In this document: positions 1-64,000 of the stretch, one piece after another
Layout of the letters: every line of letters starts with the position of its first letter
Position numbering within the stretch: position 1 is the first letter of the stretch
NCBI GenBank assembly: GCA_947174505.1
Contig: CAMWJF010000016.1
Location: 1 to 64,000 of the forward strand
Source of the DNA: an uncultured Lachnospiraceae bacterium
Lineage (GTDB): Bacteria; Bacillota; Clostridia; Lachnospirales; Lachnospiraceae
Length of the DNA stretch: 64,000 bases
Direction: 5' to 3'
The notes under the pieces: generated by a model
The model's input: only the letters and a program-made list of their open reading frames with translations
Database searches by the model: none
What the model was told of the DNA's origin: nothing
Position numbers and translations under genes: made by a program

Positions 1-99
1 CGGGTCCGCCTCTCTGATCCGCAGGGTCCTTCGAATCTCCTTGGGAATCACAATGCGTCCCAGATCATCTATTCTTCTAACAATTCCTGTAGCTTTCAT
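1..99 (-). CDS. SpoVT/AbrB-family transition-state regulator, N-terminal part
   Basis: The first 33 codons of a gene that runs off the left edge, starting at the ATG at 99 with GGAGG about 8 bases upstream. The peptide has the AbrB-type swapped-hairpin DNA-binding segment (RRIDDLGRIVIPKEIR), which binds DNA as a dimer. Stage V sporulation protein T and AbrB share this N-terminus. SpoVT has an added C-terminal GAF-like domain and AbrB does not, and that part is outside the window. I favour SpoVT because the residues after the AbrB core look SpoVT-like, but cannot separate them here. Confidence 0.85.
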   Translation of the reverse strand, partial: MKATGIVRRIDDLGRIVIPKEIRRTLRIREADP

Positions 100-288
100 A
101 ATATAACCTCCGTCTGTAAGTCATAGTCTTATTTTCATTTTTCTCTGTTTTTTACTATTATTTGTAAGGCAGGAAATTATATGCATCGAAATTCGCGATT
201 TCCATTTCGGCAGAAAGAGCAGCAAAACAAAAGTCAGTTAAACCGCAAAAATTAAAGCTGTTTGCAGGATGCTTTTCTGCGCAAAATA

Positions 289-297
289 TGCTATACT
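289..297 (+). promoter_or_regulatory. Extended -10 promoter for the carbonic anhydrase gene
   Basis: TGC followed by TATACT, an extended -10 element, lies about 50 bases before the ATG at 347. The matching -35 position (269-274) is poor, which is usual for extended -10 promoters. The rest of 100-288 is AT-rich with nothing else I can name. Confidence 0.45.
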
Positions 298-346
298 CTC
301 TTTAGTCGATACAGCTACAAAAATACAGAAACGGAGGCATGAAACT

Positions 347-910
347 ATGGCACATCAAAATCTACCTGCGGCAGAAGCCCTGTCAAAATTAAAAGAAGGA
401 AACGGGCGCTATCTGACCGCTTCCAGCAATCCGGGAGACGTTTCTCCCCAGATCAGACAGAAAACCTGTGATGAGGGACAGACCCCCTACGCAATCGTTA
501 TCACCTGCTCGGATTCCAGAGTAATTCCGGAGAGCATTTTCACAGCGGGCATCGGCGAGCTGTTCACGATCCGCGTAGCCGGAAATGTGATGGATCACCA
601 TCAGCTCGGCAGTGTGGAATATGCCGCCGACCACCTCGGTACCAATCTGGTAGTCGTTCTGGGACACACCCACTGCGGCGCAGTAGGCGCTGCAGTAACC
701 AGCGATCCGGGCGGATTTGTAAAATACATAACCGATGAGATCAAAAAGGCCATCGGCGACGAAAAGGACGAGCTGAAAGCCTGCCGCTTAAATGTGGAAA
801 GAAGCGTTTCCATTATTAAAGATCAGCTTAAGCTTACGGATTCTTCCGATTTGAAAGTATGCGGCGCTATTTATCATATTGACAGCGGCAAAGTGGAGTT
901 TATGGACTAA
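347..910 (+). CDS. Beta-class carbonic anhydrase
   Basis: 187 aa. It interconverts CO2 and bicarbonate in the cytosol using a zinc ion. The beta-class ligands are visible: CSDSR with Cys54, Asp56 and Arg58, and GHTHCG with His107 and Cys110. I chose the ATG at 347, preceded by GGAGG at 333-337. An in-frame start at 269 would add 26 residues lacking family similarity and would overlap the promoter. The length suits the small clostridial type. It stands alone, with its own promoter and a terminator right after it, so it is probably a single-gene unit. Confidence 0.93.
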   Translation: MAHQNLPAAEALSKLKEGNGRYLTASSNPGDVSPQIRQKTCDEGQTPYAIVITCSDSRVIPESIFTAGIGELFTIRVAGNVMDHHQLGSVEYAADHLGTNLVVVLGHTHCGAVGAAVTSDPGGFVKYITDEIKKAIGDEKDELKACRLNVERSVSIIKDQLKLTDSSDLKVCGAIYHIDSGKVEFMD

Positions 911-926
911 ACCCAGCCAGCCGAAT

Positions 927-968
927 GAAAACGGCTGTCTTCCCGATGCGGAATGACAGCCGTTTTTC
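927..968. terminator. Bidirectional rho-independent terminator
   Basis: Arms AAAACGGCTGTC and GACAGCCGTTTT with a 15-base loop, T-rich on both strands. It closes the carbonic anhydrase gene and the convergent TetR gene ending at 1005. Confidence 0.85.
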
Positions 969-1004
969 TCTTAATCATTTGCAAAGTTATCTTTTCACAC
1001 ATAA

Positions 1005-1643
1005 TCATCTTTCCACAGCCGCAATCGAATCATACAGCATGGAAAACCCATATTCCAAAAACTGTGTTTTGGATAGTCCCATCGCCCTTTTCACATATTC
1101 TTCTTTGTTCGCCGCAAGCTGGATGATGCCGGAGAGCATACCCCAGAGGTTAAATATCGCGGGCATGATTTCCAGATCATCCCGCAGATCGCCTTTTTCC
1201 ATACCCGATACCAGAAAGTCTTTTAATTTTTCATTGATCTCTTCCCCAACCAGATAGGTTTCCTTTTCTTCCGGCAGATAGTCCTGCTCCTCAAAATCAA
1301 TATTTATTTTATCCAGAACCATTTTAAAGTAAAAGGGAAACTCCTCCTGGTACCGCACCAACGCCTGACAGATGCAACAATACCTGTCTTTTGTGGTTTG
1401 CTGCTGCTCCAGTGCCGAAACCATGTAATCATACAGCTTTTTCATGCTCTGCAGAACCAAAAGACCGACAATCTCCTCTTTGTTTTCAAAATACACATAC
1501 AATGTCGCTTTGCTGTATCCCGCCGCTTTCGCAATATCGTCCATAGAAGTCGCCTCAATTCCTTTATCCATAAACAGAGCTGACGCGGCAGAGGCTATCT
1601 TTTCCCTGTGTACACTTCTTGGCTCTTTTTTTCTTCTTCCCAT
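1005..1643 (-). CDS. TetR/AcrR-family transcriptional repressor
   Basis: 212 aa. The N-terminal helix-turn-helix (about residues 14-60, with the family signature around TSMDDIAKAAGYSKATLYVYF) is a textbook TetR domain. The C-terminal ligand-binding half is divergent, as expected. It is the second gene of a two-gene unit, 57 bases after the flavodoxin-ferredoxin gene. The only strong promoter upstream of that pair overlaps a perfect 31-bp palindrome, so the protein very likely represses its own operon. The inducer cannot be told from sequence. The redox partner gene suggests a redox or xenobiotic signal, which is inference. Confidence 0.9.
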   Translation of the reverse strand: MGRRKKEPRSVHREKIASAASALFMDKGIEATSMDDIAKAAGYSKATLYVYFENKEEIVGLLVLQSMKKLYDYMVSALEQQQTTKDRYCCICQALVRYQEEFPFYFKMVLDKINIDFEEQDYLPEEKETYLVGEEINEKLKDFLVSGMEKGDLRDDLEIMPAIFNLWGMLSGIIQLAANKEEYVKRAMGLSKTQFLEYGFSMLYDSIAAVER

Positions 1644-1700
1644 GCAGTCCCCTCAATAACTAAACCGTTCAGACGTCTACAGAACTCCAACTGCCATTCC

Positions 1701-2477
1701 CTAACAGCTGTCTCCCCCGTTCCCATATCTGTCATACCGGCACTGCTCCACAACCTTGTCCCCCAAAAGCGTGATGGCCTGTACCGGGCATGTACTGATA
1801 CAGCGGTAGCACATGGTACAGCGGTTCCCCGCTGCCGCCCTGCTGCCCTTTAAAGCAAGATTCCCCATGGGACATAAACGGGTGCACTGCCCGCATCCCG
1901 TACAGGCATCACCGATCTTCAGCCGGTCGGAATAATTCTTTGTCTTTCCGTAAAACCAAAGACGCTGGCAGACCAGCCCCGCTATCCTGTCATGGAAACG
2001 CAGGCCGTTCTTTGGATATTTTCCCTGTCGGATTTCCTCCGCACATTTTTCAATCTTCCTGTCTGCCGCCCGGATGACCTTCCGATTTTTTTCACCTGAC
2101 CTTTTCAGCAGCTTCACATCACAGATAGAATCCGGCATAAGGATATGTAAGCCGCCAACGACCTCCGCCCCATATTTTTTTAGCAGGCGCGCCGAGCAGC
2201 CCGCACCGTCTCCGCTAAACAGCGCCATCGTCGCAACGCAAAGCACTTTCTTATTTTTCCAAAGCGCAGCATGGCTTTTGATAAACTCCCTCACGATAAC
2301 AGGCATGTTGGAATATTGCACCGGATATGCCAAGACAACAAAGTCCTGCCGTGACAAAGCTTTCACAGTTTCTTCCGACTCAATCGGAAACGACTGTGCC
2401 GTTTCATCCAACAGATGCACCAGTTTTTCCGTGCAATGCTTTGTATTTCCTGTTCCGCTGAAATATACGCCTATCAT
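1701..2477 (-). CDS. EFR1-type flavodoxin-ferredoxin fusion
   Basis: 258 aa. The N-terminal half is a flavodoxin fold with the FMN phosphate loop YFSGTGNT (about residues 5-12). The C-terminal part carries two 4Fe-4S motifs, CTGCGQCTRLCP and CTMCYRCISTCP. The architecture matches the EFR1 family of intracellular electron carriers in anaerobes, whose substrates are mostly unknown. It is the first gene of the operon with the TetR regulator, behind a consensus sigma-A promoter. A second member of the family, under a different regulator, lies at 10479. Confidence 0.88.
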   Translation of the reverse strand: MIGVYFSGTGNTKHCTEKLVHLLDETAQSFPIESEETVKALSRQDFVVLAYPVQYSNMPVIVREFIKSHAALWKNKKVLCVATMALFSGDGAGCSARLLKKYGAEVVGGLHILMPDSICDVKLLKRSGEKNRKVIRAADRKIEKCAEEIRQGKYPKNGLRFHDRIAGLVCQRLWFYGKTKNYSDRLKIGDACTGCGQCTRLCPMGNLALKGSRAAAGNRCTMCYRCISTCPVQAITLLGDKVVEQCRYDRYGNGGDSC

Positions 2478-2507
2478 AGTTTTCTCCGTTCTCGCCCACG
2501 TTTCAAT

Positions 2508-2538
2508 TCTATAATTAAACTTACAGTTTAATTATAGA
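2508..2538. promoter_or_regulatory. Perfect 14-3-14 palindrome, likely TetR operator
   Basis: TCTATAATTAAACT, three bases, then the exact reverse complement AGTTTAATTATAGA. It covers the -10 box of the promoter for the flavodoxin/TetR operon and lies 31 bases before its start codon. The size and perfect symmetry suit a TetR dimer site. Confidence 0.75.
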
Positions 2539-2559
2539 TATAAAAATTTCTGTTGTCAA
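2531..2559 (-). promoter_or_regulatory. Consensus sigma-A promoter of the flavodoxin/TetR operon
   Basis: On the minus strand TTGACA (2559-2554), 17 bases, TATAAT (2536-2531). Both boxes match the consensus perfectly. The -10 lies inside the palindromic operator, so a bound repressor would exclude RNA polymerase. Confidence 0.85.
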
Positions 2560-2590
2560 TACCATAAACAACTCCCTTTTCACGCCATGT

Positions 2591-2674
2591 AAAAATCGAG
2601 CGCCCGCGCGCTCGATTCAGAGAATGCTCCGCATTCTCCTTGAATGGTTTACGCTGTCGCAATTTCCTATAGAA
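2591..2674 (-). repeat. Dispersed intergenic repeat, copy 1
   Basis: Module A is a hairpin with arms AATCGAGCGC/GCGCTCGATT (2594-2617) flanked by an A run, giving a T run on the minus strand. Module B (2618-2674) holds a second hairpin, GAGAATGC/GCATTCTC, then a constant tail ending CTATAGAA. It lies directly beyond the ddl terminator. Other copies are at 24574, 26993, 32971 and 40859. Confidence 0.8.
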
Positions 2675-2713
2675 AAGACAGTACAGTCCCCTTGGTTCGG
2701 ACTATACTGTCTT
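2675..2713 (-). terminator. Terminator of the hydrolase-murF-ddl operon
   Basis: Fifteen-base arms AAGACAGTACAGTCC and GGACTATACTGTCTT (one G-U pair), followed on the minus strand by TCTTTTCT. It lies 47 bases past the ddl stop codon. Confidence 0.8.
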
Positions 2714-2760
2714 GCATGAATATCTGTCTATAAGGCCTATCCCTAAAACGATCCTGTCTT

Positions 2761-3942
2761 CTATTTTTTCACGCCCTTCGCGCCGGACAGATTTGCATTC
2801 TGCAAAATATTGCTGTCGAAGGAGGTAAGCATACTCTGTTCCTCCCGCTCTCTCTTAAGCGCAAGCTTTACCATGTCGTCCAGCATCTCTGCGTAGGGCT
2901 TGCCAAGCGCCTCCCACAGATAAAATGCGAGGGAACCCGGAATGGGGTTGATCTCGTTTACAAACACCTGATCCGTGTCCCTGTCAATCATAAAATCAAT
3001 CCGGGACACACCGTTACACCCAAGCGCCCGGAAGGTTTTCACCGCCAGTTCGCGAATCTCCTCCCGCTTCTGGGGTGTCAGGTCCGCAGGCAGCTCTCTC
3101 TTCGCTGTTCTCATGCCCTCGGAGCCGCCTTTGCCACCCGCCACATATTTGTCCTCATAGCTTAAAATCTCGTCGCTGGAAATCGGCTCCTCACACTCGG
3201 AGGCGTGCGCTTCCTCATAGTCCCCCAAAACCGCACAGTTAATCTCCCGCAGATTCATAATCGCCCGCTCAACAAGCACTTTCGGCCCGAAGGTAAACGC
3301 GTATTCCAACGCCTCCCGCAGCTCTTCCCGGTCCTTTGCCACCTTGATTCCCACGCTGGAGCCCAAATTGACAGGTTTCACAATGACGGGATAAGGAATT
3401 TTTTTCTCCACCCTGTCGTAAGCTTCCTGTTCACCGCTCTCATACTCCTTCCCGTACAGCGTCACACAGTCAAGGACAGGAATTTCGTTGTCCTTAAGCA
3501 CCGTCTTCATCACATATTTATCCATGGTAACTGCCGAGGCCATCACATCGCATCCCGCAAAAGGGATATTATAATGCCGCAGAAATCCCTGCAGGGAACC
3601 GTCCTCCACATTAGCACCGTGCACCACGGGAAAGGCCACGTCAATCTGCGCCACCTCGGAACTGCCGAATTTCTTTTCCGGGTATTGAATCAGCTTTACG
3701 CCGTTCTTCTCGCCCATCAGGAAAACACGGGTGCTCTTTTTCAACAGCTCCGGGATATTTCTGTAGTTGGCGATATCCGCAATCAGCTCTCCCGTATAAA
3801 GCTCGTTCTCTTTCGTGATATAGATGGGCACCAAATCATATTTATCTCTGTCGAAAGCATTGTACGCCTGTAAGCCGGAGATCACGGAAACCTCATGCTC
3901 CACGCTCTTGCCGCCGAATAAGACTCCCACTCGAATTTTCAT
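2761..3942 (-). CDS. ddl: D-alanine--D-alanine ligase
   Basis: 393 aa. It joins two D-Ala molecules with ATP for peptidoglycan precursors. The start shows LFGGKSVEHEVSVISG, where the second Glu binds the first D-Ala, followed by GSSVGIKV in the ATP-grasp fold. The omega loop has YEDKY, where Tyr rather than His or Phe predicts D-Ala-D-Ala rather than D-Ala-D-Lac. I chose the ATG at 3942, although its AAGGAGG lies a long 13 bases upstream. An in-frame GTG at 4083 overlapping the murF stop would add 47 residues, but those run through a short intergenic repeat (3996-4039) and look non-coding. It is third in an operon with murF and a hydrolase. Confidence 0.92.
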   Translation of the reverse strand: MKIRVGVLFGGKSVEHEVSVISGLQAYNAFDRDKYDLVPIYITKENELYTGELIADIANYRNIPELLKKSTRVFLMGEKNGVKLIQYPEKKFGSSEVAQIDVAFPVVHGANVEDGSLQGFLRHYNIPFAGCDVMASAVTMDKYVMKTVLKDNEIPVLDCVTLYGKEYESGEQEAYDRVEKKIPYPVIVKPVNLGSSVGIKVAKDREELREALEYAFTFGPKVLVERAIMNLREINCAVLGDYEEAHASECEEPISSDEILSYEDKYVAGGKGGSEGMRTAKRELPADLTPQKREEIRELAVKTFRALGCNGVSRIDFMIDRDTDQVFVNEINPIPGSLAFYLWEALGKPYAEMLDDMVKLALKREREEQSMLTSFDSNILQNANLSGAKGVKK

Positions 3943-3995
3943 AACTGTTTCATTGCCTCCTTCACTATAATCCTTGGCCATTCCGAACCGTACAT

Positions 3996-4039
3996 TTCGC
4001 CAAATCGCGTCTCCGGCGCTTTCCTTTTGCTCAATACGG
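3996..4039 (-). repeat. Short intercistronic repeat, copy A
   Basis: This stretch between murF and ddl closely matches 35045-35089, between atpG and atpD. The shared parts are TTCGC.AAATCGCG and GCGCTTTCCTTTTGCTCA, with a small GC hairpin between. Both copies sit in the same orientation relative to transcription of a minus-strand operon. Confidence 0.6.
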
Positions 4040-4079
4040 ACTCTCGCCCTGTTTCCTATAAATCTGTATCGTTCCGCGC

Positions 4080-5711
4080 TCACGCATAGTTGTCGGGCAG
4101 ATCGTTCTCGATCAGGATAATCTTCTGCCGCTCGCCCGGAATTGCATTCACCATCCGAAACGCCTCCTGCAGATCATCCACCGGAATCATCCTGTTCGCC
4201 GGGAATCCCGCTTCTAAAAGGCCGTCCTGAATCGGCTTCGTCTGCTCCTTTCCGACAAGTACGGCATAATCGCATTTGTCGGCGGCATAGACGCCCACCT
4301 CTTTGTTTTCATCATACTGTTTCTCTCCCAGCTCCACCATGCCCGGCGTCAGCAGAATGCGAAGCTCCTGAAACATCGCCAGCGTATCTAATGCCGCCTC
4401 AAAACCGTTTTTATTGGAATTATAGGCGTCATCCAGCAATATTCTGTCGCCCTGCTTCACAAGCTGCAGCCTGTGGGGAACGCTCTCCAACTGCTTCACC
4501 GGGTAAATCAGCTTTTCCATGGGAATCCCCAGCGTATGCGCAACCGCAATGGCGCCCGCTATATTCTGCACATTGTGGCTGCCCACCAGCTTCGTGTGGA
4601 ACTCATACTCCTTCCCCGTCTCATCCTTCATTCTGAAAGAAGAACCCCTCGGCGAAACGGCAATATCATAAGCCCGGAAATCTGCGTTCTCCGCTGTAAT
4701 TCCGTAGCTGACTACATTCTTACCCGTCTTGGCATTTCTGATATACGCATTGTCATAGTTTAAAAATACTTTCCCGGATAAGGGTACGGCATCCGCCAGC
4801 TCAAATTTGGTAGAAACTATGTTTTCTATGGCGTGGAAGCTCTGCAGATGCTGCGGGCCGACAGAGGTAATGATACCGTAATCCGGATGCACCAGATCAC
4901 AGATTTCCTTAATATCCCCCACCTCTCTCGCACCCATTTCACAGATAAAAATCTCGTGAAACGGCTTCATATTTTCCCTGATCGTCCGCACCACGCCCAG
5001 CGTCGTATTATAATTTCCCGGCGTGTGCAGGACGTTGTACTGTGTGGAAAGCAGCGCGCTTAAATAATATTTCACACTGGTCTTACCATAGCTGCCCGTA
5101 ACGCCGATAATTTTCAGATCCGGCATCTCCTTTAGAATATGTGCGGCATCGTTGATATAATACTGATCAATCTTCTTCTCAATCGGGTGGTTAACCGCAT
5201 TTGCCAGTAAAATAAGAAGTGGCTGTAAAATAAACATAATCAGCAAAATCAATTCTGCATTTCTCAGTAACGGATGTTCCCGCAGAGGCAGTATCCCCTG
5301 CGAAGTCATAAGCATCCCTCCGCCTGCCGTCATCCATACCCCGGGAAGTACAGCCACCGCCACGGCAAGAATATATAAAATCCCTGTCGTGACAAGCATT
5401 CTCTTCACGCGAGGCGTATACACCAGCGGCTTTTTGGCCTTATGGGGTTTATTGACCAACATGGTCATTCCATTCATAACACAGGCCGCAATCAGACAGC
5501 CCGTATTCCCGACCGCCGCAAGCGGAAGGGAAATTAGCGCATACAGGCATTTGCCAAGCAGCCTTCCCACATTGGTATGCACCCGCATCCACTCCCCGTA
5601 CTCCCGCGGCTTATAGGAATTCTGCTGAAACATATGCATCAGATATAAAATATACCAGACCGCTCCCACCAGATAAGTGGCGAGCCATATGCAAAAGATT
5701 ATCATATCCAT
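4080..5711 (-). CDS. murF: Membrane-anchored MurF-like ligase
   Basis: About 543 aa, some 90 longer than a typical MurF. Residues 1-180 hold about five hydrophobic segments. The rest is a Mur ligase: P-loop GVTGSYGKTSVKYYL, NYNTTLG, the catalytic region FICEMGAREVGDI, and DDAYNSNKNGF near the C-terminus. MurF adds D-Ala-D-Ala to UDP-MurNAc-tripeptide, and the adjacent ddl makes that dipeptide, which fits. I took the ATG at 5711. An upstream TTG at 5744 is possible. The membrane domain is found in other Lachnospiraceae MurF-like proteins. A different substrate cannot be excluded without looking for a second, soluble murF elsewhere. Confidence 0.82.
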   Translation of the reverse strand: MDMIIFCIWLATYLVGAVWYILYLMHMFQQNSYKPREYGEWMRVHTNVGRLLGKCLYALISLPLAAVGNTGCLIAACVMNGMTMLVNKPHKAKKPLVYTPRVKRMLVTTGILYILAVAVAVLPGVWMTAGGGMLMTSQGILPLREHPLLRNAELILLIMFILQPLLILLANAVNHPIEKKIDQYYINDAAHILKEMPDLKIIGVTGSYGKTSVKYYLSALLSTQYNVLHTPGNYNTTLGVVRTIRENMKPFHEIFICEMGAREVGDIKEICDLVHPDYGIITSVGPQHLQSFHAIENIVSTKFELADAVPLSGKVFLNYDNAYIRNAKTGKNVVSYGITAENADFRAYDIAVSPRGSSFRMKDETGKEYEFHTKLVGSHNVQNIAGAIAVAHTLGIPMEKLIYPVKQLESVPHRLQLVKQGDRILLDDAYNSNKNGFEAALDTLAMFQELRILLTPGMVELGEKQYDENKEVGVYAADKCDYAVLVGKEQTKPIQDGLLEAGFPANRMIPVDDLQEAFRMVNAIPGERQKIILIENDLPDNYA

Positions 5712-5774
5712 TCCTGCCTGTGATTCCTCTCCGTCTCTATTCAACGATCAATTACTCTTTTAAGCATCCCTGTG

Positions 5775-6545
5775 CTAATTAATGCCCAAAAACACCTGTA
5801 GCGCCCCATTCACCTTCGCAGGCTGCTCCGCATAAGAGAAATGTCCTGCTCCTTCGCACACCACCAGTCCTGCGTCTGCGATCAGTTCTTCCATCCGTCT
5901 CGCGTCCCCGATGGGCGTAGCCGTATCCAGATCCCCCCAGATCAGCAGAGTCGGGCATTTCACCAGATGAATCAGCGGCTCCAGATCTTCGTTGACCACC
6001 TTCACAAGCGTAGCCCGCATCAGCGGCGTCGCGTTATTATAGTCCGAGGAGCCGCGCCCCCGCCGCATGTCCTCCACCGCATCCGGGTAGAGAAAATGCA
6101 TGACCTTCGTGCTCATAAAAGCCCGGCCGATCTTATAGCATCTGAGGCTCGCCTTCTGCCGAAAAGTTTTCTTCGGCAGAATCCCTGCGCTGTCAATCAA
6201 CACGGCACGTTCTATGGTAAAGGGCAGATTCTCTCTTGCATTCATCTTAAAAAATACCCGGCCTCCAAAAGAATGCACCACCACACTCAGTTTTTCTATC
6301 GAAAAGGAGGCGATAAACTTCAGGACAAAATCCACATAATCATCCACGCACCAAGGTTTCGGCGGCTCAGGCGTCTTTCCAAAACCCGGCATGTCAAGGG
6401 CAATCACACGCCTTCCCTGCTTCAGCACATCAATCACACTCCGATACAGGGTAATATTGGCTCCCCAGCCGTGCAACAGGAGCACGGTCTCTCCCTCGCC
6501 CTCTTCTATATAATTCACTGGAATATCATCTATTTTTCTGACCAT
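5775..6545 (-). CDS. Alpha/beta-fold hydrolase
   Basis: 256 aa. The fold markers are LLLHGWGAN (oxyanion HG motif), the nucleophile elbow VVHSFGG, the acid in WGDLDTATP and the base in GAGHFSYAEQP, so the Ser-Asp-His triad is intact. The substrate is unknown. It is the first gene of the operon with murF and ddl (63-base gap to murF), and this neighbourhood suggests a role near cell-wall precursors, though that is inference. Start ATG at 6545 with GGGAG upstream. Between it and the small gene at 6793 are about 250 bases with no gene that I can support. Confidence 0.85.
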   Translation of the reverse strand: MVRKIDDIPVNYIEEGEGETVLLLHGWGANITLYRSVIDVLKQGRRVIALDMPGFGKTPEPPKPWCVDDYVDFVLKFIASFSIEKLSVVVHSFGGRVFFKMNARENLPFTIERAVLIDSAGILPKKTFRQKASLRCYKIGRAFMSTKVMHFLYPDAVEDMRRGRGSSDYNNATPLMRATLVKVVNEDLEPLIHLVKCPTLLIWGDLDTATPIGDARRMEELIADAGLVVCEGAGHFSYAEQPAKVNGALQVFLGIN

Positions 6546-6792
6546 AAATTCTCCCGCGCATCCATATACGCTTCGATCCCTGCGCTATTTTATACCTATG
6601 TCTGGTCTGTCTTAAATATGTTTTCTCGTTATGCCATAGCCGAAGCTGCCGCGCGCTTATCCGCAAAATGGCGTCTTGGTTTCTTTACACGCAAAAAGCG
6701 CACATTTGTATTGTACTGTATTCCCCCCGTTCTATCAACCGAAAAATAGACGGAATCGTGGCCGTTTATCTCATCTTCATAAACTATACCCA

Positions 6793-6897
6793 CTATTCCG
6801 CCATATAATCCACGTAATCTGTTTCACTGGCAAATAACATGTATGTGCCGTTCACATATCCCATATAGCCGCTCTCTACCGCATATCCCTTCATCAT
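6793..6897 (-). CDS. 34-aa conserved-looking small protein
   Basis: A short gene starting ATG ATG at 6897 with AAAGGAG 6 bases upstream and ending TAG at 6793. The peptide is Tyr- and Met-rich with the core GYMGYVNGTYMLFASETDY, ending DYMAE, acidic and without a signal or membrane segment. I recall similar 30-40 aa peptides in Lachnospiraceae genomes but no function. A weak promoter (TTGTTT, 17 bases, TATCAT on the minus strand near 6978-7010) and a small inverted repeat (AAGTCC/GGACTT, near 6972) lie upstream. The strong ribosome site is the best argument that it is real. Confidence 0.6.
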   Translation of the reverse strand: MMKGYAVESGYMGYVNGTYMLFASETDYVDYMAE

Positions 6898-7081
6898 GTT
6901 TTCTCCTTTCATTTCCTGTCCCGCCGGCCGAGCCGACGAACTTGTGTTCTAAAAAGAGAATAACATTTATGAAGTCCTATATTTGGGACTTATGATATTA
7001 TTTGCAAATTTGACAAACAATATTGTGTGTATTCCTTTTAACTTCAACTGTCTGCCATTCGGTCATTATTACAACTCCAGT

Positions 7082-7609
7082 TTACACCGAAGCCGATACC
7101 TTCGCTCCCGTATCCTCCTTCGGCTCCACCGTCCCCGCGCTTGAATAGAACACGGGCTCCAAATCCGCCTTCGGTTTCGCGGATGTATCGGTATCCAGAT
7201 CCACACCATCCGTTTCCGTCCCATTGGCGGCGGTATTCTCCTTCAGGAGCACCTTGCCGTCCTCGCTGATTTCAACGGTGTCCGTAATGGTATCGTTCTT
7301 ATTTTCCTTCCTTGCCTCCTCAAGCTTTTTCTGCTGCTCCTCGCGCTCTTCCCTGCGGTTCTTAATCATCTCCTCGCGCTGCTCTTCCGCGATCTTTCTG
7401 GTTTCCTCCGCATCCTTCTTCATGCCCTCGTCGGCCTCTTCTTTGTACTCATAGGCATCCTCGTGGAAATCACTCATATACCCCATAGCCCGCTCCATCA
7501 TTGCCGTATCATTCTTGCGTCTCGCCTCCTTATAGACCCGAAACGGCGTATTGAGCATTTCCATATTAGTCCTTGCCCCGATTAATCCTTCCATTGTCTT
7601 TGTATGCAT
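7082..7609 (-). CDS. Hypothetical charged coiled-coil protein
   Basis: 175 aa, not assigned to a family. Residues 1-50 are a compact start (GLIGARTNMEMLNTPFRVY). Residues 55-105 are almost entirely Glu, Lys and Arg and should form a long helix or coiled coil, and the last 60 are acidic and low complexity. There is no signal peptide or membrane helix, so it is probably cytosolic. ATG at 7609 with GGAGGATGGC upstream. It follows, on the same strand, the kinase gene ending at 7692, 82 bases away, and could be read with it. Confidence 0.7.
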   Translation of the reverse strand: MHTKTMEGLIGARTNMEMLNTPFRVYKEARRKNDTAMMERAMGYMSDFHEDAYEYKEEADEGMKKDAEETRKIAEEQREEMIKNRREEREEQQKKLEEARKENKNDTITDTVEISEDGKVLLKENTAANGTETDGVDLDTDTSAKPKADLEPVFYSSAGTVEPKEDTGAKVSASV

Positions 7610-7691
7610 AGTGCCATCCTCCTTTGCTGCTTTATCCTATCTGTCTGTTCTCTGTTTCGGCATGGTACATCCGGCTTTTTAGTATCCTGTT

Positions 7692-8858
7692 TCAAACAAC
7701 CCGTTCCATGTCATGTGCGGCTTTCCCGAGCGGCATCAGCACGGAAATATCAAAAATGCCGTTTTGCATTTCCGTGTTCATAACGCCATTGTACTCCTGC
7801 ACCACATCGCGCACATTCAGCAGCCCAATCCCCTGCCCCCGTGGATTTTTCCTCTCCGAAATGCCGCCTGTCGGCTTCCCGACTGCGTTCATACTGTTTT
7901 TTACCACAAGCAGAAAACATTTTTTGACTGCCCCGGCCTGTACACGGATAAAGGGCTTCTCTCCCTGTCCGTGCGCCTCCCGCTGCAGTCTCCCGCATGC
8001 CTCCACCGCATTGTCCAATACGTTTCCGAACAGGACGCATAAATCAAACTCGTTGATATGGCTTTGCTTCGGTATCTGTACGTCGCATTCCCAGTCTATC
8101 CCCTTTTCTTCCGCCATTTTTCGTTTCTGGCACAAAAGCGCATCCACCGCCCTGTTTCCCGTGGCTTCCTCATTCGCGCCGAGCTGTGCGCTTCCCTCCA
8201 TCCTTTTCAAATAATCCCCCAGCTTTTCCCACGCCTGCTCCTCCCACAGGCCGCGTAGTGCAAGCACATGGTTTTTCAGGTCATGACGCAGCCGTTCCGC
8301 CTGACTGTATTGTTCTTCCAGCATTTTATAAACCGCCACCTGTACCTGATACTGTTCCGCCTTTTTCTGCTCCAGATGAATCCGGTCCATACCGAATACA
8401 TATACGCCCACAGCAAACAGGGATAACGCCGATAAAACACCCCATCCGACCAGACTGAAAATATGGTCGTAATACGCCCCCATATCTCCGCCGCTCCTGA
8501 AAAGGACGCCGTGGCTTGCGCCCAAATCCGCCGCGTAAATCAAAGCCGCCAGCACAAGCTGGGGAATGGCCAGTACCGCATACCATTTCCCCGTCTTCCC
8601 CCAAAAGACGCACCGGAGCCGCTTTCTCATCCCGTATACAGCCATACCCGCCACGCCGAAGCTGATCCCGCTGACCAGCGTAATTACCCTGTCCCCCATA
8701 ACAGGAACGTCCACACGCTGGGCCGTATGCTTCCAGACCAACAGCAGGCAGGAAAACAGAGAATCGAAAAAAATACACGCCAGCAATGTCAGCGTTATTA
8801 CGGTAATCAGTATGGATGCCGCCCGCACTGTTTTTTCCGCCTGTCCTTTAAACCGCAT
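7692..8858 (-). CDS. Agr-like sensor histidine kinase (GHKL ATPase)
   Basis: About 388 aa. The N-terminal 160 residues have roughly five hydrophobic segments, followed by a linker and the phospho-acceptor motif RLRHDLKNH. The GHKL ATPase follows, with the N box around LFGNVLDNAVEAC and the G box GQGIGLLNVRDVV. This is the AgrC-type layout that phosphorylates LytTR regulators. Its ATG overlaps the stop of the response regulator gene (TGATG), so the two are translationally coupled. I see no AgrB or AgrD-like peptide gene next to it, so the ligand is unknown. Confidence 0.87.
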   Translation of the reverse strand: MRFKGQAEKTVRAASILITVITLTLLACIFFDSLFSCLLLVWKHTAQRVDVPVMGDRVITLVSGISFGVAGMAVYGMRKRLRCVFWGKTGKWYAVLAIPQLVLAALIYAADLGASHGVLFRSGGDMGAYYDHIFSLVGWGVLSALSLFAVGVYVFGMDRIHLEQKKAEQYQVQVAVYKMLEEQYSQAERLRHDLKNHVLALRGLWEEQAWEKLGDYLKRMEGSAQLGANEEATGNRAVDALLCQKRKMAEEKGIDWECDVQIPKQSHINEFDLCVLFGNVLDNAVEACGRLQREAHGQGEKPFIRVQAGAVKKCFLLVVKNSMNAVGKPTGGISERKNPRGQGIGLLNVRDVVQEYNGVMNTEMQNGIFDISVLMPLGKAAHDMERVV

Positions 8859-9574
8859 CACACCATCCCTCCCTTCTCCTGCATATACTTAAGAATTTCC
8901 CCGCAAAATGCCTCATACCGCCTCTTTGCAATGGAAATCCGTTCTCCGTTATCAAGCACAAGCTCCTGCCTGTTATACACGTCCACATATTTCAAATTGA
9001 CCAGATAACTTTTGTGACAGCGGAAAAAACCTTTCCCCTGCAATTCCCTTTCCAGAAGGCCGATCTGTTCGTAATAACTGAAAACACCGCCCAGCCCATG
9101 GGCGTCAATCATCCGGCCCCGGATCTCAAAATAGCAGATATCGTCCAAAAACAGTTTTCTCTTCTGTCTGTCCCTGCTTACAATGATAAATGCCTGCGAC
9201 CGTTCCTGCGTTTTGCGGACAGCCTTCTGCAGCACTCTTTTCAGCTTTTTCTCCTCAACCGGCTTCAGCAGATACTGAAAAGCCTCCACGTCATAGGCGT
9301 CGAACACATAATCCCGGCTGGCGGATATAAAGACGAGCAGCTTGTCGCAGGCCTTCTCCCTGACCATCTGCGCCGTCCTCATACCATCCAGGCCGCCCAT
9401 GATAATATCCAGAAATATAATGTCAAAGGTTTCCGGCGACTGTAATAATTCCCTGCCGCTGTAAAACTGGCGTATCGTGCATGGCACTTTCATCTCGTCT
9501 AAAATGCCCCTGATTTTTCCCGCTATTTTACTGCACTCCACGACTTCATCATCGCATACCGCGATCCATAACAT
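8858..9574 (-). CDS. LytTR-family response regulator
   Basis: 238 aa. The receiver domain (about 1-120) has acidic residues near the start (VCDDE), the phospho-acceptor in FDIIFLDIIMGG and the conserved Lys in YLLKPVEEKK. A LytTR DNA-binding domain fills the second half (CYFEIRGRMIDAHG, FFRCHKSYLVNLKYV, ISIAKRRYEAF). It is the partner of the downstream kinase. Such regulators usually bind pairs of 9-bp direct repeats, which I could not identify here. Confidence 0.9.
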   Translation of the reverse strand: MLWIAVCDDEVVECSKIAGKIRGILDEMKVPCTIRQFYSGRELLQSPETFDIIFLDIIMGGLDGMRTAQMVREKACDKLLVFISASRDYVFDAYDVEAFQYLLKPVEEKKLKRVLQKAVRKTQERSQAFIIVSRDRQKRKLFLDDICYFEIRGRMIDAHGLGGVFSYYEQIGLLERELQGKGFFRCHKSYLVNLKYVDVYNRQELVLDNGERISIAKRRYEAFCGEILKYMQEKGGMV

Positions 9575-9656
9575 GTTTATGCTCCCTTCGCCCGCGCCTG
9601 ATTTCCTGCCCTCTTACTCAAAAATCCAGCCGCTTCGCGCTCTCTGATTTTTTCGT

Positions 9657-9718
9657 TATCATATCAGGTGAAATCAAATGCTCGCTCCGCTCGCGCTTGA
9701 TTTCCTGCTGATATGATA
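9657..9718. repeat. Long interrupted palindrome upstream of the LytTR operon
   Basis: TATCATATCAG..GAAATCAA pairs with TTGATTTC...CTGATATGATA around a GC-rich centre, giving 19 paired bases. A second smaller hairpin (AAAAATC/GATTTTT, about 9620-9653) lies beside it. The gap 9575-9908 holds these, the hairpin at 9818, and no gene. It could be an operator or a mobile repeat remnant. Confidence 0.5.
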
Positions 9719-9817
9719 TATGATATATATCGGCTTGGGGTGGGGCGCGTTTTCGCTCCTGTCATAAACGGTGTTTTTCGTGTAACAACCGTCTCCTTTG
9801 TCCGCATCCTCATAAAT

Positions 9818-9859
9818 AATAGCGGTAAATCTATATGGTTCCATAGGTTTACCGCTATT
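9818..9859. terminator. Strong hairpin after the Rrf2 gene, probable terminator
   Basis: Seventeen-base arms AATAGCGGTAAATCTAT and ATAGGTTTACCGCTATT with one mismatch and an 8-base loop, located 50 bases past the stop of the Rrf2 gene. The T tract is weak on both strands, so termination is likely but not certain. Confidence 0.55.
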
Positions 9860-9908
9860 TACTGCACTTTATTTCATTATTCATATGCAAAGCAATATAC
9901 CCTGCATC

Positions 9909-10361
9909 CTATGGCAGGATTTTGTCTGCATCCCGCCTAAAATCATGGTAATCCGTGAGAAGGTCTTTCAGGGTAATGTTTCTTAGACTATCACAAAAAT
10001 CATTTTGGATTTTCTGGTAAGAACAATGTAACACATTATGAATATTTTTTCCTATCGGACAGAGTGGTGAAGGCAGCGGATGAACGCCAAATAATTTGGA
10101 AAGGAAGTCCGGTTCTATCGCTTTGCATATACGGTATATCGTTATCTCATCCAACGGGCAGTTGATCGTTGCGCCACCTGTTCCAAATTTGACAGATATT
10201 ACACCGTCCTTTTTCAACGCACTCAAAATATTTCGGATTGTGACAGAATTGCTTCCGGTCGATAATGACAAAAGTTCACTGGTTACCTTTTTCTTTTCTC
10301 CATATTCATAAATAAAAATAAGGCAGTGAATGGCGACGGAACACTTTGTACTGATATGCAT
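9909..10361 (-). CDS. Rrf2-family transcriptional regulator
   Basis: 150 aa. The winged-helix start (MHISTKCSVAIHCLIF, then TSELLSLSTGSNSVTIRNILSALKK up to about residue 50) is typical of Rrf2/IscR-like proteins. The effector region contains the LCPIGKNI segment and several Cys, a common place for an Fe-S cluster or redox switch. It is transcribed away from a flavodoxin-ferredoxin gene, and the 117-base gap between them carries the promoter for that gene, so it probably controls it. The exact cofactor is unknown. Confidence 0.87.
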   Translation of the reverse strand: MHISTKCSVAIHCLIFIYEYGEKKKVTSELLSLSTGSNSVTIRNILSALKKDGVISVKFGTGGATINCPLDEITIYRICKAIEPDFLSKLFGVHPLPSPLCPIGKNIHNVLHCSYQKIQNDFCDSLRNITLKDLLTDYHDFRRDADKILP

Positions 10362-10415
10362 GGCGCTTCTCCTTCCTGTGTCTTATTGTACCATAAGCAC
10401 ATCCTGCTGTAAATC

Positions 10416-10444
10416 TTGACGCTACACCTTGCATCTGCTATAAT
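10416..10444 (+). promoter_or_regulatory. Promoter of the second flavodoxin-ferredoxin gene
   Basis: TTGACG, 17 bases, TATAAT. Downstream, TGTAA and TTACA half-sites (about 10447-10465) form a small interrupted palindrome that could be the Rrf2 operator. Confidence 0.8.
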
Positions 10445-10478
10445 GGTGTAAACCTAAAAATTACAGGAGGGATTCCAT

Positions 10479-11246
10479 ATGAATGTTTCACAGATTATTT
10501 TCAGCCCGACCGGCGGCACGAAGCAAGTGACGGACACCATCATAACAGCGTGGGGAATGTCCGCCAGGGAAATTGATTTGACCTGTGCCGAAACCGATTA
10601 TTCCGCCCTTAGTCTGGAAAAGGATGATATTGCTGTTATTGCAGTTCCCTCTTATGGCGGACGTGTTCCGGCTCCCGCGGCCCAGAGAATTTCAAAAATT
10701 CACGGCAATCAGGCGCAATGTGTCATCGTCTGCGTATATGGAAACCGGGCATATGAGGACACTTTGACAGAAATGCATGACATTGCAGAAAAGAGCGGTT
10801 TCAGAGTGGTTGCTGCAATCGCCGCGATTGCGGAACACTCGATCATGCACCAATACGCGACGGGAAGACCTGACACCAAAGATAAACAGGAATTACAGGA
10901 TTTTGCCAAAAAAATTTTAGAAAAAATAAACGACAGTGCGGCTGGCGCTTCCACGCCACAAATACCAGGGAACCGTCCGTATAGGAAAGCAGGCGGGGCC
11001 GGTTTAGTACCAAAGGCTGACAGCAAATGCACGCGTTGCGGACTATGTGCCAAAAACTGTCCGTCACAGGCAATCAATAAGGAAAATTTAAAAACTGCGG
11101 ACAGTAAAAAATGTATTTCATGTATGCGCTGTGTTGCAAAATGTCCCCAATCAGCCCGTAAAGTAAATGGCGCCATGGTTTCGGCTGCCGCATTCGCAAT
11201 GAAAAAAGCCTGTTCCACAAGAAAAGAAAACGAGCTGTACCTCTAA
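10479..11246 (+). CDS. EFR1-type flavodoxin-ferredoxin fusion (second copy)
   Basis: 255 aa. It opens with the FMN loop variant SPTGGTKQ and the flavin-contacting PSYGGRVP. After a Gly/Ala linker come two 4Fe-4S motifs, CTRCGLCAKNCP and CISCMRCVAKCP. The RBS AGGAGG lies 9 bases before the ATG. It shares its architecture with the gene at 1701 but not a close sequence, so the two probably serve different redox routes. Control by the divergent Rrf2 protein is likely. Physiological partners are not evident. Confidence 0.87.
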   Translation: MNVSQIIFSPTGGTKQVTDTIITAWGMSAREIDLTCAETDYSALSLEKDDIAVIAVPSYGGRVPAPAAQRISKIHGNQAQCVIVCVYGNRAYEDTLTEMHDIAEKSGFRVVAAIAAIAEHSIMHQYATGRPDTKDKQELQDFAKKILEKINDSAAGASTPQIPGNRPYRKAGGAGLVPKADSKCTRCGLCAKNCPSQAINKENLKTADSKKCISCMRCVAKCPQSARKVNGAMVSAAAFAMKKACSTRKENELYL

Positions 11247-11278
11247 AAATCAGGAAATACAGGAGGACGGAGATTCCG

Positions 11279-12193
11279 TCACATTCCTCTCATCCCCCGG
11301 TACAGCTCCCGGATCTTCTCCCCGTCCGCCAGCCCCTCCGAAAAGGCGGTCGCGCTCCCGGCAGCCATACCCATATAAAAGGCATGTGCATAATCCTGTT
11401 TTTCCAGCCATCCGGCCACAAACCCCGCCGCCATGGAGTCTCCCGCACCGACGCCGTTTACCAGCCTCCCCTCCGGCACGGGAGATTCAAACACACTGCC
11501 GTCCTCCGCCAGAAGCACCGCGCCCTGTCCCGCCATGGACACAAGCACATTGCGCGCGCCCTTCTCCCGCAGCTTCTCTGCATAGGGAAGGACCGACTGC
11601 CTGCCCTCAAACGTCACGCCGAAAATTTCACCCAGCTCGTGCTGGTTCGGTTTTACCAGAAAGGGATGCAGGGGCAGTGCATTCACAAGCCCCTCTCCCG
11701 AAACGTCCACCACCGTCAAAACGCCCGCTGCCACCCTCTCCATCATGCGCAGATAGGTGTCCTCCGGCAGGGAGGATGGAATACTCCCGGACAAGAACAG
11801 CACATCGCCCGCCGCAAGCTCCAAAAGACGCTCTTCCAGCAGCGCCAGTTTTTCCTCCGGAATCTCCGGTCCCTGTCCGTTGATCTCGGTGCCTTCTACC
11901 GACTGCAGCTTCACATTGATTCTGGTGAGCCCTTTCTTCAGCGTAATCAGGCCGTTCCCTATGCCGCGCGCTGCAAGCTGCCGCTCTGCCTCCTGCCCGG
12001 TAAAGCCCGCCACAAAACCAAGCGCTGTACTATCCAGTCCGAGATTGTGCAGCACTGTGGAGACATTGATGCCTTTGCCGCCCACAGTCAGAAGTTCTGT
12101 CTCCGTGCGGTTGGTATAGCCCAGCCGGAAACTGTCTACCGACACGGTATAATCCAGAGACGGATTTAAAGTTACGGTATAAATACGGTTCAT
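11279..12193 (-). CDS. fruK: PfkB-family kinase, probable 1-phosphofructokinase
   Basis: 304 aa. It likely phosphorylates fructose 1-phosphate to the 1,6-bisphosphate. The start TVTLNPSLDYTV and GGKGINVS, and the C-terminal GVGAGDSMAAGF with the catalytic Asp, are typical of the FruK/LacC/PfkB group. I chose the ATG at 12193 because the family begins right there. An ATG at 12211 would add six residues. No fructose PTS gene is adjacent, so tagatose-6-phosphate kinase remains an alternative. The gene at 12252 reads in the same direction 58 bases upstream, so they may be co-transcribed. Confidence 0.8.
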   Translation of the reverse strand: MNRIYTVTLNPSLDYTVSVDSFRLGYTNRTETELLTVGGKGINVSTVLHNLGLDSTALGFVAGFTGQEAERQLAARGIGNGLITLKKGLTRINVKLQSVEGTEINGQGPEIPEEKLALLEERLLELAAGDVLFLSGSIPSSLPEDTYLRMMERVAAGVLTVVDVSGEGLVNALPLHPFLVKPNQHELGEIFGVTFEGRQSVLPYAEKLREKGARNVLVSMAGQGAVLLAEDGSVFESPVPEGRLVNGVGAGDSMAAGFVAGWLEKQDYAHAFYMGMAAGSATAFSEGLADGEKIRELYRGMRGM

Positions 12194-12251
12194 CTGTCCC
12201 ACCCTCACCATTCTCTTATTGTATTCTGCATCTGTAAAACATCCCTTTCCC

Positions 12252-13796
12252 CTATAAACGGTAAATCCCTGCCGAACAGGGCGCCGCCGCCAGGCCGCCC
12301 TCCACGCCTTCGAGCTTACCCCCTACCGTGTAGAGCGCCTCTCCGGGTTTTACGCCGCCGCCCAAAGGCTGCTTCCTGTCTGAAGGGTTAATCACCACCA
12401 GCAGTTTTTCATCCCCACTTTTGCGGACAAACATAAGCGGGTAATTTTCACTCTGTAAAAACTCAATTTCCCCGTCGTTACGCAGCGCCTCATGAGACTG
12501 TCTGAAAGCAATCAGGCGCTTCACCTCGCTGTAAAGGGAATCCGCATCCCCAATCTGCGCCGCCACGGTGGGCCGGTCCGGCGCGCTGTCCTGCGCGACA
12601 TAAAGCATTTCCGGCCTCGCCGCCGAAAAGCCCGCATTCAGGGAATCATCCCACTGCATGGGAGAACGGGAGCCCGTCCGCTCATAACCGCCCTCAACAG
12701 AGTGCAGACCTTCCACATACCGCATCCCGATCTCATCGCCGTAATAGATAAAAGGCGCGCCCGGCATGGTCAGAAGAAAGGCGAAAGCAAGCTTCATTTC
12801 GTCTCTGTCAAGCCGCCTTGCCAGTCTGTCCATATCGTGATTGCCCGAAGGAATACAGATCAGACCGCCGCAGGACTTCTCATAGCTCTCCTGATATTTC
12901 TCCCAGAAAGCCGCAATGCTTCCCTTCCCTCTTTTGGAAAACCAGGGTTCATCACAGCGGAACAGATCGTTGTAATGGGAGGGGCCGAAATGCAGCAGGA
13001 AATCCATGTGGAAGCCGCCCGCCAGCGATTTGTCCGGCTCGCCCCACTCGGAAACCAGCACCGCCGCCGGAAATTCCTGATCCAGAAAATCCCGGATATC
13101 CTGCCAGAGTCTGATCGTGCCCTTGCCATCCTCATCGTTCTTGACAAGAGAGCCCGCCATATCCACGCGGAACCCGTCGCAGCCCGCCTTAAGCCAGAAA
13201 CGCATCACATCCTTCATGGCCTTTCTCGTGGCCATCGGTCCCGGCGCATCCATGGCCTGCTGCCATTTTTTCTCAGGGTTCGGCTTATAATACCCATAAT
13301 TTAACGCAGGCTGATGGGAAAAGAAATTGACCCCACATGCGCCCACGCGTTCCGAAATTCCCTTAAGGGCGTTCATGCCGTCCGGTTCTTCCCATGTGCT
13401 GTCCGTCCAGACATAGCGGTCGGTATACTCGTTCCTGTCCGCTTTCATGGACTCTTTAAACCATTTGTGGTTGACCGAGGTGTGTCCCGGCACCAGATCC
13501 AGAAGCACATGCATATCCCTCTTATGCGCCTCCCGAAAAAGCCGCACCAGATCCTCATTCGTTCCGTAACGGGGCGCAACGGTATAATAGTCCTCCACGT
13601 CATAACCCGCGTCGTAAAAGGGTGATTTGAAACAGGGATTCAGCCAGAGCGCATTACAGCCCAGCTCTTTGATATAATCAAGCTTTTCAATGATGCCCTG
13701 CATATCCCCGATGCCGTCGGCGTTGGTGTCGTTAAAGGACTGCGGATAAATTTCATAAAAAATTGCGGTGTTTAACCAGTCAGGTCTGCCTGCCAT
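12252..13796 (-). CDS. GH13 alpha-glucosidase / alpha-amylase family protein
   Basis: 514 aa, cytosolic (no signal peptide). The GH13 regions are in order: the N-terminal YEIYPQSFNDTN start, LDLVPGHTS, GFRVDMAGS with the nucleophile Asp, VSEWGEPD with the acid Glu, and SGNHDMDRLARR with the third Asp. The size fits oligo-1,6-glucosidase, trehalose-6-phosphate hydrolase and similar intracellular enzymes, and I cannot choose between them. GGAGG sits 8 bases before the ATG. Together with the sugar kinase below and glgCD nearby it suggests handling of imported or stored alpha-glucans. Confidence 0.87.
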   Translation of the reverse strand: MAGRPDWLNTAIFYEIYPQSFNDTNADGIGDMQGIIEKLDYIKELGCNALWLNPCFKSPFYDAGYDVEDYYTVAPRYGTNEDLVRLFREAHKRDMHVLLDLVPGHTSVNHKWFKESMKADRNEYTDRYVWTDSTWEEPDGMNALKGISERVGACGVNFFSHQPALNYGYYKPNPEKKWQQAMDAPGPMATRKAMKDVMRFWLKAGCDGFRVDMAGSLVKNDEDGKGTIRLWQDIRDFLDQEFPAAVLVSEWGEPDKSLAGGFHMDFLLHFGPSHYNDLFRCDEPWFSKRGKGSIAAFWEKYQESYEKSCGGLICIPSGNHDMDRLARRLDRDEMKLAFAFLLTMPGAPFIYYGDEIGMRYVEGLHSVEGGYERTGSRSPMQWDDSLNAGFSAARPEMLYVAQDSAPDRPTVAAQIGDADSLYSEVKRLIAFRQSHEALRNDGEIEFLQSENYPLMFVRKSGDEKLLVVINPSDRKQPLGGGVKPGEALYTVGGKLEGVEGGLAAAPCSAGIYRL

Positions 13797-13830
13797 AGTT
13801 GGTTCCTCCTCTATTCATGTTATCTTTTTC

Positions 13831-13852
13831 CAGGGAACACAGCCGTTCCCTG
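13831..13852. promoter_or_regulatory. Inverted repeat in the leader of the GH13 gene, possible operator
   Basis: CAGGGAAC, six bases, GTTCCCTG, lying between a weak minus-strand promoter (TTGTTT, 17 bases, TATTGT near 13870-13900) and the gene start. There is no T tract, so I favour an operator over a terminator. The size would suit a LacI-type sugar regulator. Confidence 0.35.
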
Positions 13853-13971
13853 TCGTCTCTTTTCTAACACAATACTCGCATAATCAAGGAAAAACAATCC
13901 AATATACTATCATATACCGATACTATAATATCATGCAGGAATGGTTTTTGCACCGTGCGCGGGCACAACTG

Positions 13972-16900
13972 TCACACCAGCATCTCCTCCATCTTCCCCA
14001 GCGCCTCCCGCGTCAGCATAAGCAGCGTTTCCTCATCCTTCTCGATCACCCCGCACTTTCTGTAGTGAAGATAAAAGGTAGGATCGCCCTTGGGGTCGAA
14101 CCGCAGGCTCCCGCCATAATCACTTATGAGCAGGGGAATATTTTCCACCCGGATGGGCGCGTCCGGCCGCAGGGTGAAGCTGATCCGTTCGTTCTTCCCC
14201 TTCACCTCCGGCATGTAAAGCCTGTGGGCGTGGGAACGGATCAGCGCAATCCGCAGAAGATTTTCCACCGATTTCGGCACTTGACCAAACCGGTCAAGTA
14301 GCTCCTCCCGCATATCGTCACATTCGCGCTCGTTCTCAATCCCCGCAATCCGCTTATAAATATCCAGCTTCTGCACTTCGTTCACAATGTATTCCGGCGG
14401 GATGTACGCGTCCACGTCCAGATCCACGAGCGTATTGAAATCTTCGATCACGGAAATGCCCTTCTTCGTCTTGACCGCCTCGTTTAGCATTTTACAGTAG
14501 AGGTCATACCCCACCGCCTGCATATGGCCATGCTGGCTTTTGCCGAGAAGGCTGCCCGCGCCGCGGATTTCCAAGTCGCGCATGGCAATCTTAAAGCCGC
14601 TCCCCAGCTCCGTAAATTCCCTGATGGCCTCCAGACGCTTCTCCGCCACCTCCTTCAGCACCTTATCCCGCTTATACATAAGAAAGGCGTACGCCGTCCG
14701 GTTGGAACGCCCCACGCGACCCCGGAGCTGGTAAAGCTGGGAAAGACCCATCTGGTCGGAATCATGGATAATCATGGTATTGACATTTGAGATATCCAGT
14801 CCCGTCTCAATGATGGTGGTGGACACCAGCACATCAATCTCCCCGTTCACGAAATCATACATGATCCGCTCCAGTTCCGATTCTTTCATCTGCCCGTGGG
14901 CAAACGCCACATTGGCTTCCGGCACGAGATCGCTGATCGCCGCCGCCACATCCGCAATATTGTTGACCCTGTTATAGACGTAGTAAACCTGTCCCTCCCT
15001 TGCAAGCTCCCTGACAATGGCCTCCCTGACCATCTCCTCATTGTACTCGCACACAAAGGTCTGGATCGGCAGCCTGTCCTCGGGCGCCTCCTCCAGCACG
15101 CTCATGTCCCGGATGCCCACCAGACTCATATGCAGCGTCCGTGGAATAGGCGTCGCCGTCAGCGTCAGCACATCTATATTCTCCTTCAGTTTCTTGATCT
15201 TTTCCTTATGCGTTACACCGAAGCGCTGTTCCTCGTCGATGATCAGGAGCCCCAGATCCTTGTATTCCACATCCGCAGACAGAACGCGGTGGGTGCCGAT
15301 CACGATATCCACCATGCCCTTCTTTAAATCCGTGATCGTCTTTTTCTGTTCTGCCGCCGTGCGGAACCGGGAAAGGAGGTCAATCCGCACGGGAAAATCC
15401 TTCATTCGCTGTACAAACGTATGATAGTGCTGCTGGGCCAGAATAGTGGTGGGTACCAGATAAACCACCTGTTTATTCTCCTGTACCGCTTTGAAAGCGG
15501 CACGGATCGCAATCTCGGTCTTTCCGTAGCCCACGTCTCCGCAGATCAGGCGGTCCATGATTTTTTCGCTCTCCATGTCTCCCTTCGTGGCCGCAATGGC
15601 CAGCACCTGGTCCTCCGTCTCCTCGAAGGGAAACATCTCCTCAAACTCTCTCTGCCAGACCGTATCCTGCCCATAGCAGTAGCCTTTGCCGTTCTGTCTG
15701 GCGGCATAAAGCTCCACCAGATCCCCGGCAATCTCCTCCACCGCCGTGCGCACTTTGGATTTGGTTCTTGTCCATTCCTGGGTTCCCAGCTTATTCAGCT
15801 TGGGTTTCGTGCCGCCGTCCGCCGAGGCGTATTTCTGGATGACGTCAAGTCCTGTCGCCAGCACGTAGAGAATGCCGCCGTCCCGGTAGGAAATCTTCAT
15901 GTAGTCCTTCACCACATGTTCCACTTCCACCTTTTCAATACCCTGATAAATCCCCAGTCCGTGACTCTCGTGAACCACGTAATCCCCCACCTTCAGATCG
16001 TTAAAATCATTGATCTTCTGGCCTTCGTATACCTTTTTCTTCCTCTTCTTCTTTTTCTGTGCGCCAAAAATATCGCTCTCCGCAATCACCATAAACTGCA
16101 GAAGCGGATATTCAAACCCCTTGCGGACCCTTCCGTAAGCGGTCATCACTTCTCCCGGCTGCACCTCACGCATGGGATCTTCCGTGCAGAACGCGTTTAA
16201 CTCCTGATCCCGCAGCTCCTCCGCCAGCCGTCTGGCGCGGGTCCTCGACCCGGAAAGCAGCAGAATACGGTAACCCTTTTTCTTATAATTTTTCAGGTCC
16301 TTCACCAGCGCGTCGAAGCTGTTATTATAAGAAGGAAGGCTTCTGGCCTGCACGGCAAACTTCTGCTCCGTCCTGACAATCGGATTTTTCCCTTCCATGG
16401 AAGACAGGCTTACCACCCTCCCGCTTTCCAATCCGGCTGCCACCGATGCCGCGGGAAACAGGACATCCATCTGCCCCGGCAGAATATAGCCCTTCTCAGC
16501 CCGGTGCGCCATGCTCTCCCGAAATTCCAGCTCCACCGCATCCACATGCTCCCTGATCCGCAGCGGCTCGTCCAGAAAAATGCAGGCCCCCTCCCCCGCG
16601 AAGCAGTCCGCAAAGGACGTGGTCTCAGGATAAAAATAACGCACATAGCTGTCCAGATTGATCGCATTATAAGAAATGCCCATTTCCAGAAGCGTCTCTG
16701 TAAGCTCCCGGATCTGCACCTCGATGCGGTGGCTCTCCTCCGTCTTCATCTGTTTTCTGAGAACTTCCGCCTGCTTTTTCCCCTCTTTTTGAATCAGGGC
16801 CAGCCCGTCCCTCAGCTCTTTTTTCGACAAAATAAGTTCTGTGGCAGGATAGACAGACACCGCCTCCAGCTTCTCGATGGAACGCTGGCTCAAAACGTCG

Positions 16901-17511
16901 AAGCTGCGGATCGACTCCACCTCGTCACCCCACAGCTCAATCCTGTAAGGATTTTCTTCCGTCAGGTCAAAAATATCGACAATGCCGCCACGGATGCTGA
17001 ACTGCCCCGGCTCCTCCACCTGATCGCACCTCTCATAACCAAGCCCCACAAGAGACTCCGCCAGATCCCGCTCTTCCACAGACATCTGCCTGTCGATTCG
17101 GATCACATGTCCGCTCCATTCCTCCAGAGACACCTGCGGCGCCATCAGCGCATCGAAGGTAGTAATCACAGTGAGCGGCACACCCTCCGCCATTCTGCGA
17201 AAGACCTTGATGCGTTCCTTCGTGAGCTGGTTGCCGTGGATATCTGCCTGAAAGAAAATCAGGTCCTTCGCCGGATACAACATGACATTCCTGTCATAAA
17301 ACTGGTAGTCCTCATACAGCTCCTTCGCCCGCAGATCATTAAAGGTAATAATCAGCTTCCGGCGAAAGCCCTCGCCCAGCCCGTAAATCATATGCAGTTT
17401 TTGGGAATCCGCACAGCCGCTCAATGCGGCGGAAGCCTTTCCTCTCGCAAGCAGCTCCCGAATTTCTTCATATTCCCCCAGCTCCGAAAGCGGGGCCAGC
17501 AATGCTCTCAT
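13972..17511 (-). CDS. mfd: Transcription-repair coupling factor Mfd
   Basis: 1179 aa, full length. It removes RNA polymerase stalled at DNA damage and recruits UvrA. The N-terminal UvrB-like region is followed by the polymerase-interacting domain (FNDLKVGDYVVHESHGLGIY, about residue 500), preceded by a very Lys-rich linker (KKKKRKKK). The helicase motor follows, with GDVGYGKTEIA, DEEQRFGV and QLRGRVGRS, and a C-terminal D7 domain. The RBS AGAGG lies before the ATG at 17511. The pth gene is 67 bases upstream on the same strand, a common clostridial pair. Confidence 0.97.
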   Translation of the reverse strand: MRALLAPLSELGEYEEIRELLARGKASAALSGCADSQKLHMIYGLGEGFRRKLIITFNDLRAKELYEDYQFYDRNVMLYPAKDLIFFQADIHGNQLTKERIKVFRRMAEGVPLTVITTFDALMAPQVSLEEWSGHVIRIDRQMSVEERDLAESLVGLGYERCDQVEEPGQFSIRGGIVDIFDLTEENPYRIELWGDEVESIRSFDVLSQRSIEKLEAVSVYPATELILSKKELRDGLALIQKEGKKQAEVLRKQMKTEESHRIEVQIRELTETLLEMGISYNAINLDSYVRYFYPETTSFADCFAGEGACIFLDEPLRIREHVDAVELEFRESMAHRAEKGYILPGQMDVLFPAASVAAGLESGRVVSLSSMEGKNPIVRTEQKFAVQARSLPSYNNSFDALVKDLKNYKKKGYRILLLSGSRTRARRLAEELRDQELNAFCTEDPMREVQPGEVMTAYGRVRKGFEYPLLQFMVIAESDIFGAQKKKKRKKKVYEGQKINDFNDLKVGDYVVHESHGLGIYQGIEKVEVEHVVKDYMKISYRDGGILYVLATGLDVIQKYASADGGTKPKLNKLGTQEWTRTKSKVRTAVEEIAGDLVELYAARQNGKGYCYGQDTVWQREFEEMFPFEETEDQVLAIAATKGDMESEKIMDRLICGDVGYGKTEIAIRAAFKAVQENKQVVYLVPTTILAQQHYHTFVQRMKDFPVRIDLLSRFRTAAEQKKTITDLKKGMVDIVIGTHRVLSADVEYKDLGLLIIDEEQRFGVTHKEKIKKLKENIDVLTLTATPIPRTLHMSLVGIRDMSVLEEAPEDRLPIQTFVCEYNEEMVREAIVRELAREGQVYYVYNRVNNIADVAAAISDLVPEANVAFAHGQMKESELERIMYDFVNGEIDVLVSTTIIETGLDISNVNTMIIHDSDQMGLSQLYQLRGRVGRSNRTAYAFLMYKRDKVLKEVAEKRLEAIREFTELGSGFKIAMRDLEIRGAGSLLGKSQHGHMQAVGYDLYCKMLNEAVKTKKGISVIEDFNTLVDLDVDAYIPPEYIVNEVQKLDIYKRIAGIENERECDDMREELLDRFGQVPKSVENLLRIALIRSHAHRLYMPEVKGKNERISFTLRPDAPIRVENIPLLISDYGGSLRFDPKGDPTFYLHYRKCGVIEKDEETLLMLTREALGKMEEMLV

Positions 17512-17578
17512 GTAAACCTCTTTCCATCATAAATATTTGATCGTTACCATTCCTACCCGGACGCCAAAGACCCCCGGA

Positions 17579-18181
17579 TCACACGCCGCCTTCTTCCTCC
17601 TTCTTCGGCGGACGTTTCCGCGCATTATATTTGTTCATGGCCGCATCCGGCCCTTCCACAATCACCGTCTCTATGGCAAGCGCCGCGGTTCTCGCGCTCT
17701 CATTCATCACTTTCCGCTCCCCGGCGGAAAAATGGCCCAGCACATAGTCCGCCAGATCCATCCTTGGCGGCTTTTCTCCCACGCCCATCCGCACCCGGAT
17801 AAATTCATCGTGTCCCAGATGCATGATGATATTTTTCAGGCCGTTGTGCCCCCCGTCGCTGCCCCGCTTGCGGATGCGGATCTGTCCCATGTCAAGACTC
17901 ACGTCGTCTGAAATCACGATCAGCCCGCTCTTCTCGTCCGCTTTGTAAAAGTCTATGACGCTGCGGATGCTCTCACCACTCAAATTCATGTAAGTGAGCG
18001 GCTTAACCAGAACCGCCTTGTGCCCTGCCACGATTCCTTTTCCGATGACCGCCTTATGCTTCTTTTCTCCCAGCACAATGTCGTTCTTTTCCGCAATCGC
18101 GTCAATCACGTCGAAGCCGATATTGTGTCTCGTATTCACATATTTTTTCTCCGGGTTCCCCAGACCTGCGATGATATACAT
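17579..18181 (-). CDS. pth: Peptidyl-tRNA hydrolase
   Basis: 200 aa. It frees tRNA from peptidyl-tRNAs dropped by ribosomes. The family residues are visible: GLGNPEKKY with Asn8, the catalytic His in NTRHNIGF, LTYMNLSG, the Asp in ISDDVSLDMG, and GGHNGLKN. The C-terminus carries a Lys/Glu-rich tail (PPKKEEEGG). It lies just upstream of mfd in the same direction. Confidence 0.96.
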   Translation of the reverse strand: MYIIAGLGNPEKKYVNTRHNIGFDVIDAIAEKNDIVLGEKKHKAVIGKGIVAGHKAVLVKPLTYMNLSGESIRSVIDFYKADEKSGLIVISDDVSLDMGQIRIRKRGSDGGHNGLKNIIMHLGHDEFIRVRMGVGEKPPRMDLADYVLGHFSAGERKVMNESARTAALAIETVIVEGPDAAMNKYNARKRPPKKEEEGGV

Positions 18182-18211
18182 AACTACCTCGATTCTATAA
18201 ATTTAGACATC

Positions 18212-18253
18212 AAAAAAGCAACCGCCGCTCACCAAAGTAGTTGGTTGCTTTTT
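18212..18253. terminator. Terminator between the 63-aa gene and pth
   Basis: AAAAAAGCAACC and GGTTGCTTTTT arms around a 19-base loop. It is symmetric in its A and T runs. It ends the small gene at 18265 on the minus strand. Confidence 0.75.
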
Positions 18254-18264
18254 AGCTTCCTTAC

Positions 18265-18456
18265 CTATTCATTGATCTTGTCAATGCTTATAAGGTTAAC
18301 ACCAAGACTTGTAAGTATCACCTTCAATGCTATATAATCTTCCTTCAAGTCTTCATAGGTCTTAACCGCATTTTCTTTCCTTGCCAGAAGCATCCGCTTT
18401 TGTACTTTCTGAAAATCATTTATAGATCTTTCAATAACCTCACCATTGTTCGGCAT
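18265..18456 (-). CDS. 63-aa small protein, paralogue of the one at 59834
   Basis: 63 aa starting at the ATG at 18456, with GGAGGTGA 5 bases upstream. It is all-helical in appearance and hydrophilic, with no signal. Along its whole length it matches the 62-aa protein at 59834: both begin MPN, share SI..F..VQ..ML near residues 11-22, and end with LGVNLxxxDKIxE. I do not recognise a function. It has its own terminator and lies between pth and spoVG. Confidence 0.75.
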   Translation of the reverse strand: MPNNGEVIERSINDFQKVQKRMLLARKENAVKTYEDLKEDYIALKVILTSLGVNLISIDKINE

Positions 18457-18582
18457 ACCCGTCACCTCCCAATCAGAAATCAGAGTTATTATTGGAACCA
18501 GTATACCATAACAGGAATACAAAGTCCATTGTAACATGAATAGCTGTTTTTATTCAGTAAATTATAATAATATTCTGTCCAC

Positions 18583-18612
18583 AAAAGAGAAGGACGCTCC
18601 CGCGTCCTTCTC
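18583..18612 (-). terminator. Terminator of spoVG
   Basis: Perfect 11-bp stem GAGAAGGACGC/GCGTCCTTCTC with a TCCC loop. On the minus strand it is followed by TTTTGT. It lies 16 bases past the spoVG stop. Confidence 0.9.
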
Positions 18613-18628
18613 CCGTTCTCATCCTATG

Positions 18629-18901
18629 CTACTCACTATTCGGCTCTAAAAGCGCGTTCTCATAGCTTTCCAGAATAATTCTCTGGATCCTGTCCCGAGT
18701 CTCGGAATTAATCGGGTGCGCAATATCGCGGTACTCACCATCCGACGCCTTCTTACTCGGCATAGCTATGAACAGACCTTTTTCGCCTTCAATTACTTTA
18801 ATGTCATGAACTACGAATTCATCGTCAATCGTGATCGAGACGATCGCCTTCATCTTGCTGTCTTGAGTCATTTTACGCACGCGGACATCAGTAATTCTCA
18901 T
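18629..18901 (-). CDS. spoVG: Septation/stationary-phase regulator SpoVG
   Basis: 90 aa. This is a small nucleic-acid-binding regulator affecting sporulation, septation and RNA metabolism in Firmicutes. The start [10 protein letters not shown], the core [21 protein letters not shown], and LFIAMPSKK...YRDIAHPIN are diagnostic. I chose the ATG at 18901 with AAGGAGG 9 bases upstream. The leader contains an inverted repeat (ACCGGT either side of ATTCCGG). The gap from 18902 to 19113 holds no gene. Confidence 0.96.
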
Positions 18902-19113
18902 GAAGCTCAGCCTCCTTATCATATGATACCGGTCCGGAATCTACCGGTTTTCACAAGCTTTCTACACAAGTCATACTCATCAAGCCACGTAGCTTGTAAT
19001 AAACATTTAAATAATTATGCCCCTATTACAGACAACTTACACTTTCTTGGCAATCACCCCTCATCCCTGTTAAACACACATCCTGCATATCATAACATAA
19101 ATCATCCGTCAGG

Positions 19114-20232
19114 TCAAAGCGAATATCTGTCGTTATGTTCCACAACAATTTCTATCCCTTCCTCTCCCTTATGGTAGGAATTTGCGCGGATCGTTCCCCT
19201 GCTCTCAACAATGCAGTTCTCAATATGCGTGTTATCGCCAATATACACATCATTCAAAATGATGGAATTTTTGATATAACAGTTACTTCCGATATAGGTT
19301 TCCTTAAAGATCACGGAATCCTCTACCGTGCCATTGACAATACAGCCGCTGGAGATCAGGCTGTTTTTAATCTTGGCGCCCACATTATATTTCGCAGGCG
19401 GCAGATCGTCCACCTTGGAATAAACATCCGGGTACTGCTTGAAAAAGTAATCCCTGATTTCCGGTTTGAGGAAATCCATGTTAGTCCTGAAGTAATCCTC
19501 CACGGTAGCAATATTGCTCCAGTAGTCCTTCAGCTTATAGCCGAAAATTCTCTTCTGGTTCTTGTAGCGGATCAGAATATCCTTTACAAAATCATAGCGG
19601 TCCTCTTCCCGGCACTTCTCGATCATCTCGATCAGCATTCTTCTTCTGACCACATAGATACCGCAGGAGATGGTGTTGGACTTGGCCACCACCGGCTTCT
19701 CCTCAAACTCCTCGATGCGGCTGTCCTCATTCATCTTCAGCGTACCGAAACGCTCCACGTTGGCATCCGGAGCCAGATCCTTGCAGACCACGGTGATATC
19801 GGCCTTCTTCTCTATATGATACTCCAGAATCTTATTATAATCCATCTTGTAAACACAGTCGCCGGAAACAATCACCACATAGGGCTCATGGCTGTTCTTT
19901 AAGAAAGACAGGTTCTGCGCAATCGCATCCGCCGTACCCCGGTACCACGCATTGCTCTCAGCCGTCACCGCAGGCGTCTCCACAAACAGGCCTCCCTGCT
20001 TACGTCCGAAATCCCACCATTTGGACGAGCTCAGATGCTCGTTTAAGCTGCCCGCATTATACTGCGTAAGCACAGCCACCTTATTGATATGGGAATTGGA
20101 CATATTACTGAGCGCAAAGTCGATGCTTCTGTAGCTTCCCGCTATGGGCATCGCACAGACCGCGCGCTTCTGGGTCAGCTGCCTGATCCTGTGATTGTTA
20201 CCACCTGCTAAGATAATTCCGATTGCTCTCAC
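19114..20232 (-). CDS. glgD: Glucose-1-phosphate adenylyltransferase regulatory subunit GlgD
   Basis: 372 aa. The nucleotidyltransferase start [18 protein letters not shown] departs from the catalytic GGxGxRL signature of GlgC, as usual for GlgD, and the C-terminal half has left-handed beta-helix hexapeptides ([20 protein letters not shown]). GlgD pairs with GlgC to make ADP-glucose for glycogen. Its start overlaps the glgC stop by 4 bases (20229-20232), indicating translational coupling. Confidence 0.94.
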
Positions 20233-21503
20233 GATTTATCACCTGCCTTAATCAAAGTTTTACCGCTGGGAAGATAGGAGTCCTTATAATCATCCGGCGT
20301 AGTCACACCGAAGACCACCGAATTCTTCCCAATGGTTATCCCCTTCGGGATAACGCTCTTCTCGCCTACCGTCACCAGATCGTGATCGTAGATGTTCGGG
20401 TCTGTCTCATTGGGAACAGCCTCGCCGATGCCCAGCTTCACATAATCCTGAATCTCTACATTTTCCGCGACAACCGCTTTATAAAGCTCGCAGTTTTCCC
20501 CGATCCTGGTCTGGTTCATAACGATGGAATCCCGGATTACCGTGCCTGCCCCGACGGTAACGCCGCAGCCGATCACGGAATTGTAAACCTGTCCACAGAT
20601 TTCGCAGCCCTCACCGATAATGCTCCGCTCCACCACGCTGTCCGACGACAGATACTGCGGCGGCAGGATCTCGCTCTTCGTGTAGATCTTCCAGTATTCC
20701 TCGTAGAGGTTAAACTCAGGCACAATGTCGATCAGCTCCATATTCGCTTCCCAGAAGGAATGAAGCGTTCCCACATCCTTCCAGTACCCGTTAAACTCAT
20801 AGGCGTAGAGGGGCGCGCCTTTCTTATGGCAGTAGGGGATCAGATGTTTGCCAAAGTCCAGTCCCGGCTGTTCCGAATTGGCGAGCATCGCCTCCTTCAG
20901 CGTCTTCCAGTTAAAGATATAAATACCCATGGAGGCCAGATTGCTGCGCGGGTTCGCAGGCTTCTCCTCAAAATCAGTAATCCTGCGGTTTTCATCGGTA
21001 ATCATAATACCGAAACGCTTCGCCTCTTCCATCGGAACCGGCATAACTGCAATGGTCACTTCCGCACCGTTCTGCTTATGGAAATCGAGCATCACTTCAT
21101 AATCCATCTTGTAGATATGATCCCCCGAAAGAATCAGCACATAGTCCGGATTAAAGGTCTCCATGTAGTCGATATTCTGATATATAGCGTTCGCCGTACC
21201 GGTATACCATTCGCTGTTGGCACTCTTTTCATAGGGCGGCAGAACCGTAACGCCGCCGATGTTCCTGTCCAGATCCCAGGGTATGCCGATACCGATATGT
21301 GTATTCAGCCTGAGGGGCTGATACTGCGTCAGCACGCCTACCGTGTCAACGCCTGAATTAATGCAGTTGCTCAGCGGGAAGTCGATGATCCGGTACTTAC
21401 TTCCGAAGGATACCGCAGGCTTGGCCACCTTCGACGTAAGCACTCCCAATCTGCTTCCCTGACCGCCAGCTAACAGCATGGCAATCATCTCTTTCTTTAC
21501 CAT
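20229..21503 (-). CDS. glgC: Glucose-1-phosphate adenylyltransferase GlgC
   Basis: 424 aa. It makes ADP-glucose from glucose 1-phosphate and ATP. It has [16 protein letters not shown] (catalytic Arg loop), [26 protein letters not shown] and FEEKP, then beta-helix repeats. I chose the ATG at 21503 with AAGAGGTG upstream. A GTG at 21512 overlaps that ribosome site. First gene of glgCD. The branching enzyme and glycogen synthase are not in this window. Confidence 0.95.
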
Positions 21504-21580
21504 CTTTTTCACCTCTTATTTCTTAATATTATGTTTTTCGTATCTGTCTATCTCCATTACAAAAAATGATCCATATGTAA

Positions 21581-21609
21581 AGTATACCACAAGCTGACTA
21601 AAAACTGAA
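21581..21609 (-). promoter_or_regulatory. Promoter of glgCD
   Basis: On the minus strand TTCAGT (21609-21604), 17 bases, TATACT (21586-21581). The -35 is weak and sits inside a perfect inverted repeat, which suggests activation or repression at that site. Confidence 0.5.
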
Positions 21610-21640
21610 TACAATTTACAGGAATTCTCAGTTTTTAGTC
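21596..21640. promoter_or_regulatory. Perfect 13-bp inverted repeat upstream of glgC
   Basis: GACTAAAAACTGA and TCAGTTTTTAGTC separated by 19 bases. One arm overlaps the putative -35 of the glgC promoter. It has no T tract of the terminator kind on either strand, so an operator is the best guess. Confidence 0.5.
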
Positions 21641-21740
21641 CTTTCGATATATTAATAATATACAATATTTTATTTCATTTTTCAATGTCTTTGTTAATTT
21701 TTACATATTAACCTGTTTTTTTTCATTTCCTAACTTTATA

Positions 21741-21769
21741 TTGGTTTTTTCCTACAAAATGAGTATAAT
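21741..21769 (+). promoter_or_regulatory. Promoter of murC
   Basis: TTGGTT, 17 bases, TATAAT, 31 bases before the murC start codon, in an AT-rich divergent region shared with glgC. Confidence 0.8.
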
Positions 21770-21800
21770 ACTAGTAAAAACTGTAAAAGGGAGATACCCC

Positions 21801-23180
21801 ATGTACCAGATTGATTTTCACAAACCGATCCGCATCTACTTTATCGGAATCGGCGGTATCAGTATGAGCGGACTTGCAGAGATTCTTCTGGCGGAAGACT
21901 TTACGGTATCGGGTTCTGACCGCGCTCCTTCTGAGCTGACCCGTATGCTGGAAGAACGCGGCATCAAGGTTTTTTATGGACAGAAAGAAGAAAACCTCAC
22001 CGGCGACATTGACCTCGTCGTCTATACCGCCGCCATCAAAGGCGATAATCCGGAGCTGCTTGCCGCAAAGAAGTTAAACATTCCCACGCTGACCCGGGCG
22101 GAGCTTTTGGGGCAGATGATGAAAAACTATGAAACGCCCATCGCCGTAAGCGGCACCCACGGAAAAACCACTACAACCTCCATGATTTCCCAGATTCTAC
22201 TGAGCGCAGATACAGACCCTACCCTGTCCATCGGCGGCATCTACCGGCCCATCGGCGGCAATATCCGGGTGGGTTCATCCGGACTCTTTGTCACGGAGGC
22301 CTGCGAGTACACAAACAGCTTCTTAAGCTTCTTTCCAAAAATCGGCATTATTCTTAATATAGAAGAAGACCATCTGGATTTCTTTAAGGATCTTGCGGAT
22401 ATCCGGAACTCTTTCCGCCGTTTTGCCGGACTTCTGCCTGATGATGGCGCCCTCATTATCAACGGCGGTATTGAACGGTGCGAGGAGCTTACGGAAGGCC
22501 TTCCCTGCCGTGTTATCACCTATGGTCTCTCCTCCGGTTTTGACTACACGGCATCGCAGATCACTTACGACGAATCCGGGTTCCCCTCCTTCTGCCTTGG
22601 CGGCAGGGAAGGCCGGGAGCGCAGTTTTTCCCTGCGGGTACACGGGGACCACAATATCCTGAACGCTCTGGCGGCCATCGCGCTGGCGGATCTGCTCGGA
22701 CTTTCAGATGAGGTGATCCGCGCAGGACTTATGGCCTTCACCGGGACGGACAGACGTTTCGAGTATAAGGGGCAGGTGAACGGCGTCAACATTATCGACG
22801 ACTACGCCCATCACCCCACAGAGATCCGCGCCACCTTAAACGCTGCCATGCAATACCCCCACAAGCGGCTCTGGTGCGTATTCCAGCCCCACACCTACAC
22901 AAGAACCAAGGCTTTTTTGGAAGAGTTCGCCTCCGCCCTCTCTCTGGCTGACGAGATCGTCCTGGCAGATATCTACGCCGCCAGAGAAAAGGATACGCTT
23001 GGCATCAGCTCGGAAACCCTGCAGGAAAAAATCCGGTCGCTCGGACACTCCTGCCTCTACTTTCCCAGCTTTGGGGAGATAGAAAATTATCTCCTGAAAA
23101 ATTGCACAAAGGATGATTTGTTGATAACTATGGGCGCAGGCGATGTCGTAAAAATCGGTGAAAACCTGTTACAGAAATAA
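21801..23180 (+). CDS. murC: UDP-N-acetylmuramate--L-alanine ligase
   Basis: 459 aa. It adds the first amino acid to UDP-MurNAc in the cytosol. The start has the dinucleotide-fold-like FIGIGGISMSGLAEIL, then the P-loop SGTHGKTTTTSMI, the Mg-binding EACEYTNSFL, and DDYAHHPTEIRATL, all typical of MurC. The ATG at 21801 is preceded by AAGGGAG. An in-frame ATG at 21741 overlaps the promoter and adds no family sequence. Confidence 0.97.
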   Translation: MYQIDFHKPIRIYFIGIGGISMSGLAEILLAEDFTVSGSDRAPSELTRMLEERGIKVFYGQKEENLTGDIDLVVYTAAIKGDNPELLAAKKLNIPTLTRAELLGQMMKNYETPIAVSGTHGKTTTTSMISQILLSADTDPTLSIGGIYRPIGGNIRVGSSGLFVTEACEYTNSFLSFFPKIGIILNIEEDHLDFFKDLADIRNSFRRFAGLLPDDGALIINGGIERCEELTEGLPCRVITYGLSSGFDYTASQITYDESGFPSFCLGGREGRERSFSLRVHGDHNILNALAAIALADLLGLSDEVIRAGLMAFTGTDRRFEYKGQVNGVNIIDDYAHHPTEIRATLNAAMQYPHKRLWCVFQPHTYTRTKAFLEEFASALSLADEIVLADIYAAREKDTLGISSETLQEKIRSLGHSCLYFPSFGEIENYLLKNCTKDDLLITMGAGDVVKIGENLLQK

Positions 23181-23188
23181 TTATTCAC

Positions 23189-23237
23189 AATATCCACAGA
23201 AAAGAACCTGGGATGATCCGTTTTTTCTGTGGATATT
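23189..23237 (+). terminator. Terminator of murC
   Basis: Fifteen-base perfect arms AATATCCACAGAAAA and TTTTCTGTGGATATT, followed by a short T run. It begins 8 bases after the murC stop. Confidence 0.8.
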
Positions 23238-23432
23238 TTTGTGGAAGACACCGTGCGGTTTCATAACACTTTCCCTGTTTGTCCACAATATCCACCAAAA
23301 GAGTCTCCGCCATCTATTGATAAACGTTTATACGTTTGTTGCAGATTGCCCATTTCCTTTTCCTGACACCTGATGTTATACTTCTAAATACGCGCAGCGG
23401 ATATCTTCCGCTTTGCATATCAGTCATAATAT

Positions 23433-23459
23433 AGGGGTATAGGGGTATAAAAGGGGTAT
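23433..23459 (+). repeat. Three tandem AGGGGTAT units before dnaD
   Basis: The octamer AGGGGTAT occurs at 23433, 23441 and 23452, immediately before the ATG of the dnaD-like gene. The last unit doubles as its ribosome-binding site. Unit number could change by slippage and alter translation, which is inference. Confidence 0.6.
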
Positions 23460-23462
23460 AAA

Positions 23463-24575
23463 ATGGGGTTTTTGACAATTTATCAGGATAATTATACGGA
23501 TTCCACGGTTATCTCAAACCGTTTTATTGACGAGTACATGCAGGCCGCAAATGATGCACAGTTAAAGATTTACCTTTACCTGATACGCATGATGCGCGCC
23601 AGACTCGACACCAGCATAGGCGATATCGCCGATAAATTCAACTACACGGAAAAGGACGTAGTGCGCGCCCTCAAATATTGGGAAAGGAACGCTCTTCTGG
23701 TTCTTGACTATGATGGTCAAAAGAATATTGTTGGCATTCACCTGATGGATTCCGGCGCTCCCGCCCCGGTTCCGGTGCACTCTGCCGCAGCTACTTATCC
23801 GAGCGTTACGGCCCCCTTTCCTTCCCTGGCTGCGCCTGCGCATACAGCTGTTTCGTCTGCCGCCCATCCTGCCATGGGTGCAGCGGTTCCCGAGCAGACA
23901 CAGATTCAGACGCTCTCCGCTGAAAAGCCGAATTATACTGCGGACCAGCTCCGGGATTTTAAGGCGAACGAAGAGACTGCGAGACTTCTTTTTGTGGCAG
24001 AGCAGTACCTGAAAAAGCCTCTGAGCGCAAGCGACATGCGCACTATCCTTTTCATTATGGACAAGCTGGGGTTCTCCGAAGATCTGACGGATTACCTGAT
24101 CCAATACTGTGTCGACCGCGGCAAGCGAGATCTGCGCTACATAGAAAAGGTCGCCATTAGCTGGGCAGAACAGGGCATTACCACACAGAAGCAGGCCGCT
24201 TCCCTGGCCGGGAAATATGATAAGGCCGTTTACGAAATCATGCGGGCTCTCGGGAAAAACAATATTCCCACCGAGACAGAAGTTGCGTATATTGACCGCT
24301 GGCGCAAGCTTTACGGCTTTGAAAACGATGTGATTCTTACGGCCTGCGAACGCACTGTCCTTGCTACGGACAGCCACCGTTTTGAATATGCGGACAGCAT
24401 TCTGACAAGCTGGTCTAAGGCAGGCGTACACCACAAAAGTGACATTAAGCCTCTGGACGAGAACCACCGCCGGAGCAGAGTGAGCCGTCCCGCCGCGTCC
24501 ACGAATAAGTTTAATCAGTTTACGCAGAATGAATATGATTTTGATGCCCTCGAAAAGGAAATTCTGAGCAATTAA
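23463..24575 (+). CDS. dnaD: DnaD-domain replication initiation protein
   Basis: 370 aa. The N-terminal winged-helix region (about 1-90) and two DnaD/DnaB_2-type helical domains (about 150-225 and 240-330, e.g. TEVAYIDRWRKLYGFENDVILTAC split at a Trp-rich turn) are separated by an Ala/Pro-rich linker. Proteins of this type remodel DNA and help load helicase with DnaI. The next gene is the helicase loader, which supports the role. The ribosome-binding site is the tandem AGGGGTAT stretch. Confidence 0.85.
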   Translation: MGFLTIYQDNYTDSTVISNRFIDEYMQAANDAQLKIYLYLIRMMRARLDTSIGDIADKFNYTEKDVVRALKYWERNALLVLDYDGQKNIVGIHLMDSGAPAPVPVHSAAATYPSVTAPFPSLAAPAHTAVSSAAHPAMGAAVPEQTQIQTLSAEKPNYTADQLRDFKANEETARLLFVAEQYLKKPLSASDMRTILFIMDKLGFSEDLTDYLIQYCVDRGKRDLRYIEKVAISWAEQGITTQKQAASLAGKYDKAVYEIMRALGKNNIPTETEVAYIDRWRKLYGFENDVILTACERTVLATDSHRFEYADSILTSWSKAGVHHKSDIKPLDENHRRSRVSRPAASTNKFNQFTQNEYDFDALEKEILSN

Positions 24576-24679
24576 AAATCGTCGCTCGGCAGCGAACATT
24601 AAGAGTATGCCTGCGGCAAACTCTGAGAATGCTCCGCATTCTCCTTGAATGGTTTACACTGTCGCAATTTTCTATAGAA
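24574..24679 (+). repeat. Dispersed intergenic repeat, copy 2
   Basis: It starts inside the dnaD stop codon. Here module A is a longer variant (ATCGTCGCTCGGCAGCGA, then a hairpin GAGTATGCC/GGCAAACTC) shared with the copy at 32971. Module B (GAGAATGC/GCATTCTC hairpin and constant tail to CTATAGAA) matches the others. It separates dnaD from the helicase loader gene. Confidence 0.8.
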
Positions 24680-24782
24680 TAACAAATGGAGCTTCGCTCA
24701 ATTGCGAGCTTCGCTCGATTGCGGGATCCGCTTCGCGGACTCGGATAAGCCAAAAAAACTCTCGTATCAGAAGGAGGCGCCC

Positions 24783-25754
24783 GTGCCACTAACGAACACG
24801 CAATACGACCGAATCTTCCGTCAGTATGAGGAGAAGCAGAGACAAAACCGGCTGGAAACGCAGCGCAGACGCGATTATGTATATGAGCGTCTCCCCAAAT
24901 ACCGGGAGCTGGAGGATGAGACTGCCTCCCTCTCCGTCGCACAGGGGAAGAAGCTCCTGTCCGGCGATGAGGGCGCCCTTGCGCATCTCCGTCAAAATCT
25001 TGCCGCCCTGCGGGAGCAGAAAAAACGGCTGCTGTCGGATGCAGGCCTTCCCGCCGATTATCTGGAGCCGCTCTTTTTCTGTGCCGACTGTCAGGATACC
25101 GGCTATATCGGCCAGCGCAAATGCCACTGTCTGAAACAGGCGGAAATCTCCCTTCTCTACGAGCAGTCAGGACTGCAGGAAATACTTGCAAACAACAACT
25201 TTTCTCTTCTGTCCTACGAATTTCACACCGGAGAAGATCTTTCCCACTTCGAGAAAGCAGTAAAAAACTGCAGGAATTTTATCAAAAATTTTGATTCCGA
25301 CTACCACAATCTCTTTTTTTATGGTACAGTGGGTACGGGGAAATCATTTCTTTCAGGCTGTGTGGCCAAAGAATTGATGGATCAGGGACATTCCGTGATC
25401 TATTTCGGTGCGACAGGTCTCTTTGATTTATTGTCGAGCACCTCTTTTGACACAAAAAACAGGGACGAGCGGCAAAACACCTACTCTGATCTCTATCGGT
25501 GCGATCTGCTTATCATTGACGATCTGGGCACGGAGCTGACAAACCAGTTTACCGCCTCCCAGCTCTTCTCTCTCCTGAACGAGCGAAATATAGGCAGAAA
25601 GGCCACTATCATATCCACAAACCTTTCTCTTCGAGAATTGCAGGACAGATATTCCGACCGTATTTTTTCCCGTATTACAAGCAACTTTATGGTCTGTAAA
25701 CTCACAGGCCCGGACATTCGTATGTACCAGAAGAGACAGTTGAACAGAAAGTGA
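24783..25754 (+). CDS. dnaI: DnaI/DnaC-like helicase loader ATPase
   Basis: 323 aa. An N-terminal helical part leads to a zinc-binding motif (CADCQDTGYIGQRKCHC, about residues 100-116) and then an AAA+ domain with Walker A FYGTVGTGKSFL and Walker B LLIIDDLGTE. It loads the replicative helicase. I chose the GTG at 24783, with GGAGG 5 bases upstream. Codons before it run through repeat debris. Its last 4 bases overlap a possible GTG for the next gene. Confidence 0.9.
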   Translation: MPLTNTQYDRIFRQYEEKQRQNRLETQRRRDYVYERLPKYRELEDETASLSVAQGKKLLSGDEGALAHLRQNLAALREQKKRLLSDAGLPADYLEPLFFCADCQDTGYIGQRKCHCLKQAEISLLYEQSGLQEILANNNFSLLSYEFHTGEDLSHFEKAVKNCRNFIKNFDSDYHNLFFYGTVGTGKSFLSGCVAKELMDQGHSVIYFGATGLFDLLSSTSFDTKNRDERQNTYSDLYRCDLLIIDDLGTELTNQFTASQLFSLLNERNIGRKATIISTNLSLRELQDRYSDRIFSRITSNFMVCKLTGPDIRMYQKRQLNRK

Positions 25755-25765
25755 GGACTCTTTCC

Positions 25766-26953
25766 ATGAACAGACGCGAAGAGAAAAGAAATCTGGAAAC
25801 CATACCTGTCGGCTCTCTGGGGATGATTCCCCTGAAAGGCTGCAGCAAACTCGGCGAAAAGGTTGACTATTATCTGGTGAAGTGGCGCACGGAGCGCGAA
25901 AGCGAACACAAAGATTCTCTTGCCTTCTCCGGTTATCAGCGCGATACTTATATTCTGGACGCCGCCGTCCCCAGATTCGGTTCCGGCGAAGGAAAAGGCG
26001 TCATCAAAGCGTCTGTGCGAGGCACGGATCTCTATATTCTGGTGGATGTCGCCAACTACAGTCTCACCTATTCCCTCTGTGGGCATGAAAACCATATGTC
26101 TCCCGACGATCATTATCAGGATCTGAAGCGTATTATTGCAGCGGTTGGCGGCAAGGCGAGGCGCATTACCGTAATTATGCCTTACCTCTATGAGAGCAGG
26201 CAGCACAAGCGTTCCGCAAGGGAATCCCTGGACTGTGCCCTCGCGCTTCAGGAGATGGTAAGCATGGGCGTGGATAATATCATCACTTTTGACGCCCACG
26301 ATCCCCGCGTACAGAACGCGATCCCCCTGCACGGCTTCGAGACGGTGCAGCCTGCCTATCAGTTTATCAAGGGACTTCTGACCCACGTAAAAGGACTGCA
26401 GATCGACAGCGACCATATGATGGTGATCAGCCCGGATGAGGGCGGTATGGGCAGGGCAATCTATATAGCCAACGTACTTGGCCTGGATATGGGAATGTTC
26501 TACAAGAGACGGGACTACACCCAGATCGTTAACGGCAGGAACCCGATTATCGCCCATGAATTCCTCGGCAGCAACATAGAAAACAAAGATATGATTATTA
26601 TCGACGACATGATTTCCTCCGGCGAAAGCGTATTGGAGGTGGCCTCCGCGTTAAAAGAGCGCAAAGCCGGGAAAATTTTCGTCTTCTCTACCTTCGGTCT
26701 TTTCACAGCCGGACTGGATCGTTTTGATAAGGCCTACGAGGACGGTACCATCTGCCGCGTCCTGACCACAAACCTGATTTACCAGACGCCGGAGCTGCTC
26801 AGCCGCGATTGGTATATCGACTGTGATATGAGCAAATATATCGCCTACATCATCGACACACTGAACCACGACGCTTCCATCAGTGATCTGCTAAACCCGG
26901 TAGAGCGTATCCAGTCCATTGTGACAAGATATCATGCAGGGGAGCTGGAATAA
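25766..26953 (+). CDS. prs: Ribose-phosphate pyrophosphokinase family protein
   Basis: 395 aa, longer than the usual 310-320 of Prs. It contains the PRPP motif MIIIDDMISSGESV, the flexible-loop region around MPYLYESRQHKRSARESL, and VDNIITFDAHDPRVQ. PRPP synthase makes phosphoribosyl pyrophosphate from ribose 5-phosphate and ATP. The extra N-terminal 70 residues are specific to a clostridial long type. Start ATG at 25766, 11 bases after the helicase loader stop. A GTG at 25751 is an alternative. The catalytic residues look intact, but a regulatory or relaxed role cannot be excluded. Confidence 0.82.
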   Translation: MNRREEKRNLETIPVGSLGMIPLKGCSKLGEKVDYYLVKWRTERESEHKDSLAFSGYQRDTYILDAAVPRFGSGEGKGVIKASVRGTDLYILVDVANYSLTYSLCGHENHMSPDDHYQDLKRIIAAVGGKARRITVIMPYLYESRQHKRSARESLDCALALQEMVSMGVDNIITFDAHDPRVQNAIPLHGFETVQPAYQFIKGLLTHVKGLQIDSDHMMVISPDEGGMGRAIYIANVLGLDMGMFYKRRDYTQIVNGRNPIIAHEFLGSNIENKDMIIIDDMISSGESVLEVASALKERKAGKIFVFSTFGLFTAGLDRFDKAYEDGTICRVLTTNLIYQTPELLSRDWYIDCDMSKYIAYIIDTLNHDASISDLLNPVERIQSIVTRYHAGELE

Positions 26954-26992
26954 TAAAAACTTTATGTTCATACGAAAAGCTGCCGTTCATTA

Positions 26993-27066
26993 ATTGCGAC
27001 AGTGTAAACCATTCAAGGAGAATGCGGAGCATTCTCTGAATCGAGCGCGCAGGCGCTCGATTTTTT
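26993..27066 (-). repeat. Dispersed intergenic repeat, copy 3 (inverted)
   Basis: Same family in the opposite orientation, so modules run B then A along the plus strand: constant tail, GAGAATGC/GCATTCTC, then AATCGAGCGC/GCGCTCGATT with a T run. It lies 39 bases past the prs stop. Confidence 0.85.
27039..27066 (+). terminator. Terminator of the dnaD-dnaI-prs group, inside repeat copy 3
   Basis: Perfect 10-bp stem AATCGAGCGC/GCGCTCGATT, GCAG loop, then six T. It is textbook rho-independent and shows that this repeat family can act as a portable terminator. Confidence 0.85.
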
Positions 27067-27213
27067 ATTGATACGGAAGAATACTATATGCCATTTTATC
27101 AATAGACAATCGCATATACTCCGCATTGGGGGAAACTCAAATCAGAAATATCTTGACTGTCTGCTCCATGTGTGATAAAGTTTTTGTGAATCAAATGATT
27201 AACAGTTGGGTTG

Positions 27214-27596
27214 TTCCGTCCCTGCGTCCTGCTTTCAGAGCAGACGGCAAAGAATAAGACGCTGTGCTCTCAGTCGTTCCGGGTTCTTTTGTGTACCATT
27301 GACTGGTGGAATCCGCTTGTATGGCTGGGAACCGCCTGCGCCCAAGAGGACGCAGAGTTTTCCTGCGATGCAAAGGCGCTGAAAGGCGCCACAGCTCCCT
27401 GCTGCTCCTTCTTTTTCTATGCGGATTCTGCTTTCCTTCCCAAAGTGCAAAGGCACAGGAAGCGGTCCGAACTCCCCGTGCGGAAGCAGAAGCCCCTGAG
27501 ACCATGAAGACAGCAGATGGAGAAACTTCCGAGTCCACAAAGGCAGCAACGCCGAAAACGTGCAACATTAAAAAACGGAGGGAATCTACAGGATGA
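27214..27596 (+). pseudogene. Remnant of an M56 (BlaR1-like) membrane peptidase gene
   Basis: In one frame (27214-27380) the peptide SFRVLLCTIDWWNPLVWLG followed by EDAEFSCDAKALKG matches the conserved M56 region after the zinc site. In another frame (about 27380-27596) follow a hydrophobic run and a Lys-rich tail, ending in ATGA over the start of the lipoprotein gene at 27593. The N-terminal membrane part and the HExxH site are missing and the frame is broken, so it cannot work. The coupled overlap suggests that an intact gene once preceded the lipoprotein. Such genes normally sit with a BlaI-type repressor, which is absent. Confidence 0.6.
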
Positions 27597-28540
27597 AACG
27601 CAGAGCAATGGGTAAAATAACAATTTTCTATATGCTGACCACACTGCTGCTGGCCGGATGCGGTAAGGAGGACGTTGCAGAGAAGAAAACCAAAACGCTT
27701 GAAATAGAGAATATTCCGGCAGATGAGCAGCCGGAGACAGAATATGGGCAGCCGCAGAAAGCCGAAACAGATCAGGACATTCCACAGAATGTTCCCGATG
27801 ATCAGACTGCGTCGGACACGCCAAAAGAATCCGCAGGCGAAACCGGGCCGGAAGGCGATCAGGTAAATACGCCGGAGGCAGAAAAGAACGACACCGGCTC
27901 AGCAAGACTGCAAAAGTACCGGGCAGTGCTGACAGACGTTCTTGAGAAGCATGTTTATCCCGACGGAACAGACTGTGGTTTTGACGGAACGTCTGCCTCC
28001 GCTGGCAATAAATTTGCGATTTATGACGTGGACAAAGATGGCGCTGAGGAACTGCTCCTCTGCATCACAGCGGCTCCCACGGCAGGTATGCGGGAAGTGG
28101 TCTATGCTTACGACGAAAAGACGGATGCCGTGCGGGAAGAATATTCGGGCTTTCCCGGTGCGGCTTTTTACGAAAACGGCCTGATAGAAGAAGGATTGTC
28201 CCACAATCAGGGGATGGCTCCTCTGGGGGACTTCTGGCCCTACATGCTCCACCGTTATCAGGCGGAATCCGACAGTTATCAGTGTACCTTTATCGTGGAT
28301 GCATGGGAAAAAGCTTTCATGGCGCAGGATTATGACGGCAACCCGTATCCTGAGGAAATAGATGAGGAAAAAAGCGGTACTGTCTATTTTCTGATGGAGG
28401 GCGGCACCTATAATACATCATCCACAGTTCCCGTCTGCAAAAGCGACTATGAGATCTGGCAGCAGGAGCAGGGGATTGGAGGCGCACGGATAGAGATTCC
28501 GTATCAGGCACTGACCTTGGAAAATGCAGAAAATTTCTGA
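27593..28540 (+). CDS. Lipoprotein of unknown function
   Basis: 315 aa. The signal peptide ends in the lipobox LLLAGCGK (lipidated Cys about residue 23), so it is exported and anchored. Residues 25-105 are a Glu/Gln/Pro-rich disordered linker. The folded part from about 110 contains the Asp-rich loop YDVDKDGAEELLL, an EF-hand-like pattern often seen in clostridial lipoproteins. GGAGGG lies 10 bases before the ATG. It follows a dead M56 peptidase gene, so it may once have been part of a surface-sensing pair. Function not recognised. Confidence 0.8.
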   Translation: MKRRAMGKITIFYMLTTLLLAGCGKEDVAEKKTKTLEIENIPADEQPETEYGQPQKAETDQDIPQNVPDDQTASDTPKESAGETGPEGDQVNTPEAEKNDTGSARLQKYRAVLTDVLEKHVYPDGTDCGFDGTSASAGNKFAIYDVDKDGAEELLLCITAAPTAGMREVVYAYDEKTDAVREEYSGFPGAAFYENGLIEEGLSHNQGMAPLGDFWPYMLHRYQAESDSYQCTFIVDAWEKAFMAQDYDGNPYPEEIDEEKSGTVYFLMEGGTYNTSSTVPVCKSDYEIWQQEQGIGGARIEIPYQALTLENAENF

Positions 28541-28560
28541 ACCGATGCATAAAAACAGGC

Positions 28561-28589
28561 TTGTGCTTTACCGGCTGTCATGCTATACT
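28561..28589 (+). promoter_or_regulatory. Promoter of queT
   Basis: TTGTGC, 17 bases, TATACT. The predicted transcript start near 28596 leaves a leader of about 95 bases, which carries a first hairpin (GGGGTTCC/GGAGCCCC, 28601-28624) and the preQ1 aptamer. Confidence 0.75.
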
Positions 28590-28636
28590 ATGAAACGTTG
28601 GGGTTCCCATGAATACAGGAGCCCCGGCAAATATAT

Positions 28637-28680
28637 ACGTCAGTTCGAGACCTTCCTGACGTTAAACAAAACTAAAGGAG
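28637..28680 (+). promoter_or_regulatory. preQ1-I riboswitch
   Basis: Hairpin ACGTCAG / CTGACGT with a loop beginning TTCGAGACC, followed by an A-rich tail ACAAAACTAAAGGAG. This is the preQ1-I layout: a short P1 with a UUC...AC loop and a CUAA element in the tail that pairs back to the loop. The tail runs straight into the ribosome site GGAG (28677-28680), so ligand binding should hide it and switch off translation of queT. The downstream gene is a queuosine precursor transporter, which agrees. Confidence 0.85.
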
Positions 28681-28690
28681 AAAACTGCAT

Positions 28691-29242
28691 ATGAAAACAC
28701 AAAACACACAGGCGGTTTCCATGAATACCGCCCACACTCATGCGCTCTTCATGGCGCAGGCGGCTATGATCGCCGCACTCTACATCGTATTGACCTTTAT
28801 CGCAAACGCCTTCGGGCTGGCCAATTACGCTGTTCAGGTACGCTTCTCGGAAGCGCTCACCATTTTACCCTATTTTACGCCCGCTGCCATTCCGGGACTG
28901 TTTATCGGCTGCCTTCTAAGCAATATCCTGACAGGCTGCGCTCTGCCCGATATTATTTTCGGCTCCCTGGCCACGCTTCTCGGCGCGCTCGGCACCTACG
29001 CCCTGCGGAAATGGAAGTGGTGCGCTCCTGTCTGCCCGATTCTTGCGAATACAATAATCGTGCCGCTGATTCTGGTCTACGGCTATGGCCTGCTGATTGA
29101 GGGCATGTCCCTGATACAGTGCCTCGGCTTCTACTGCCTGACTGTCGGCGCGGGTGAAGTGATTTCCTGCGGGATTCTGGGGATGATTCTCCTGGCCGCA
29201 CTGCAAAAATATGAAAACCGCATCTTTGTAAAAACAAGATAA
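28691..29242 (+). CDS. queT: Queuosine precursor transporter QueT (ECF substrate-binding component)
   Basis: 183 aa with about five or six hydrophobic helices from residue 17. The segments NAFGLANYAVQVRFSEALTI, PAAIPGLFIGCLLSN and YGYGLLIEGMS are typical of the QueT family. It binds preQ0/preQ1-type precursors and works with a shared ECF energising module that is not in this window. It is a single gene under a preQ1-I riboswitch, with a terminator overlapping the next convergent gene. Confidence 0.92.
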   Translation: MKTQNTQAVSMNTAHTHALFMAQAAMIAALYIVLTFIANAFGLANYAVQVRFSEALTILPYFTPAAIPGLFIGCLLSNILTGCALPDIIFGSLATLLGALGTYALRKWKWCAPVCPILANTIIVPLILVYGYGLLIEGMSLIQCLGFYCLTVGAGEVISCGILGMILLAALQKYENRIFVKTR

Positions 29243-29247
29243 GTAAT

Positions 29248-29290
29248 AGAATAAGCCCTCTGCAAACCAATTATTGCAGGGGCTTATTCT
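29248..29290. terminator. Bidirectional terminator between queT and the HAD gene
   Basis: Arms AGAATAAGCCC and GGGCTTATTCT with extra pairing TCTGCA/TGCAGG inside. The T run is modest on both sides. It serves convergent genes. Confidence 0.7.
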
Positions 29291-29955
29291 TATCTGAACA
29301 CATTCCCAAAATACTCCTTCACCTGAAGCAAATCTGCAAACACCGCCTCGCATAACCCCCGCATCTCCTCCGTCGCCGGTGTCAGATCCGGCACCATGAT
29401 GGGATGCATCCCCGCGCCGTGCGCCGAACGAATGCCGTTGTAGGAGTCCTCTATGGCATATGTATTTCCGGGCAGAGCGCCCATACGTTCACAGGTCATC
29501 AGATAAATGTCCGGGGCCGGCTTACTGTTCTTTAGCAGGTCGCCGCCCACCACTACCTGAAAATAGTCATAAAGCCCTGCCGCCTGCAGCTCCTGCGTGA
29601 CAACGGCAAGCCTAGTGGATGAGGCAAGCCCCAGGGGAACCTGTTTTTCTGACAGATATTTCAGCAGTTCCGCTGCGCCCTGCTTCACGGGAATTCCCTC
29701 TTTCTCCGTGATTTGATGAAACAGCACGGAGCTTTCCTCGCTGAATTTTTCATAGGGAAAGTCTTCCCCATAATGTGAAAAGACAATCTCCTGCGTGCGT
29801 ACCTTATTCGTGCCAATACACCGCATGAACACCTCCCGGATATCAGGAATTCCATGCTTCTCGCCAATGCGTTCCCAGCAGTCTAAAACAAGCCTTTCCG
29901 TGTCAAAAATCGTACCGTCCATGTCAAAAATCACGGAGATATCCGATTGCAGCAT
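29290..29955 (-). CDS. HAD-superfamily hydrolase, beta-phosphoglucomutase-like
   Basis: 221 aa. HAD motifs in order: FDMDGTIFDTE (nucleophile Asp), GLASST (motif II), the Lys in NSKPAPDIY, and AIEDSYNGIRSA (motif IV acids). The helical cap of the subfamily I type fits phosphatases or mutases for small sugar phosphates. Specificity is unknown. GGGAGG precedes the ATG. It is last in a group with the 846-aa and 124-aa genes upstream (21 and 18-base gaps), though a functional link is not evident. Confidence 0.87.
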   Translation of the reverse strand: MLQSDISVIFDMDGTIFDTERLVLDCWERIGEKHGIPDIREVFMRCIGTNKVRTQEIVFSHYGEDFPYEKFSEESSVLFHQITEKEGIPVKQGAAELLKYLSEKQVPLGLASSTRLAVVTQELQAAGLYDYFQVVVGGDLLKNSKPAPDIYLMTCERMGALPGNTYAIEDSYNGIRSAHGAGMHPIMVPDLTPATEEMRGLCEAVFADLLQVKEYFGNVFR

Positions 29956-29976
29956 ACGCGCCTCCCTTTCTTTCCT

Positions 29977-32517
29977 TCACTCTTTTCTTATATAGGAAAT
30001 GAACTGGTTCCCGTTCTCTTCCAGCCATTCCGCCGAATCATTCATGCCTCTTTTTTCCAGTGTCCCCGCCACCGGATCCATCACCACGATGTTCAGTTCG
30101 TTAAATCCTGTGATCAGCACCGCGTTGCCGTCCTCCAGCATGGCCAGCACCGGGATGTCCTTATTCACATAGTACAAAACCGCGTCCAGGCTGCACCCCG
30201 ACAGATCCAGTATCGTACAGTTCTGCAGGTCACCTTCCAGAATATCCATCACCGTATCTCCCATATTCAGGCGTCTCTGCGTATTTCTGGAAATCCCCTC
30301 ATACCTCAAAACCGTGTCCAGGCAGACCGCCAGCGAACTCTCACTCTCTGTCACCTCGTCCTCGGTAATCGCCATGATCTGATTGCGCGTGCTTCTCGTT
30401 TCCCTGCGCCACACATAGTCCCCGTCGTCATCCACCACCACGCCTGCCACACGGTATGCCAGTTCTACCGCCCTGCCGGGATTGACATAAAGGTTTTCTA
30501 TGCCGTTCTTCCCATACACATAGAAATAATTTTCCGTAGGGCCGTCTCCCAGCTCTCCCACCGAACGGTTTCCCTCAAACAGAATTTCCTTCGGTGTCAA
30601 GAGTTTTAACCCCTTGGCGTCTATCTCATTTTTCACCGTTATCTGACAGATAGTTTCATAAGTTTCGGTGACCACAAAACCCAGCACATTATTGCCGCTC
30701 CTGACTTCCTCCGTGTTCATGATCTGGTCATCCAGAGTAGGCACGTAGCTTTCGCTCTCTTCATCATACACAACTCTGGAAAGCGTGAGCTGATTTTCCG
30801 AAATCTCGCTTCCCACCACATAAACACTGTCTTTCCGGTAGGTCTTTAATACGCTGCCGTCGTCGCTCTGGATTTTCAGGCAGTACATGGGAAAGGTCGT
30901 AATGCCCGTACTGTTCTCCCTGACATCCCGCTTTTTGGCAAGACCGTAAATCAAATCTTCCCCCATAAATCCCACGACCGAGATATATTCATCCGTCCCC
31001 GCCCCAATCTTCGTCTGCTTCTGCGTATTCAGATTCATCAGAATAAGCTCGGACGCCGCATAGAGATCATTACCCTCCTGCCAGACAAGCATCATATTAG
31101 ACTCTGACACATGATAGCCGCCCTCTTTCAGTCCCGTCACCACCGTCTGAATCGAAAGGGTACGGACATCCACCGCGTACACGCTGCCGTTCAGCATAAA
31201 ATAGTAAATGCCTGTCCTGCTCAGATAAGAAAGCTCTTCAATGTCTGTCTTTAAAAGCTCGTAAGACTTGTCATAAGGAATGTACGCCATCTCCTCCACG
31301 GTATTTGCCGTACTGTTATAGGCGTAAAGCGCCACACCCACACATCCCTCATGCCGCCCTCTGTTCATATATCCGTAGACCAGAAACAGAATATTCCCTG
31401 CCTCGTCCACTGTCAGCACCCGGATATCGTGTCTGTCGTATGCGCTTCTTTCGTCCCGAAGCTCTTCCGTGTTGCCATAAAAGCTGAAAAGTCTGGCCAG
31501 CTTATTATCCGTCACATTATAACTGTATAGCTTGTCCGCCACCGTGAAGGCAAATACATTACCGCCGTCGCTCTCCTTGAGCGTCACCGCATCCCCGGTA
31601 ATTCCCAGCACAATCTTGTCATTGATATAGACGTCGGAAGCCTCGTCAAATACCTGCTCCATGGTTCTCTCAAAGTCAAGAAGATACATGCGGTCCGGCG
31701 TATAGCGGATTCTGTAAAATTCGCGTATACGGTAATAATCTGTCTTCTTACCATTCTTTATATTCACCAGATATTCCAGATTAAAGGAGCCTGTCTGCTC
31801 CGCAAGCTCTCTGATGATAATACGCGGTTCCGTCACCTTCCTTACCGGCAGTTCTCCCCACGTCACCTGGTTGAAGTTCGAATGGATCGTTACTTTATGG
31901 AAAGTGGTATTGTCCCCCTCCGCATTGGATTCCAGATACTTCGTCAGCTCCGCCGCCGCTTCCCTGTCAAACGTGCGCTCGTGAAAATCCATAATATAAT
32001 CCAGCTTTTCACGGACATAGAGCGACTCGCTTAATATGATTCTGGAATAATATCTGATCTGCGTACTGTTTTGCGGCGCAACAAGAAAAACCAGCATATA
32101 CTCGGTATCATTCTCGATCAGGTCCTTTAACGTAATGGAAAAGGAAATCTCGTCCTCGTTTATCTGATAGTCCTCCACGGGAGTGCTCTCTACCAGACGC
32201 TCTCCGTCAAGACTTCTCACCTCGAAGCTGATCGAATCGATTCCCCGTCCGTACGTGTCCATTTTTACATCTATTTTTCTATCCTCACCGATAGGCTGGA
32301 GGTTGTCCCTCAGATAAGCGCATTCCATACTCTGGGCATAGCCATGCAGACTTCCTACCCTGTACGCGCCCACATACATGGACAGCACAGGGTAAGTCGC
32401 CTCACCCATCTCGGTCGTCATATCTGTATTTCCCTGATTCATTACCCTGCTCAAAATCATCAGTGCAAGCGCAAAGATGCATCCCAGCAAAAGGCCCTTT
32501 ATGATTGCTCTCTTCAT
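29977..32517 (-). CDS. Large membrane-anchored protein with a C39-like C-terminal domain
   Basis: 846 aa. One N-terminal membrane segment (about residues 7-26, uncleaved-looking) places the rest outside. Residues 60-180 are beta-rich. About 290-620 contain repeated beta-propeller-like units (for example KLYSYNVTDNKLARLFSF, SVYAVDVRTLSIQTVV). The last 90 residues resemble a papain-like C39 fold: a Cys near SGCSLDAVLYYV, then PVLAMLEDGNAVLITGFNE and MDPVAG. In active C39 enzymes the GN would be GH, so the catalytic His appears to be replaced by Asn and the domain is probably binding rather than cleaving. It shares an operon with the 124-aa gene. Function unknown. Confidence 0.7.
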   Translation of the reverse strand: MKRAIIKGLLLGCIFALALMILSRVMNQGNTDMTTEMGEATYPVLSMYVGAYRVGSLHGYAQSMECAYLRDNLQPIGEDRKIDVKMDTYGRGIDSISFEVRSLDGERLVESTPVEDYQINEDEISFSITLKDLIENDTEYMLVFLVAPQNSTQIRYYSRIILSESLYVREKLDYIMDFHERTFDREAAAELTKYLESNAEGDNTTFHKVTIHSNFNQVTWGELPVRKVTEPRIIIRELAEQTGSFNLEYLVNIKNGKKTDYYRIREFYRIRYTPDRMYLLDFERTMEQVFDEASDVYINDKIVLGITGDAVTLKESDGGNVFAFTVADKLYSYNVTDNKLARLFSFYGNTEELRDERSAYDRHDIRVLTVDEAGNILFLVYGYMNRGRHEGCVGVALYAYNSTANTVEEMAYIPYDKSYELLKTDIEELSYLSRTGIYYFMLNGSVYAVDVRTLSIQTVVTGLKEGGYHVSESNMMLVWQEGNDLYAASELILMNLNTQKQTKIGAGTDEYISVVGFMGEDLIYGLAKKRDVRENSTGITTFPMYCLKIQSDDGSVLKTYRKDSVYVVGSEISENQLTLSRVVYDEESESYVPTLDDQIMNTEEVRSGNNVLGFVVTETYETICQITVKNEIDAKGLKLLTPKEILFEGNRSVGELGDGPTENYFYVYGKNGIENLYVNPGRAVELAYRVAGVVVDDDGDYVWRRETRSTRNQIMAITEDEVTESESSLAVCLDTVLRYEGISRNTQRRLNMGDTVMDILEGDLQNCTILDLSGCSLDAVLYYVNKDIPVLAMLEDGNAVLITGFNELNIVVMDPVAGTLEKRGMNDSAEWLEENGNQFISYIRKE

Positions 32518-32535
32518 GTATTTGCAGTTCCTCTG

Positions 32536-32910
32536 TCAAAACTTTAAAATCCCGTTTTGATTCATATGGCGTTTTTTATAAATCTCACCGCACAGCAGCA
32601 CTTGGACAAATTCCGCGGTCCGGTCCCAATCCTGCTTCTCCCGCTCCGCGTTCTCAGCCTGCTTCAGTTTATCCACAACGACCTGTGTCAGCCGGTAAAT
32701 CTGCCACTTGTCGGGGTATTCATCATAAATCATACTGCCTTCATAGTCTAACCGATCCAGAATCTCTGCAATCATCTTCTGGTATTTCTTCGCTTCCGCC
32801 GGATACATCTCCTGCAGATATTCCAGATCCCTCGTCACCGTATCCTGCTCCTGATAAAAGAGCGGCATCGGATAAGCCATGTAAAACGGTAAAATTCTCG
32901 ATTGTCTCAT
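32536..32910 (-). CDS. Conserved hypothetical protein, 124 aa
   Basis: No signal or membrane segment. It is helix-rich with the conserved-looking core LEYLQEMYPAEAKKYQK and RLDYEGSMIYDEYPDKWQIYRLT. I recall similar small proteins in Lachnospiraceae, annotated only as hypothetical. It begins the group that continues with the 846-aa protein 18 bases downstream, so they are probably co-expressed and may work together. Confidence 0.72.
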   Translation of the reverse strand: MRQSRILPFYMAYPMPLFYQEQDTVTRDLEYLQEMYPAEAKKYQKMIAEILDRLDYEGSMIYDEYPDKWQIYRLTQVVVDKLKQAENAEREKQDWDRTAEFVQVLLCGEIYKKRHMNQNGILKF

Positions 32911-32970
32911 ACATTCACCATGATAATCGGTCGCTTTATTTTATCATATGGCGCCCGCCCTGAAAAGGTG

Positions 32971-33077
32971 AAAAAATCGTCACTCGGCAGCGAACATTAA
33001 GAGTATGCCTGCGGCAAACTCTGAGAATGCTTCGCATTCTCCTTGAATGGTTTACACTGCCGCAATTTCCTATGGAA
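32971..33077 (+). repeat. Dispersed intergenic repeat, copy 4
   Basis: Long module-A variant (ATCGTCACTCGGCAGCGA, GAGTATGCC/GGCAAACTC) and module B with GAGAATGC/GCATTCTC and the constant tail ending CTATGGAA. It is nearly identical to the copy at 24574 across about 100 bases. It lies past the ATP synthase terminator. Confidence 0.85.
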
Positions 33078-33115
33078 GAATAATTTGCGCTTTGCACAAT
33101 TTGGGACAGACCGTG

Positions 33116-33154
33116 AAAACAGACAGGAGAACGGATGGCTCCGTCCTCCTGTCT
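33116..33154 (-). terminator. Terminator of the ATP synthase operon
   Basis: Arms AGACAGGAGAACGGA and TCCGTCCTCCTGTCT (one mismatch), followed on the minus strand by GTTTT. It lies 10 bases after the atpC stop. Confidence 0.85.
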
Positions 33155-33163
33155 TAAAACCTA

Positions 33164-33574
33164 TTATTTGTGCACTGTCTCTATCCTCGCCACAGCTCTC
33201 TTCAGGGACATTTCCGCCCTTCGCATGTCCGTTCCCGGCGCATGTTCCCTGATACGCTCCTCGGCGCGGGATTTGGATTCCTCCGCACGTTCCACGTCAA
33301 TCTCGCCGGGCCACTCTATGATCTCGGCAAGCACCGTGACCTGATCCTGAAGCACCTCGGCAAACCCCGCATGCAGAGCCGCCTCGGACACCTCCTGGTC
33401 CTTCGTGATCGTGAGGATTCCGGGCGCAATGATCATCGTCATCGGGATATGCTCCCTGTATATGCCGACCTCGCCCTCGACCGTGTTAAACTCCACCATG
33501 GACACCTCGTCCTCATAGAAGACCCTGTCCGGTGTGATGATCTTTAATGTAAAGTTTCTGCTATCCTCAGCCAT
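33164..33574 (-). CDS. atpC: F-type ATP synthase epsilon subunit
   Basis: 136 aa, usual length. The N-terminal beta sandwich (FTLKIITPDRVFYEDEV, GEVGIYREHIPM) and the C-terminal helical hairpin (ERAEESKSRAEERI) are both present. It is part of the central stalk and inhibits reverse hydrolysis. Last gene of the operon, 12 bases after atpD. Confidence 0.96.
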   Translation of the reverse strand: MAEDSRNFTLKIITPDRVFYEDEVSMVEFNTVEGEVGIYREHIPMTMIIAPGILTITKDQEVSEAALHAGFAEVLQDQVTVLAEIIEWPGEIDVERAEESKSRAEERIREHAPGTDMRRAEMSLKRAVARIETVHK

Positions 33575-33586
33575 ATATATACCTCT

Positions 33587-35020
<1,434 letters not shown>

Positions 35021-35044
35021 TTACACCAGTTCATCTCACGCCCA

Positions 35045-35089
35045 TTCGCAAAATCGCGCTTTCAGCGCTTTCCTTTTGCTCATCGACGG
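35045..35089 (-). repeat. Short intercistronic repeat, copy B
   Basis: Between atpG and atpD, matching 3996-4039. Contains a small hairpin GCGCT/AGCGC and the shared block GCGCTTTCCTTTTGCTCA. It might affect relative expression of the flanking operon genes. Confidence 0.6.
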
Positions 35090-35169
35090 GCGTTCCCTCA
35101 GAGCTTCATCTGTCTGTCAAATTCATGCAAGCATGATTTGCCAGTCAGTTTCGCTCTGGATGAACTGGT

Positions 35170-36036
35170 TTACGATATTGCATTCGCACCTGCGATAATT
35201 TCTGTTAATTCCTGCGTAATAGATCCCTGACGCGCTCTGTTATACATAAGCGATAAGTGATCTATCATTTCCTCAGCATTGCTCGTTGCGGAATCCATCG
35301 CCTGCATTCTCGCACCGTTCTCGCTTGCAACCGCCTCTACCAAACCGCCGTAGATCAGACTGGTAACATATTTCGGAATAATCATATCCAGTGCCTCGTC
35401 GTCCTCCGGCTCGAAGTTCATAAGCGCCTTGCTTCCTGTGCCCTGCGTCTCCTCCGGCGCATTCTGCACCGGTTCCACGGGAAGGAGTTTAAGAAGCGTC
35501 GGCACATGGACTACCGTATTCTTAAATCCCGTATAGGCAAGATAAATCTCCCCGATTTCCCCCGCCGCAAAGGAGGCGAGCAGCCTGTTGCACAGGGCCA
35601 TCGCGTCCACATAGGACGGCTCCTCGATAATGGCGGAATCTTCCTCCACAATCTCATAGCCGTTGCGGTTCAGGGCATCTCTGCCCTTCTTGCCGATTGC
35701 GTAGATCTTCAGATCTTCCTTCTTAAAATCGCCTTTTGTGATAAGTTTCACAATGTTGGAATTGTAACCGCCCGCAAGACCTCTGTTGGAGGTAATCACG
35801 ATCACGGCCTTCTTCTGCGATGCCCCAGCCGTCAGGTAGGGGTGGTTTAAGTTGCCGGTCTTGGCCAGCATGGAAGTCACCGTCTCATACATGCAGTTAA
35901 AATATGCCTTCGACTGTTCTGCGCGCTGTTTCGCCCTCTGCAGTTTAACGGTAGAAACGAGTTTCATAGCCTTGGTAATCTGCTGTGTACTCTGAATACT
36001 GCCTTTACGCCTTTTTATGTCTCTCATTGAGGCCAT
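35170..36036 (-). CDS. atpG: F-type ATP synthase gamma subunit
   Basis: 288 aa. The rotor shaft. The N-terminal RDIKRRKGSIQSTQQITKAM and the C-terminal SATSNAEEMIDHLSLMYNRAR with RQGSITQELTEI are the conserved coiled-coil ends. GAGGGTGA is the ribosome site. 27 bases after atpA. Confidence 0.97.
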   Translation of the reverse strand: MASMRDIKRRKGSIQSTQQITKAMKLVSTVKLQRAKQRAEQSKAYFNCMYETVTSMLAKTGNLNHPYLTAGASQKKAVIVITSNRGLAGGYNSNIVKLITKGDFKKEDLKIYAIGKKGRDALNRNGYEIVEEDSAIIEEPSYVDAMALCNRLLASFAAGEIGEIYLAYTGFKNTVVHVPTLLKLLPVEPVQNAPEETQGTGSKALMNFEPEDDEALDMIIPKYVTSLIYGGLVEAVASENGARMQAMDSATSNAEEMIDHLSLMYNRARQGSITQELTEIIAGANAIS

Positions 36037-36063
36037 AGCGTCACCCTCTTCTTTCTACATAAA

Positions 36064-37572
<1,509 letters not shown>

Positions 37573-37597
37573 TCATACGCACCTTTCTTCATAAATT

Positions 37598-38143
37598 TTA
37601 TATCTGTACCTTTAACAGATCCTTCTGCAGCTCACTCAGCTTCGTTTTGATGCTGCTGTCAACAACTCTGTCGCCGATTCGGATAACCATTCCCCCAATC
37701 AGGGAAGCGTCTACGCTGTAACTGATCTCCATGGACTTATACCGCGTGGTATCGAGCAGTTTTTGCTCAACTTCCCTGCATTGTCCATCTTTAAGCGGAA
37801 CGGCTGTTGTCACCGTAGCGATGCCTATTCCCTTATACTCCTTAACCTTAGCGACAAAATACTTCAGGATCTCGTCGATCTCCCTGTAACGGTCTTTCGA
37901 GATAATGATAGTGAGAAACCCGAGCAGCTCCTCGGATATCCTTCCCTCAAACACACTTTTGGCAACCCCGATCTTCTCCTCCTTAATGATCTTCGGATGA
38001 TTCATCAGTCTGCCAAAATCCTCATTCTCCGCAAGGATTTTCTGAAGCTGTTCCATTTCTTCTAACAGGACGTCTATCTTACCTTCTTCCACCGCAAGCT
38101 CGAACAACGCGTCACCATATGTCTTTGAAATCAGCTTAGCCAT
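37598..38143 (-). CDS. atpH: F-type ATP synthase delta subunit
   Basis: 181 aa. Peripheral-stalk protein with the family start AKLISKTYGDALFELAVEEGK and the C-terminal DASLIGGMVIRIGDRVVDSSIKTKL split by Gly residues. It overlaps the end of atpF by 13 bases. Confidence 0.95.
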   Translation of the reverse strand: MAKLISKTYGDALFELAVEEGKIDVLLEEMEQLQKILAENEDFGRLMNHPKIIKEEKIGVAKSVFEGRISEELLGFLTIIISKDRYREIDEILKYFVAKVKEYKGIGIATVTTAVPLKDGQCREVEQKLLDTTRYKSMEISYSVDASLIGGMVIRIGDRVVDSSIKTKLSELQKDLLKVQI

Positions 38144-38691
38144 GTGCTCTCACCTATTTCCTTAAGCGTCTCTTCCACCAGACTGTCCTGTACAGTGGTG
38201 TCTATCGCCGCGTTTACAACCTTGGCAGCCATCATGGATGCAAGCACAACCATCTCGCGCTTCACCTCGTCAACAGCTTTCTTCTTCTCAAGCTCCGCCT
38301 CCACGCCGGCTCTTTCAAGAATTCTGGCTGCCTCCTCCTTCGCGTCCGCCACGATCTTATTTTCATTCGCCAAAGCCTTCTTGCGCGCCTCCGCGAGAAT
38401 TTCTTCGGCTTCTTTATCTACTTCTTTCAGCTTAGTCTCGTACTCTTCCTTCAAGGCTCTGGCATTTTCCATGTCGGATGCCGCCGTATCAAGCTCGCTT
38501 TTGATACGCTCCTGCCGTTTTTCCATCATATCCCGCACGGGATTAAACAGAAAATGGGACGCGATCAGAAAGAGCGAGAATACAGCTATAATCATCAACG
38601 CGGAATCCGCGATAAGCTGTAAGTCGAGGTCAAACAACCTCGGCGCCATCTCAGCGGACGCCAGCGCCAAACCCGCAACTGTCGTACTCAA
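38131..38691 (-). CDS. atpF: F-type ATP synthase b subunit
   Basis: 186 aa. One membrane helix (about residues 27-47) and a long charged helix, the peripheral stalk. It starts with TTG at 38691, preceded by AAAGGAGG 8 bases upstream, a good but unusual start. An N-terminal stretch rich in Ala and Thr precedes the helix. Overlaps atpH. Confidence 0.93.
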   Translation of the reverse strand: MSTTVAGLALASAEMAPRLFDLDLQLIADSALMIIAVFSLFLIASHFLFNPVRDMMEKRQERIKSELDTAASDMENARALKEEYETKLKEVDKEAEEILAEARKKALANENKIVADAKEEAARILERAGVEAELEKKKAVDEVKREMVVLASMMAAKVVNAAIDTTVQDSLVEETLKEIGESTWLS

Positions 38692-38815
38692 GCGTCAGTC
38701 CTCCTTTCATTGAGATGTGCATCACAGGTCTGCGCATTTGCTGCGCTGACCGTAAGAACACTTATATTGTGCCAAGCAGGCCCATCGCGAAGCGATTGGG
38801 AACGGCCTGATGCCC

Positions 38816-39100
<285 letters not shown>

Positions 39101-39247
39101 TTATTTTGCGCGAATAGGCAGAGTCAGAAATTGCGCTGACAGATGCATGCCCGCATGCAGTTCTGGCCGGCGTGCTTTATGACAAGCAGCGCGGGCGAGA
39201 AATGCGCAGCATTTTGAGCCTCAGCTTATTCGCTTATTTACAGTTTT

Positions 39248-39967
39248 TTACTCCGTCGTACAGGCATCTGTTATGTACGTCATGGTCAGCATACAGAACA
39301 CATACGTCTGGATCGCGCCCGAGAACAGATCGAAGTACACATGGAGCGCCGCCGGCCAGATGATCGCGATCTTTGAAAGCAGCGCGTACACCAGAGCCAT
39401 CATAACCGTGCCCGACAGAACGTTCGCAAACAGACGCAGCGACAAAGAAATCGGCACCGCCACGTCACCGATCACATTAATCGGCGCCCAAATCGGCCAT
39501 GGGTCGCATAGACCCGCCAGCACACCTTTCACCTTCTGGTACCTGAACTTGTTGAAGTGGATCAGTACAAACGTCATAACGCCCATAGGCAGCGTCACGC
39601 CGTAATCCGCTGTCGGCGGCCGGAGCCCGAACAGTCCAGAAATATTACTCAGCAGGATAAAAATGAATATCGTACTGATGTAATTGCGGAATTGCGGGCT
39701 GAATTTTCCCATAACGCCGCCAACCATCTTATCAAGCATTTCCACTACCAGCTCGACAATGTTCTGGAATGTCCCCGGAACTTCCGAAGCGTGCTTTATG
39801 ACGCGGTTCGCCGCAATGCAGAACCCTATGATTACCAGCATGACAATCAGCACGCACACATGGGTGGTGGTGATCCACACGGTCTGCCCAAAAAGCTCAT
39901 AGGAAAAGACGCCGTGAATCATAAAGTCAATATCCGCTCCGCCGGACAACATAATTCCCTGTCCCAT
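39248..39967 (-). CDS. atpB: F-type ATP synthase a subunit
   Basis: 239 aa with about five or six membrane helices. It is the stator half of the ion channel. The conserved Arg lies in the fourth helix region (ISLSLRLFANVLSG), as in all a subunits. GGAGGTGAGAAG precedes the ATG. The gap 39086-39247 before it has no gene. Confidence 0.95.
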   Translation of the reverse strand: MGQGIMLSGGADIDFMIHGVFSYELFGQTVWITTTHVCVLIVMLVIIGFCIAANRVIKHASEVPGTFQNIVELVVEMLDKMVGGVMGKFSPQFRNYISTIFIFILLSNISGLFGLRPPTADYGVTLPMGVMTFVLIHFNKFRYQKVKGVLAGLCDPWPIWAPINVIGDVAVPISLSLRLFANVLSGTVMMALVYALLSKIAIIWPAALHVYFDLFSGAIQTYVFCMLTMTYITDACTTE

Positions 39968-40030
39968 CTTCTCACCTCCTTCTACACGTGATAAAAATGT
40001 TATAAAAACACGTAACAGCGGACTGCGCTA

Positions 40031-40444
40031 TTACAATGCAGTACCGTCCGAAATTTCCCGCTCATCCTTCCCGGCGCGCAGCCTGTGGATCAGCGGATTC
40101 AGATAAGCGGACACCTTCATGCCCATATAACCGCAAAACGTAAAGATCGGGTTCGCAAAGTCCGTACAGGCAAGCACGCCTACCACAGTCACAAGAACCG
40201 CATAGCGTATGATATTCTGCGCACCCAGACTCTTCACAGCCTCCTTCTCCGGCAGATCAAGCCCCCTGTCCAGCGACCACCACATATGAAACGCACCCGC
40301 CACGGCGAGAGCTGCGCCGATCCAGAGCCCGATACTGTAAGCGGGGTTTCGGGAAAAAAACAAAAGCACAATCTCAAAAACAACACCGTATGCCAGAATG
40401 CCCAGCCAAAGCTCAAGCAGCGTCTGATCAATCTTTTTTTTCAT
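40031..40444 (-). CDS. atpI: ATP synthase subunit I-like membrane protein
   Basis: 137 aa with four hydrophobic segments (about 9-28, 35-55, 75-95, 100-115). It is located between the AtpZ-like gene and atpB, where AtpI sits and helps assemble the c ring, but sequence match to AtpI is loose. I took the ATG at 40444, which overlaps the upstream gene by 17 bases. The start follows GGAAG. Confidence 0.75.
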   Translation of the reverse strand: MKKKIDQTLLELWLGILAYGVVFEIVLLFFSRNPAYSIGLWIGAALAVAGAFHMWWSLDRGLDLPEKEAVKSLGAQNIIRYAVLVTVVGVLACTDFANPIFTFCGYMGMKVSAYLNPLIHRLRAGKDEREISDGTAL

Positions 40445-40727
40445 TTTCTTCCATCTCTTCTTTTTTCTGCGTACTGCGCCTGCGCGTTTTTGCCGGCGTC
40501 TCGTAAATCTTTCTCGCAAACCGGAACACATTGGTAAATCCCGCCAGTGCGCCCACGAAAAAAAGCGCCACCATCCAGACGTTGGTCCCGAACTTTCTGT
40601 CCAGAAACATCCCCACAAAGGAGCAGAGAAAGATGGGAACAAGCATGTTGACGCCAAACTGTGTGATCATCATTAACGCCTGATAAACAGTTTTATGATA
40701 CTTCAAAGTACCGCCTTCCCAATCCAC
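40428..40727 (-). CDS. atpZ: AtpZ/AtpI-family protein
   Basis: 99 aa with two membrane helices (about 20-40, 48-68) and a strongly charged C-terminus (RRRSTQKKEEMEENEKK). The core GMFLDRKFGTNVW...GALAGFTNVFR is typical of AtpZ, often found as the first gene of ATP synthase operons. The start is GTG at 40727 with GGGGGAT just upstream. The known role of relatives is Mg2+ or Ca2+ handling for the enzyme, but this is not certain here. Confidence 0.85.
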   Translation of the reverse strand: MDWEGGTLKYHKTVYQALMMITQFGVNMLVPIFLCSFVGMFLDRKFGTNVWMVALFFVGALAGFTNVFRFARKIYETPAKTRRRSTQKKEEMEENEKKD

Positions 40728-40754
40728 AGAATCCCCCTAATGCCTAACAAGAAA

Positions 40755-40783
40755 ATTATACTCATTTTTGGTACTTTTGTCCA
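40755..40783 (-). promoter_or_regulatory. Promoter of the ATP synthase operon
   Basis: On the minus strand TGGACA (40783-40778), 17 bases, TATAAT (40760-40755), 28 bases before the first gene. Confidence 0.8.
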
Positions 40784-40858
40784 GCCCTAGTTCAATAATG
40801 GGCAAATTTGCGGGGAAGCGTTGACATTTATCCTCAGGCGGTGTACGGTTAAATAACA

Positions 40859-40911
40859 AATCGAGCGCCAGCGCGCTCGATTCAGAGAATGCTTCGCAAT
40901 TTTCTAATGAA
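40859..40911 (+). repeat. Dispersed intergenic repeat, copy 5 (internally deleted)
   Basis: Module A intact (AATCGAGCGC/GCGCTCGATT). Module B lost the segment between two TCGCA motifs, so GAGAATGCTTCGCA joins directly to ATTTTCTAATGAA. This looks like deletion by recombination or slippage between short direct repeats. Confidence 0.75.
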
Positions 40912-41015
40912 AAGCGAGAATGGGGCAAGATTGAAAATGAAAATTTTCAATCGCGAGATTTGTGTCTGCGCGTTGCTTGCCACAAACTCGTTTATGCGCA
41001 GAAATGGAGAAAAAC

Positions 41016-41492
41016 ATGGCAGATCCGATTCTTTACCGCAAGAGACTGATTCCTGAAGAATGCGTCCTGTTAAAAGACGACAGGCTTCTTTACCGCGACG
41101 AAGAAATCATCGTGACTGCCTGGAACACGCTGAAGCCCCGAAAAGATCTGCATCACGGCCGCTCCTGCTACTATCTGCAGGAGGGCATAAAAGTAAGCCG
41201 TTTCTATAACGAAAGCGGCTCTCTTCTGTACTGGTACTGCGATATCGTGGATTACGATTACGATTCCAAAACCGACACATATGTCATCACCGATCTTCTG
41301 GCCGACGTCATCATCTACCCTGACGGATTCGTGAAAGTCGTGGATATCGATGAACTTGCCACGGCAAAAGAAGCCGGGCTGTTAACTGACGCCATGCTGA
41401 AGCAGGCGCTTCTGACCCTCAACCGCCTGTTACAGGTGATCTATGACGGCGGGTTTGAGAAACTACAGGAGCCGCTGGAGCGGTACGTTTAG
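41016..41492 (+). CDS. DUF402-family protein
   Basis: 158 aa. The core YWYCDIVDYDYD... and DLLADVIIYPDGFVKVVDIDEL is the DUF402 fold, which in characterised members hydrolyses nucleoside phosphates using the clustered Asp/Glu residues (here DLLADV, PDG, DIDEL). Substrate unknown. I took the ATG at 41016 with GGAG 8 bases upstream. The 18 codons before it are not conserved. Upstream TTGACA at 40820 may belong to its promoter, but the -10 is weak. Confidence 0.82.
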   Translation: MADPILYRKRLIPEECVLLKDDRLLYRDEEIIVTAWNTLKPRKDLHHGRSCYYLQEGIKVSRFYNESGSLLYWYCDIVDYDYDSKTDTYVITDLLADVIIYPDGFVKVVDIDELATAKEAGLLTDAMLKQALLTLNRLLQVIYDGGFEKLQEPLERYV

Positions 41493-41546
41493 AAACTGTT
41501 ATCAATACACTTTTCATTTGTAATTTCCCCATGTAGTTTTTATTAA

Positions 41547-42272
41547 TCACACCGCCAAATCCAGCGGTAAATCTGAAATATCTTTTAACCGTTTTCCCTG
41601 CACAAGTGTCTGCAGGATTTCAACCGCATCTTCTGACCCGACTTTGTTTACCGACTGGACTAACTCATAAAGCGCAAAATGATACACGCAATCTATGTCA
41701 CCCGTTCCAAGTGCCAATGAGGCCAAACGATTTGGCATAGGTTCTGCCGTCGTCACGACAATATGGGGCAAATGTCCTTTCCTATTTCGTATCAAGTTTA
41801 ATGCCTCAGTACGACTATTCTGAGCCCGGTCACTACGCATTGTAAACTTTGCTGATATGCTTGCGTGAAGCAGCGGTCTTCCCCCATTTGCCTTTCTAAG
41901 GCTTGCCATCCTGCTAACACTATCATCAACTATGTATTGTTCCGCGTTTATTTCACTATCCTCACAAAGATCACGATAAATAACCACATCTGGTGCAACA
42001 AGATAATCGTTTCCCAACACAGCTGCCAGTTGTGCGTTTTCTGCTGTCAGTGCATTCAAATAAGCCAAATGTTCATACTGTTCAAAGTCACTTGTTTTTA
42101 GTCTATTATTATTACCAAGCTGTAATATGGACCATCGGCCCGGTATAGCTATTGACCCTTTACTACTGGTATCTGCATTTGAAGCAATCCCCGCTTCAGT
42201 CAATGATAAAGTATTTGTTTCAAATAACCGCTTGTGAAATCGAAATCTTGCATTCTTTATTATTGCATCCAT
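41547..42272 (-). CDS. NgoMIV-family restriction endonuclease with a 45-residue internal deletion
   Basis: 241 aa. The sequence follows NgoMIV closely: FHKRLFETN at the start, the Asp of APDVVIYRDL (Asp95, NgoMIV Asp140), AKFTMRSDRAQN (Lys142, NgoMIV Lys187), Glu156 (NgoMIV Glu201), GTGDIDCVYHFALYEL, and the C-terminus GKRLKDISDLPLDLAV. The spacing between these is conserved (47 and 61 residues). Between SNAD and the PGRW segment about 45 residues are missing, which in NgoMIV include catalytic Glu70. So the reading frame is open but the enzyme is probably inactive. NgoMIV cuts GCCGGC, and the same specificity is likely but unproven. AT-rich, consistent with transfer. Confidence 0.82.
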   Translation of the reverse strand: MDAIIKNARFRFHKRLFETNTLSLTEAGIASNADTSSKGSIAIPGRWSILQLGNNNRLKTSDFEQYEHLAYLNALTAENAQLAAVLGNDYLVAPDVVIYRDLCEDSEINAEQYIVDDSVSRMASLRKANGGRPLLHASISAKFTMRSDRAQNSRTEALNLIRNRKGHLPHIVVTTAEPMPNRLASLALGTGDIDCVYHFALYELVQSVNKVGSEDAVEILQTLVQGKRLKDISDLPLDLAV

Positions 42273-43205
42273 TCTCTAAACATTCCTTTATTTTTTCTCC
42301 AACCGCCTGCGCCACCGGAGGCGGAAAAGCATTTCCAATCATGCGACACGCTATTGTTTTCTTCTTTCCAAAAGTCCATGTATCAGGGAATCCCTGTATT
42401 CTAGCCATCATTCTGCTAGTCAGCCGGGGCATCCCCTCAAAATCAGGGTCGGGCGCTGAATTAGCTACCCCCGTCCATCCACACCCAATTCTGCCCATGC
42501 ATTTCTTGCTCTCACCGGACCCAAATCTGGCCCACCATGTTTTTTTGAACCACCAACCAGCGTCGGCGCAATCCTATTCGCATTTTCCGCCCAAAACTGC
42601 GCACCTTCCCAATTATTCTCTGACATCAAGTCGTACAAAACTTCCCCAACTGTAGGCGTTTTTCCTGCTTTTTCGTCAGGATAAGAAAAAACACCACTTT
42701 CTCCTTTTTGTATCGCAACAATCACTACACGAGGCCGAAGCTGCGGCACCCCAAAATCAGAAGCATTTAAAAGTTTTATCTGTACATCATATCCAAGTTT
42801 TTCGATAGAACTTATAATGTGCTTTCGATATTCTTCGAAGCTTGTATCCAAAAATCCCCTTACATTTTCCAGCATAACAGCTCTGGGTCGAATTTCTTCA
42901 ATTAGCCGAATCGCTTCTGGAAACAAATCCCGTTCATCATTTTCCCCCAACTGCTTTCCCGCTTTTGAAAAAGGAGGGCAGGGCACTCCGCCGGCAAGCA
43001 GATCCACTCCATAATATGGCTTGCCATCAAACTCGCGGACATCCGCACATACCACATTCCACTCAGGACAGTTCTGTTTTAAAACCTGACAATATTCCTC
43101 CTCATATTCAACAAGCGCAGCATGTTCAAATCCCGCCCTTGCTAAACCAAGCGCCTGCCCTCCTGCCCCCGCACAAATCTCAACACAAGTTAATAGCCTC
43201 TGCAA
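42220..43205 (-). pseudogene. Frameshifted DNA (cytosine-5) methyltransferase
   Basis: The first frame (43205 to 42465) has motif I EICAGAGGQALGLA, the catalytic GGVPCPPFSKAG, ENVRG, QLRPRVVIVA and IAPTLVGGS, then stops at TAG right after a run of five G (42468-42472). The missing target-domain end and motif X (RIQGFP, GNAFPPPVAQAVGEKI) continue in another frame to 42220, overlapping the endonuclease start. One extra G would join them. Either a real -1 slip or phase variation, or a sequence error. The start is TTG at 43205 with AAAGGAG. Without motif X, SAM binding would fail. Confidence 0.8.
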
Positions 43206-43238
43206 AATCTACTCTCCTTTACAACCACGCTCTCCTCC

Positions 43239-43263
43239 GCCGTGCGATTCGCATTCGCACGGC
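43239..43263. other. Hairpin between the methyltransferase and the cell wall hydrolase genes
   Basis: Perfect 9-bp arms GCCGTGCGA and TCGCACGGC. No T run on either strand, so not a standard terminator. It may mark the boundary of the transferred restriction cassette. Confidence 0.4.
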
Positions 43264-43270
43264 TCAATGC

Positions 43271-44470
43271 TTAATAGAAAATATGCCCACCGATTGTGTA
43301 CTTGGGGGTGATTCCGTCGATGGGGGTGCGGAAATATACGCAGCCGCCCACATTGGTAGTGCCGCCCATGACCTCGTCTGCAGCCTGATAGCAGCTTCCG
43401 GTGGCTCTGCCTTCCGCGAGTGCGAGCGCAAGACGTCCGCTGGCCACGGGTGAGAACTGCCCCGACTGATAAATCACACCCGTTACCGTATCAGGGTATA
43501 CGGAGCTTAACACGCGGTTGATTACCACCGAGCCGACGGCCACCTGTCCGCTGTAGGGCTCGCCGCCCGCCTCACAGTAAATCAGATTCGCCAGAAGGTA
43601 TCTGTCCCCCTCGGCAAAACTCACTTCGGAAATATCGCGCCAGCTTGACTGCGCGGCCAGTTCAGCCATACGGATTTCCTCAGCCAGCTTGGCACGGAGG
43701 ACGGAAAGCTCCTCCTCCTGCTCCTTAAGCTGCTGCTCATAAGCAAGCGCCGCGGCCTCCGCCTCGGAAATCTGGTTCTCCGTGGCGTGCAGACTGCTGG
43801 AAGTCTGGCTCACAAGCCCGGAAACACGTCCCTGTTCCGCCACGACCTGCACTTTATAATCCGTCAGTTCCTCCCGGTTCTCCTCCTGCTCCTTCTTGGC
43901 AAGCTCCAGCTCGGCCTGCTTCTGCTCCATTGCCGCCTGCGCGGCCTTATACTCATCCAGCACCTTTTTCTGATATGCGGAAAGCTGCTCAATATATTCG
44001 TTTTTATTCAGGAAATCAGACAGACTCCCCGAGGAAAAAAACAGCTCCATGTAAAGATTGCTGCTGCGTTCATAAGTGAACTGAATCTGTTTTTTCATGG
44101 TGGCATACTGCTCGTCCTTCAAGGCGATTGCCTCCGCCAGTTCCTCCTCCACCTGCGCAATCTGCTTTTCCAGATCATCAATCTCCGCTTCCTTGTCGGC
44201 AATCTGCCCCTCCAGCTCGTTCAGGTTGTTGCTCACCTGGGTGAGCTCCGTATTCAGCGTAGAGAGAGCGCCCTGCAGGGAGCTGTGCTGCTCGTTCAGT
44301 CCCTTCAGGTTTTCCTCCGTCTCATCCAGTTTCTCTTCCGTTTCTTCCCGCTGCTGTTCCGCTTCCCTGATCTGCTGTCTGGTCTCCTCCGTAGCCTGCA
44401 CGGAGAGCGGCATCACGCCGCAGAGCAGAACAATCGCCAGACAGCCGGCCGTCCGCCGTCTTTTTTCCAT
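43271..44470 (-). CDS. SleB-like cell wall hydrolase with N-terminal coiled coil
   Basis: 399 aa. Signal peptide (residues 1-27, cut near VQATEE). Residues 30-270 are a long coiled coil of the PcsB/septal type. The C-terminal 120 residues are the hydrolase domain (LLANLIYCEAGGEPYSGQVAVG, with the catalytic Glu, and VINRVLSS). In spore formers such domains cut peptidoglycan in spore cortex or at division. The ATG at 44470 is preceded by AGAGGG. Neighbours are cell wall and carbohydrate genes. Confidence 0.87.
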   Translation of the reverse strand: MEKRRRTAGCLAIVLLCGVMPLSVQATEETRQQIREAEQQREETEEKLDETEENLKGLNEQHSSLQGALSTLNTELTQVSNNLNELEGQIADKEAEIDDLEKQIAQVEEELAEAIALKDEQYATMKKQIQFTYERSSNLYMELFFSSGSLSDFLNKNEYIEQLSAYQKKVLDEYKAAQAAMEQKQAELELAKKEQEENREELTDYKVQVVAEQGRVSGLVSQTSSSLHATENQISEAEAAALAYEQQLKEQEEELSVLRAKLAEEIRMAELAAQSSWRDISEVSFAEGDRYLLANLIYCEAGGEPYSGQVAVGSVVINRVLSSVYPDTVTGVIYQSGQFSPVASGRLALALAEGRATGSCYQAADEVMGGTTNVGGCVYFRTPIDGITPKYTIGGHIFY

Positions 44471-44492
44471 ACTTAAACCCTCTTGCCAAGCA

Positions 44493-44517
44493 GAGAATGC
44501 CGTTTTATGGCATTCTC
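44493..44517. other. Hairpin upstream of the SleB-like gene
   Basis: GAGAATGCC/GGCATTCTC with a 7-base loop. Its stem resembles the second hairpin of the dispersed repeat family (GAGAATGC/GCATTCTC), so it may be a fragment of one. Confidence 0.45.
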
Positions 44518-44520
44518 TCA

Positions 44521-44584
44521 CGTGAGATTTAGAACTTCTCCACGAAACAGCCTTTGCTGTGAGTGATTAGAAGTTCTTCTCACG
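44521..44584. other. Long imperfect palindrome overlapping the end of rpiB
   Basis: CGTGAGA(TTT)AGAACTTCT pairs with AGAAGTTCTTCTCACG, 16 pairs with a three-base bulge, and ACAG/CTGT inside. No T run. It covers the rpiB stop codon, so it could influence rpiB mRNA ends. Confidence 0.45.
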
Positions 44585-45008
44585 TTTCGATTAAATCCAC
44601 ACGTCTCTGATGCCTCTCCCCGTGGGAAAAAGGCGTATCCAGGAATATATCCACAATATCAAGCGCAACCGCTTCCCCGATAATCGCCGCGCCCATGGCA
44701 AGCACGTTTGCATCGTTATGCTCTCTTGTGAGCCTTGCGGACACTGGATCGCCGCAGAGTGCACACCGGATTCCTTTCACTTTGTTCGCCGTAATGGATA
44801 TCCCGATACCTGTGGTGCAGATCACAATACCTCTGTCGCACTCTCCTGACGCCACTGCCTTTGCCACCGCCGCCCCGAAAACCGGATAATCACAGGAGCT
44901 TTTGTCCGGGCAGCCGAAATCCTTGTATTCCAGTCCCCGCTCCTTCAGATGCGCCATTACCTTCTGTCTCAAATCATATCCGCCGTGGTCACTTCCAATT
45001 GCAATCAT
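44580..45008 (-). CDS. rpiB: Ribose 5-phosphate isomerase B
   Basis: 142 aa. It interconverts ribose 5-phosphate and ribulose 5-phosphate. The start IAIGSDHGGYDLRQKV, the catalytic Cys in ICTTGIGISITANK and the NDANVLAMG loop are diagnostic. It overlaps the Sua5 gene by 4 bases. Confidence 0.95.
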   Translation of the reverse strand: MIAIGSDHGGYDLRQKVMAHLKERGLEYKDFGCPDKSSCDYPVFGAAVAKAVASGECDRGIVICTTGIGISITANKVKGIRCALCGDPVSARLTREHNDANVLAMGAAIIGEAVALDIVDIFLDTPFSHGERHQRRVDLIET

Positions 45009-46171
45009 ATCTCTGTGCCTCCTTCGTTTATTTCTATCACTTTATGTCCGGCCGCCTTTAACAGCCGGTTCATTACTGCCTGCGAAACGCCACCCCCGTC
45101 AAAGCTCTCGGAATAAATCCATTCCACGCCCTCATCGTCAAACTCCCGCAGAATGCGGTACAGCCCTTTCGCTGTTGCCGCCGCGTCCGCTCTTTTACCG
45201 ACGCTTCGCGGCACATCCGCCTGATACATACCGACCGTTTCATCGGTGGCGATAACACCTGTTTTTTTTCTGTTTTTACGCCCTTCGGCAAGCTTCCCGC
45301 CAATATAAGCCGTTACCGCCTCCGCCGGCCCCCTGACAATAACCAGTTCGCCCTCCGGCGCGTAATGCCGGTATTTCATGCCCGGCGCTTTCGGGGCTTG
45401 TCCGCTGTCGGCCCGAAAAAGCGTCCCGTCCTCCTCCACACGCCCCAGCTTTTGGCGAAGCATTTCTACTGTGATAAAGCCGGGTCTTAAAATCGCTGGC
45501 GGTTCCACCGTCAGATCCACAATCGTGGATTCCAGCCCAAGCGTGGCGTCGCCGCCATCCAATATCATCTCTACCCTGCCGTCCAGATCCTGCGCCACAT
45601 AGGACGCACAGGTAGGACTCGGCCTGCCGGAACGGTTGGCGCTGGGCGCGGCCACATAACCGCCCGCCGCCCTGATAAACGCCAAAGCCACGGCGTCGGA
45701 CGGCATACGCACAGCCACCGTGTCAAGCCCGCCCGTGGTCTCCCGCGGCACCAGATCCGATTTTTCCAGAATCATGGTGAGCGGTCCCGGCCAGAAAGCC
45801 GCCGCCAGCTTCTTTGCCGTCTCCGGCACGTCCTTCACAATGGCCGCCAAAGCCTCCATGTCCGCAATATGCACAATCAGCGGATTATCGGAAGGCCTGC
45901 CCTTGGCCTCGTATATTTTTCTGGAAGAAGCCGGATTCAGCGCGTCTCCCCCCAGACCGTAAACCGTCTCTGTGGGAAATGCCACCAGCCCGCCCGCCCG
46001 GATGATCTCCCCGGCCTCCCGGATCAGAGCTTCGTCTTTATACGGTTCCCCCATTCGGATTATCCTTGTATCCACATCCGCAACCTTCTCATCTAATATC
46101 GGTACCTGCTGCGTCCGGCCCAAAAGCGCCTGTGCCATGGCAGCGTCCGCACAGTATTTATTCCGCCGCAT
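45005..46171 (-). CDS. L-threonylcarbamoyladenylate synthase (Sua5 type)
   Basis: 388 aa, the long Sua5 form. It makes threonylcarbamoyl-AMP for the t6A modification of ANN-decoding tRNAs. The YrdC domain (about 40-240) shows GGLVAFPTETVYGLGGDA, KGRPSDNPLIVHI, SANRSGRPSPT and STIVDLT. The C-terminal Sua5 domain follows. The start at 46171 overlaps the amidase stop by 14 bases. An ATG at 46138 is possible, and neither has a strong ribosome site. Confidence 0.92.
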   Translation of the reverse strand: MRRNKYCADAAMAQALLGRTQQVPILDEKVADVDTRIIRMGEPYKDEALIREAGEIIRAGGLVAFPTETVYGLGGDALNPASSRKIYEAKGRPSDNPLIVHIADMEALAAIVKDVPETAKKLAAAFWPGPLTMILEKSDLVPRETTGGLDTVAVRMPSDAVALAFIRAAGGYVAAPSANRSGRPSPTCASYVAQDLDGRVEMILDGGDATLGLESTIVDLTVEPPAILRPGFITVEMLRQKLGRVEEDGTLFRADSGQAPKAPGMKYRHYAPEGELVIVRGPAEAVTAYIGGKLAEGRKNRKKTGVIATDETVGMYQADVPRSVGKRADAAATAKGLYRILREFDDEGVEWIYSESFDGGGVSQAVMNRLLKAAGHKVIEINEGGTEI

Positions 46172-46886
46172 TCAAATAATTCAAAATCGCCAGATGGATC
46201 GCCCATGCCGTCTTCTCCTGATAAACATCCGAAGAAAGCTTCTGCGCCTCCTCATAATTGGAAAGAAAACCGCACTCCACGATCACAATAGGAGATGAAG
46301 TCTTTTTCAAAAGATAATAGCTGCTGTTCGCCTTCGCCTGCCTGGCGTTGTCCGGGTCGATCTGCTCGGCCAGCACCTGCTGCATACGCTCCGCAATCTC
46401 CTTGCTCTCCTGACTCCCCTCGTAATAAAAAACCTGCGCGCCGTGCACATATTCCTCGTGATAGCTGTTCTGGTGGATGCTCACCGTCAGTGCCGGTTTC
46501 TTCTCCTCTATCAGCGCCACGCGGTTTTTCATGTCCTGCACCTTTTTGTTGGACACATTCTCGTCATAAAGTCCGGCGTCGGTCTCCCTGGTGAGCACCA
46601 CATCCACATCCGCCGCCGCAAGAAACAAAGCCAGTTTCTGCGCGATCTTTAAGTTAATATCTTTTTCCAGACTGCCATCCACGCCCACCTTGCCCGGATC
46701 GGCCCCGCCGTGCCCAGCGTCAATGACCACGCAGGGCTTTTCTTTCCCCGCCGTGTCCGGCAAAACCCGGTTCGAAGACACAATACGCGCCCCGCCCCGC
46801 AAGGCAAAACCAAAGGCGGCAATTAACATCAGAAACAGTCCAATTTTGACAATCCTGTCATATTTCCCCGATTTTTCTTTCTCCAT
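46158..46886 (-). CDS. cwlD: N-acetylmuramoyl-L-alanine amidase, CwlD-like
   Basis: 242 aa. An N-terminal membrane anchor (about 12-30) is followed by an Amidase_3 catalytic domain with the zinc ligands VVIDAGHGG, Glu in SLEKDINLKIA, and His in VSIHQNS, plus the Glu in VIVECGF. Its size and single anchor resemble CwlD, which makes muramic-delta-lactam in the spore cortex. A vegetative role is possible. Confidence 0.85.
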   Translation of the reverse strand: MEKEKSGKYDRIVKIGLFLMLIAAFGFALRGGARIVSSNRVLPDTAGKEKPCVVIDAGHGGADPGKVGVDGSLEKDINLKIAQKLALFLAAADVDVVLTRETDAGLYDENVSNKKVQDMKNRVALIEEKKPALTVSIHQNSYHEEYVHGAQVFYYEGSQESKEIAERMQQVLAEQIDPDNARQAKANSSYYLLKKTSSPIVIVECGFLSNYEEAQKLSSDVYQEKTAWAIHLAILNYLNAAE

Positions 46887-47026
46887 TTTTCACCCAGACC
46901 AAAACCCGCTACTCGGCAATTTACAGATTTGCCTCTGCCGATACGCATCTTAGTGCATATATATGAAGAAAGCGGCCGGAAGATAACCCTTCCGCACGGG
47001 ATTTTCACCACGCCGCAGAACGAAGC

Positions 47027-48730
47027 TCAGTTCATATATTCCTCTATCACATCCCAGACGTCAGCCGTCTCAAACCCAAGCCGCCACGCCGCCACGCCCG
47101 CAATCTCGTACTTTTCCATAATGTTCAGTTTTACTTTTATGGACTCCGCGTCCTCCAGCCACACCTGGCACAGTCTGCCGCCGTCCTGAAATTCCCCGTA
47201 ATTCTGACAGGTCACTTCATCCCAGCGGATAGAAATATCGTGATCCGCCACATAGGTCTGCGCCATTTCCATGCCTACCGCCTGACTGCTGATGCCGTCC
47301 GCTCCGGTTTCCCAGATTCTCGTATAAAACGGAAGGGCGTTTATGACCTTTTCCTTCGGCACTTCCGCCACCGTGTTTTTGATTCCGTTTTCCACAAAGT
47401 TAATGGAAGCAACGCTCCCCGCCTCATCGCTGCCGTTATAGTGCTCGTCATATCCCATGATAATGACATAGTCCGCCACAGCGCCCTGCTCGGCCCTGTC
47501 GTAGTGGTCCGTATGGTTCATGGGCACATAGTTGTCCACCGAAAGCACAATGCCGTATTTTCTACAGGGAATGGACAGCTCCCTGATAAACTGGACAAAA
47601 GGCTCCCCCGCATCCAGACTGATATTTTCAAAGTCAATGTTCAGGCCGTCCAAATTGTATTCCCGGACCGCCGCCAAAAGCTGTAAAATCAAATGCCGCC
47701 TGTTGGACGTCTTGCCCAGCACCGTGTACATGTCCACATCCACACTGTCCACATTGCCCACCAGCGCCCACACTTCCAGTCCCATTTCATGCGCCTTTTC
47801 CACATAAGAAGTCGTGGCGAAGCTGCTGAAATCTCCCTCGTTTCCCGTCAGGGTAAACCACGTCGGAGAAATCACATTAAGCCCCTTCGTCTGGGAGACC
47901 GCCGCTTCCAGCGTGCCGTTGCCATCCACGCCGCCGATCACATGCCAGCCCAGATTAATCTTATAATCACGGGTGTTTGCCTTATATTCAGGCTCCACAT
48001 AATCCGTCACGGGTTCCGGCTCTTCCTCCGTCTTTTCCCCCAGCCTCTTATTCTCCACATAACCGATAAAGGAGTCCTGCGTCTTTACCTTCGTCCATGT
48101 TTCCATTTCCTCCAGCACAATGACCTGGTCCCCCGCCGATACATCCGTCAGAATATCGCTCTTGATGCCGCCCTGATAGCGCACCTGCGTATCCTTCGCG
48201 ACGGTCGCGGTCTGCCGCCTGTTCCATTCGGTATACACCTGCATATGGTTCGGCTCCGTGAAAAGCTCATAGGAAAAATTCGCGTATTTTTTTACATAGT
48301 CCGCCGCGATATAGAGCGTCTCCCCTTCATATCGGGAAACGGTATAATCGCAGTTTTCACCGCTCTCGGCAAAATCCGCGTCATAGCCGGTAATCGTCCC
48401 CGTACCGATCACATTCGCATAGACCATGTCCGGTGTCGTGTAGAGAAGGCTATTCTCCGACTTGTCCTCATAAAATCTGTCGTTAAAATATTTATGCACC
48501 GTAGCTATATCGAAATAACACATGCCGTCAAAGAGTTTCGCGTGCTCTTCTATCTGTTCGTCCTGCAAAATAATGGGGACGTCATTCTCACCCGCAATGC
48601 CGAAATATTCCGCCAGATCCGCCCTTTCTTTGGAATAGGAATACTTTTCCAACAGCTTTGCCCCAAATCCCACCGCGCCGATCAATATAATAAGGACGAC
48701 CGCGACTATCACCGGAATTATTTTTTTCAT
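47027..48730 (-). CDS. Membrane-anchored GH18 glycosidase with SH3 domain
   Basis: 567 aa. Membrane segment at 3-25, an N-terminal domain (about 45-190), an SH3-like part (IKSDILTDVSAGDQVIVLEEM) and a GH18 barrel (about 265-560). The GH18 motif is present as LDGLNIDFEN, with the catalytic Glu after Asp-X-Asp spacing. Relatives are spore-cortex or cell-wall glycosidases (YaaH/SleL type). It begins the cell-wall group on this strand, with its own promoter. Confidence 0.87.
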   Translation of the reverse strand: MKKIIPVIVAVVLIILIGAVGFGAKLLEKYSYSKERADLAEYFGIAGENDVPIILQDEQIEEHAKLFDGMCYFDIATVHKYFNDRFYEDKSENSLLYTTPDMVYANVIGTGTITGYDADFAESGENCDYTVSRYEGETLYIAADYVKKYANFSYELFTEPNHMQVYTEWNRRQTATVAKDTQVRYQGGIKSDILTDVSAGDQVIVLEEMETWTKVKTQDSFIGYVENKRLGEKTEEEPEPVTDYVEPEYKANTRDYKINLGWHVIGGVDGNGTLEAAVSQTKGLNVISPTWFTLTGNEGDFSSFATTSYVEKAHEMGLEVWALVGNVDSVDVDMYTVLGKTSNRRHLILQLLAAVREYNLDGLNIDFENISLDAGEPFVQFIRELSIPCRKYGIVLSVDNYVPMNHTDHYDRAEQGAVADYVIIMGYDEHYNGSDEAGSVASINFVENGIKNTVAEVPKEKVINALPFYTRIWETGADGISSQAVGMEMAQTYVADHDISIRWDEVTCQNYGEFQDGGRLCQVWLEDAESIKVKLNIMEKYEIAGVAAWRLGFETADVWDVIEEYMN

Positions 48731-48754
48731 TTGTCCAGCTCCTTTTTGCCGTCA

Positions 48755-48812
48755 GTAGTAAACGCCGACCAGGCAGGGAAGTTTTCCCTTTCCTGCCCGC
48801 CGCGTTTACTAC
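48755..48812 (-). promoter_or_regulatory. Large hairpin at the 5' end of the GH18 transcript
   Basis: Arms GTAGTAAACGC and GCGTTTACTAC (perfect 11 bp) with inner pairing GGCAGGGAA/TTTCCTGCC. It begins right at the predicted transcript start and ends 24 bases before the GH18 ATG. It could stabilise the mRNA, bind a protein or hide the ribosome site. Confidence 0.55.
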
Positions 48813-48813
48813 G

Positions 48814-48842
48814 ATTATAACAAACTATTCCCTTTCAGTCAT
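48814..48842 (-). promoter_or_regulatory. Promoter of the GH18 gene
   Basis: On the minus strand ATGACT (48842-48837), 17 bases, TATAAT (48819-48814). Confidence 0.6.
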
Positions 48843-49215
48843 TAGTTTTTTTCAGTGAGCCGCAGCCGACCGCAGCACGTAGCGGGAACCACCCCCTGCT
48901 GTCTTTGTTTCCTGCCCGCCGCCCTATGGCATAACAGCGGACACCCCTCTACGGCGCCCTATAAAATCATGCCCTGCTCCTCTTCCATGCCTCTTTCTCC
49001 AAAAGGATTAACAAAAAAAACTATAAAATAACTCAACCGTGATATACTAACGGCATATGATATAGGAGGGCGGAAATAGTTCTGAAGATGACTCTGACAT
49101 GCAAATGAATTTGAAAAATAACTGTATAACCTACTCATTCCTTGTGAATTATATTTTGTGTACCAAAGGAAATTCTTATAGAATTAACCCGGCGCTTAGA
49201 TGGGAATAAGATATG

Positions 49216-49331
49216 GTCTCTGACAAGGCACACTGCCCATAAGACTGCCTCCGCCAAAGGATACCGGCAAAGACACAGATGTTATTTATTTAAATTACGC
49301 ATGCCTCCTTCCCTTGCGGATTATCAGAGAC
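49216..49331. other. Possible structured RNA region in a long non-coding gap
   Basis: The gap 48843-49535 has no gene. Within it GTCTCTGACAAGG (49216-49228) pairs with CCTTG and TCAGAGAC (49312-49331) across a 7-base bulge, enclosing about 80 bases with smaller stems. A TATACT box near 49050 could start a plus-strand transcript. I could not match it to 6S RNA, tmRNA, SRP RNA, RNase P or a known riboswitch. Low confidence that it is an RNA gene. Confidence 0.3.
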
Positions 49332-49421
49332 ACCTTGTAGTTAGATTATAGCCATAATCTGACAGGAATTGCAAGCATTTTCTAAAATTATTAAAATTTT
49401 TTAAACACTTATCGCGCACTA

Positions 49422-49451
49422 TTGACTAAAACCGACCTCTGGGATTAAGAT
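49422..49451 (+). promoter_or_regulatory. Promoter of mecA
   Basis: TTGACT, 18 bases, TAAGAT, about 85 bases before the start codon. A small palindrome CTTAA/TTAAG follows. Confidence 0.5.
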
Positions 49452-49535
49452 ACACTTAACTTAAGATAAGATATGCGGGAAAACTCTCCCGGCACAAATG
49501 CCATTATTCTAAAACAGAAGGAAGCGAACAATAAC

Positions 49536-50300
49536 ATGAAAATAGAAAAAGTGAATGAGCAGCAGATCCGCTGCACCCTCACAAGAGAAGATCTGCTGAA
49601 CAGAGAATTAAAAATCAGTGAGCTGGCCTACGGCACGGAGAAGGCAAAGAGCCTCTTCCGCGACCTCATGCAGCAGGCCGCCTATGAATGCGGCTTTGAA
49701 GCGGAGGATATCCCTCTTATGATCGAAGCGATCCCTTTAAATGCCGAATGCATTGTGCTGATTGTTACAAAAGTGGAAGACCCCGAGGAGCTGGATACCC
49801 GCTTTGCCAAGTTTGCACCCTCTGTCCATGACGATGAATATGAAATGGATGAAACCGAGGATAATGAAGCATTGATGGAAGCTTTTGCAGACAGCGCGGA
49901 TGAGGTGCTCAATCTCCTGCGGCGGATGAACAGCGCGGAAGAGCCCTCCCCGTCCCACAAAGCTGCATCCAAAGGAAACCTGCAGCCTGCCCTTCCCGGC
50001 CGCGAAAAATCGGCAAGCCGCCTCTTCTCCTTCCGCTCCCTGCGTGAAGTAAGCAGGCTGGCCCGCGTGATCGGCACCTGCCGCGGAACCAATACTTTAT
50101 ATAAAGATGAAGCCGGCGGCAATTATCTTTTGCTGGTCTCTCCCGAGGAGCCTGACGCCGCAGACTTTAACCGCATCTGCAGTCTGATTTCAGAATATGG
50201 CAGACCTGAAAAAACGGCAAACTCCGCAAAAGCATATCTGGAGGAGCATTATGAGCCGCTGATTAAGGACAGTGCGGTGGAGACGCTGGCGCGGATATAA
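49536..50300 (+). CDS. mecA: Adaptor protein MecA
   Basis: 254 aa. It hands substrates to the ClpCP protease. The N-terminal domain (KIEKVNEQQIRCTLTREDL, LAYGTEKAKSLFRDLMQQA) and the C-terminal domain (RLARVIGTCRGTNTLYKDEAGGN split by short turns, ending near YLEEHYEPLI) are both present with an acidic and Pro-rich linker. I chose the ATG at 49536. The 21 codons upstream look non-coding. It ends at a strong terminator. Confidence 0.92.
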   Translation: MKIEKVNEQQIRCTLTREDLLNRELKISELAYGTEKAKSLFRDLMQQAAYECGFEAEDIPLMIEAIPLNAECIVLIVTKVEDPEELDTRFAKFAPSVHDDEYEMDETEDNEALMEAFADSADEVLNLLRRMNSAEEPSPSHKAASKGNLQPALPGREKSASRLFSFRSLREVSRLARVIGTCRGTNTLYKDEAGGNYLLLVSPEEPDAADFNRICSLISEYGRPEKTANSAKAYLEEHYEPLIKDSAVETLARI

Positions 50301-50342
50301 TGATCCGGGCGGCCGTATATTCTAAAAATAAAGTATAAAAGC

Positions 50343-50393
50343 AAATCCCACACTGTCATCCGATTTCCCGGAAACAGTGTGGGATTTATTTTT
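50343..50393 (+). terminator. Terminator of mecA
   Basis: Perfect 14-bp arms AAATCCCACACTGT and ACAGTGTGGGATTT, then TATTTTT. Confidence 0.9.
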
Positions 50394-50429
50394 CCGCTGC
50401 CCTGCGGTGTCAGTCCCGGACAGTCGGCT

Positions 50430-50621
50430 TTAAACCGCCGCAATCTTCGCCATCAGATCATCCGCATCGATGCCGTGCACCATAGCCGCCTCCTCGAGAG
50501 TCTCTCCCTGCGCGGAAGGACAGCCGAGACAATGCATGCCGATCTCCATAAGCACAGGAGCAATTTCGGGATTGATTCTGAGCGCCTCGCCTATTGTTGT
50601 GTTCTTTGTAATATCTGCCAT
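50430..50621 (-). CDS. DUF1858 (hybrid-cluster-associated redox disulfide) protein
   Basis: 63 aa. A small helical domain with the CLGC pair near residue 32 ([20 protein letters not shown]), seen alone or fused to redox proteins in anaerobes. It is thought to be a redox disulfide or metal site. The ATG at 50621 has GGAGG 10 bases upstream. An upstream in-frame region is not conserved. No obvious partner next to it. Confidence 0.85.
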
Positions 50622-50809
50622 TTTATTTTCCTCCATATCTTCATTCTGTGATAGCATCTGATAAAATATACATTTGTTTTCTGTGTCAGATACGATTATA
50701 AAAGAAAGCCTCCTCACCGTCAAGCATACTTTCCGGAATCGCAGGTTCCAAGACCATCGGCTGAGAGGCGTTTTGTCATGTTTGAAATGGCACAAAATGG
50801 TTTTTTATG

Positions 50810-50838
50810 TTGTCGCCACCTGAAAAAATCGATACAAT
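50810..50838 (+). promoter_or_regulatory. Promoter of the two-gene unknown unit
   Basis: TTGTCG, 17 bases, TACAAT, 52 bases before the ATG at 50891. Confidence 0.65.
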
Positions 50839-50890
50839 AAAACTGTAACTTAATTACTTTAGCAACTTCATACAAAGGGGGATTTTGCTT

Positions 50891-51895
50891 ATGACGACAT
50901 CAATGCTTGATGAGAAACTGTCAATTTTAATCCGTGAAACGTTGGACGATACGGGAGGCAGGACTTACAGTAACGCTTCACCCGATATTATTGTCCGCAA
51001 AAATAAGTTTGACGAGGAGGATCTGGCTAAAATATTTACCAAAACTTACAGCCAGGATATCAGTCTGGAGAGCGACGACAGCGGAACGATGTATCTGTAT
51101 GTGCGCTTTAAAAACATGTCTGACCAACCGCTTACTAATTTCTATATCCACCTCTACCGCAACCATCTCGGGCTGAGCAACCGCCCCAGCGACTGGAGCG
51201 ACTCTGAGATGTATACTAAAGCCAAGACAGCGGCCCACATCGAATATCTGGGTGCCGGAAAAATCGGGGCGACACCGGCATTTGTTTACCAAAAGGGGAC
51301 AGGCGCCCATCCAAACTGCTTCGTGGCTGTTGCGACGCGGGAAGCAAAGCCGGATTATGCCTCTATCTCTGATGCGGCCAAATACATTCAGTGGGTGAAT
51401 AAAAACAATGTGGCCGCCAGAAACGTCCGCGTCATTCCCGGCCAGTCAGGAATATATACGGCGACGGTCTATCTGGATAACCCGAGTATGGAACAAAAAC
51501 GATGGATGCTGTTGAAAGTCAATATAGAAGGGAAAACGCCGTCGGGAATCAACTACGGAGTCCGGCAGCCCGCATTAGGCATCAACGAACGGCGGACTTA
51601 CATAAAAGGCGACTCTGCCGCAAGCTTGATTGCCTGTGATTTTCTCATGGAACCCGGAACACAATATCCCTTTGATATATGGTTTGAAGCCAGCGAAAAA
51701 GATCGCTCCCTCATAAAATGTACGAGTCGGTTTTATAGTATATATGAGGGTAATGCCAACCCGGTTTTGAACCAGTACCTTGTCGATCTGCATACCGGGC
51801 TTGCCATTCCGGACGGCGCGGAAAATCTTTCCGGAACGTCCGCCTGCGGTTATTTACTCGGATGCTGTTACTTTAAAGGCAGCGATGTCAGGTAA
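50891..51895 (+). CDS. Unknown protein with Ig-like beta domain
   Basis: 334 aa, no signal or membrane segment. Residues 30-230 are beta-rich: MYLYVRFKNMSDQPLTNFYI then SGIYTATVYLDNPSMEQKRW, a pattern like an Ig- or CARDB-like fold (intervals of Val/Tyr strands and Asn turns). The rest (GINERRTYIKGDSAASLIAC) is a further beta domain. AAGGGGG precedes the ATG. It is 23 bases upstream of a 1238-aa gene in the same direction and they almost surely form one unit. Function not recognised. Confidence 0.72.
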   Translation: MTTSMLDEKLSILIRETLDDTGGRTYSNASPDIIVRKNKFDEEDLAKIFTKTYSQDISLESDDSGTMYLYVRFKNMSDQPLTNFYIHLYRNHLGLSNRPSDWSDSEMYTKAKTAAHIEYLGAGKIGATPAFVYQKGTGAHPNCFVAVATREAKPDYASISDAAKYIQWVNKNNVAARNVRVIPGQSGIYTATVYLDNPSMEQKRWMLLKVNIEGKTPSGINYGVRQPALGINERRTYIKGDSAASLIACDFLMEPGTQYPFDIWFEASEKDRSLIKCTSRFYSIYEGNANPVLNQYLVDLHTGLAIPDGAENLSGTSACGYLLGCCYFKGSDVR

Positions 51896-51918
51896 AGGAT
51901 GGGAAGGGGGAATGTTAC

Positions 51919-54900
51919 ATGAACACAAACGGATTTCAGGCGCTCTATTGTAACAAAGACGGCTATGCGGAAATCCCCTGGACACACCCGGAAGGAAATG
52001 TGTTTTCTATCGCGGTACGCTTCCTGCCGGACCAACTGCCGGAGGAGGGGACGCTCTTTTCTCTGGGAGAAGACTGGAATGTGGGATTTACCAGAGTAGA
52101 AACTTCCGCCGGACATATCCGGCTGTGCGGAAAGGACATTTGCCTCCAGTCTGCCTATGCCGTGCTGGCACAGTGTAAAAACACCGTTATTGCGGTTTGC
52201 CGCGGCCGGGAGCTGGAAGTATACTGCAACGGCATTTCTATTGGAAAGGCGGCGCTGTCCGCCGGACCAAAAGGTGCATCCCGGCTGCGCATCGGGGAAA
52301 ATCTCTCGGCAGTCTGCATATTCGACGTTACCATATTTCACCGCTCCCTCACATTGCCGGAGATACAGCAATGTTCCGTGAAAAAGCCGACAGGTTTCGA
52401 GAAGCGTATTCTTTTTTCGGAAGACACCGCCCCGGCAGACGTCACACTGCACCAGTGCCGGACAGAAAACTGCGTCTACACGCTGGACTGCAGGGAGGGG
52501 GGATTTTGTCTTCCGAATGCCAAACTGCCGGAAACATATACGGTTTCATTCTCGCTATACCTTGCTGGCGAAAACCGCAGGGACGGCATACTTTTCCAAT
52601 CTTCCGGCCTTCAGGTAAACATACACTATGAGAGAGGATGTACTGCCCCGCAGCTTATCCTTCGTCCGTCAAAAGGTCCCGAGCGCAATGTGCCCCGCGG
52701 CATTGGGCAGAATCAGTGGATCTATATTACCTTCGTCTCCGACGGTTCCAAGTATTACATTTACTTTGACGACGCTCTTGTGGCAAGTATGGATAACCAT
52801 TCTCCGGCAAAGCAGGCGGAAGATATCACCTTCGGACCCTTCGACGGTTACATGGATACCTGTACGGTTGTTAAGTACGCTGTATCCGCCGGTCAGATCA
52901 CCGGTTTTTTGCAGAATCCGCCTGGTATTTTTGCCACCGGCCTTCTGTATTTCTGTGACTTCAGCAGCCGTCAACTGCTGGAAAGCCGACACAATACCGG
53001 GCTGACTTCTTCCGGCGCGGAAATTGTTCTTGCCACAGGAACAGGCGCGCTTACTGGCGTAAAAAGGGAAATTGATGCGCCCGAAAGCCAACGTCCTTAC
53101 AGTGAGTTCGTAAACTGGCAGATCGGGGTACTGCTTCGGCTTCTGGTGGAATGGATTCACGGACAGTTCGGTATTTATCCGAACAGGGGAAATATCGATA
53201 TGTCAAAGGATCCCTGGATAATCGAGATAAATCTGCGGCAGTTTATTCATAAGGATATTCTGTCCATGCCGGAGACGCAGGATATTCTAATTGACTATGA
53301 CAATATCAATTCTGAAAAACTGCTGGAACTGATTCAGGCCATGGAAAAAAACGGCACGCTGAGAAAGCTTATGGAGTATCTCTATCAGGAGGATGAGGAG
53401 CAGGACGGGATTGCCGGTCTGATCGAGGCAATTCTGAAAACAGCGATGATTGCGGCGGTCATATTGGCGATAAAAGCTATGCTGACAGGGATAAAACCGA
53501 TCCCAAAGCCGCCAAAGGCGCCTGATCCCGGGGAAGGCCCTGACGATGAGGATGACGATGATGACGACAAAAAGAAGAAAAAAACCTATGTCCGTGTGAA
53601 ACAGGTATCTTTAAAAGGGGATATGCACATTACCATGAACGGAGGCGGCAATCTGGGCGCGGCGTCCGGCACAACGGGGGCGGAAGCGGAAAAGGCGGTT
53701 ACGGCAGTATTTTTTAAGAAAAACGGAACCCAAAATCCCACGCTGGAGGTAACGCTCTCTTTCAAAGGCGATAAAGATGATTTCACGGTTACTGCCAAAA
53801 ATACGGGCAGTCAGGTGATTGCTGGCATTCAGAAAAGGATTTCATACAGCGGAAGCAATTCCTTGAAAATAGCGTGCCCGGTGAATCCCGGACAGTTCAG
53901 CGGATCATACGGCAAGTGCACGGAAACCCTGCGCTGGAGCTGCCGCTCCCAAGACGGTAAGCAGTCCGCGTTCTTAGGGGAGACTGACTTCACTCTGTAT
54001 TTTCTGGAAGAAAAACCCTGCGGGCCGTGGAAAGAAACCGTGCCGGTCGAATGTCTTGCGCTGTGCGCTGACTGTGCGGCGCACGCGGGTATGAAAAGCG
54101 CAGGATTTTTCGCGGATTATATAAACTATATCGGTGCTAAACTATCCAGCCGGGAAAGCGCGGCAGTTGGGGCTCAATTCGTCTCCAAAAAATCCTTTTC
54201 CCGGATTGATCCGGCGAAGAAGCAAAAATCTGTTTTTTATGCCAGAAAATTCAGCGAGGCGTGCCGTTTCGGAAAGGGAGCGTTCACGTATAATGACGGC
54301 ATCTATTCCGCTGCTATTTTCGGTTTCCTGAACGGAGACCAGTCTGTCGGCACCATGGGACTGTGCTCCGGCATCACATGGCATGAGGAAAATCAGGAAG
54401 AAGACGGGGCGCGCCTTTTGTTCAAAAAGGAGGAAAATTGCTTCTGCCCGGAGGAATATATCCACAGCGTGATTACAAGAACGCAGCACATGGAAAAAAC
54501 GCCGGATATTTACGATCCCCTGCTTGACGCCGAGAGACTTCCCTTTTCTGAGAATCCGGATTCCCCGGTGACGGGCGAGTATGATGCCAGGTATTACAGG
54601 GAGGGAAATTATCTATGCGGCTCCTACTGCCAGAAGTTCTTTACCCTAGACAGCAGCGACTGGCAGATCGGCGACGGTACGGCTGTCTCCTTTCAGACAG
54701 ACGGGGCCGCAGACGCCGACAAGCCAGAAGATTTGTCTGAAGCGCCGGCAGTCGGACTGGTCGGGCCGGGGCAGCATGGTTATGGGCACACGTACAGAAC
54801 GAACATTGACCCGGAGGTAAGAGTACATATAGACAGACCGGCCGGAGAAGCTCAGAATTTTAATGAGATATGCCACAGCATCAGCGCCCGTCAGATTGAT

Positions 54901-55635
54901 ACCATAATAGCGGATATTTGTAACTATATTGTGCAGCACCATCAGGGCAATGGAAAATTTGCCTCCCTGATAGAGGCGCTCTATCCGGAGATTCCACAGG
55001 ATGGCAATGATTTTGCAACCCACAGGCACCGTTTGACGAAACATCTCGCCGCTACGCTGGAAAGACGCCTTGCAATCGGAAACCGCGATTTGCTTACGAA
55101 CAGTCTGGTTGAGCACTTTAGCTGTCTGGCGGGCAATTCCCCGGCAAACCTCCGCTGGGGCAGGGGTGACTGGAACCGTTCCATTCAGGATAACTTTGAC
55201 CCGGAAAGATGGTTTTACTTCCTGCGTGAAGACAATACGTGTAATGTAAGCAACTTTTACTTTGACGAAAGCTGTGACCCGGGACAGCTGATCGGAATGC
55301 TAAGAAGCCGCTATCCGGGTATCCCTGAAATTCCACGCAATCAGCCCGGCTATTATCTGGCGGACAAAAAAGACGGTATCAGAATCGCCAGGCTGCTCGA
55401 AATGGGTTATCCGGTGCGTGTCCTACGCAAATATGTTTTAGATGCAATTGTAGGTGAAGTCGTTGACTGTTATCCGCTGATTGCAAGTTCGGGCAACCAT
55501 TTTCCGCTGGAGGGAGAAGGCGGCGTAAGAGACCGTTATGTCGATCCGCCAGCACTGCTTCCACGGCTTCCGATCTTCTATATCTCTCCGGACGCGCAGG
55601 GAAATTCCCGATGGATCCCTCTGCCGGAAGATTAA
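51919..55635 (+). CDS. 1238-aa protein with two LamG-like domains, unknown function
   Basis: No signal peptide. Residues 1-150 and about 195-340 look like LamG/concanavalin-type sandwiches (FSIAVRFLPDQLPEEGTLFSLG; TVSFSLYLAGENRRDGILFQSS). About 495-520 is a hydrophobic stretch, then a Pro-rich segment and a DDEDDDDDDKKKKK tract (about 540-556). Around 600-700 is another beta domain. The rest, rich in Cys (LALCADCAAHAGMKS near 711) and His/Arg, ends with a domain around GNHFPLEGEGGVRD. I do not recognise it. The hydrophobic segment may be membrane or a buried helix. It has its own terminator and pairs with the 334-aa gene. Confidence 0.7.
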   Translation: MNTNGFQALYCNKDGYAEIPWTHPEGNVFSIAVRFLPDQLPEEGTLFSLGEDWNVGFTRVETSAGHIRLCGKDICLQSAYAVLAQCKNTVIAVCRGRELEVYCNGISIGKAALSAGPKGASRLRIGENLSAVCIFDVTIFHRSLTLPEIQQCSVKKPTGFEKRILFSEDTAPADVTLHQCRTENCVYTLDCREGGFCLPNAKLPETYTVSFSLYLAGENRRDGILFQSSGLQVNIHYERGCTAPQLILRPSKGPERNVPRGIGQNQWIYITFVSDGSKYYIYFDDALVASMDNHSPAKQAEDITFGPFDGYMDTCTVVKYAVSAGQITGFLQNPPGIFATGLLYFCDFSSRQLLESRHNTGLTSSGAEIVLATGTGALTGVKREIDAPESQRPYSEFVNWQIGVLLRLLVEWIHGQFGIYPNRGNIDMSKDPWIIEINLRQFIHKDILSMPETQDILIDYDNINSEKLLELIQAMEKNGTLRKLMEYLYQEDEEQDGIAGLIEAILKTAMIAAVILAIKAMLTGIKPIPKPPKAPDPGEGPDDEDDDDDDKKKKKTYVRVKQVSLKGDMHITMNGGGNLGAASGTTGAEAEKAVTAVFFKKNGTQNPTLEVTLSFKGDKDDFTVTAKNTGSQVIAGIQKRISYSGSNSLKIACPVNPGQFSGSYGKCTETLRWSCRSQDGKQSAFLGETDFTLYFLEEKPCGPWKETVPVECLALCADCAAHAGMKSAGFFADYINYIGAKLSSRESAAVGAQFVSKKSFSRIDPAKKQKSVFYARKFSEACRFGKGAFTYNDGIYSAAIFGFLNGDQSVGTMGLCSGITWHEENQEEDGARLLFKKEENCFCPEEYIHSVITRTQHMEKTPDIYDPLLDAERLPFSENPDSPVTGEYDARYYREGNYLCGSYCQKFFTLDSSDWQIGDGTAVSFQTDGAADADKPEDLSEAPAVGLVGPGQHGYGHTYRTNIDPEVRVHIDRPAGEAQNFNEICHSISARQIDTIIADICNYIVQHHQGNGKFASLIEALYPEIPQDGNDFATHRHRLTKHLAATLERRLAIGNRDLLTNSLVEHFSCLAGNSPANLRWGRGDWNRSIQDNFDPERWFYFLREDNTCNVSNFYFDESCDPGQLIGMLRSRYPGIPEIPRNQPGYYLADKKDGIRIARLLEMGYPVRVLRKYVLDAIVGEVVDCYPLIASSGNHFPLEGEGGVRDRYVDPPALLPRLPIFYISPDAQGNSRWIPLPED

Positions 55636-55651
55636 TCGCACATTCTCAACT

Positions 55652-55679
55652 GGGGCAGTCTGAAAGGCTGCCCCTTTTT
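55652..55679 (+). terminator. Terminator of the two-gene unknown unit
   Basis: GGGGCAG, 9 bases, CTGCCCC, then five T. Confidence 0.92.
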
Positions 55680-55734
55680 CTACCATCGCTCTCCTGTGTA
55701 TCGGTATTTCGTTTATATTATTCTGCAATATCTA

Positions 55735-55763
55735 TTGACACCCCCGCGCCAGGACGTTATACT
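55735..55763 (+). promoter_or_regulatory. Strong promoter of the Uma2-like gene
   Basis: TTGACA, 17 bases, TATACT. Leader of about 150 bases before the ATG, with no clear structure. Confidence 0.8.
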
Positions 55764-55921
55764 TAATCCAATCGAGTGATCAAAAGAAGCGTGCGTTCGC
55801 ACATTCAGGCAGTATCTGCCGTTTACTCAACCATTACGATCAACTGACGGCAGAAACGCATGGACTGGTGCTGACATTCCATAGATATTGTCTTCTGCCA
55901 CATCAAAGAAGGAGGTATTTT

Positions 55922-56746
55922 ATGGAGTACGCGAAAATCAGGAAAGAGGAAGCGGAAATGGATCTGACGGAACAGGATTTGGTGAGGCTGGGCCTGACCC
56001 GGAAAGGGAAGTGGCAGTATACGATCTCGGATATCGAGGTGCTCCCGGAAAACGTGAGGGCGGAGCTGATCGACGGGGAGCTGTTTGTCAAGATGAACAC
56101 GCCGGAGACCATTCATCAGGATATTCTGATGGGTCTGAGCTTTCAGGTGGAGCTCTACATACAGAAAAAGAAAGGGAAATGCCATGTATTCCCCGCCCCG
56201 TTCGGCGTGCAGATTAAAAAGGACATATATAATTATGTCGAGCCGGATATCACGCTGATCTGCGACGATGAAAAGCTGAACAGGCAGGGCTGCTACGGCG
56301 CGCCGGATTTTGTGGTTGAAATCGTCTCTCCCTCGAACAGAAAGATGGACTATGTGAGAAAACTTGCCCTGTACCGGGAAACCGGGGTCAGAGAATACTG
56401 GATCGTTGACCCGAAGCATGAACAGGTGACGGTCCATGACCTGGCAAATGAAAAAGAGCCGGTGCTCCACCCGTTCTCAGAGCGGATTAAGGTGGGGATT
56501 TACGACGACCTGTATCTGGATATTGCAAACCGGCACGACACCTTGGAGGAAGTCATTGCCGAGGAACGGGAAGCCAGCCGTGAGGAAGGACTCGCAGAAG
56601 GGCGTGCAGAGGGACTGAAAGAAGGGGAAGCCAGACTTGCCGGACTGACTGCCATTCTGCTGCAGGAAGGCCGCACGGACGACTTAGCCAAAGCGGTTAC
56701 CGACCCGGCATACAGGGAAAGACTATATGGGGAGAAGGCTTTGTAA
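55922..56746 (+). CDS. Uma2-family (PD-(D/E)XK) putative endonuclease
   Basis: 274 aa. The Uma2/DUF820 core is present: NYVEPDITLICDD, PDFVVEIVSPSNRKMDYVRK and YRETGVREYWIVDPKHEQ, with the acid/Lys residues in place. The C-terminal 60 residues add a Glu/Gly-rich helical repeat (REEGLAEGRAEGLKEGEARL), an extension also seen in transposase-like nucleases. GGAGG precedes the ATG. The role of the family is poorly known, suggested to be defence or mobile-element related. Confidence 0.83.
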   Translation: MEYAKIRKEEAEMDLTEQDLVRLGLTRKGKWQYTISDIEVLPENVRAELIDGELFVKMNTPETIHQDILMGLSFQVELYIQKKKGKCHVFPAPFGVQIKKDIYNYVEPDITLICDDEKLNRQGCYGAPDFVVEIVSPSNRKMDYVRKLALYRETGVREYWIVDPKHEQVTVHDLANEKEPVLHPFSERIKVGIYDDLYLDIANRHDTLEEVIAEEREASREEGLAEGRAEGLKEGEARLAGLTAILLQEGRTDDLAKAVTDPAYRERLYGEKAL

Positions 56747-56886
56747 TGTCTCGCCTGTTTAGAAATGCCAGATAACGAAGTAACAGAACTTCGAACGTTT
56801 TTTACAGCCCAACCACATTATTGCATTTTTCACAAAATTTTCATTCCTTTTTTGGCATTTGTATGAGAAAAAGAACAAAGGTCGTC

Positions 56887-56916
56887 TTGACTGTGATTCG
56901 ACACATGGCATATAAT
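56887..56916 (+). promoter_or_regulatory. Promoter of the pyruvate formate-lyase operon
   Basis: TTGACT, 18 bases, TATAAT, 104 bases before the ATG of the enzyme core. The preceding gap (56747-56886) is AT-rich without a gene. Confidence 0.75.
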
Positions 56917-56925
56917 ATTCTTACC

Positions 56926-56966
56926 GATTCAGAGTGATGCACCGTGGTTGTGCATGATTCCGAATG
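56926..56966 (+). promoter_or_regulatory. Hairpin at the 5' end of the pfl transcript
   Basis: GATTC and GATGCAC on one side pair with GTGCAT and GAATGC on the other, a long stem with small bulges right after the expected transcript start (about 56923). It may stabilise the mRNA. Confidence 0.45.
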
Positions 56967-57020
56967 CATCCATATCACAGTTACTTTATTAAAATTTTAA
57001 AATAGGAGGTTGGTACAAAA

Positions 57021-59060
57021 ATGAGACCAGAATGGAAAGATTTTGTAGGCGGCAAGTGGGACAAAGAAGTAAATGTCCGCGACTTCATCCAGAGAAACTA
57101 TCATCCTTATGACGGTGACGAGGCATTCCTGGCTGAGCCTACACAGAACACAAAGGATCTTTGGGCACAGGTGCTTGATCTGCAGAAGCAGGAGCGTGAG
57201 GCAGGCGGCGTACTTGATATGGATACCAAGGTTGTATCCACCATCACTTCCCATGGCCCCGGCTATCTGGATAAGAGCAAAGAGACCATCGTAGGTTTCC
57301 AGACGGATAAGCCTTTCAAGCGTTCTTTACAGCCCTACGGCGGTATCAGAATGGCTGAGAAAGCCTGCTCCGACAACGGCTACGAGGTAGATCCCGAAAT
57401 CAGCGAGTTTTTCTCCACTCACAGAAAGACACACAACGCAGGCTGCTTTGATGCATACAATGCCGAGATGAGAGCTTGCCGTTCCTCCCACATCATCACA
57501 GGTCTTCCGGATGCATATGGCCGTGGCCGTATCATCGGTGACTACAGACGTGTGGCTCTGTACGGTATCGACAGACTGATCGAAGATAAGCAGGCACAGA
57601 AGGATTCCACCGGCCGTGTTATGACCGACGATGTGATCCGTCTCCGCGAGGAGCTTTCCGAGCAGATGGTTGCCCTGAAGCTGATGAAGGAAATGGCTGC
57701 TTCCTATGGCTGCGACATTTCCAAGCCCGCTTCTAACGTACAGGAAGCAATTCAGGCTACCTACTTCGGATATCTTTGCTCTGTAAAAGAGCAGAACGGC
57801 GCGGCTATGTCCCTTGGACGTACGTCTACATTCCTTGATGTATACGCTGAGAGAGACCTTGCTAACGGCACATTCACAGAGCAGCAGATTCAGGAGTTCG
57901 TTGACCACTTCATCATGAAGCTGCGTCTGATCAAGTTTGCACGTACACCTGAATACAACCAGATTTTCGCAGGCGATCCGGTATGGGTAACCGAGTCCCT
58001 CGGCGGTGTTGGCGTTGACGGCCGTCACATGGTAACGAAGATGAGCTTCCGTTATCTGCACACACTGACCAACTTAGGTCCTTCACCGGAGCCGAACCTG
58101 ACAGTTCTCTGGTCCACCAGACTTCCTGAGAACTGGAAGAAATACTGTGCGAAGATGTCCATCCAGACCTCTTCCATCCAGTACGAGAATGATGACCTGA
58201 TGAGAGTGACACACGGCGATGATTACGGTATTGCCTGCTGCGTATCCTCCATGGTTATCGGTAAGGAAATGCAGTTCTTCGGCGCACGCGCTAACGTTGC
58301 TAAATGTCTGCTGTACGCTTTGAACGGCGGTGTAGACGAAGTTACCAAAAAGCAGGTTGGTCCTAAATACCGTCCTGTCAGCGGCGATGTGCTGGATTAT
58401 GACGATGTTATGGATAAGTTCATCGATATGCTTGAGTGGCAGGCAGATGTGTATGTAAATACACTGAACATTATCCACTATATGCATGACAAATACTGCT
58501 ACGAGAGAGCAGAGATGGCTCTTCATGACAGAGACGTTAAGCGTTACTTCGCAACAGGTGTTGCAGGTCTCTCCATCGTGGCTGATTCCCTTTCCGCTAT
58601 TAAGTATGCGAAGGTTGAGCCCATCAGAGACGAGGACGGCATCATCGTTGACTTTAAGACAACCGGCGAGTTCCCGAAATATGGTAACGACGATGACCGC
58701 GTAGATGAGATTGCGCAGGAGATCGTTCACAAGTTCATGACCGCGATCAGAAGACACCACACCTACAGAAACGGTGTTCCTACAACCTCTATCCTTACCA
58801 TTACTTCCAACGTAACCTACGGTAAGGCTACTGGTAACACACCTGACGGACGTAAGAAAGGCCAGCCTTTCGCACCCGGCGCTAACCCGATGCACGGCCG
58901 TGATACCCACGGTGCAGTTGCTTCCCTGTCTTCCGTATCCAAGCTTCCGTTCAATGATGCACAGGATGGTATCTCCAATACCTTCACCATCATTCCGGGC
59001 GCTCTTGGTAAAGAGGATCAGGTATTCGCAGGCGACATCGAGGTAGACCTCAGCAAATAA
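57021..59060 (+). CDS. pflB: Pyruvate formate-lyase core lacking the glycyl-radical domain
   Basis: 679 aa versus about 740-760 for typical PFL. It converts pyruvate and CoA to acetyl-CoA and formate. The catalytic Cys pair is in [10 protein letters not shown] (Cys406-Cys407). Barrel landmarks such as [18 protein letters not shown] and [12 protein letters not shown] are intact. The protein ends at GDIEVDLSK with a normal stop, just before where the family continues into the domain GGQHLNVNV...RVSGYA. That domain is a separate gene at 59426. GGAGG precedes the ATG. Highly codon-biased, as for abundant enzymes. The two hairpins after the stop may set the ratio of core to radical subunit. Confidence 0.93.
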
Positions 59061-59062
59061 CC

Positions 59063-59128
59063 GTGGTAAATTCCGGTGGAATTAACCACATGAGAAGTAC
59101 TTCTAAAGGCGGGACGCCAAGAAGTACT
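59063..59128 (+). other. Two intercistronic hairpins after the PFL core gene
   Basis: First: GTGGTAAATTCC/GGAATTAACCAC with one mismatch (59063-59089). Second: AGTACTTCT/AGAAGTACT (59096-59128). No T runs, so likely mRNA processing or stability elements. Confidence 0.55.
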
Positions 59129-59191
59129 AAGTATCACACGGGCACTGCTTTGCAGGCTCGGCATAAAATGAAATAGAAGGAGTTGTTGATT

Positions 59192-59404
59192 ATGGATGAC
59201 AAGCAAATGATAGATGATTTTATCAAGATGATGGATTCCGGGATGGCGCAGGGCGTCGGACATGTGAATGTCGATGTTGACGCCAGCACCGACAACTCTA
59301 AAAACGTACAGACTATGGGGTGCACGGATTGCTCCCGCACCCCGCTGGCCTGCAGCGTTCCCACACTCCACGACGGATTGGATGGGCTAGAAGATTACAA
59401 ATAA
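59192..59404 (+). CDS. 70-aa protein mimicking the start of the glycyl-radical subunit
   Basis: Starts with ATG after AAGGAG. Residues 1-30 (MIDDFIKMMDSGMAQGVGHV then NVDVD) align with the N-terminus of the radical subunit at 59426 ([22 protein letters not shown]). From residue 35 the sequences part: this one lacks the RVSGYA radical loop and ends in a short tail with MGCTDCSRTPLACSVPTLHDG, giving three Cys and an acidic end. It cannot be a spare radical subunit. A chaperone, inhibitor or docking role on the core is a guess. Confidence 0.75.
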   Translation: MDDKQMIDDFIKMMDSGMAQGVGHVNVDVDASTDNSKNVQTMGCTDCSRTPLACSVPTLHDGLDGLEDYK

Positions 59405-59425
59405 CAAATATGGGAGGACAATACA

Positions 59426-59662
59426 ATGGCAAATGCTCAGGTAGATAACTTAGTAAACTTATTAGATGGTTATGCAACAAAAGGCGGCCATCACCTTAAC
59501 GTAAACGTGCTCAACAGAGATATGTTACTGGATGCGCAGAAGCATCCTGAGAACTACCCTCAGTTGACCATCCGTGTATCCGGCTATGCAGTTAACTTCA
59601 TCAAGCTGACACCGGAACAGCAGGCGGACGTAATCTCCCGTACTTTCCACGAGAGTATCTAA
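59426..59662 (+). CDS. Stand-alone glycyl-radical subunit of PFL
   Basis: 78 aa with its own ribosome site (GGGAGGAC). The motif [18 protein letters not shown] and RVSGYAVNF, with radical Gly53, are the same as the C-terminal domain of normal PFL and of E. coli GrcA/YfiD, which can rescue damaged PFL. Here it is not a spare part because the core has no such domain. It must join with the core and be activated by the SAM enzyme PflA. A terminator follows. Confidence 0.9.
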
Positions 59663-59686
59663 TAACGTCAAATCTGAAGAATGCCG

Positions 59687-59720
59687 GAAGCCTTGCGATA
59701 CATCGCAGGGCTTCTTTTTT
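59687..59720 (+). terminator. Terminator after the radical subunit
   Basis: GAAGCC.TGCGA / TCGCA.GGCTTC stem with T6. pflA lies beyond it, so pflA and the 62-aa gene may be transcribed separately or by read-through. Confidence 0.85.
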
Positions 59721-59833
59721 CTGGATTTTCTTTTTCGTCTATGCTATCATATAAGTATCTTATACATTTGTAATGAAGAGGAATAACCCGTAAATAAACT
59801 GTAGACAATTAAAACAGAAGGGTTGGTGATTAT

Positions 59834-60022
59834 ATGCCAAACGCAGCAGAAATTATCAGAGATTCCATTGCAGAGTTTTCAAGAGTACAAAACTGGATGT
59901 TGGGTATCGAAGACAAAAACTCAGCTGTCTATCTGTCGATGTATGATAGATACCTAGAATTAAAAATCACATTGATGTCTTTAGGTGTTAATCTTTTAAA
60001 GTTTGACAAAATAGAAGAATAA
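59834..60022 (+). CDS. 62-aa small protein, paralogue of the one at 18265
   Basis: 62 aa, helical, soluble, no signal. Starts at the ATG at 59834 after GGTTGGTGA. Begins MPNAAEIIRDSIAEF and ends LGVNLLKFDKIEE, and shares those ends and the middle with the 63-aa protein at 18265. It lies 16 bases before pflA, so it is likely co-expressed with it. Function not recognised. Confidence 0.75.
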   Translation: MPNAAEIIRDSIAEFSRVQNWMLGIEDKNSAVYLSMYDRYLELKITLMSLGVNLLKFDKIEE

Positions 60023-60038
60023 ATAAAGGAGTATTATT

Positions 60039-60803
60039 ATGCAGGGACGAATCCATTCCTTAGAAAGCTTCGGCACGGTAGACGGCCCCGGAACCCGGTT
60101 TGTGGTATTTGTGCAGGGCTGTCCGATGCGGTGTGCCTACTGCCACAACCCCGACACGTGGGAAATGAACGGCGGCACGCTGATGGAGCCGGAATACATT
60201 TTTGAACAGTATAAGAGAAACGAGGCCTTTTATCACGGCGGCGGCATCACCGTTACAGGAGGTGAACCGCTGATGCAGGTGGATTTTCTGATCGACCTGT
60301 TTACCATTGCAAAAAAGAATAATGTGCATACCTGTATCGATTCCTCCGGCATTGCCTACAAAAAGAATGCAAATCCGGAGTGGCTCGCAAAGCTGGATCG
60401 GCTGATGGAGTTGACTGATTTAGTCATGCTGGATATTAAGCACATTGATTCGGAAAAACACAAGGAGCTTACCTCCCAGCCCAACGAAGGGATTCTCGCA
60501 TTTGCGGAGTATTTGAACGAAAAGCACGTTGATATGTGGATTCGACACGTCATTGTTCCGGGTGTTACGGACGACGAGCAGTATCTGCACCAGCTTGGCT
60601 ATTTTATCGGCGCCTTCACTAATCTGAAGGCTCTGGACGCGCTTCCCTATCATACAATGGGGGAATCCAAATATGAGAAACTTGGCATGGAATACAAGCT
60701 CAAAGGCGTTCCTGCCATGGACAAGGATAAGCTGATTGAGAAAAAAAAGGTCATTCTGGACGGCATCCGCAAACGCCGGGAAGAGTTGGGCATAAACGCA
60801 TAA
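60039..60803 (+). CDS. pflA: Pyruvate formate-lyase activating enzyme
   Basis: 254 aa. Radical SAM enzyme that installs the glycyl radical. The cluster motif CPMRCAYC (Cys28, Cys32, Cys35), the SAM-binding GGITVTGGEPLMQ and the C-terminal region are typical of PflA. Preceded by AAAGGAG. The operon order is core, 70-aa gene, radical subunit, terminator, 62-aa gene, pflA. Confidence 0.95.
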   Translation: MQGRIHSLESFGTVDGPGTRFVVFVQGCPMRCAYCHNPDTWEMNGGTLMEPEYIFEQYKRNEAFYHGGGITVTGGEPLMQVDFLIDLFTIAKKNNVHTCIDSSGIAYKKNANPEWLAKLDRLMELTDLVMLDIKHIDSEKHKELTSQPNEGILAFAEYLNEKHVDMWIRHVIVPGVTDDEQYLHQLGYFIGAFTNLKALDALPYHTMGESKYEKLGMEYKLKGVPAMDKDKLIEKKKVILDGIRKRREELGINA

Positions 60804-60814
60804 TCAAACGGAAA

Positions 60815-60853
60815 AATGGGGCAGAATTGAAACTCGTTACTGCCCCATTTGTA
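60815..60853. terminator. Bidirectional terminator after pflA and the hybrid kinase
   Basis: Arms AAATGGGGCAG and CTGCCCCATTT, with an A run on the plus side and a T run on both. Convergent genes end here. Confidence 0.85.
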
Positions 60854-60886
60854 TACATAGAGAAAAATCGGGAAATCTGTGTGCTG

Positions 60887-63868
60887 TCACTGAATCCATT
60901 TCTTCAGCGCTTCCTCCAGCCTCTCAATATCTACCGGCTTGGAGACATGGCCATTCATACCCGCTTCTTCGGCCTTCCTGATATCATCCGCAAATGCATC
61001 GGCCGTCATCGCTACAATGGGAATATTCTCCAAATCTTTCCTGCCAGATGCGCGGATCGCCTTGGCTGCCTCATAGCCGTTCATAACAGGCATCTGAATA
61101 TCCATAAATATCAGGTCATAGTAGCCCGGCTCCTTCCCCTCCACTGCCTCGACGGCCAGTTGTCCGTTCTCCGCCATGTCCACCTGAATCCCCACAATGC
61201 CCAAAAGCTCTTTCGCCACTTCTATATTGATTTCATTATCTTCCACCAGCAGCACACGTCTGCCGGAAAAGTCCTGCTCCCTGAATGTGTCGAGCGCTGT
61301 CGTCTCCTCTTCCTCATCCCCGTGCCCCAGCACTTCTTTCAGCACACGTATCAGTCGGGATTTGAACAGAGGTTTTCCGATAAATGCGTTCACACCAACC
61401 TCCGTTGCCTCTGTCTCAATATCTGCCCAGTCATAGGCAGACAGGATAACAAGTGAGATATCATCACCTACTAAACTGCGGATATCTTTTGCCGTCTCAA
61501 GACCGTCCTTACCAGGCATCTTCCAATCGAGAATTGCTACGGAGAAAGGTTTCTCCGCTTGTGCTTCCCTGATACGCTCTATCGCCTCGTCACCGTCATG
61601 CGCAGCTTCAGCCGCCATGCCAAGGCTTCTGATGATCTCACAGGCACTCTCGCAGGCATCCTCCTCGTCATCCACCACCAGTACCGGAAATCCAGCGTAA
61701 GGCAGAAGATCCGCCTCCGAACTGTCATCCAGCTTCAAATATACTGTGACGACAAACTTAGAACCTTTGCCCAGCGTACTCTCCACCTTAATATCCCCGT
61801 CCATCATGCGGGCAATGCTGACCGCAATCGACATACCGAGCCCCGTTCCCTCAATCTTGCCGATGCGGGAGTCCGCCGCCCTCGAAAATGGCTCAAAAAT
61901 CGTCTGAATAAATTCCTCCGACATACCTATGCCAGTATCCTGAAATGTGAACTCGTAATAACCGCTTCCGGGAATATGGGAAGGTTTCTCTTCAATATGA
62001 ATACTGATCTCTCCGCCGGAAGGTGTAAACTTGACCGCATTGCCCATGATATTCATAAATATCTGCTGTAAATGCTGATCGTCACCCACTACATTCTCGT
62101 GCTCAAGCTTGGCTATCCCGGCGTTAAATTGTATTCCCTTGGCCTCCATCTGCGCGCGGAACACAGTGAGAAGGCTCTCAATCGTATCAGACAGGTTAAA
62201 GGCGTCCTCGGTCAGGCTCACCTTTCCACTCTCAATCCGGCTCATATCCAGCACTTCATTGATCAGGCCGAGAAGATGCTTGCCGGAAATCGTTATCTTT
62301 TCAAGAGCATCCAGCACACGCTCCTTCTCATCAATATGCATTTGTGCAACGGAAGTCATACCCAGGATGGCATTCATCGGTGTCCGGATATCGTGGCTCA
62401 TCCGGGAAAGGAAATCACTCTTGGCGTGATTCGCCGCCTCCGCCCGCTGCACGGCCAGGGCGAGCATTTCCCTCTGCTCCTCCTCTCTGCTGATCACGTC
62501 GTCTATATTGCGGACAGCCAGAGTAATGGCTGCCAGCTTACCGTCCCGTGTCCGCTCCGCCGTGGTAATGGCGATAGAGCACCATTCATACTCTTTGCTG
62601 TCAGGTCTTTTTCTCTTAAACTGCTGCTCTATATGGTCTTTTTCGAAGAGCATTTGCCTGATATTGGACAGCTTGAGGAAGTCTCTCACCTGCTCGAGAT
62701 TGTCCTCCATTACAATGTTTCCGGTAATCAGGACGGACATCTCTTTCTCGTAATCCCCGCTGATAATCTTTCCTTCGTTGCGGGGATAGACCACCTCGCA
62801 AGCTTGCGTTTTCATATCGACATAGTATATCGACCGGCAGGCGCGCGCCATACTGTCCATGGCATTCCGATAAATCCTTGTCTGCTCTGCCATTCTGTCG
62901 TTTTCCTCAATCAGAGCCTGATTGTGTTTTTCGTTCAGGTACTCCCGAACGACCTGGAACACACAGACAGCGGTGCCAAGCAGGACAAGCAGAATGCATA
63001 TGTAACGAAAGGTATTCGCACCGGAAAGGATCTCATTCTTCGGAATCGTCAGAATTCCCGTCCATCCGTTGCTCATGTGATGGAAGTAAATGTTGCGGAC
63101 AATACCGTCCGCGGGCGTGACATTTTCCAGTACGCATTTTCCTTTTTCATAGTTCGCATCTTTGACATAGCCGTTCACCAAATTCTGAAAGTCCTCGTAC
63201 TGATAGTCCCAGCAGGAATTGTAATAGAGAAGCGCCCCCTGGCTGCCGACCAGGTAGTATGAGGAGTCCTTCGGAAGTACCAGATTCTCGTTATGGTGTT
63301 CAAAGTAGGAAGGCTTAATGTCAATGGCCAGAAAGCTGCCCGTGGCAGGAACCACCTTGCACATGGTGACCACAGAAAGTCCGGTAATCGCATCTGTATA
63401 GGCAGGCGATATATAGATATCTCCTGCTGCTTCAACTGCACCCCGGTAGTAATCGGTACCTGTAATATCGAAGGTAAGCCGCTCTTCTATTTCCGGATTA
63501 TTCGACACGACCTGCGTTGCGTTGAAGGCCATGCCATAGACCTGAATGTTTTCCTCCCCGTACATATCGGTCAGTTCATCCATAAAAGGGTACAGCCCCT
63601 GCCGCAATTCTTCGATAGAAATGTCGGCCCGCTCCCGCTCCGCTAAATAGTTCACTCCGATATTCAGGATGGACTCACAGGTACGGATCTTGCTCTCCTC
63701 CGACGCGGTATAATTTTCCACCAGAGTCAATCCCATCTCATTGGCATTATCCCACAGAGCCTGATTCAGAATATTAATGCAGAGCACGACGACTAGGATA
63801 AATACGCTGAGGACAATAATATTATTACGCATCTTTTTTACTAACTGTATTTTTTTATTCTTTTCCAT
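60887..63868 (-). CDS. Hybrid sensor histidine kinase with two receiver domains
   Basis: 993 aa. N-terminal membrane segment (about 13-35), an extracellular Cache-like sensor (about 45-285), a second membrane segment (about 288-310), a PAS-like part (about 330-470), HisKA with HAKSDFLSRMSHDIRTPMN (phosphorylated His near 497), HATPase_c (DDQHLQQIFMNIMGNAVKFT, DTGIGM, GTGLGMSI), then two receivers: VLVVDDEEDACES with AILDWKMPGKDG, and LLVEDNEINIEVAKELL with FMDIQMPVMNG. No DNA-binding output, so it must pass phosphate on or signal otherwise. Convergent with pflA, no partner adjacent. Confidence 0.92.
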   Translation of the reverse strand: MEKNKKIQLVKKMRNNIIVLSVFILVVVLCINILNQALWDNANEMGLTLVENYTASEESKIRTCESILNIGVNYLAERERADISIEELRQGLYPFMDELTDMYGEENIQVYGMAFNATQVVSNNPEIEERLTFDITGTDYYRGAVEAAGDIYISPAYTDAITGLSVVTMCKVVPATGSFLAIDIKPSYFEHHNENLVLPKDSSYYLVGSQGALLYYNSCWDYQYEDFQNLVNGYVKDANYEKGKCVLENVTPADGIVRNIYFHHMSNGWTGILTIPKNEILSGANTFRYICILLVLLGTAVCVFQVVREYLNEKHNQALIEENDRMAEQTRIYRNAMDSMARACRSIYYVDMKTQACEVVYPRNEGKIISGDYEKEMSVLITGNIVMEDNLEQVRDFLKLSNIRQMLFEKDHIEQQFKRKRPDSKEYEWCSIAITTAERTRDGKLAAITLAVRNIDDVISREEEQREMLALAVQRAEAANHAKSDFLSRMSHDIRTPMNAILGMTSVAQMHIDEKERVLDALEKITISGKHLLGLINEVLDMSRIESGKVSLTEDAFNLSDTIESLLTVFRAQMEAKGIQFNAGIAKLEHENVVGDDQHLQQIFMNIMGNAVKFTPSGGEISIHIEEKPSHIPGSGYYEFTFQDTGIGMSEEFIQTIFEPFSRAADSRIGKIEGTGLGMSIAVSIARMMDGDIKVESTLGKGSKFVVTVYLKLDDSSEADLLPYAGFPVLVVDDEEDACESACEIIRSLGMAAEAAHDGDEAIERIREAQAEKPFSVAILDWKMPGKDGLETAKDIRSLVGDDISLVILSAYDWADIETEATEVGVNAFIGKPLFKSRLIRVLKEVLGHGDEEEETTALDTFREQDFSGRRVLLVEDNEINIEVAKELLGIVGIQVDMAENGQLAVEAVEGKEPGYYDLIFMDIQMPVMNGYEAAKAIRASGRKDLENIPIVAMTADAFADDIRKAEEAGMNGHVSKPVDIERLEEALKKWIQ

Positions 63869-63938
63869 TGTGCTGAAACCTTTCCCGATGATCTGTTTTT
63901 CTATAAAACAGAATTGAACACCAACTCATCCATATTAC

Positions 63939-63967
63939 ATTCTACCCACCGTCAACACGAAAATCAA
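63939..63967 (-). promoter_or_regulatory. Promoter of the hybrid kinase gene
   Basis: On the minus strand TTGATT (63967-63962), 17 bases, TAGAAT (63944-63939), about 70 bases before the ATG at 63868. A small hairpin (TCTGTTTT/AAAACAGA) follows in the leader. The rest to 64000 shows nothing else. Confidence 0.6.
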
Positions 63968-64000
63968 GACATATCCCACATAAAAATCCAATACCGTGTC

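Follow-up and report, generated by a model that had tools for sequence, protein, structure and literature searches.

The pyruvate formate-lyase (PFL) encoded in the analysed window (the whole stretch of 64,000 nucleotides from an uncultured Lachnospiraceae bacterium) is naturally split, as a sequence-only reading had claimed: a 679-aa core and a 78-aa protein bearing the radical residue Gly53 are encoded in separate frames, with a conserved third gene, orf70, between them and the gene of the activating enzyme PflA downstream (Table 1). PFL, a central enzyme of fermentation, carries a radical that oxygen destroys.

The core ends in GDIEVDLSK and its TIGR01255 match (core residues 5-668, model positions 2-665 of 744 in the genome search) stops before the glycyl-radical domain, which is absent from the chain. 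The 78-aa frame covers the end of TIGR01255 (positions 664-744) and also aligns with PF01228 (positions 51-106). Catalytic residues are kept in both halves, in agreement with the initial reading. The pair Cys406-Cys407 (IACCVS, codons 58236-58241) is invariant in alignments A4 and A5, with IACCVS present in 105 of 106 unfused cores; Gly53 (codon 59582-59584) is present in the small protein, and R[VI]SGY occurs in 128/128 stand-alone frames of its family. The small subunit belongs to an already-named family, GrcA3 (NF038360), and scores under the GrcA/YfiD cut-off (TIGR04365, 100.1 vs 170 bits), covering positions 65-126 only. GrcA3 does have its own start and a ribosome-binding-site-like sequence after a spacer (365 bases), as had been read, but the spacer is not empty: it holds orf70, which that reading had missed.

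Table 1. Features of the split PFL locus, with coordinates in the window
Feature	Coordinates	Strand	Evidence
Promoter-like site TTGACT-18-TATAAT, 5' of core	56887..56916	+	11/12 consensus matches
Ribosome-binding-site-like AGGAGG, core	57004..57009	+	sequence reading
PFL core, 679 aa, without glycyl-radical domain	57021..59060	+	TIGR01255 1093.8 bits (equivalog cut-off 994.2), PF02901 726 bits
Core/orf70 spacer, three strong hairpins, one a dispersed palindrome	59061..59191	+	fold z-score -4.58
Ribosome-binding-site-like AAGGAG, orf70	59177..59182	+	sequence reading
orf70, 70 aa, radical-domain-like start and Cys-rich end (Cys44, Cys47, Cys54)	59192..59404	+	
Ribosome-binding-site-like GGGAGG, GrcA3	59412..59417	+	sequence reading
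GrcA3, 78-aa glycyl-radical subunit	59426..59662	+	NF038360 160.8 bits (cut-off 158)
Terminator-like hairpin with T tail, 3' of GrcA3	59686..59715	+	13 pairs
ORF, 62 aa, function unassigned	59834..60022	+	occurs in three near relatives (L006, L007, L008); Pfam search without match
PflA, PFL-activating radical SAM enzyme, 254 aa	60039..60803	+	TIGR02493 293 bits (cut-off 231.75)

orf70 and the cysteine tails of split cores

orf70 is conserved and under purifying selection: it was found in 24 of 25 genomes of the genus (own genome counted) and has a median pN/pS of 0.134 over 79 loci. Neither Pfam nor NCBIfam contains a family dedicated to it. The window protein matched nothing in Pfam, PF01228 included, only one of 16 orf70 members gave a weak PF01228 match (E 0.01), and the search against PDB sequences returned one chance match (E 1.9). 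Plain BLASTP gave no alignment between orf70 and GrcA3. At the profile level, approximately 32 N-terminal residues of orf70 resemble the beginning of the radical domain but lack its radical glycine (hhalign against the GrcA3 profile, 96.3%, E 1.8e-9, 32 columns).

The Cys-rich end of orf70 resembles, as a profile, the C-terminal tail of other split cores. Comparison with 16 core Cys tails scored 95.8% (E 8.1e-9), against 0.1% for the control comparison with the tails of 27 orf70-bearing cores. When each of the 16 Cys tails is compared singly with the orf70 end, 7 outscore every shuffled tail and 9 do not. The same holds for the Cys-rich linker that joins core and radical domain in L076, a fused PFL nested in the split clade, whose score was not above the best shuffled tail; in these nine tails and the linker the likeness therefore consists of at least two cysteines only. 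Among 62 split loci, orf70 alone occurs in 34 and a core Cys tail alone in 23, with neither found in 5 (judged within the stretch fetched) and both in none, so that orf70 and the core tail are, at the level of sequence, mutually exclusive. A test of this exchange in independent pairs comprised only four pairs, three of them opposite and one a tie (p 0.25). This recurrent swap, in which Cys-rich sequence sits either at the tail of the core or at the end of a separate protein, constitutes a natural experiment.

Proposed role of orf70 in a probable multi-part enzyme

The locus probably encodes an obligate multi-part PFL with orf70 as a partner, a judgement that concerns the composition of the enzyme and does not extend to a helper role of orf70. 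In such an enzyme, the core would supply the Cys406-Cys407 active site, PflA would install the glycyl radical on GrcA3, and GrcA3, bearing the radical, would insert its radical loop into the core. orf70 would be a further subunit in which a diverged radical-domain front is fused to a Cys-rich, core-tail-like end, and it, or the core tail in its stead, would work at the meeting point of the core C-terminus and GrcA3. Tentatively, the likeliest job of orf70 may be to promote the docking and activation of GrcA3, its thiols acting as a redox-sensitive element. It is similarly conceivable, if somewhat short of an even chance, that in a three-part PFL the chimeric orf70, with a Cys-rich core tail joined to a duplicated piece of the radical domain, serves as a redox-gated device for activation or protection, letting the oxygen-fragile radical part be made, activated, blocked and replaced apart from the large enzyme. 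orf70 offers a handle on how a detached radical domain finds its core, becomes activated only there and escapes oxygen.

Structure predictions with AlphaFold2 were run on proteins of relatives, since the frames of the window do not line up, and stop codons were read through as a modelling device that carries no biological claim. Mean pLDDT was 53.5 for core, orf70 and GrcA3 together and 55.4 for core and GrcA3, both too weak to interpret.

A less likely, though not negligible, alternative is that orf70 acts as a plug or quencher, its start filling the strand site of the radical domain when GrcA3 is away and its thiols shielding the site or quenching the radical under oxygen. orf70 mimics the front of the radical domain and lacks the SGY loop (0/106 frames), which fits such a plug. 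Also, at least two cysteines are present in 106/106 frames (80 of these loci having been retrieved with a pattern that already demanded one cysteine), and their variable spacing is easier to reconcile with thiol chemistry than with a fixed metal site. However, the 23 loci with a Cys tail on the core have no domain-like start, so competition for the strand cannot be what both forms have in common as a function. A plug of this kind would be another function for the same part, and it overlaps with the preferred explanation.

HPAD and benzylsuccinate synthase are glycyl radical enzymes with small Cys-rich subunits, and their large subunits retain their own radical domain. Together with the Cys-rich end of orf70, these small subunits would be in keeping with an adaptor that stands outside the resting enzyme and binds metal or activase, either carrying Fe-S or Zn or helping PflA to dock. 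This reading is rather improbable, given that cysteine spacing varies among orf70 proteins and core tails (C-x2-C-x6-C and C-x6-C in orf70, CxCC or CC in some core tails) and that no metal-binding Pfam family was among the matches of 16 orf70 members.

Occurrence of split PFLs and comparison with known systems

A PFL over the cut-off was found in 89 of 120 genomes of the family (tally counted by hand), of which 41 have the split form only, 46 the fused form only and 2 both; the 41 genomes appear to run PFL permanently in parts. Nearly all split cores fall in one large clade, within which 4 fused PFLs are nested. In the assembly of the source genome (94.1% complete, 151 contigs) the core is the single PF02901 match, with no sign, at that completeness, of the second complete pflB that the initial reading had named as able to overturn it. 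The sole other glycyl-radical match in this genome is a frame read from its sequence as a class III ribonucleotide reductase, and a search for PFOR of the single-chain type found none over the cut-off. We infer an obligatory role for GrcA3, as had been proposed, from the lack of another PFL in this incomplete assembly; the lack of a single-chain PFOR and the position of GrcA3 after the core throughout the family survey fit with it.

That GrcA3 is a repair part only, as in E. coli, beside a damaged or minor core gene, is very improbable. The idea draws on the NCBIfam name of the family, 'autonomous glycyl radical cofactor', which implies a free repair cofactor, and on the extra GrcA3 copies of some relatives. 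Here GrcA3 carries the sole PFL radical domain found, beside a truncated core whose median pN/pS is 0.052 (79 loci), and a role solely as spare part was rejected because no full-length PFL was found in the 94.1% complete assembly and because of the split-only genomes. The extra copies lie distant from the core, with a Crp-family regulator adjoining in 3 of 6 loci inspected, and GrcA3 may accordingly double as a spare part. These copies bear on the exchange of a damaged radical part, which the initial reading had suggested and which may occur. An assembly error or recent frameshift, for which only the 151 contigs speak, has a negligible chance and is refuted by the conservation of the break: it is identical in dozens of genera, many with a conserved gene between. 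A search for truncated cores with a small following gene, suggested with the initial reading, found GrcA3 after the core in 43/43 split loci of the family survey (the window and L085-L126). Of 80 named loci, 77 have the order core-orf70-GrcA3, and the other three show core-orf70 (twice) and orf70-GrcA3-PflA (once).

Like E. coli PflB with GrcA/YfiD, the locus pairs a PFL core with a separate small glycyl-radical protein that completes it. E. coli, in contrast, has a full-length PflB that YfiD repairs after oxygen cleavage, whereas the window has a third protein, no full-length enzyme was found, and the 78-aa radical protein lacks the disordered N-terminal half of YfiD. According to PMC8683613, an engineered E. 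coli core cut at residue 695 had wild-type activity with YfiD once activated, yet binding of core 1-695 to YfiD was not detected and activation was 32-fold lower, which its authors blame on the missing residues 696-733. Counted along alignments, the copy in orf70 spans only about the first third of that element. The split PFLs represent a natural counterpart of the E. coli split engineered for studying repair.

The nearest solved cores by sequence are the formate acetyltransferase chains 38lb_A and 38la_A of the PDB. Both have too few residues after the core for a radical domain, and neither is matched by GrcA3 or orf70. They look like split cores, be their truncation natural or engineered, and 38lb carries GECDMC after the core, resembling the core-tail type. 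These entries suggest that some group works on such cores. No paper on a naturally split PFL was found by title or start of abstract among the matches listed, outside subscription journals and bioRxiv, and such an enzyme may well have been described elsewhere.

Signals and spacers of the locus

Promoter-like sites in the region (6 found, mean 6.6 in shuffles) are not above chance, and terminator-like sites number 6 against a mean of 3.8. An Rfam search of positions 56700-61000 gave no match. The hairpins between core and orf70 were considered at first as a signal for the ratio of the products. They include a dispersed palindrome, with 8 copies in the genome and 0 in the control, and in 4 of the 14 relatives listed the core/orf70 spacer is only 23-31 bases long.

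The split enzyme and its genome

The sequence-only reading had proposed a pyruvate formate-lyase (PFL) core separate from its radical-domain protein, and profile matches bear this out: the core spans positions 2-665 of the 744 in TIGR01255 and the 78-aa protein, in a second frame, positions 664-744, with catalytic residues kept in each (Cys406-Cys407 and Gly53, respectively). Aligned to PDB 1h16, an E. coli PFL chain, the core stops matching at residue 681 and the small protein begins to match at 683. The latter also scores above the cut-off of NCBIfam NF038360 (GrcA3); the radical subunit is thus already a named family, and we regard the split PFL as a variant form of an established enzyme type. 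Searches of the open-access journal literature turned up no description of a PFL that is split in nature. Two PDB entries labelled formate acetyltransferase (38lb and 38la) are close to the window core, but GrcA3 matches neither, and one of them has a Cys-containing tail.

Features of the split PFL locus
Feature	Position	Strand	Remark
PFL core	57021-59060	+	679 aa
orf70	59192-59404	+	70 aa
GrcA3, glycyl-radical protein	59426-59662	+	78 aa
Terminator-like hairpin	59686-59715	+	
62-aa ORF	59834-60022	+	between GrcA3 and PflA
PflA, PFL-activating enzyme	60039-60803	+	

A second complete PFL, which would have pointed to another true enzyme, was not found in the genome (94.1% complete): its single PF02901 match is the window core, and it has a single GrcA3 match. 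The sole other glycyl-radical match falls within a frame read here as a class III ribonucleotide reductase, and a search for single-chain pyruvate:ferredoxin oxidoreductase gave none above cut-off. The spacer between core and orf70 (59061-59191) carries three strong hairpins, one of them a member of a dispersed palindrome with 8 genome copies (0 in a reversed control), four of which cluster on a single contig, C22. The 62-aa ORF has 56-80% identity to frames in three relatives, no match in the other loci compared and no hit in a Pfam search.

Distribution and history of splitting

The search for split PFLs proposed in the same reading was run on 120 genomes of the family, own included. PFL scored above cut-off in 89, of which, counted by hand, 46 have only the fused form (both parts on one chain), 41 only the split form and 2 both. 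All 43 split-form genomes have a stand-alone GrcA3 frame, located 3' of the core in 43/43 split loci. Class-wide, such a frame occurs in at least 18 of 291 genomes (9 families among the matches listed, hand count). Gene order in the best 80 of 332 named relatives scanned with orf70, whose titles are mostly Lachnospiraceae, is core-orf70-GrcA3-PflA (68), core-orf70-GrcA3 (9), core-orf70 (2) or orf70-GrcA3-PflA (1).

In a quick tree of 110 cores, built without bootstraps and omitting the partial core of L248 and all but the longer piece of L252, a single clade of 64 rows (SH-aLRT 99) comprises all split cores except one, plus four fused. The latter look like re-fusions; in a 74-core tree of the same kind, separating the 44 split cores from the four fused was rejected (AU p 0.011), for a group picked after viewing the tree. 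In one of them (L076) a Cys-rich linker joins core to radical domain; against the orf70 end this linker does not score (-0.1 bits). The remaining split PFL, L256, has neither orf70 nor a Cys tail, and its position outside the main clade suggests that it may be an independent split, so that splitting perhaps occurred twice.

Also, seven split-PFL genomes carry a further GrcA3 on another contig. Setting aside one at a contig start adjoining PflA, a Crp-family regulator confirmed by Pfam adjoins the extra copy in 3 of 6 loci (L129, L132 and L133), the neighbours of the other three being judged by eye only. By their context, these copies fit the earlier suggestion that the radical part could be replaced.

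orf70 and the cysteine-rich core tails

In Pfam and NCBIfam, orf70 scores above no cut-off and no family is dedicated to it; against the PDB, matches are at chance level at most. It is present in 24/25 same-genus genomes (own included) and in 1/16 further genomes of the order. Its profile gives 21 matches at E < 1e-14 in 196 genomes of the order, in four families (hand count); at E 0.001, 35 pass, those beyond the 21 being the similar start of GrcA3 or fused PFL. Two more families of the class have it (L245, L253, L255); in L245 it lies downstream of GrcA3. The median pN/pS against the window copy is 0.134 (79 named loci; GrcA3 0.077 in 77, core 0.052 in 79), which indicates that orf70 is very probably a translated protein under selection.

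The start of orf70 resembles that of GrcA3 (profile-profile 96.3%, E 1.8e-9, 32 columns). The GrcA3 model matches 15/16 diverse members weakly (best E 8.6e-7) and the window copy at residues 4-29 (E 0.096). SGY occurs in 0/106 orf70 frames, and C-x(3,9)-AC-x-[VITP]-P-[TN] fits 104. At least two cysteines are present in 106/106, a count partly built in for the named loci, which were fetched by a pattern requiring one cysteine; frames reached via GrcA3 or core (L085-L127) are free of this bias.

A Cys-rich tail, DCANMACNIPNIEESID for example, closes most cores that lack orf70. A profile of 16 such tails matches the orf70 end (hhalign 95.8%, E 8.1e-9), against 0.1% for control tails of 27 orf70-bearing cores. 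Taken singly, 6/16 tails clearly exceed the top score among shuffled tails (7.9 bits), a seventh does so marginally (8.3) and 9 do not. Among 62 split loci (the window, L085-L127 and L245-L262), 34 have orf70 only, 23 only a core tail with at least two Cys, none both and 5 neither in the fetched stretch (L122, L248, L254, L256, L261); the last 18 were chosen for stand-alone GrcA3 or orf70 hits, so that these proportions are not a random sample, and the core is partial in L248 and interrupted in L252, whose Cys-tailed frame has a stop after 291 residues. To account for both states, the tree needs at least 7 changes among 44 rows, and well-supported branches give four independent orf70/tail pairs, too few for a test.

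Possible role of orf70 and similar small proteins

In a study on E. coli (PMC8683613), residues 61-127 of the spare-part radical protein YfiD share the fold of PFL 693-759, barrel strand 10 included. There, a core cut at 695 plus YfiD reaches wild-type activity once activated, with activation 32-fold lower and binding undetectable, and PFL 696-733 is the recognition element in the authors' view. The natural split cores here differ in lacking this element, and the orf70 start is a copy of the radical-domain front without the radical loop. We therefore propose that orf70 restores in trans something lost through the split, most likely by helping GrcA3 to dock productively and become activated, and that its thiols would make these steps sensitive to redox state; variable cysteine spacing favours thiol chemistry over a fixed metal site. 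The main rival is that orf70 acts as a plug or quencher; the quality of two structure predictions was too poor for testing mechanism. A split enzyme with orf70 as partner is, in our judgement, the probable explanation, held with slightly reduced confidence because 9/16 core tails match orf70 only within the profile and because its copy, reaching about residue 709 by counting, spans only the first part of 696-733.

In four loci (L031-L034), a small protein of 74-116 aa (with KCCN or QCCN) that weakly resembles orf70 is encoded next to a 464-477-aa protein, with no PFL within the stretch; the likeness, over about 40-50 residues, may be chance. The own genome also has an orf70-profile hit on another contig (G000:C18:13258-13344, E 5.7e-4), perhaps a protein of this type.
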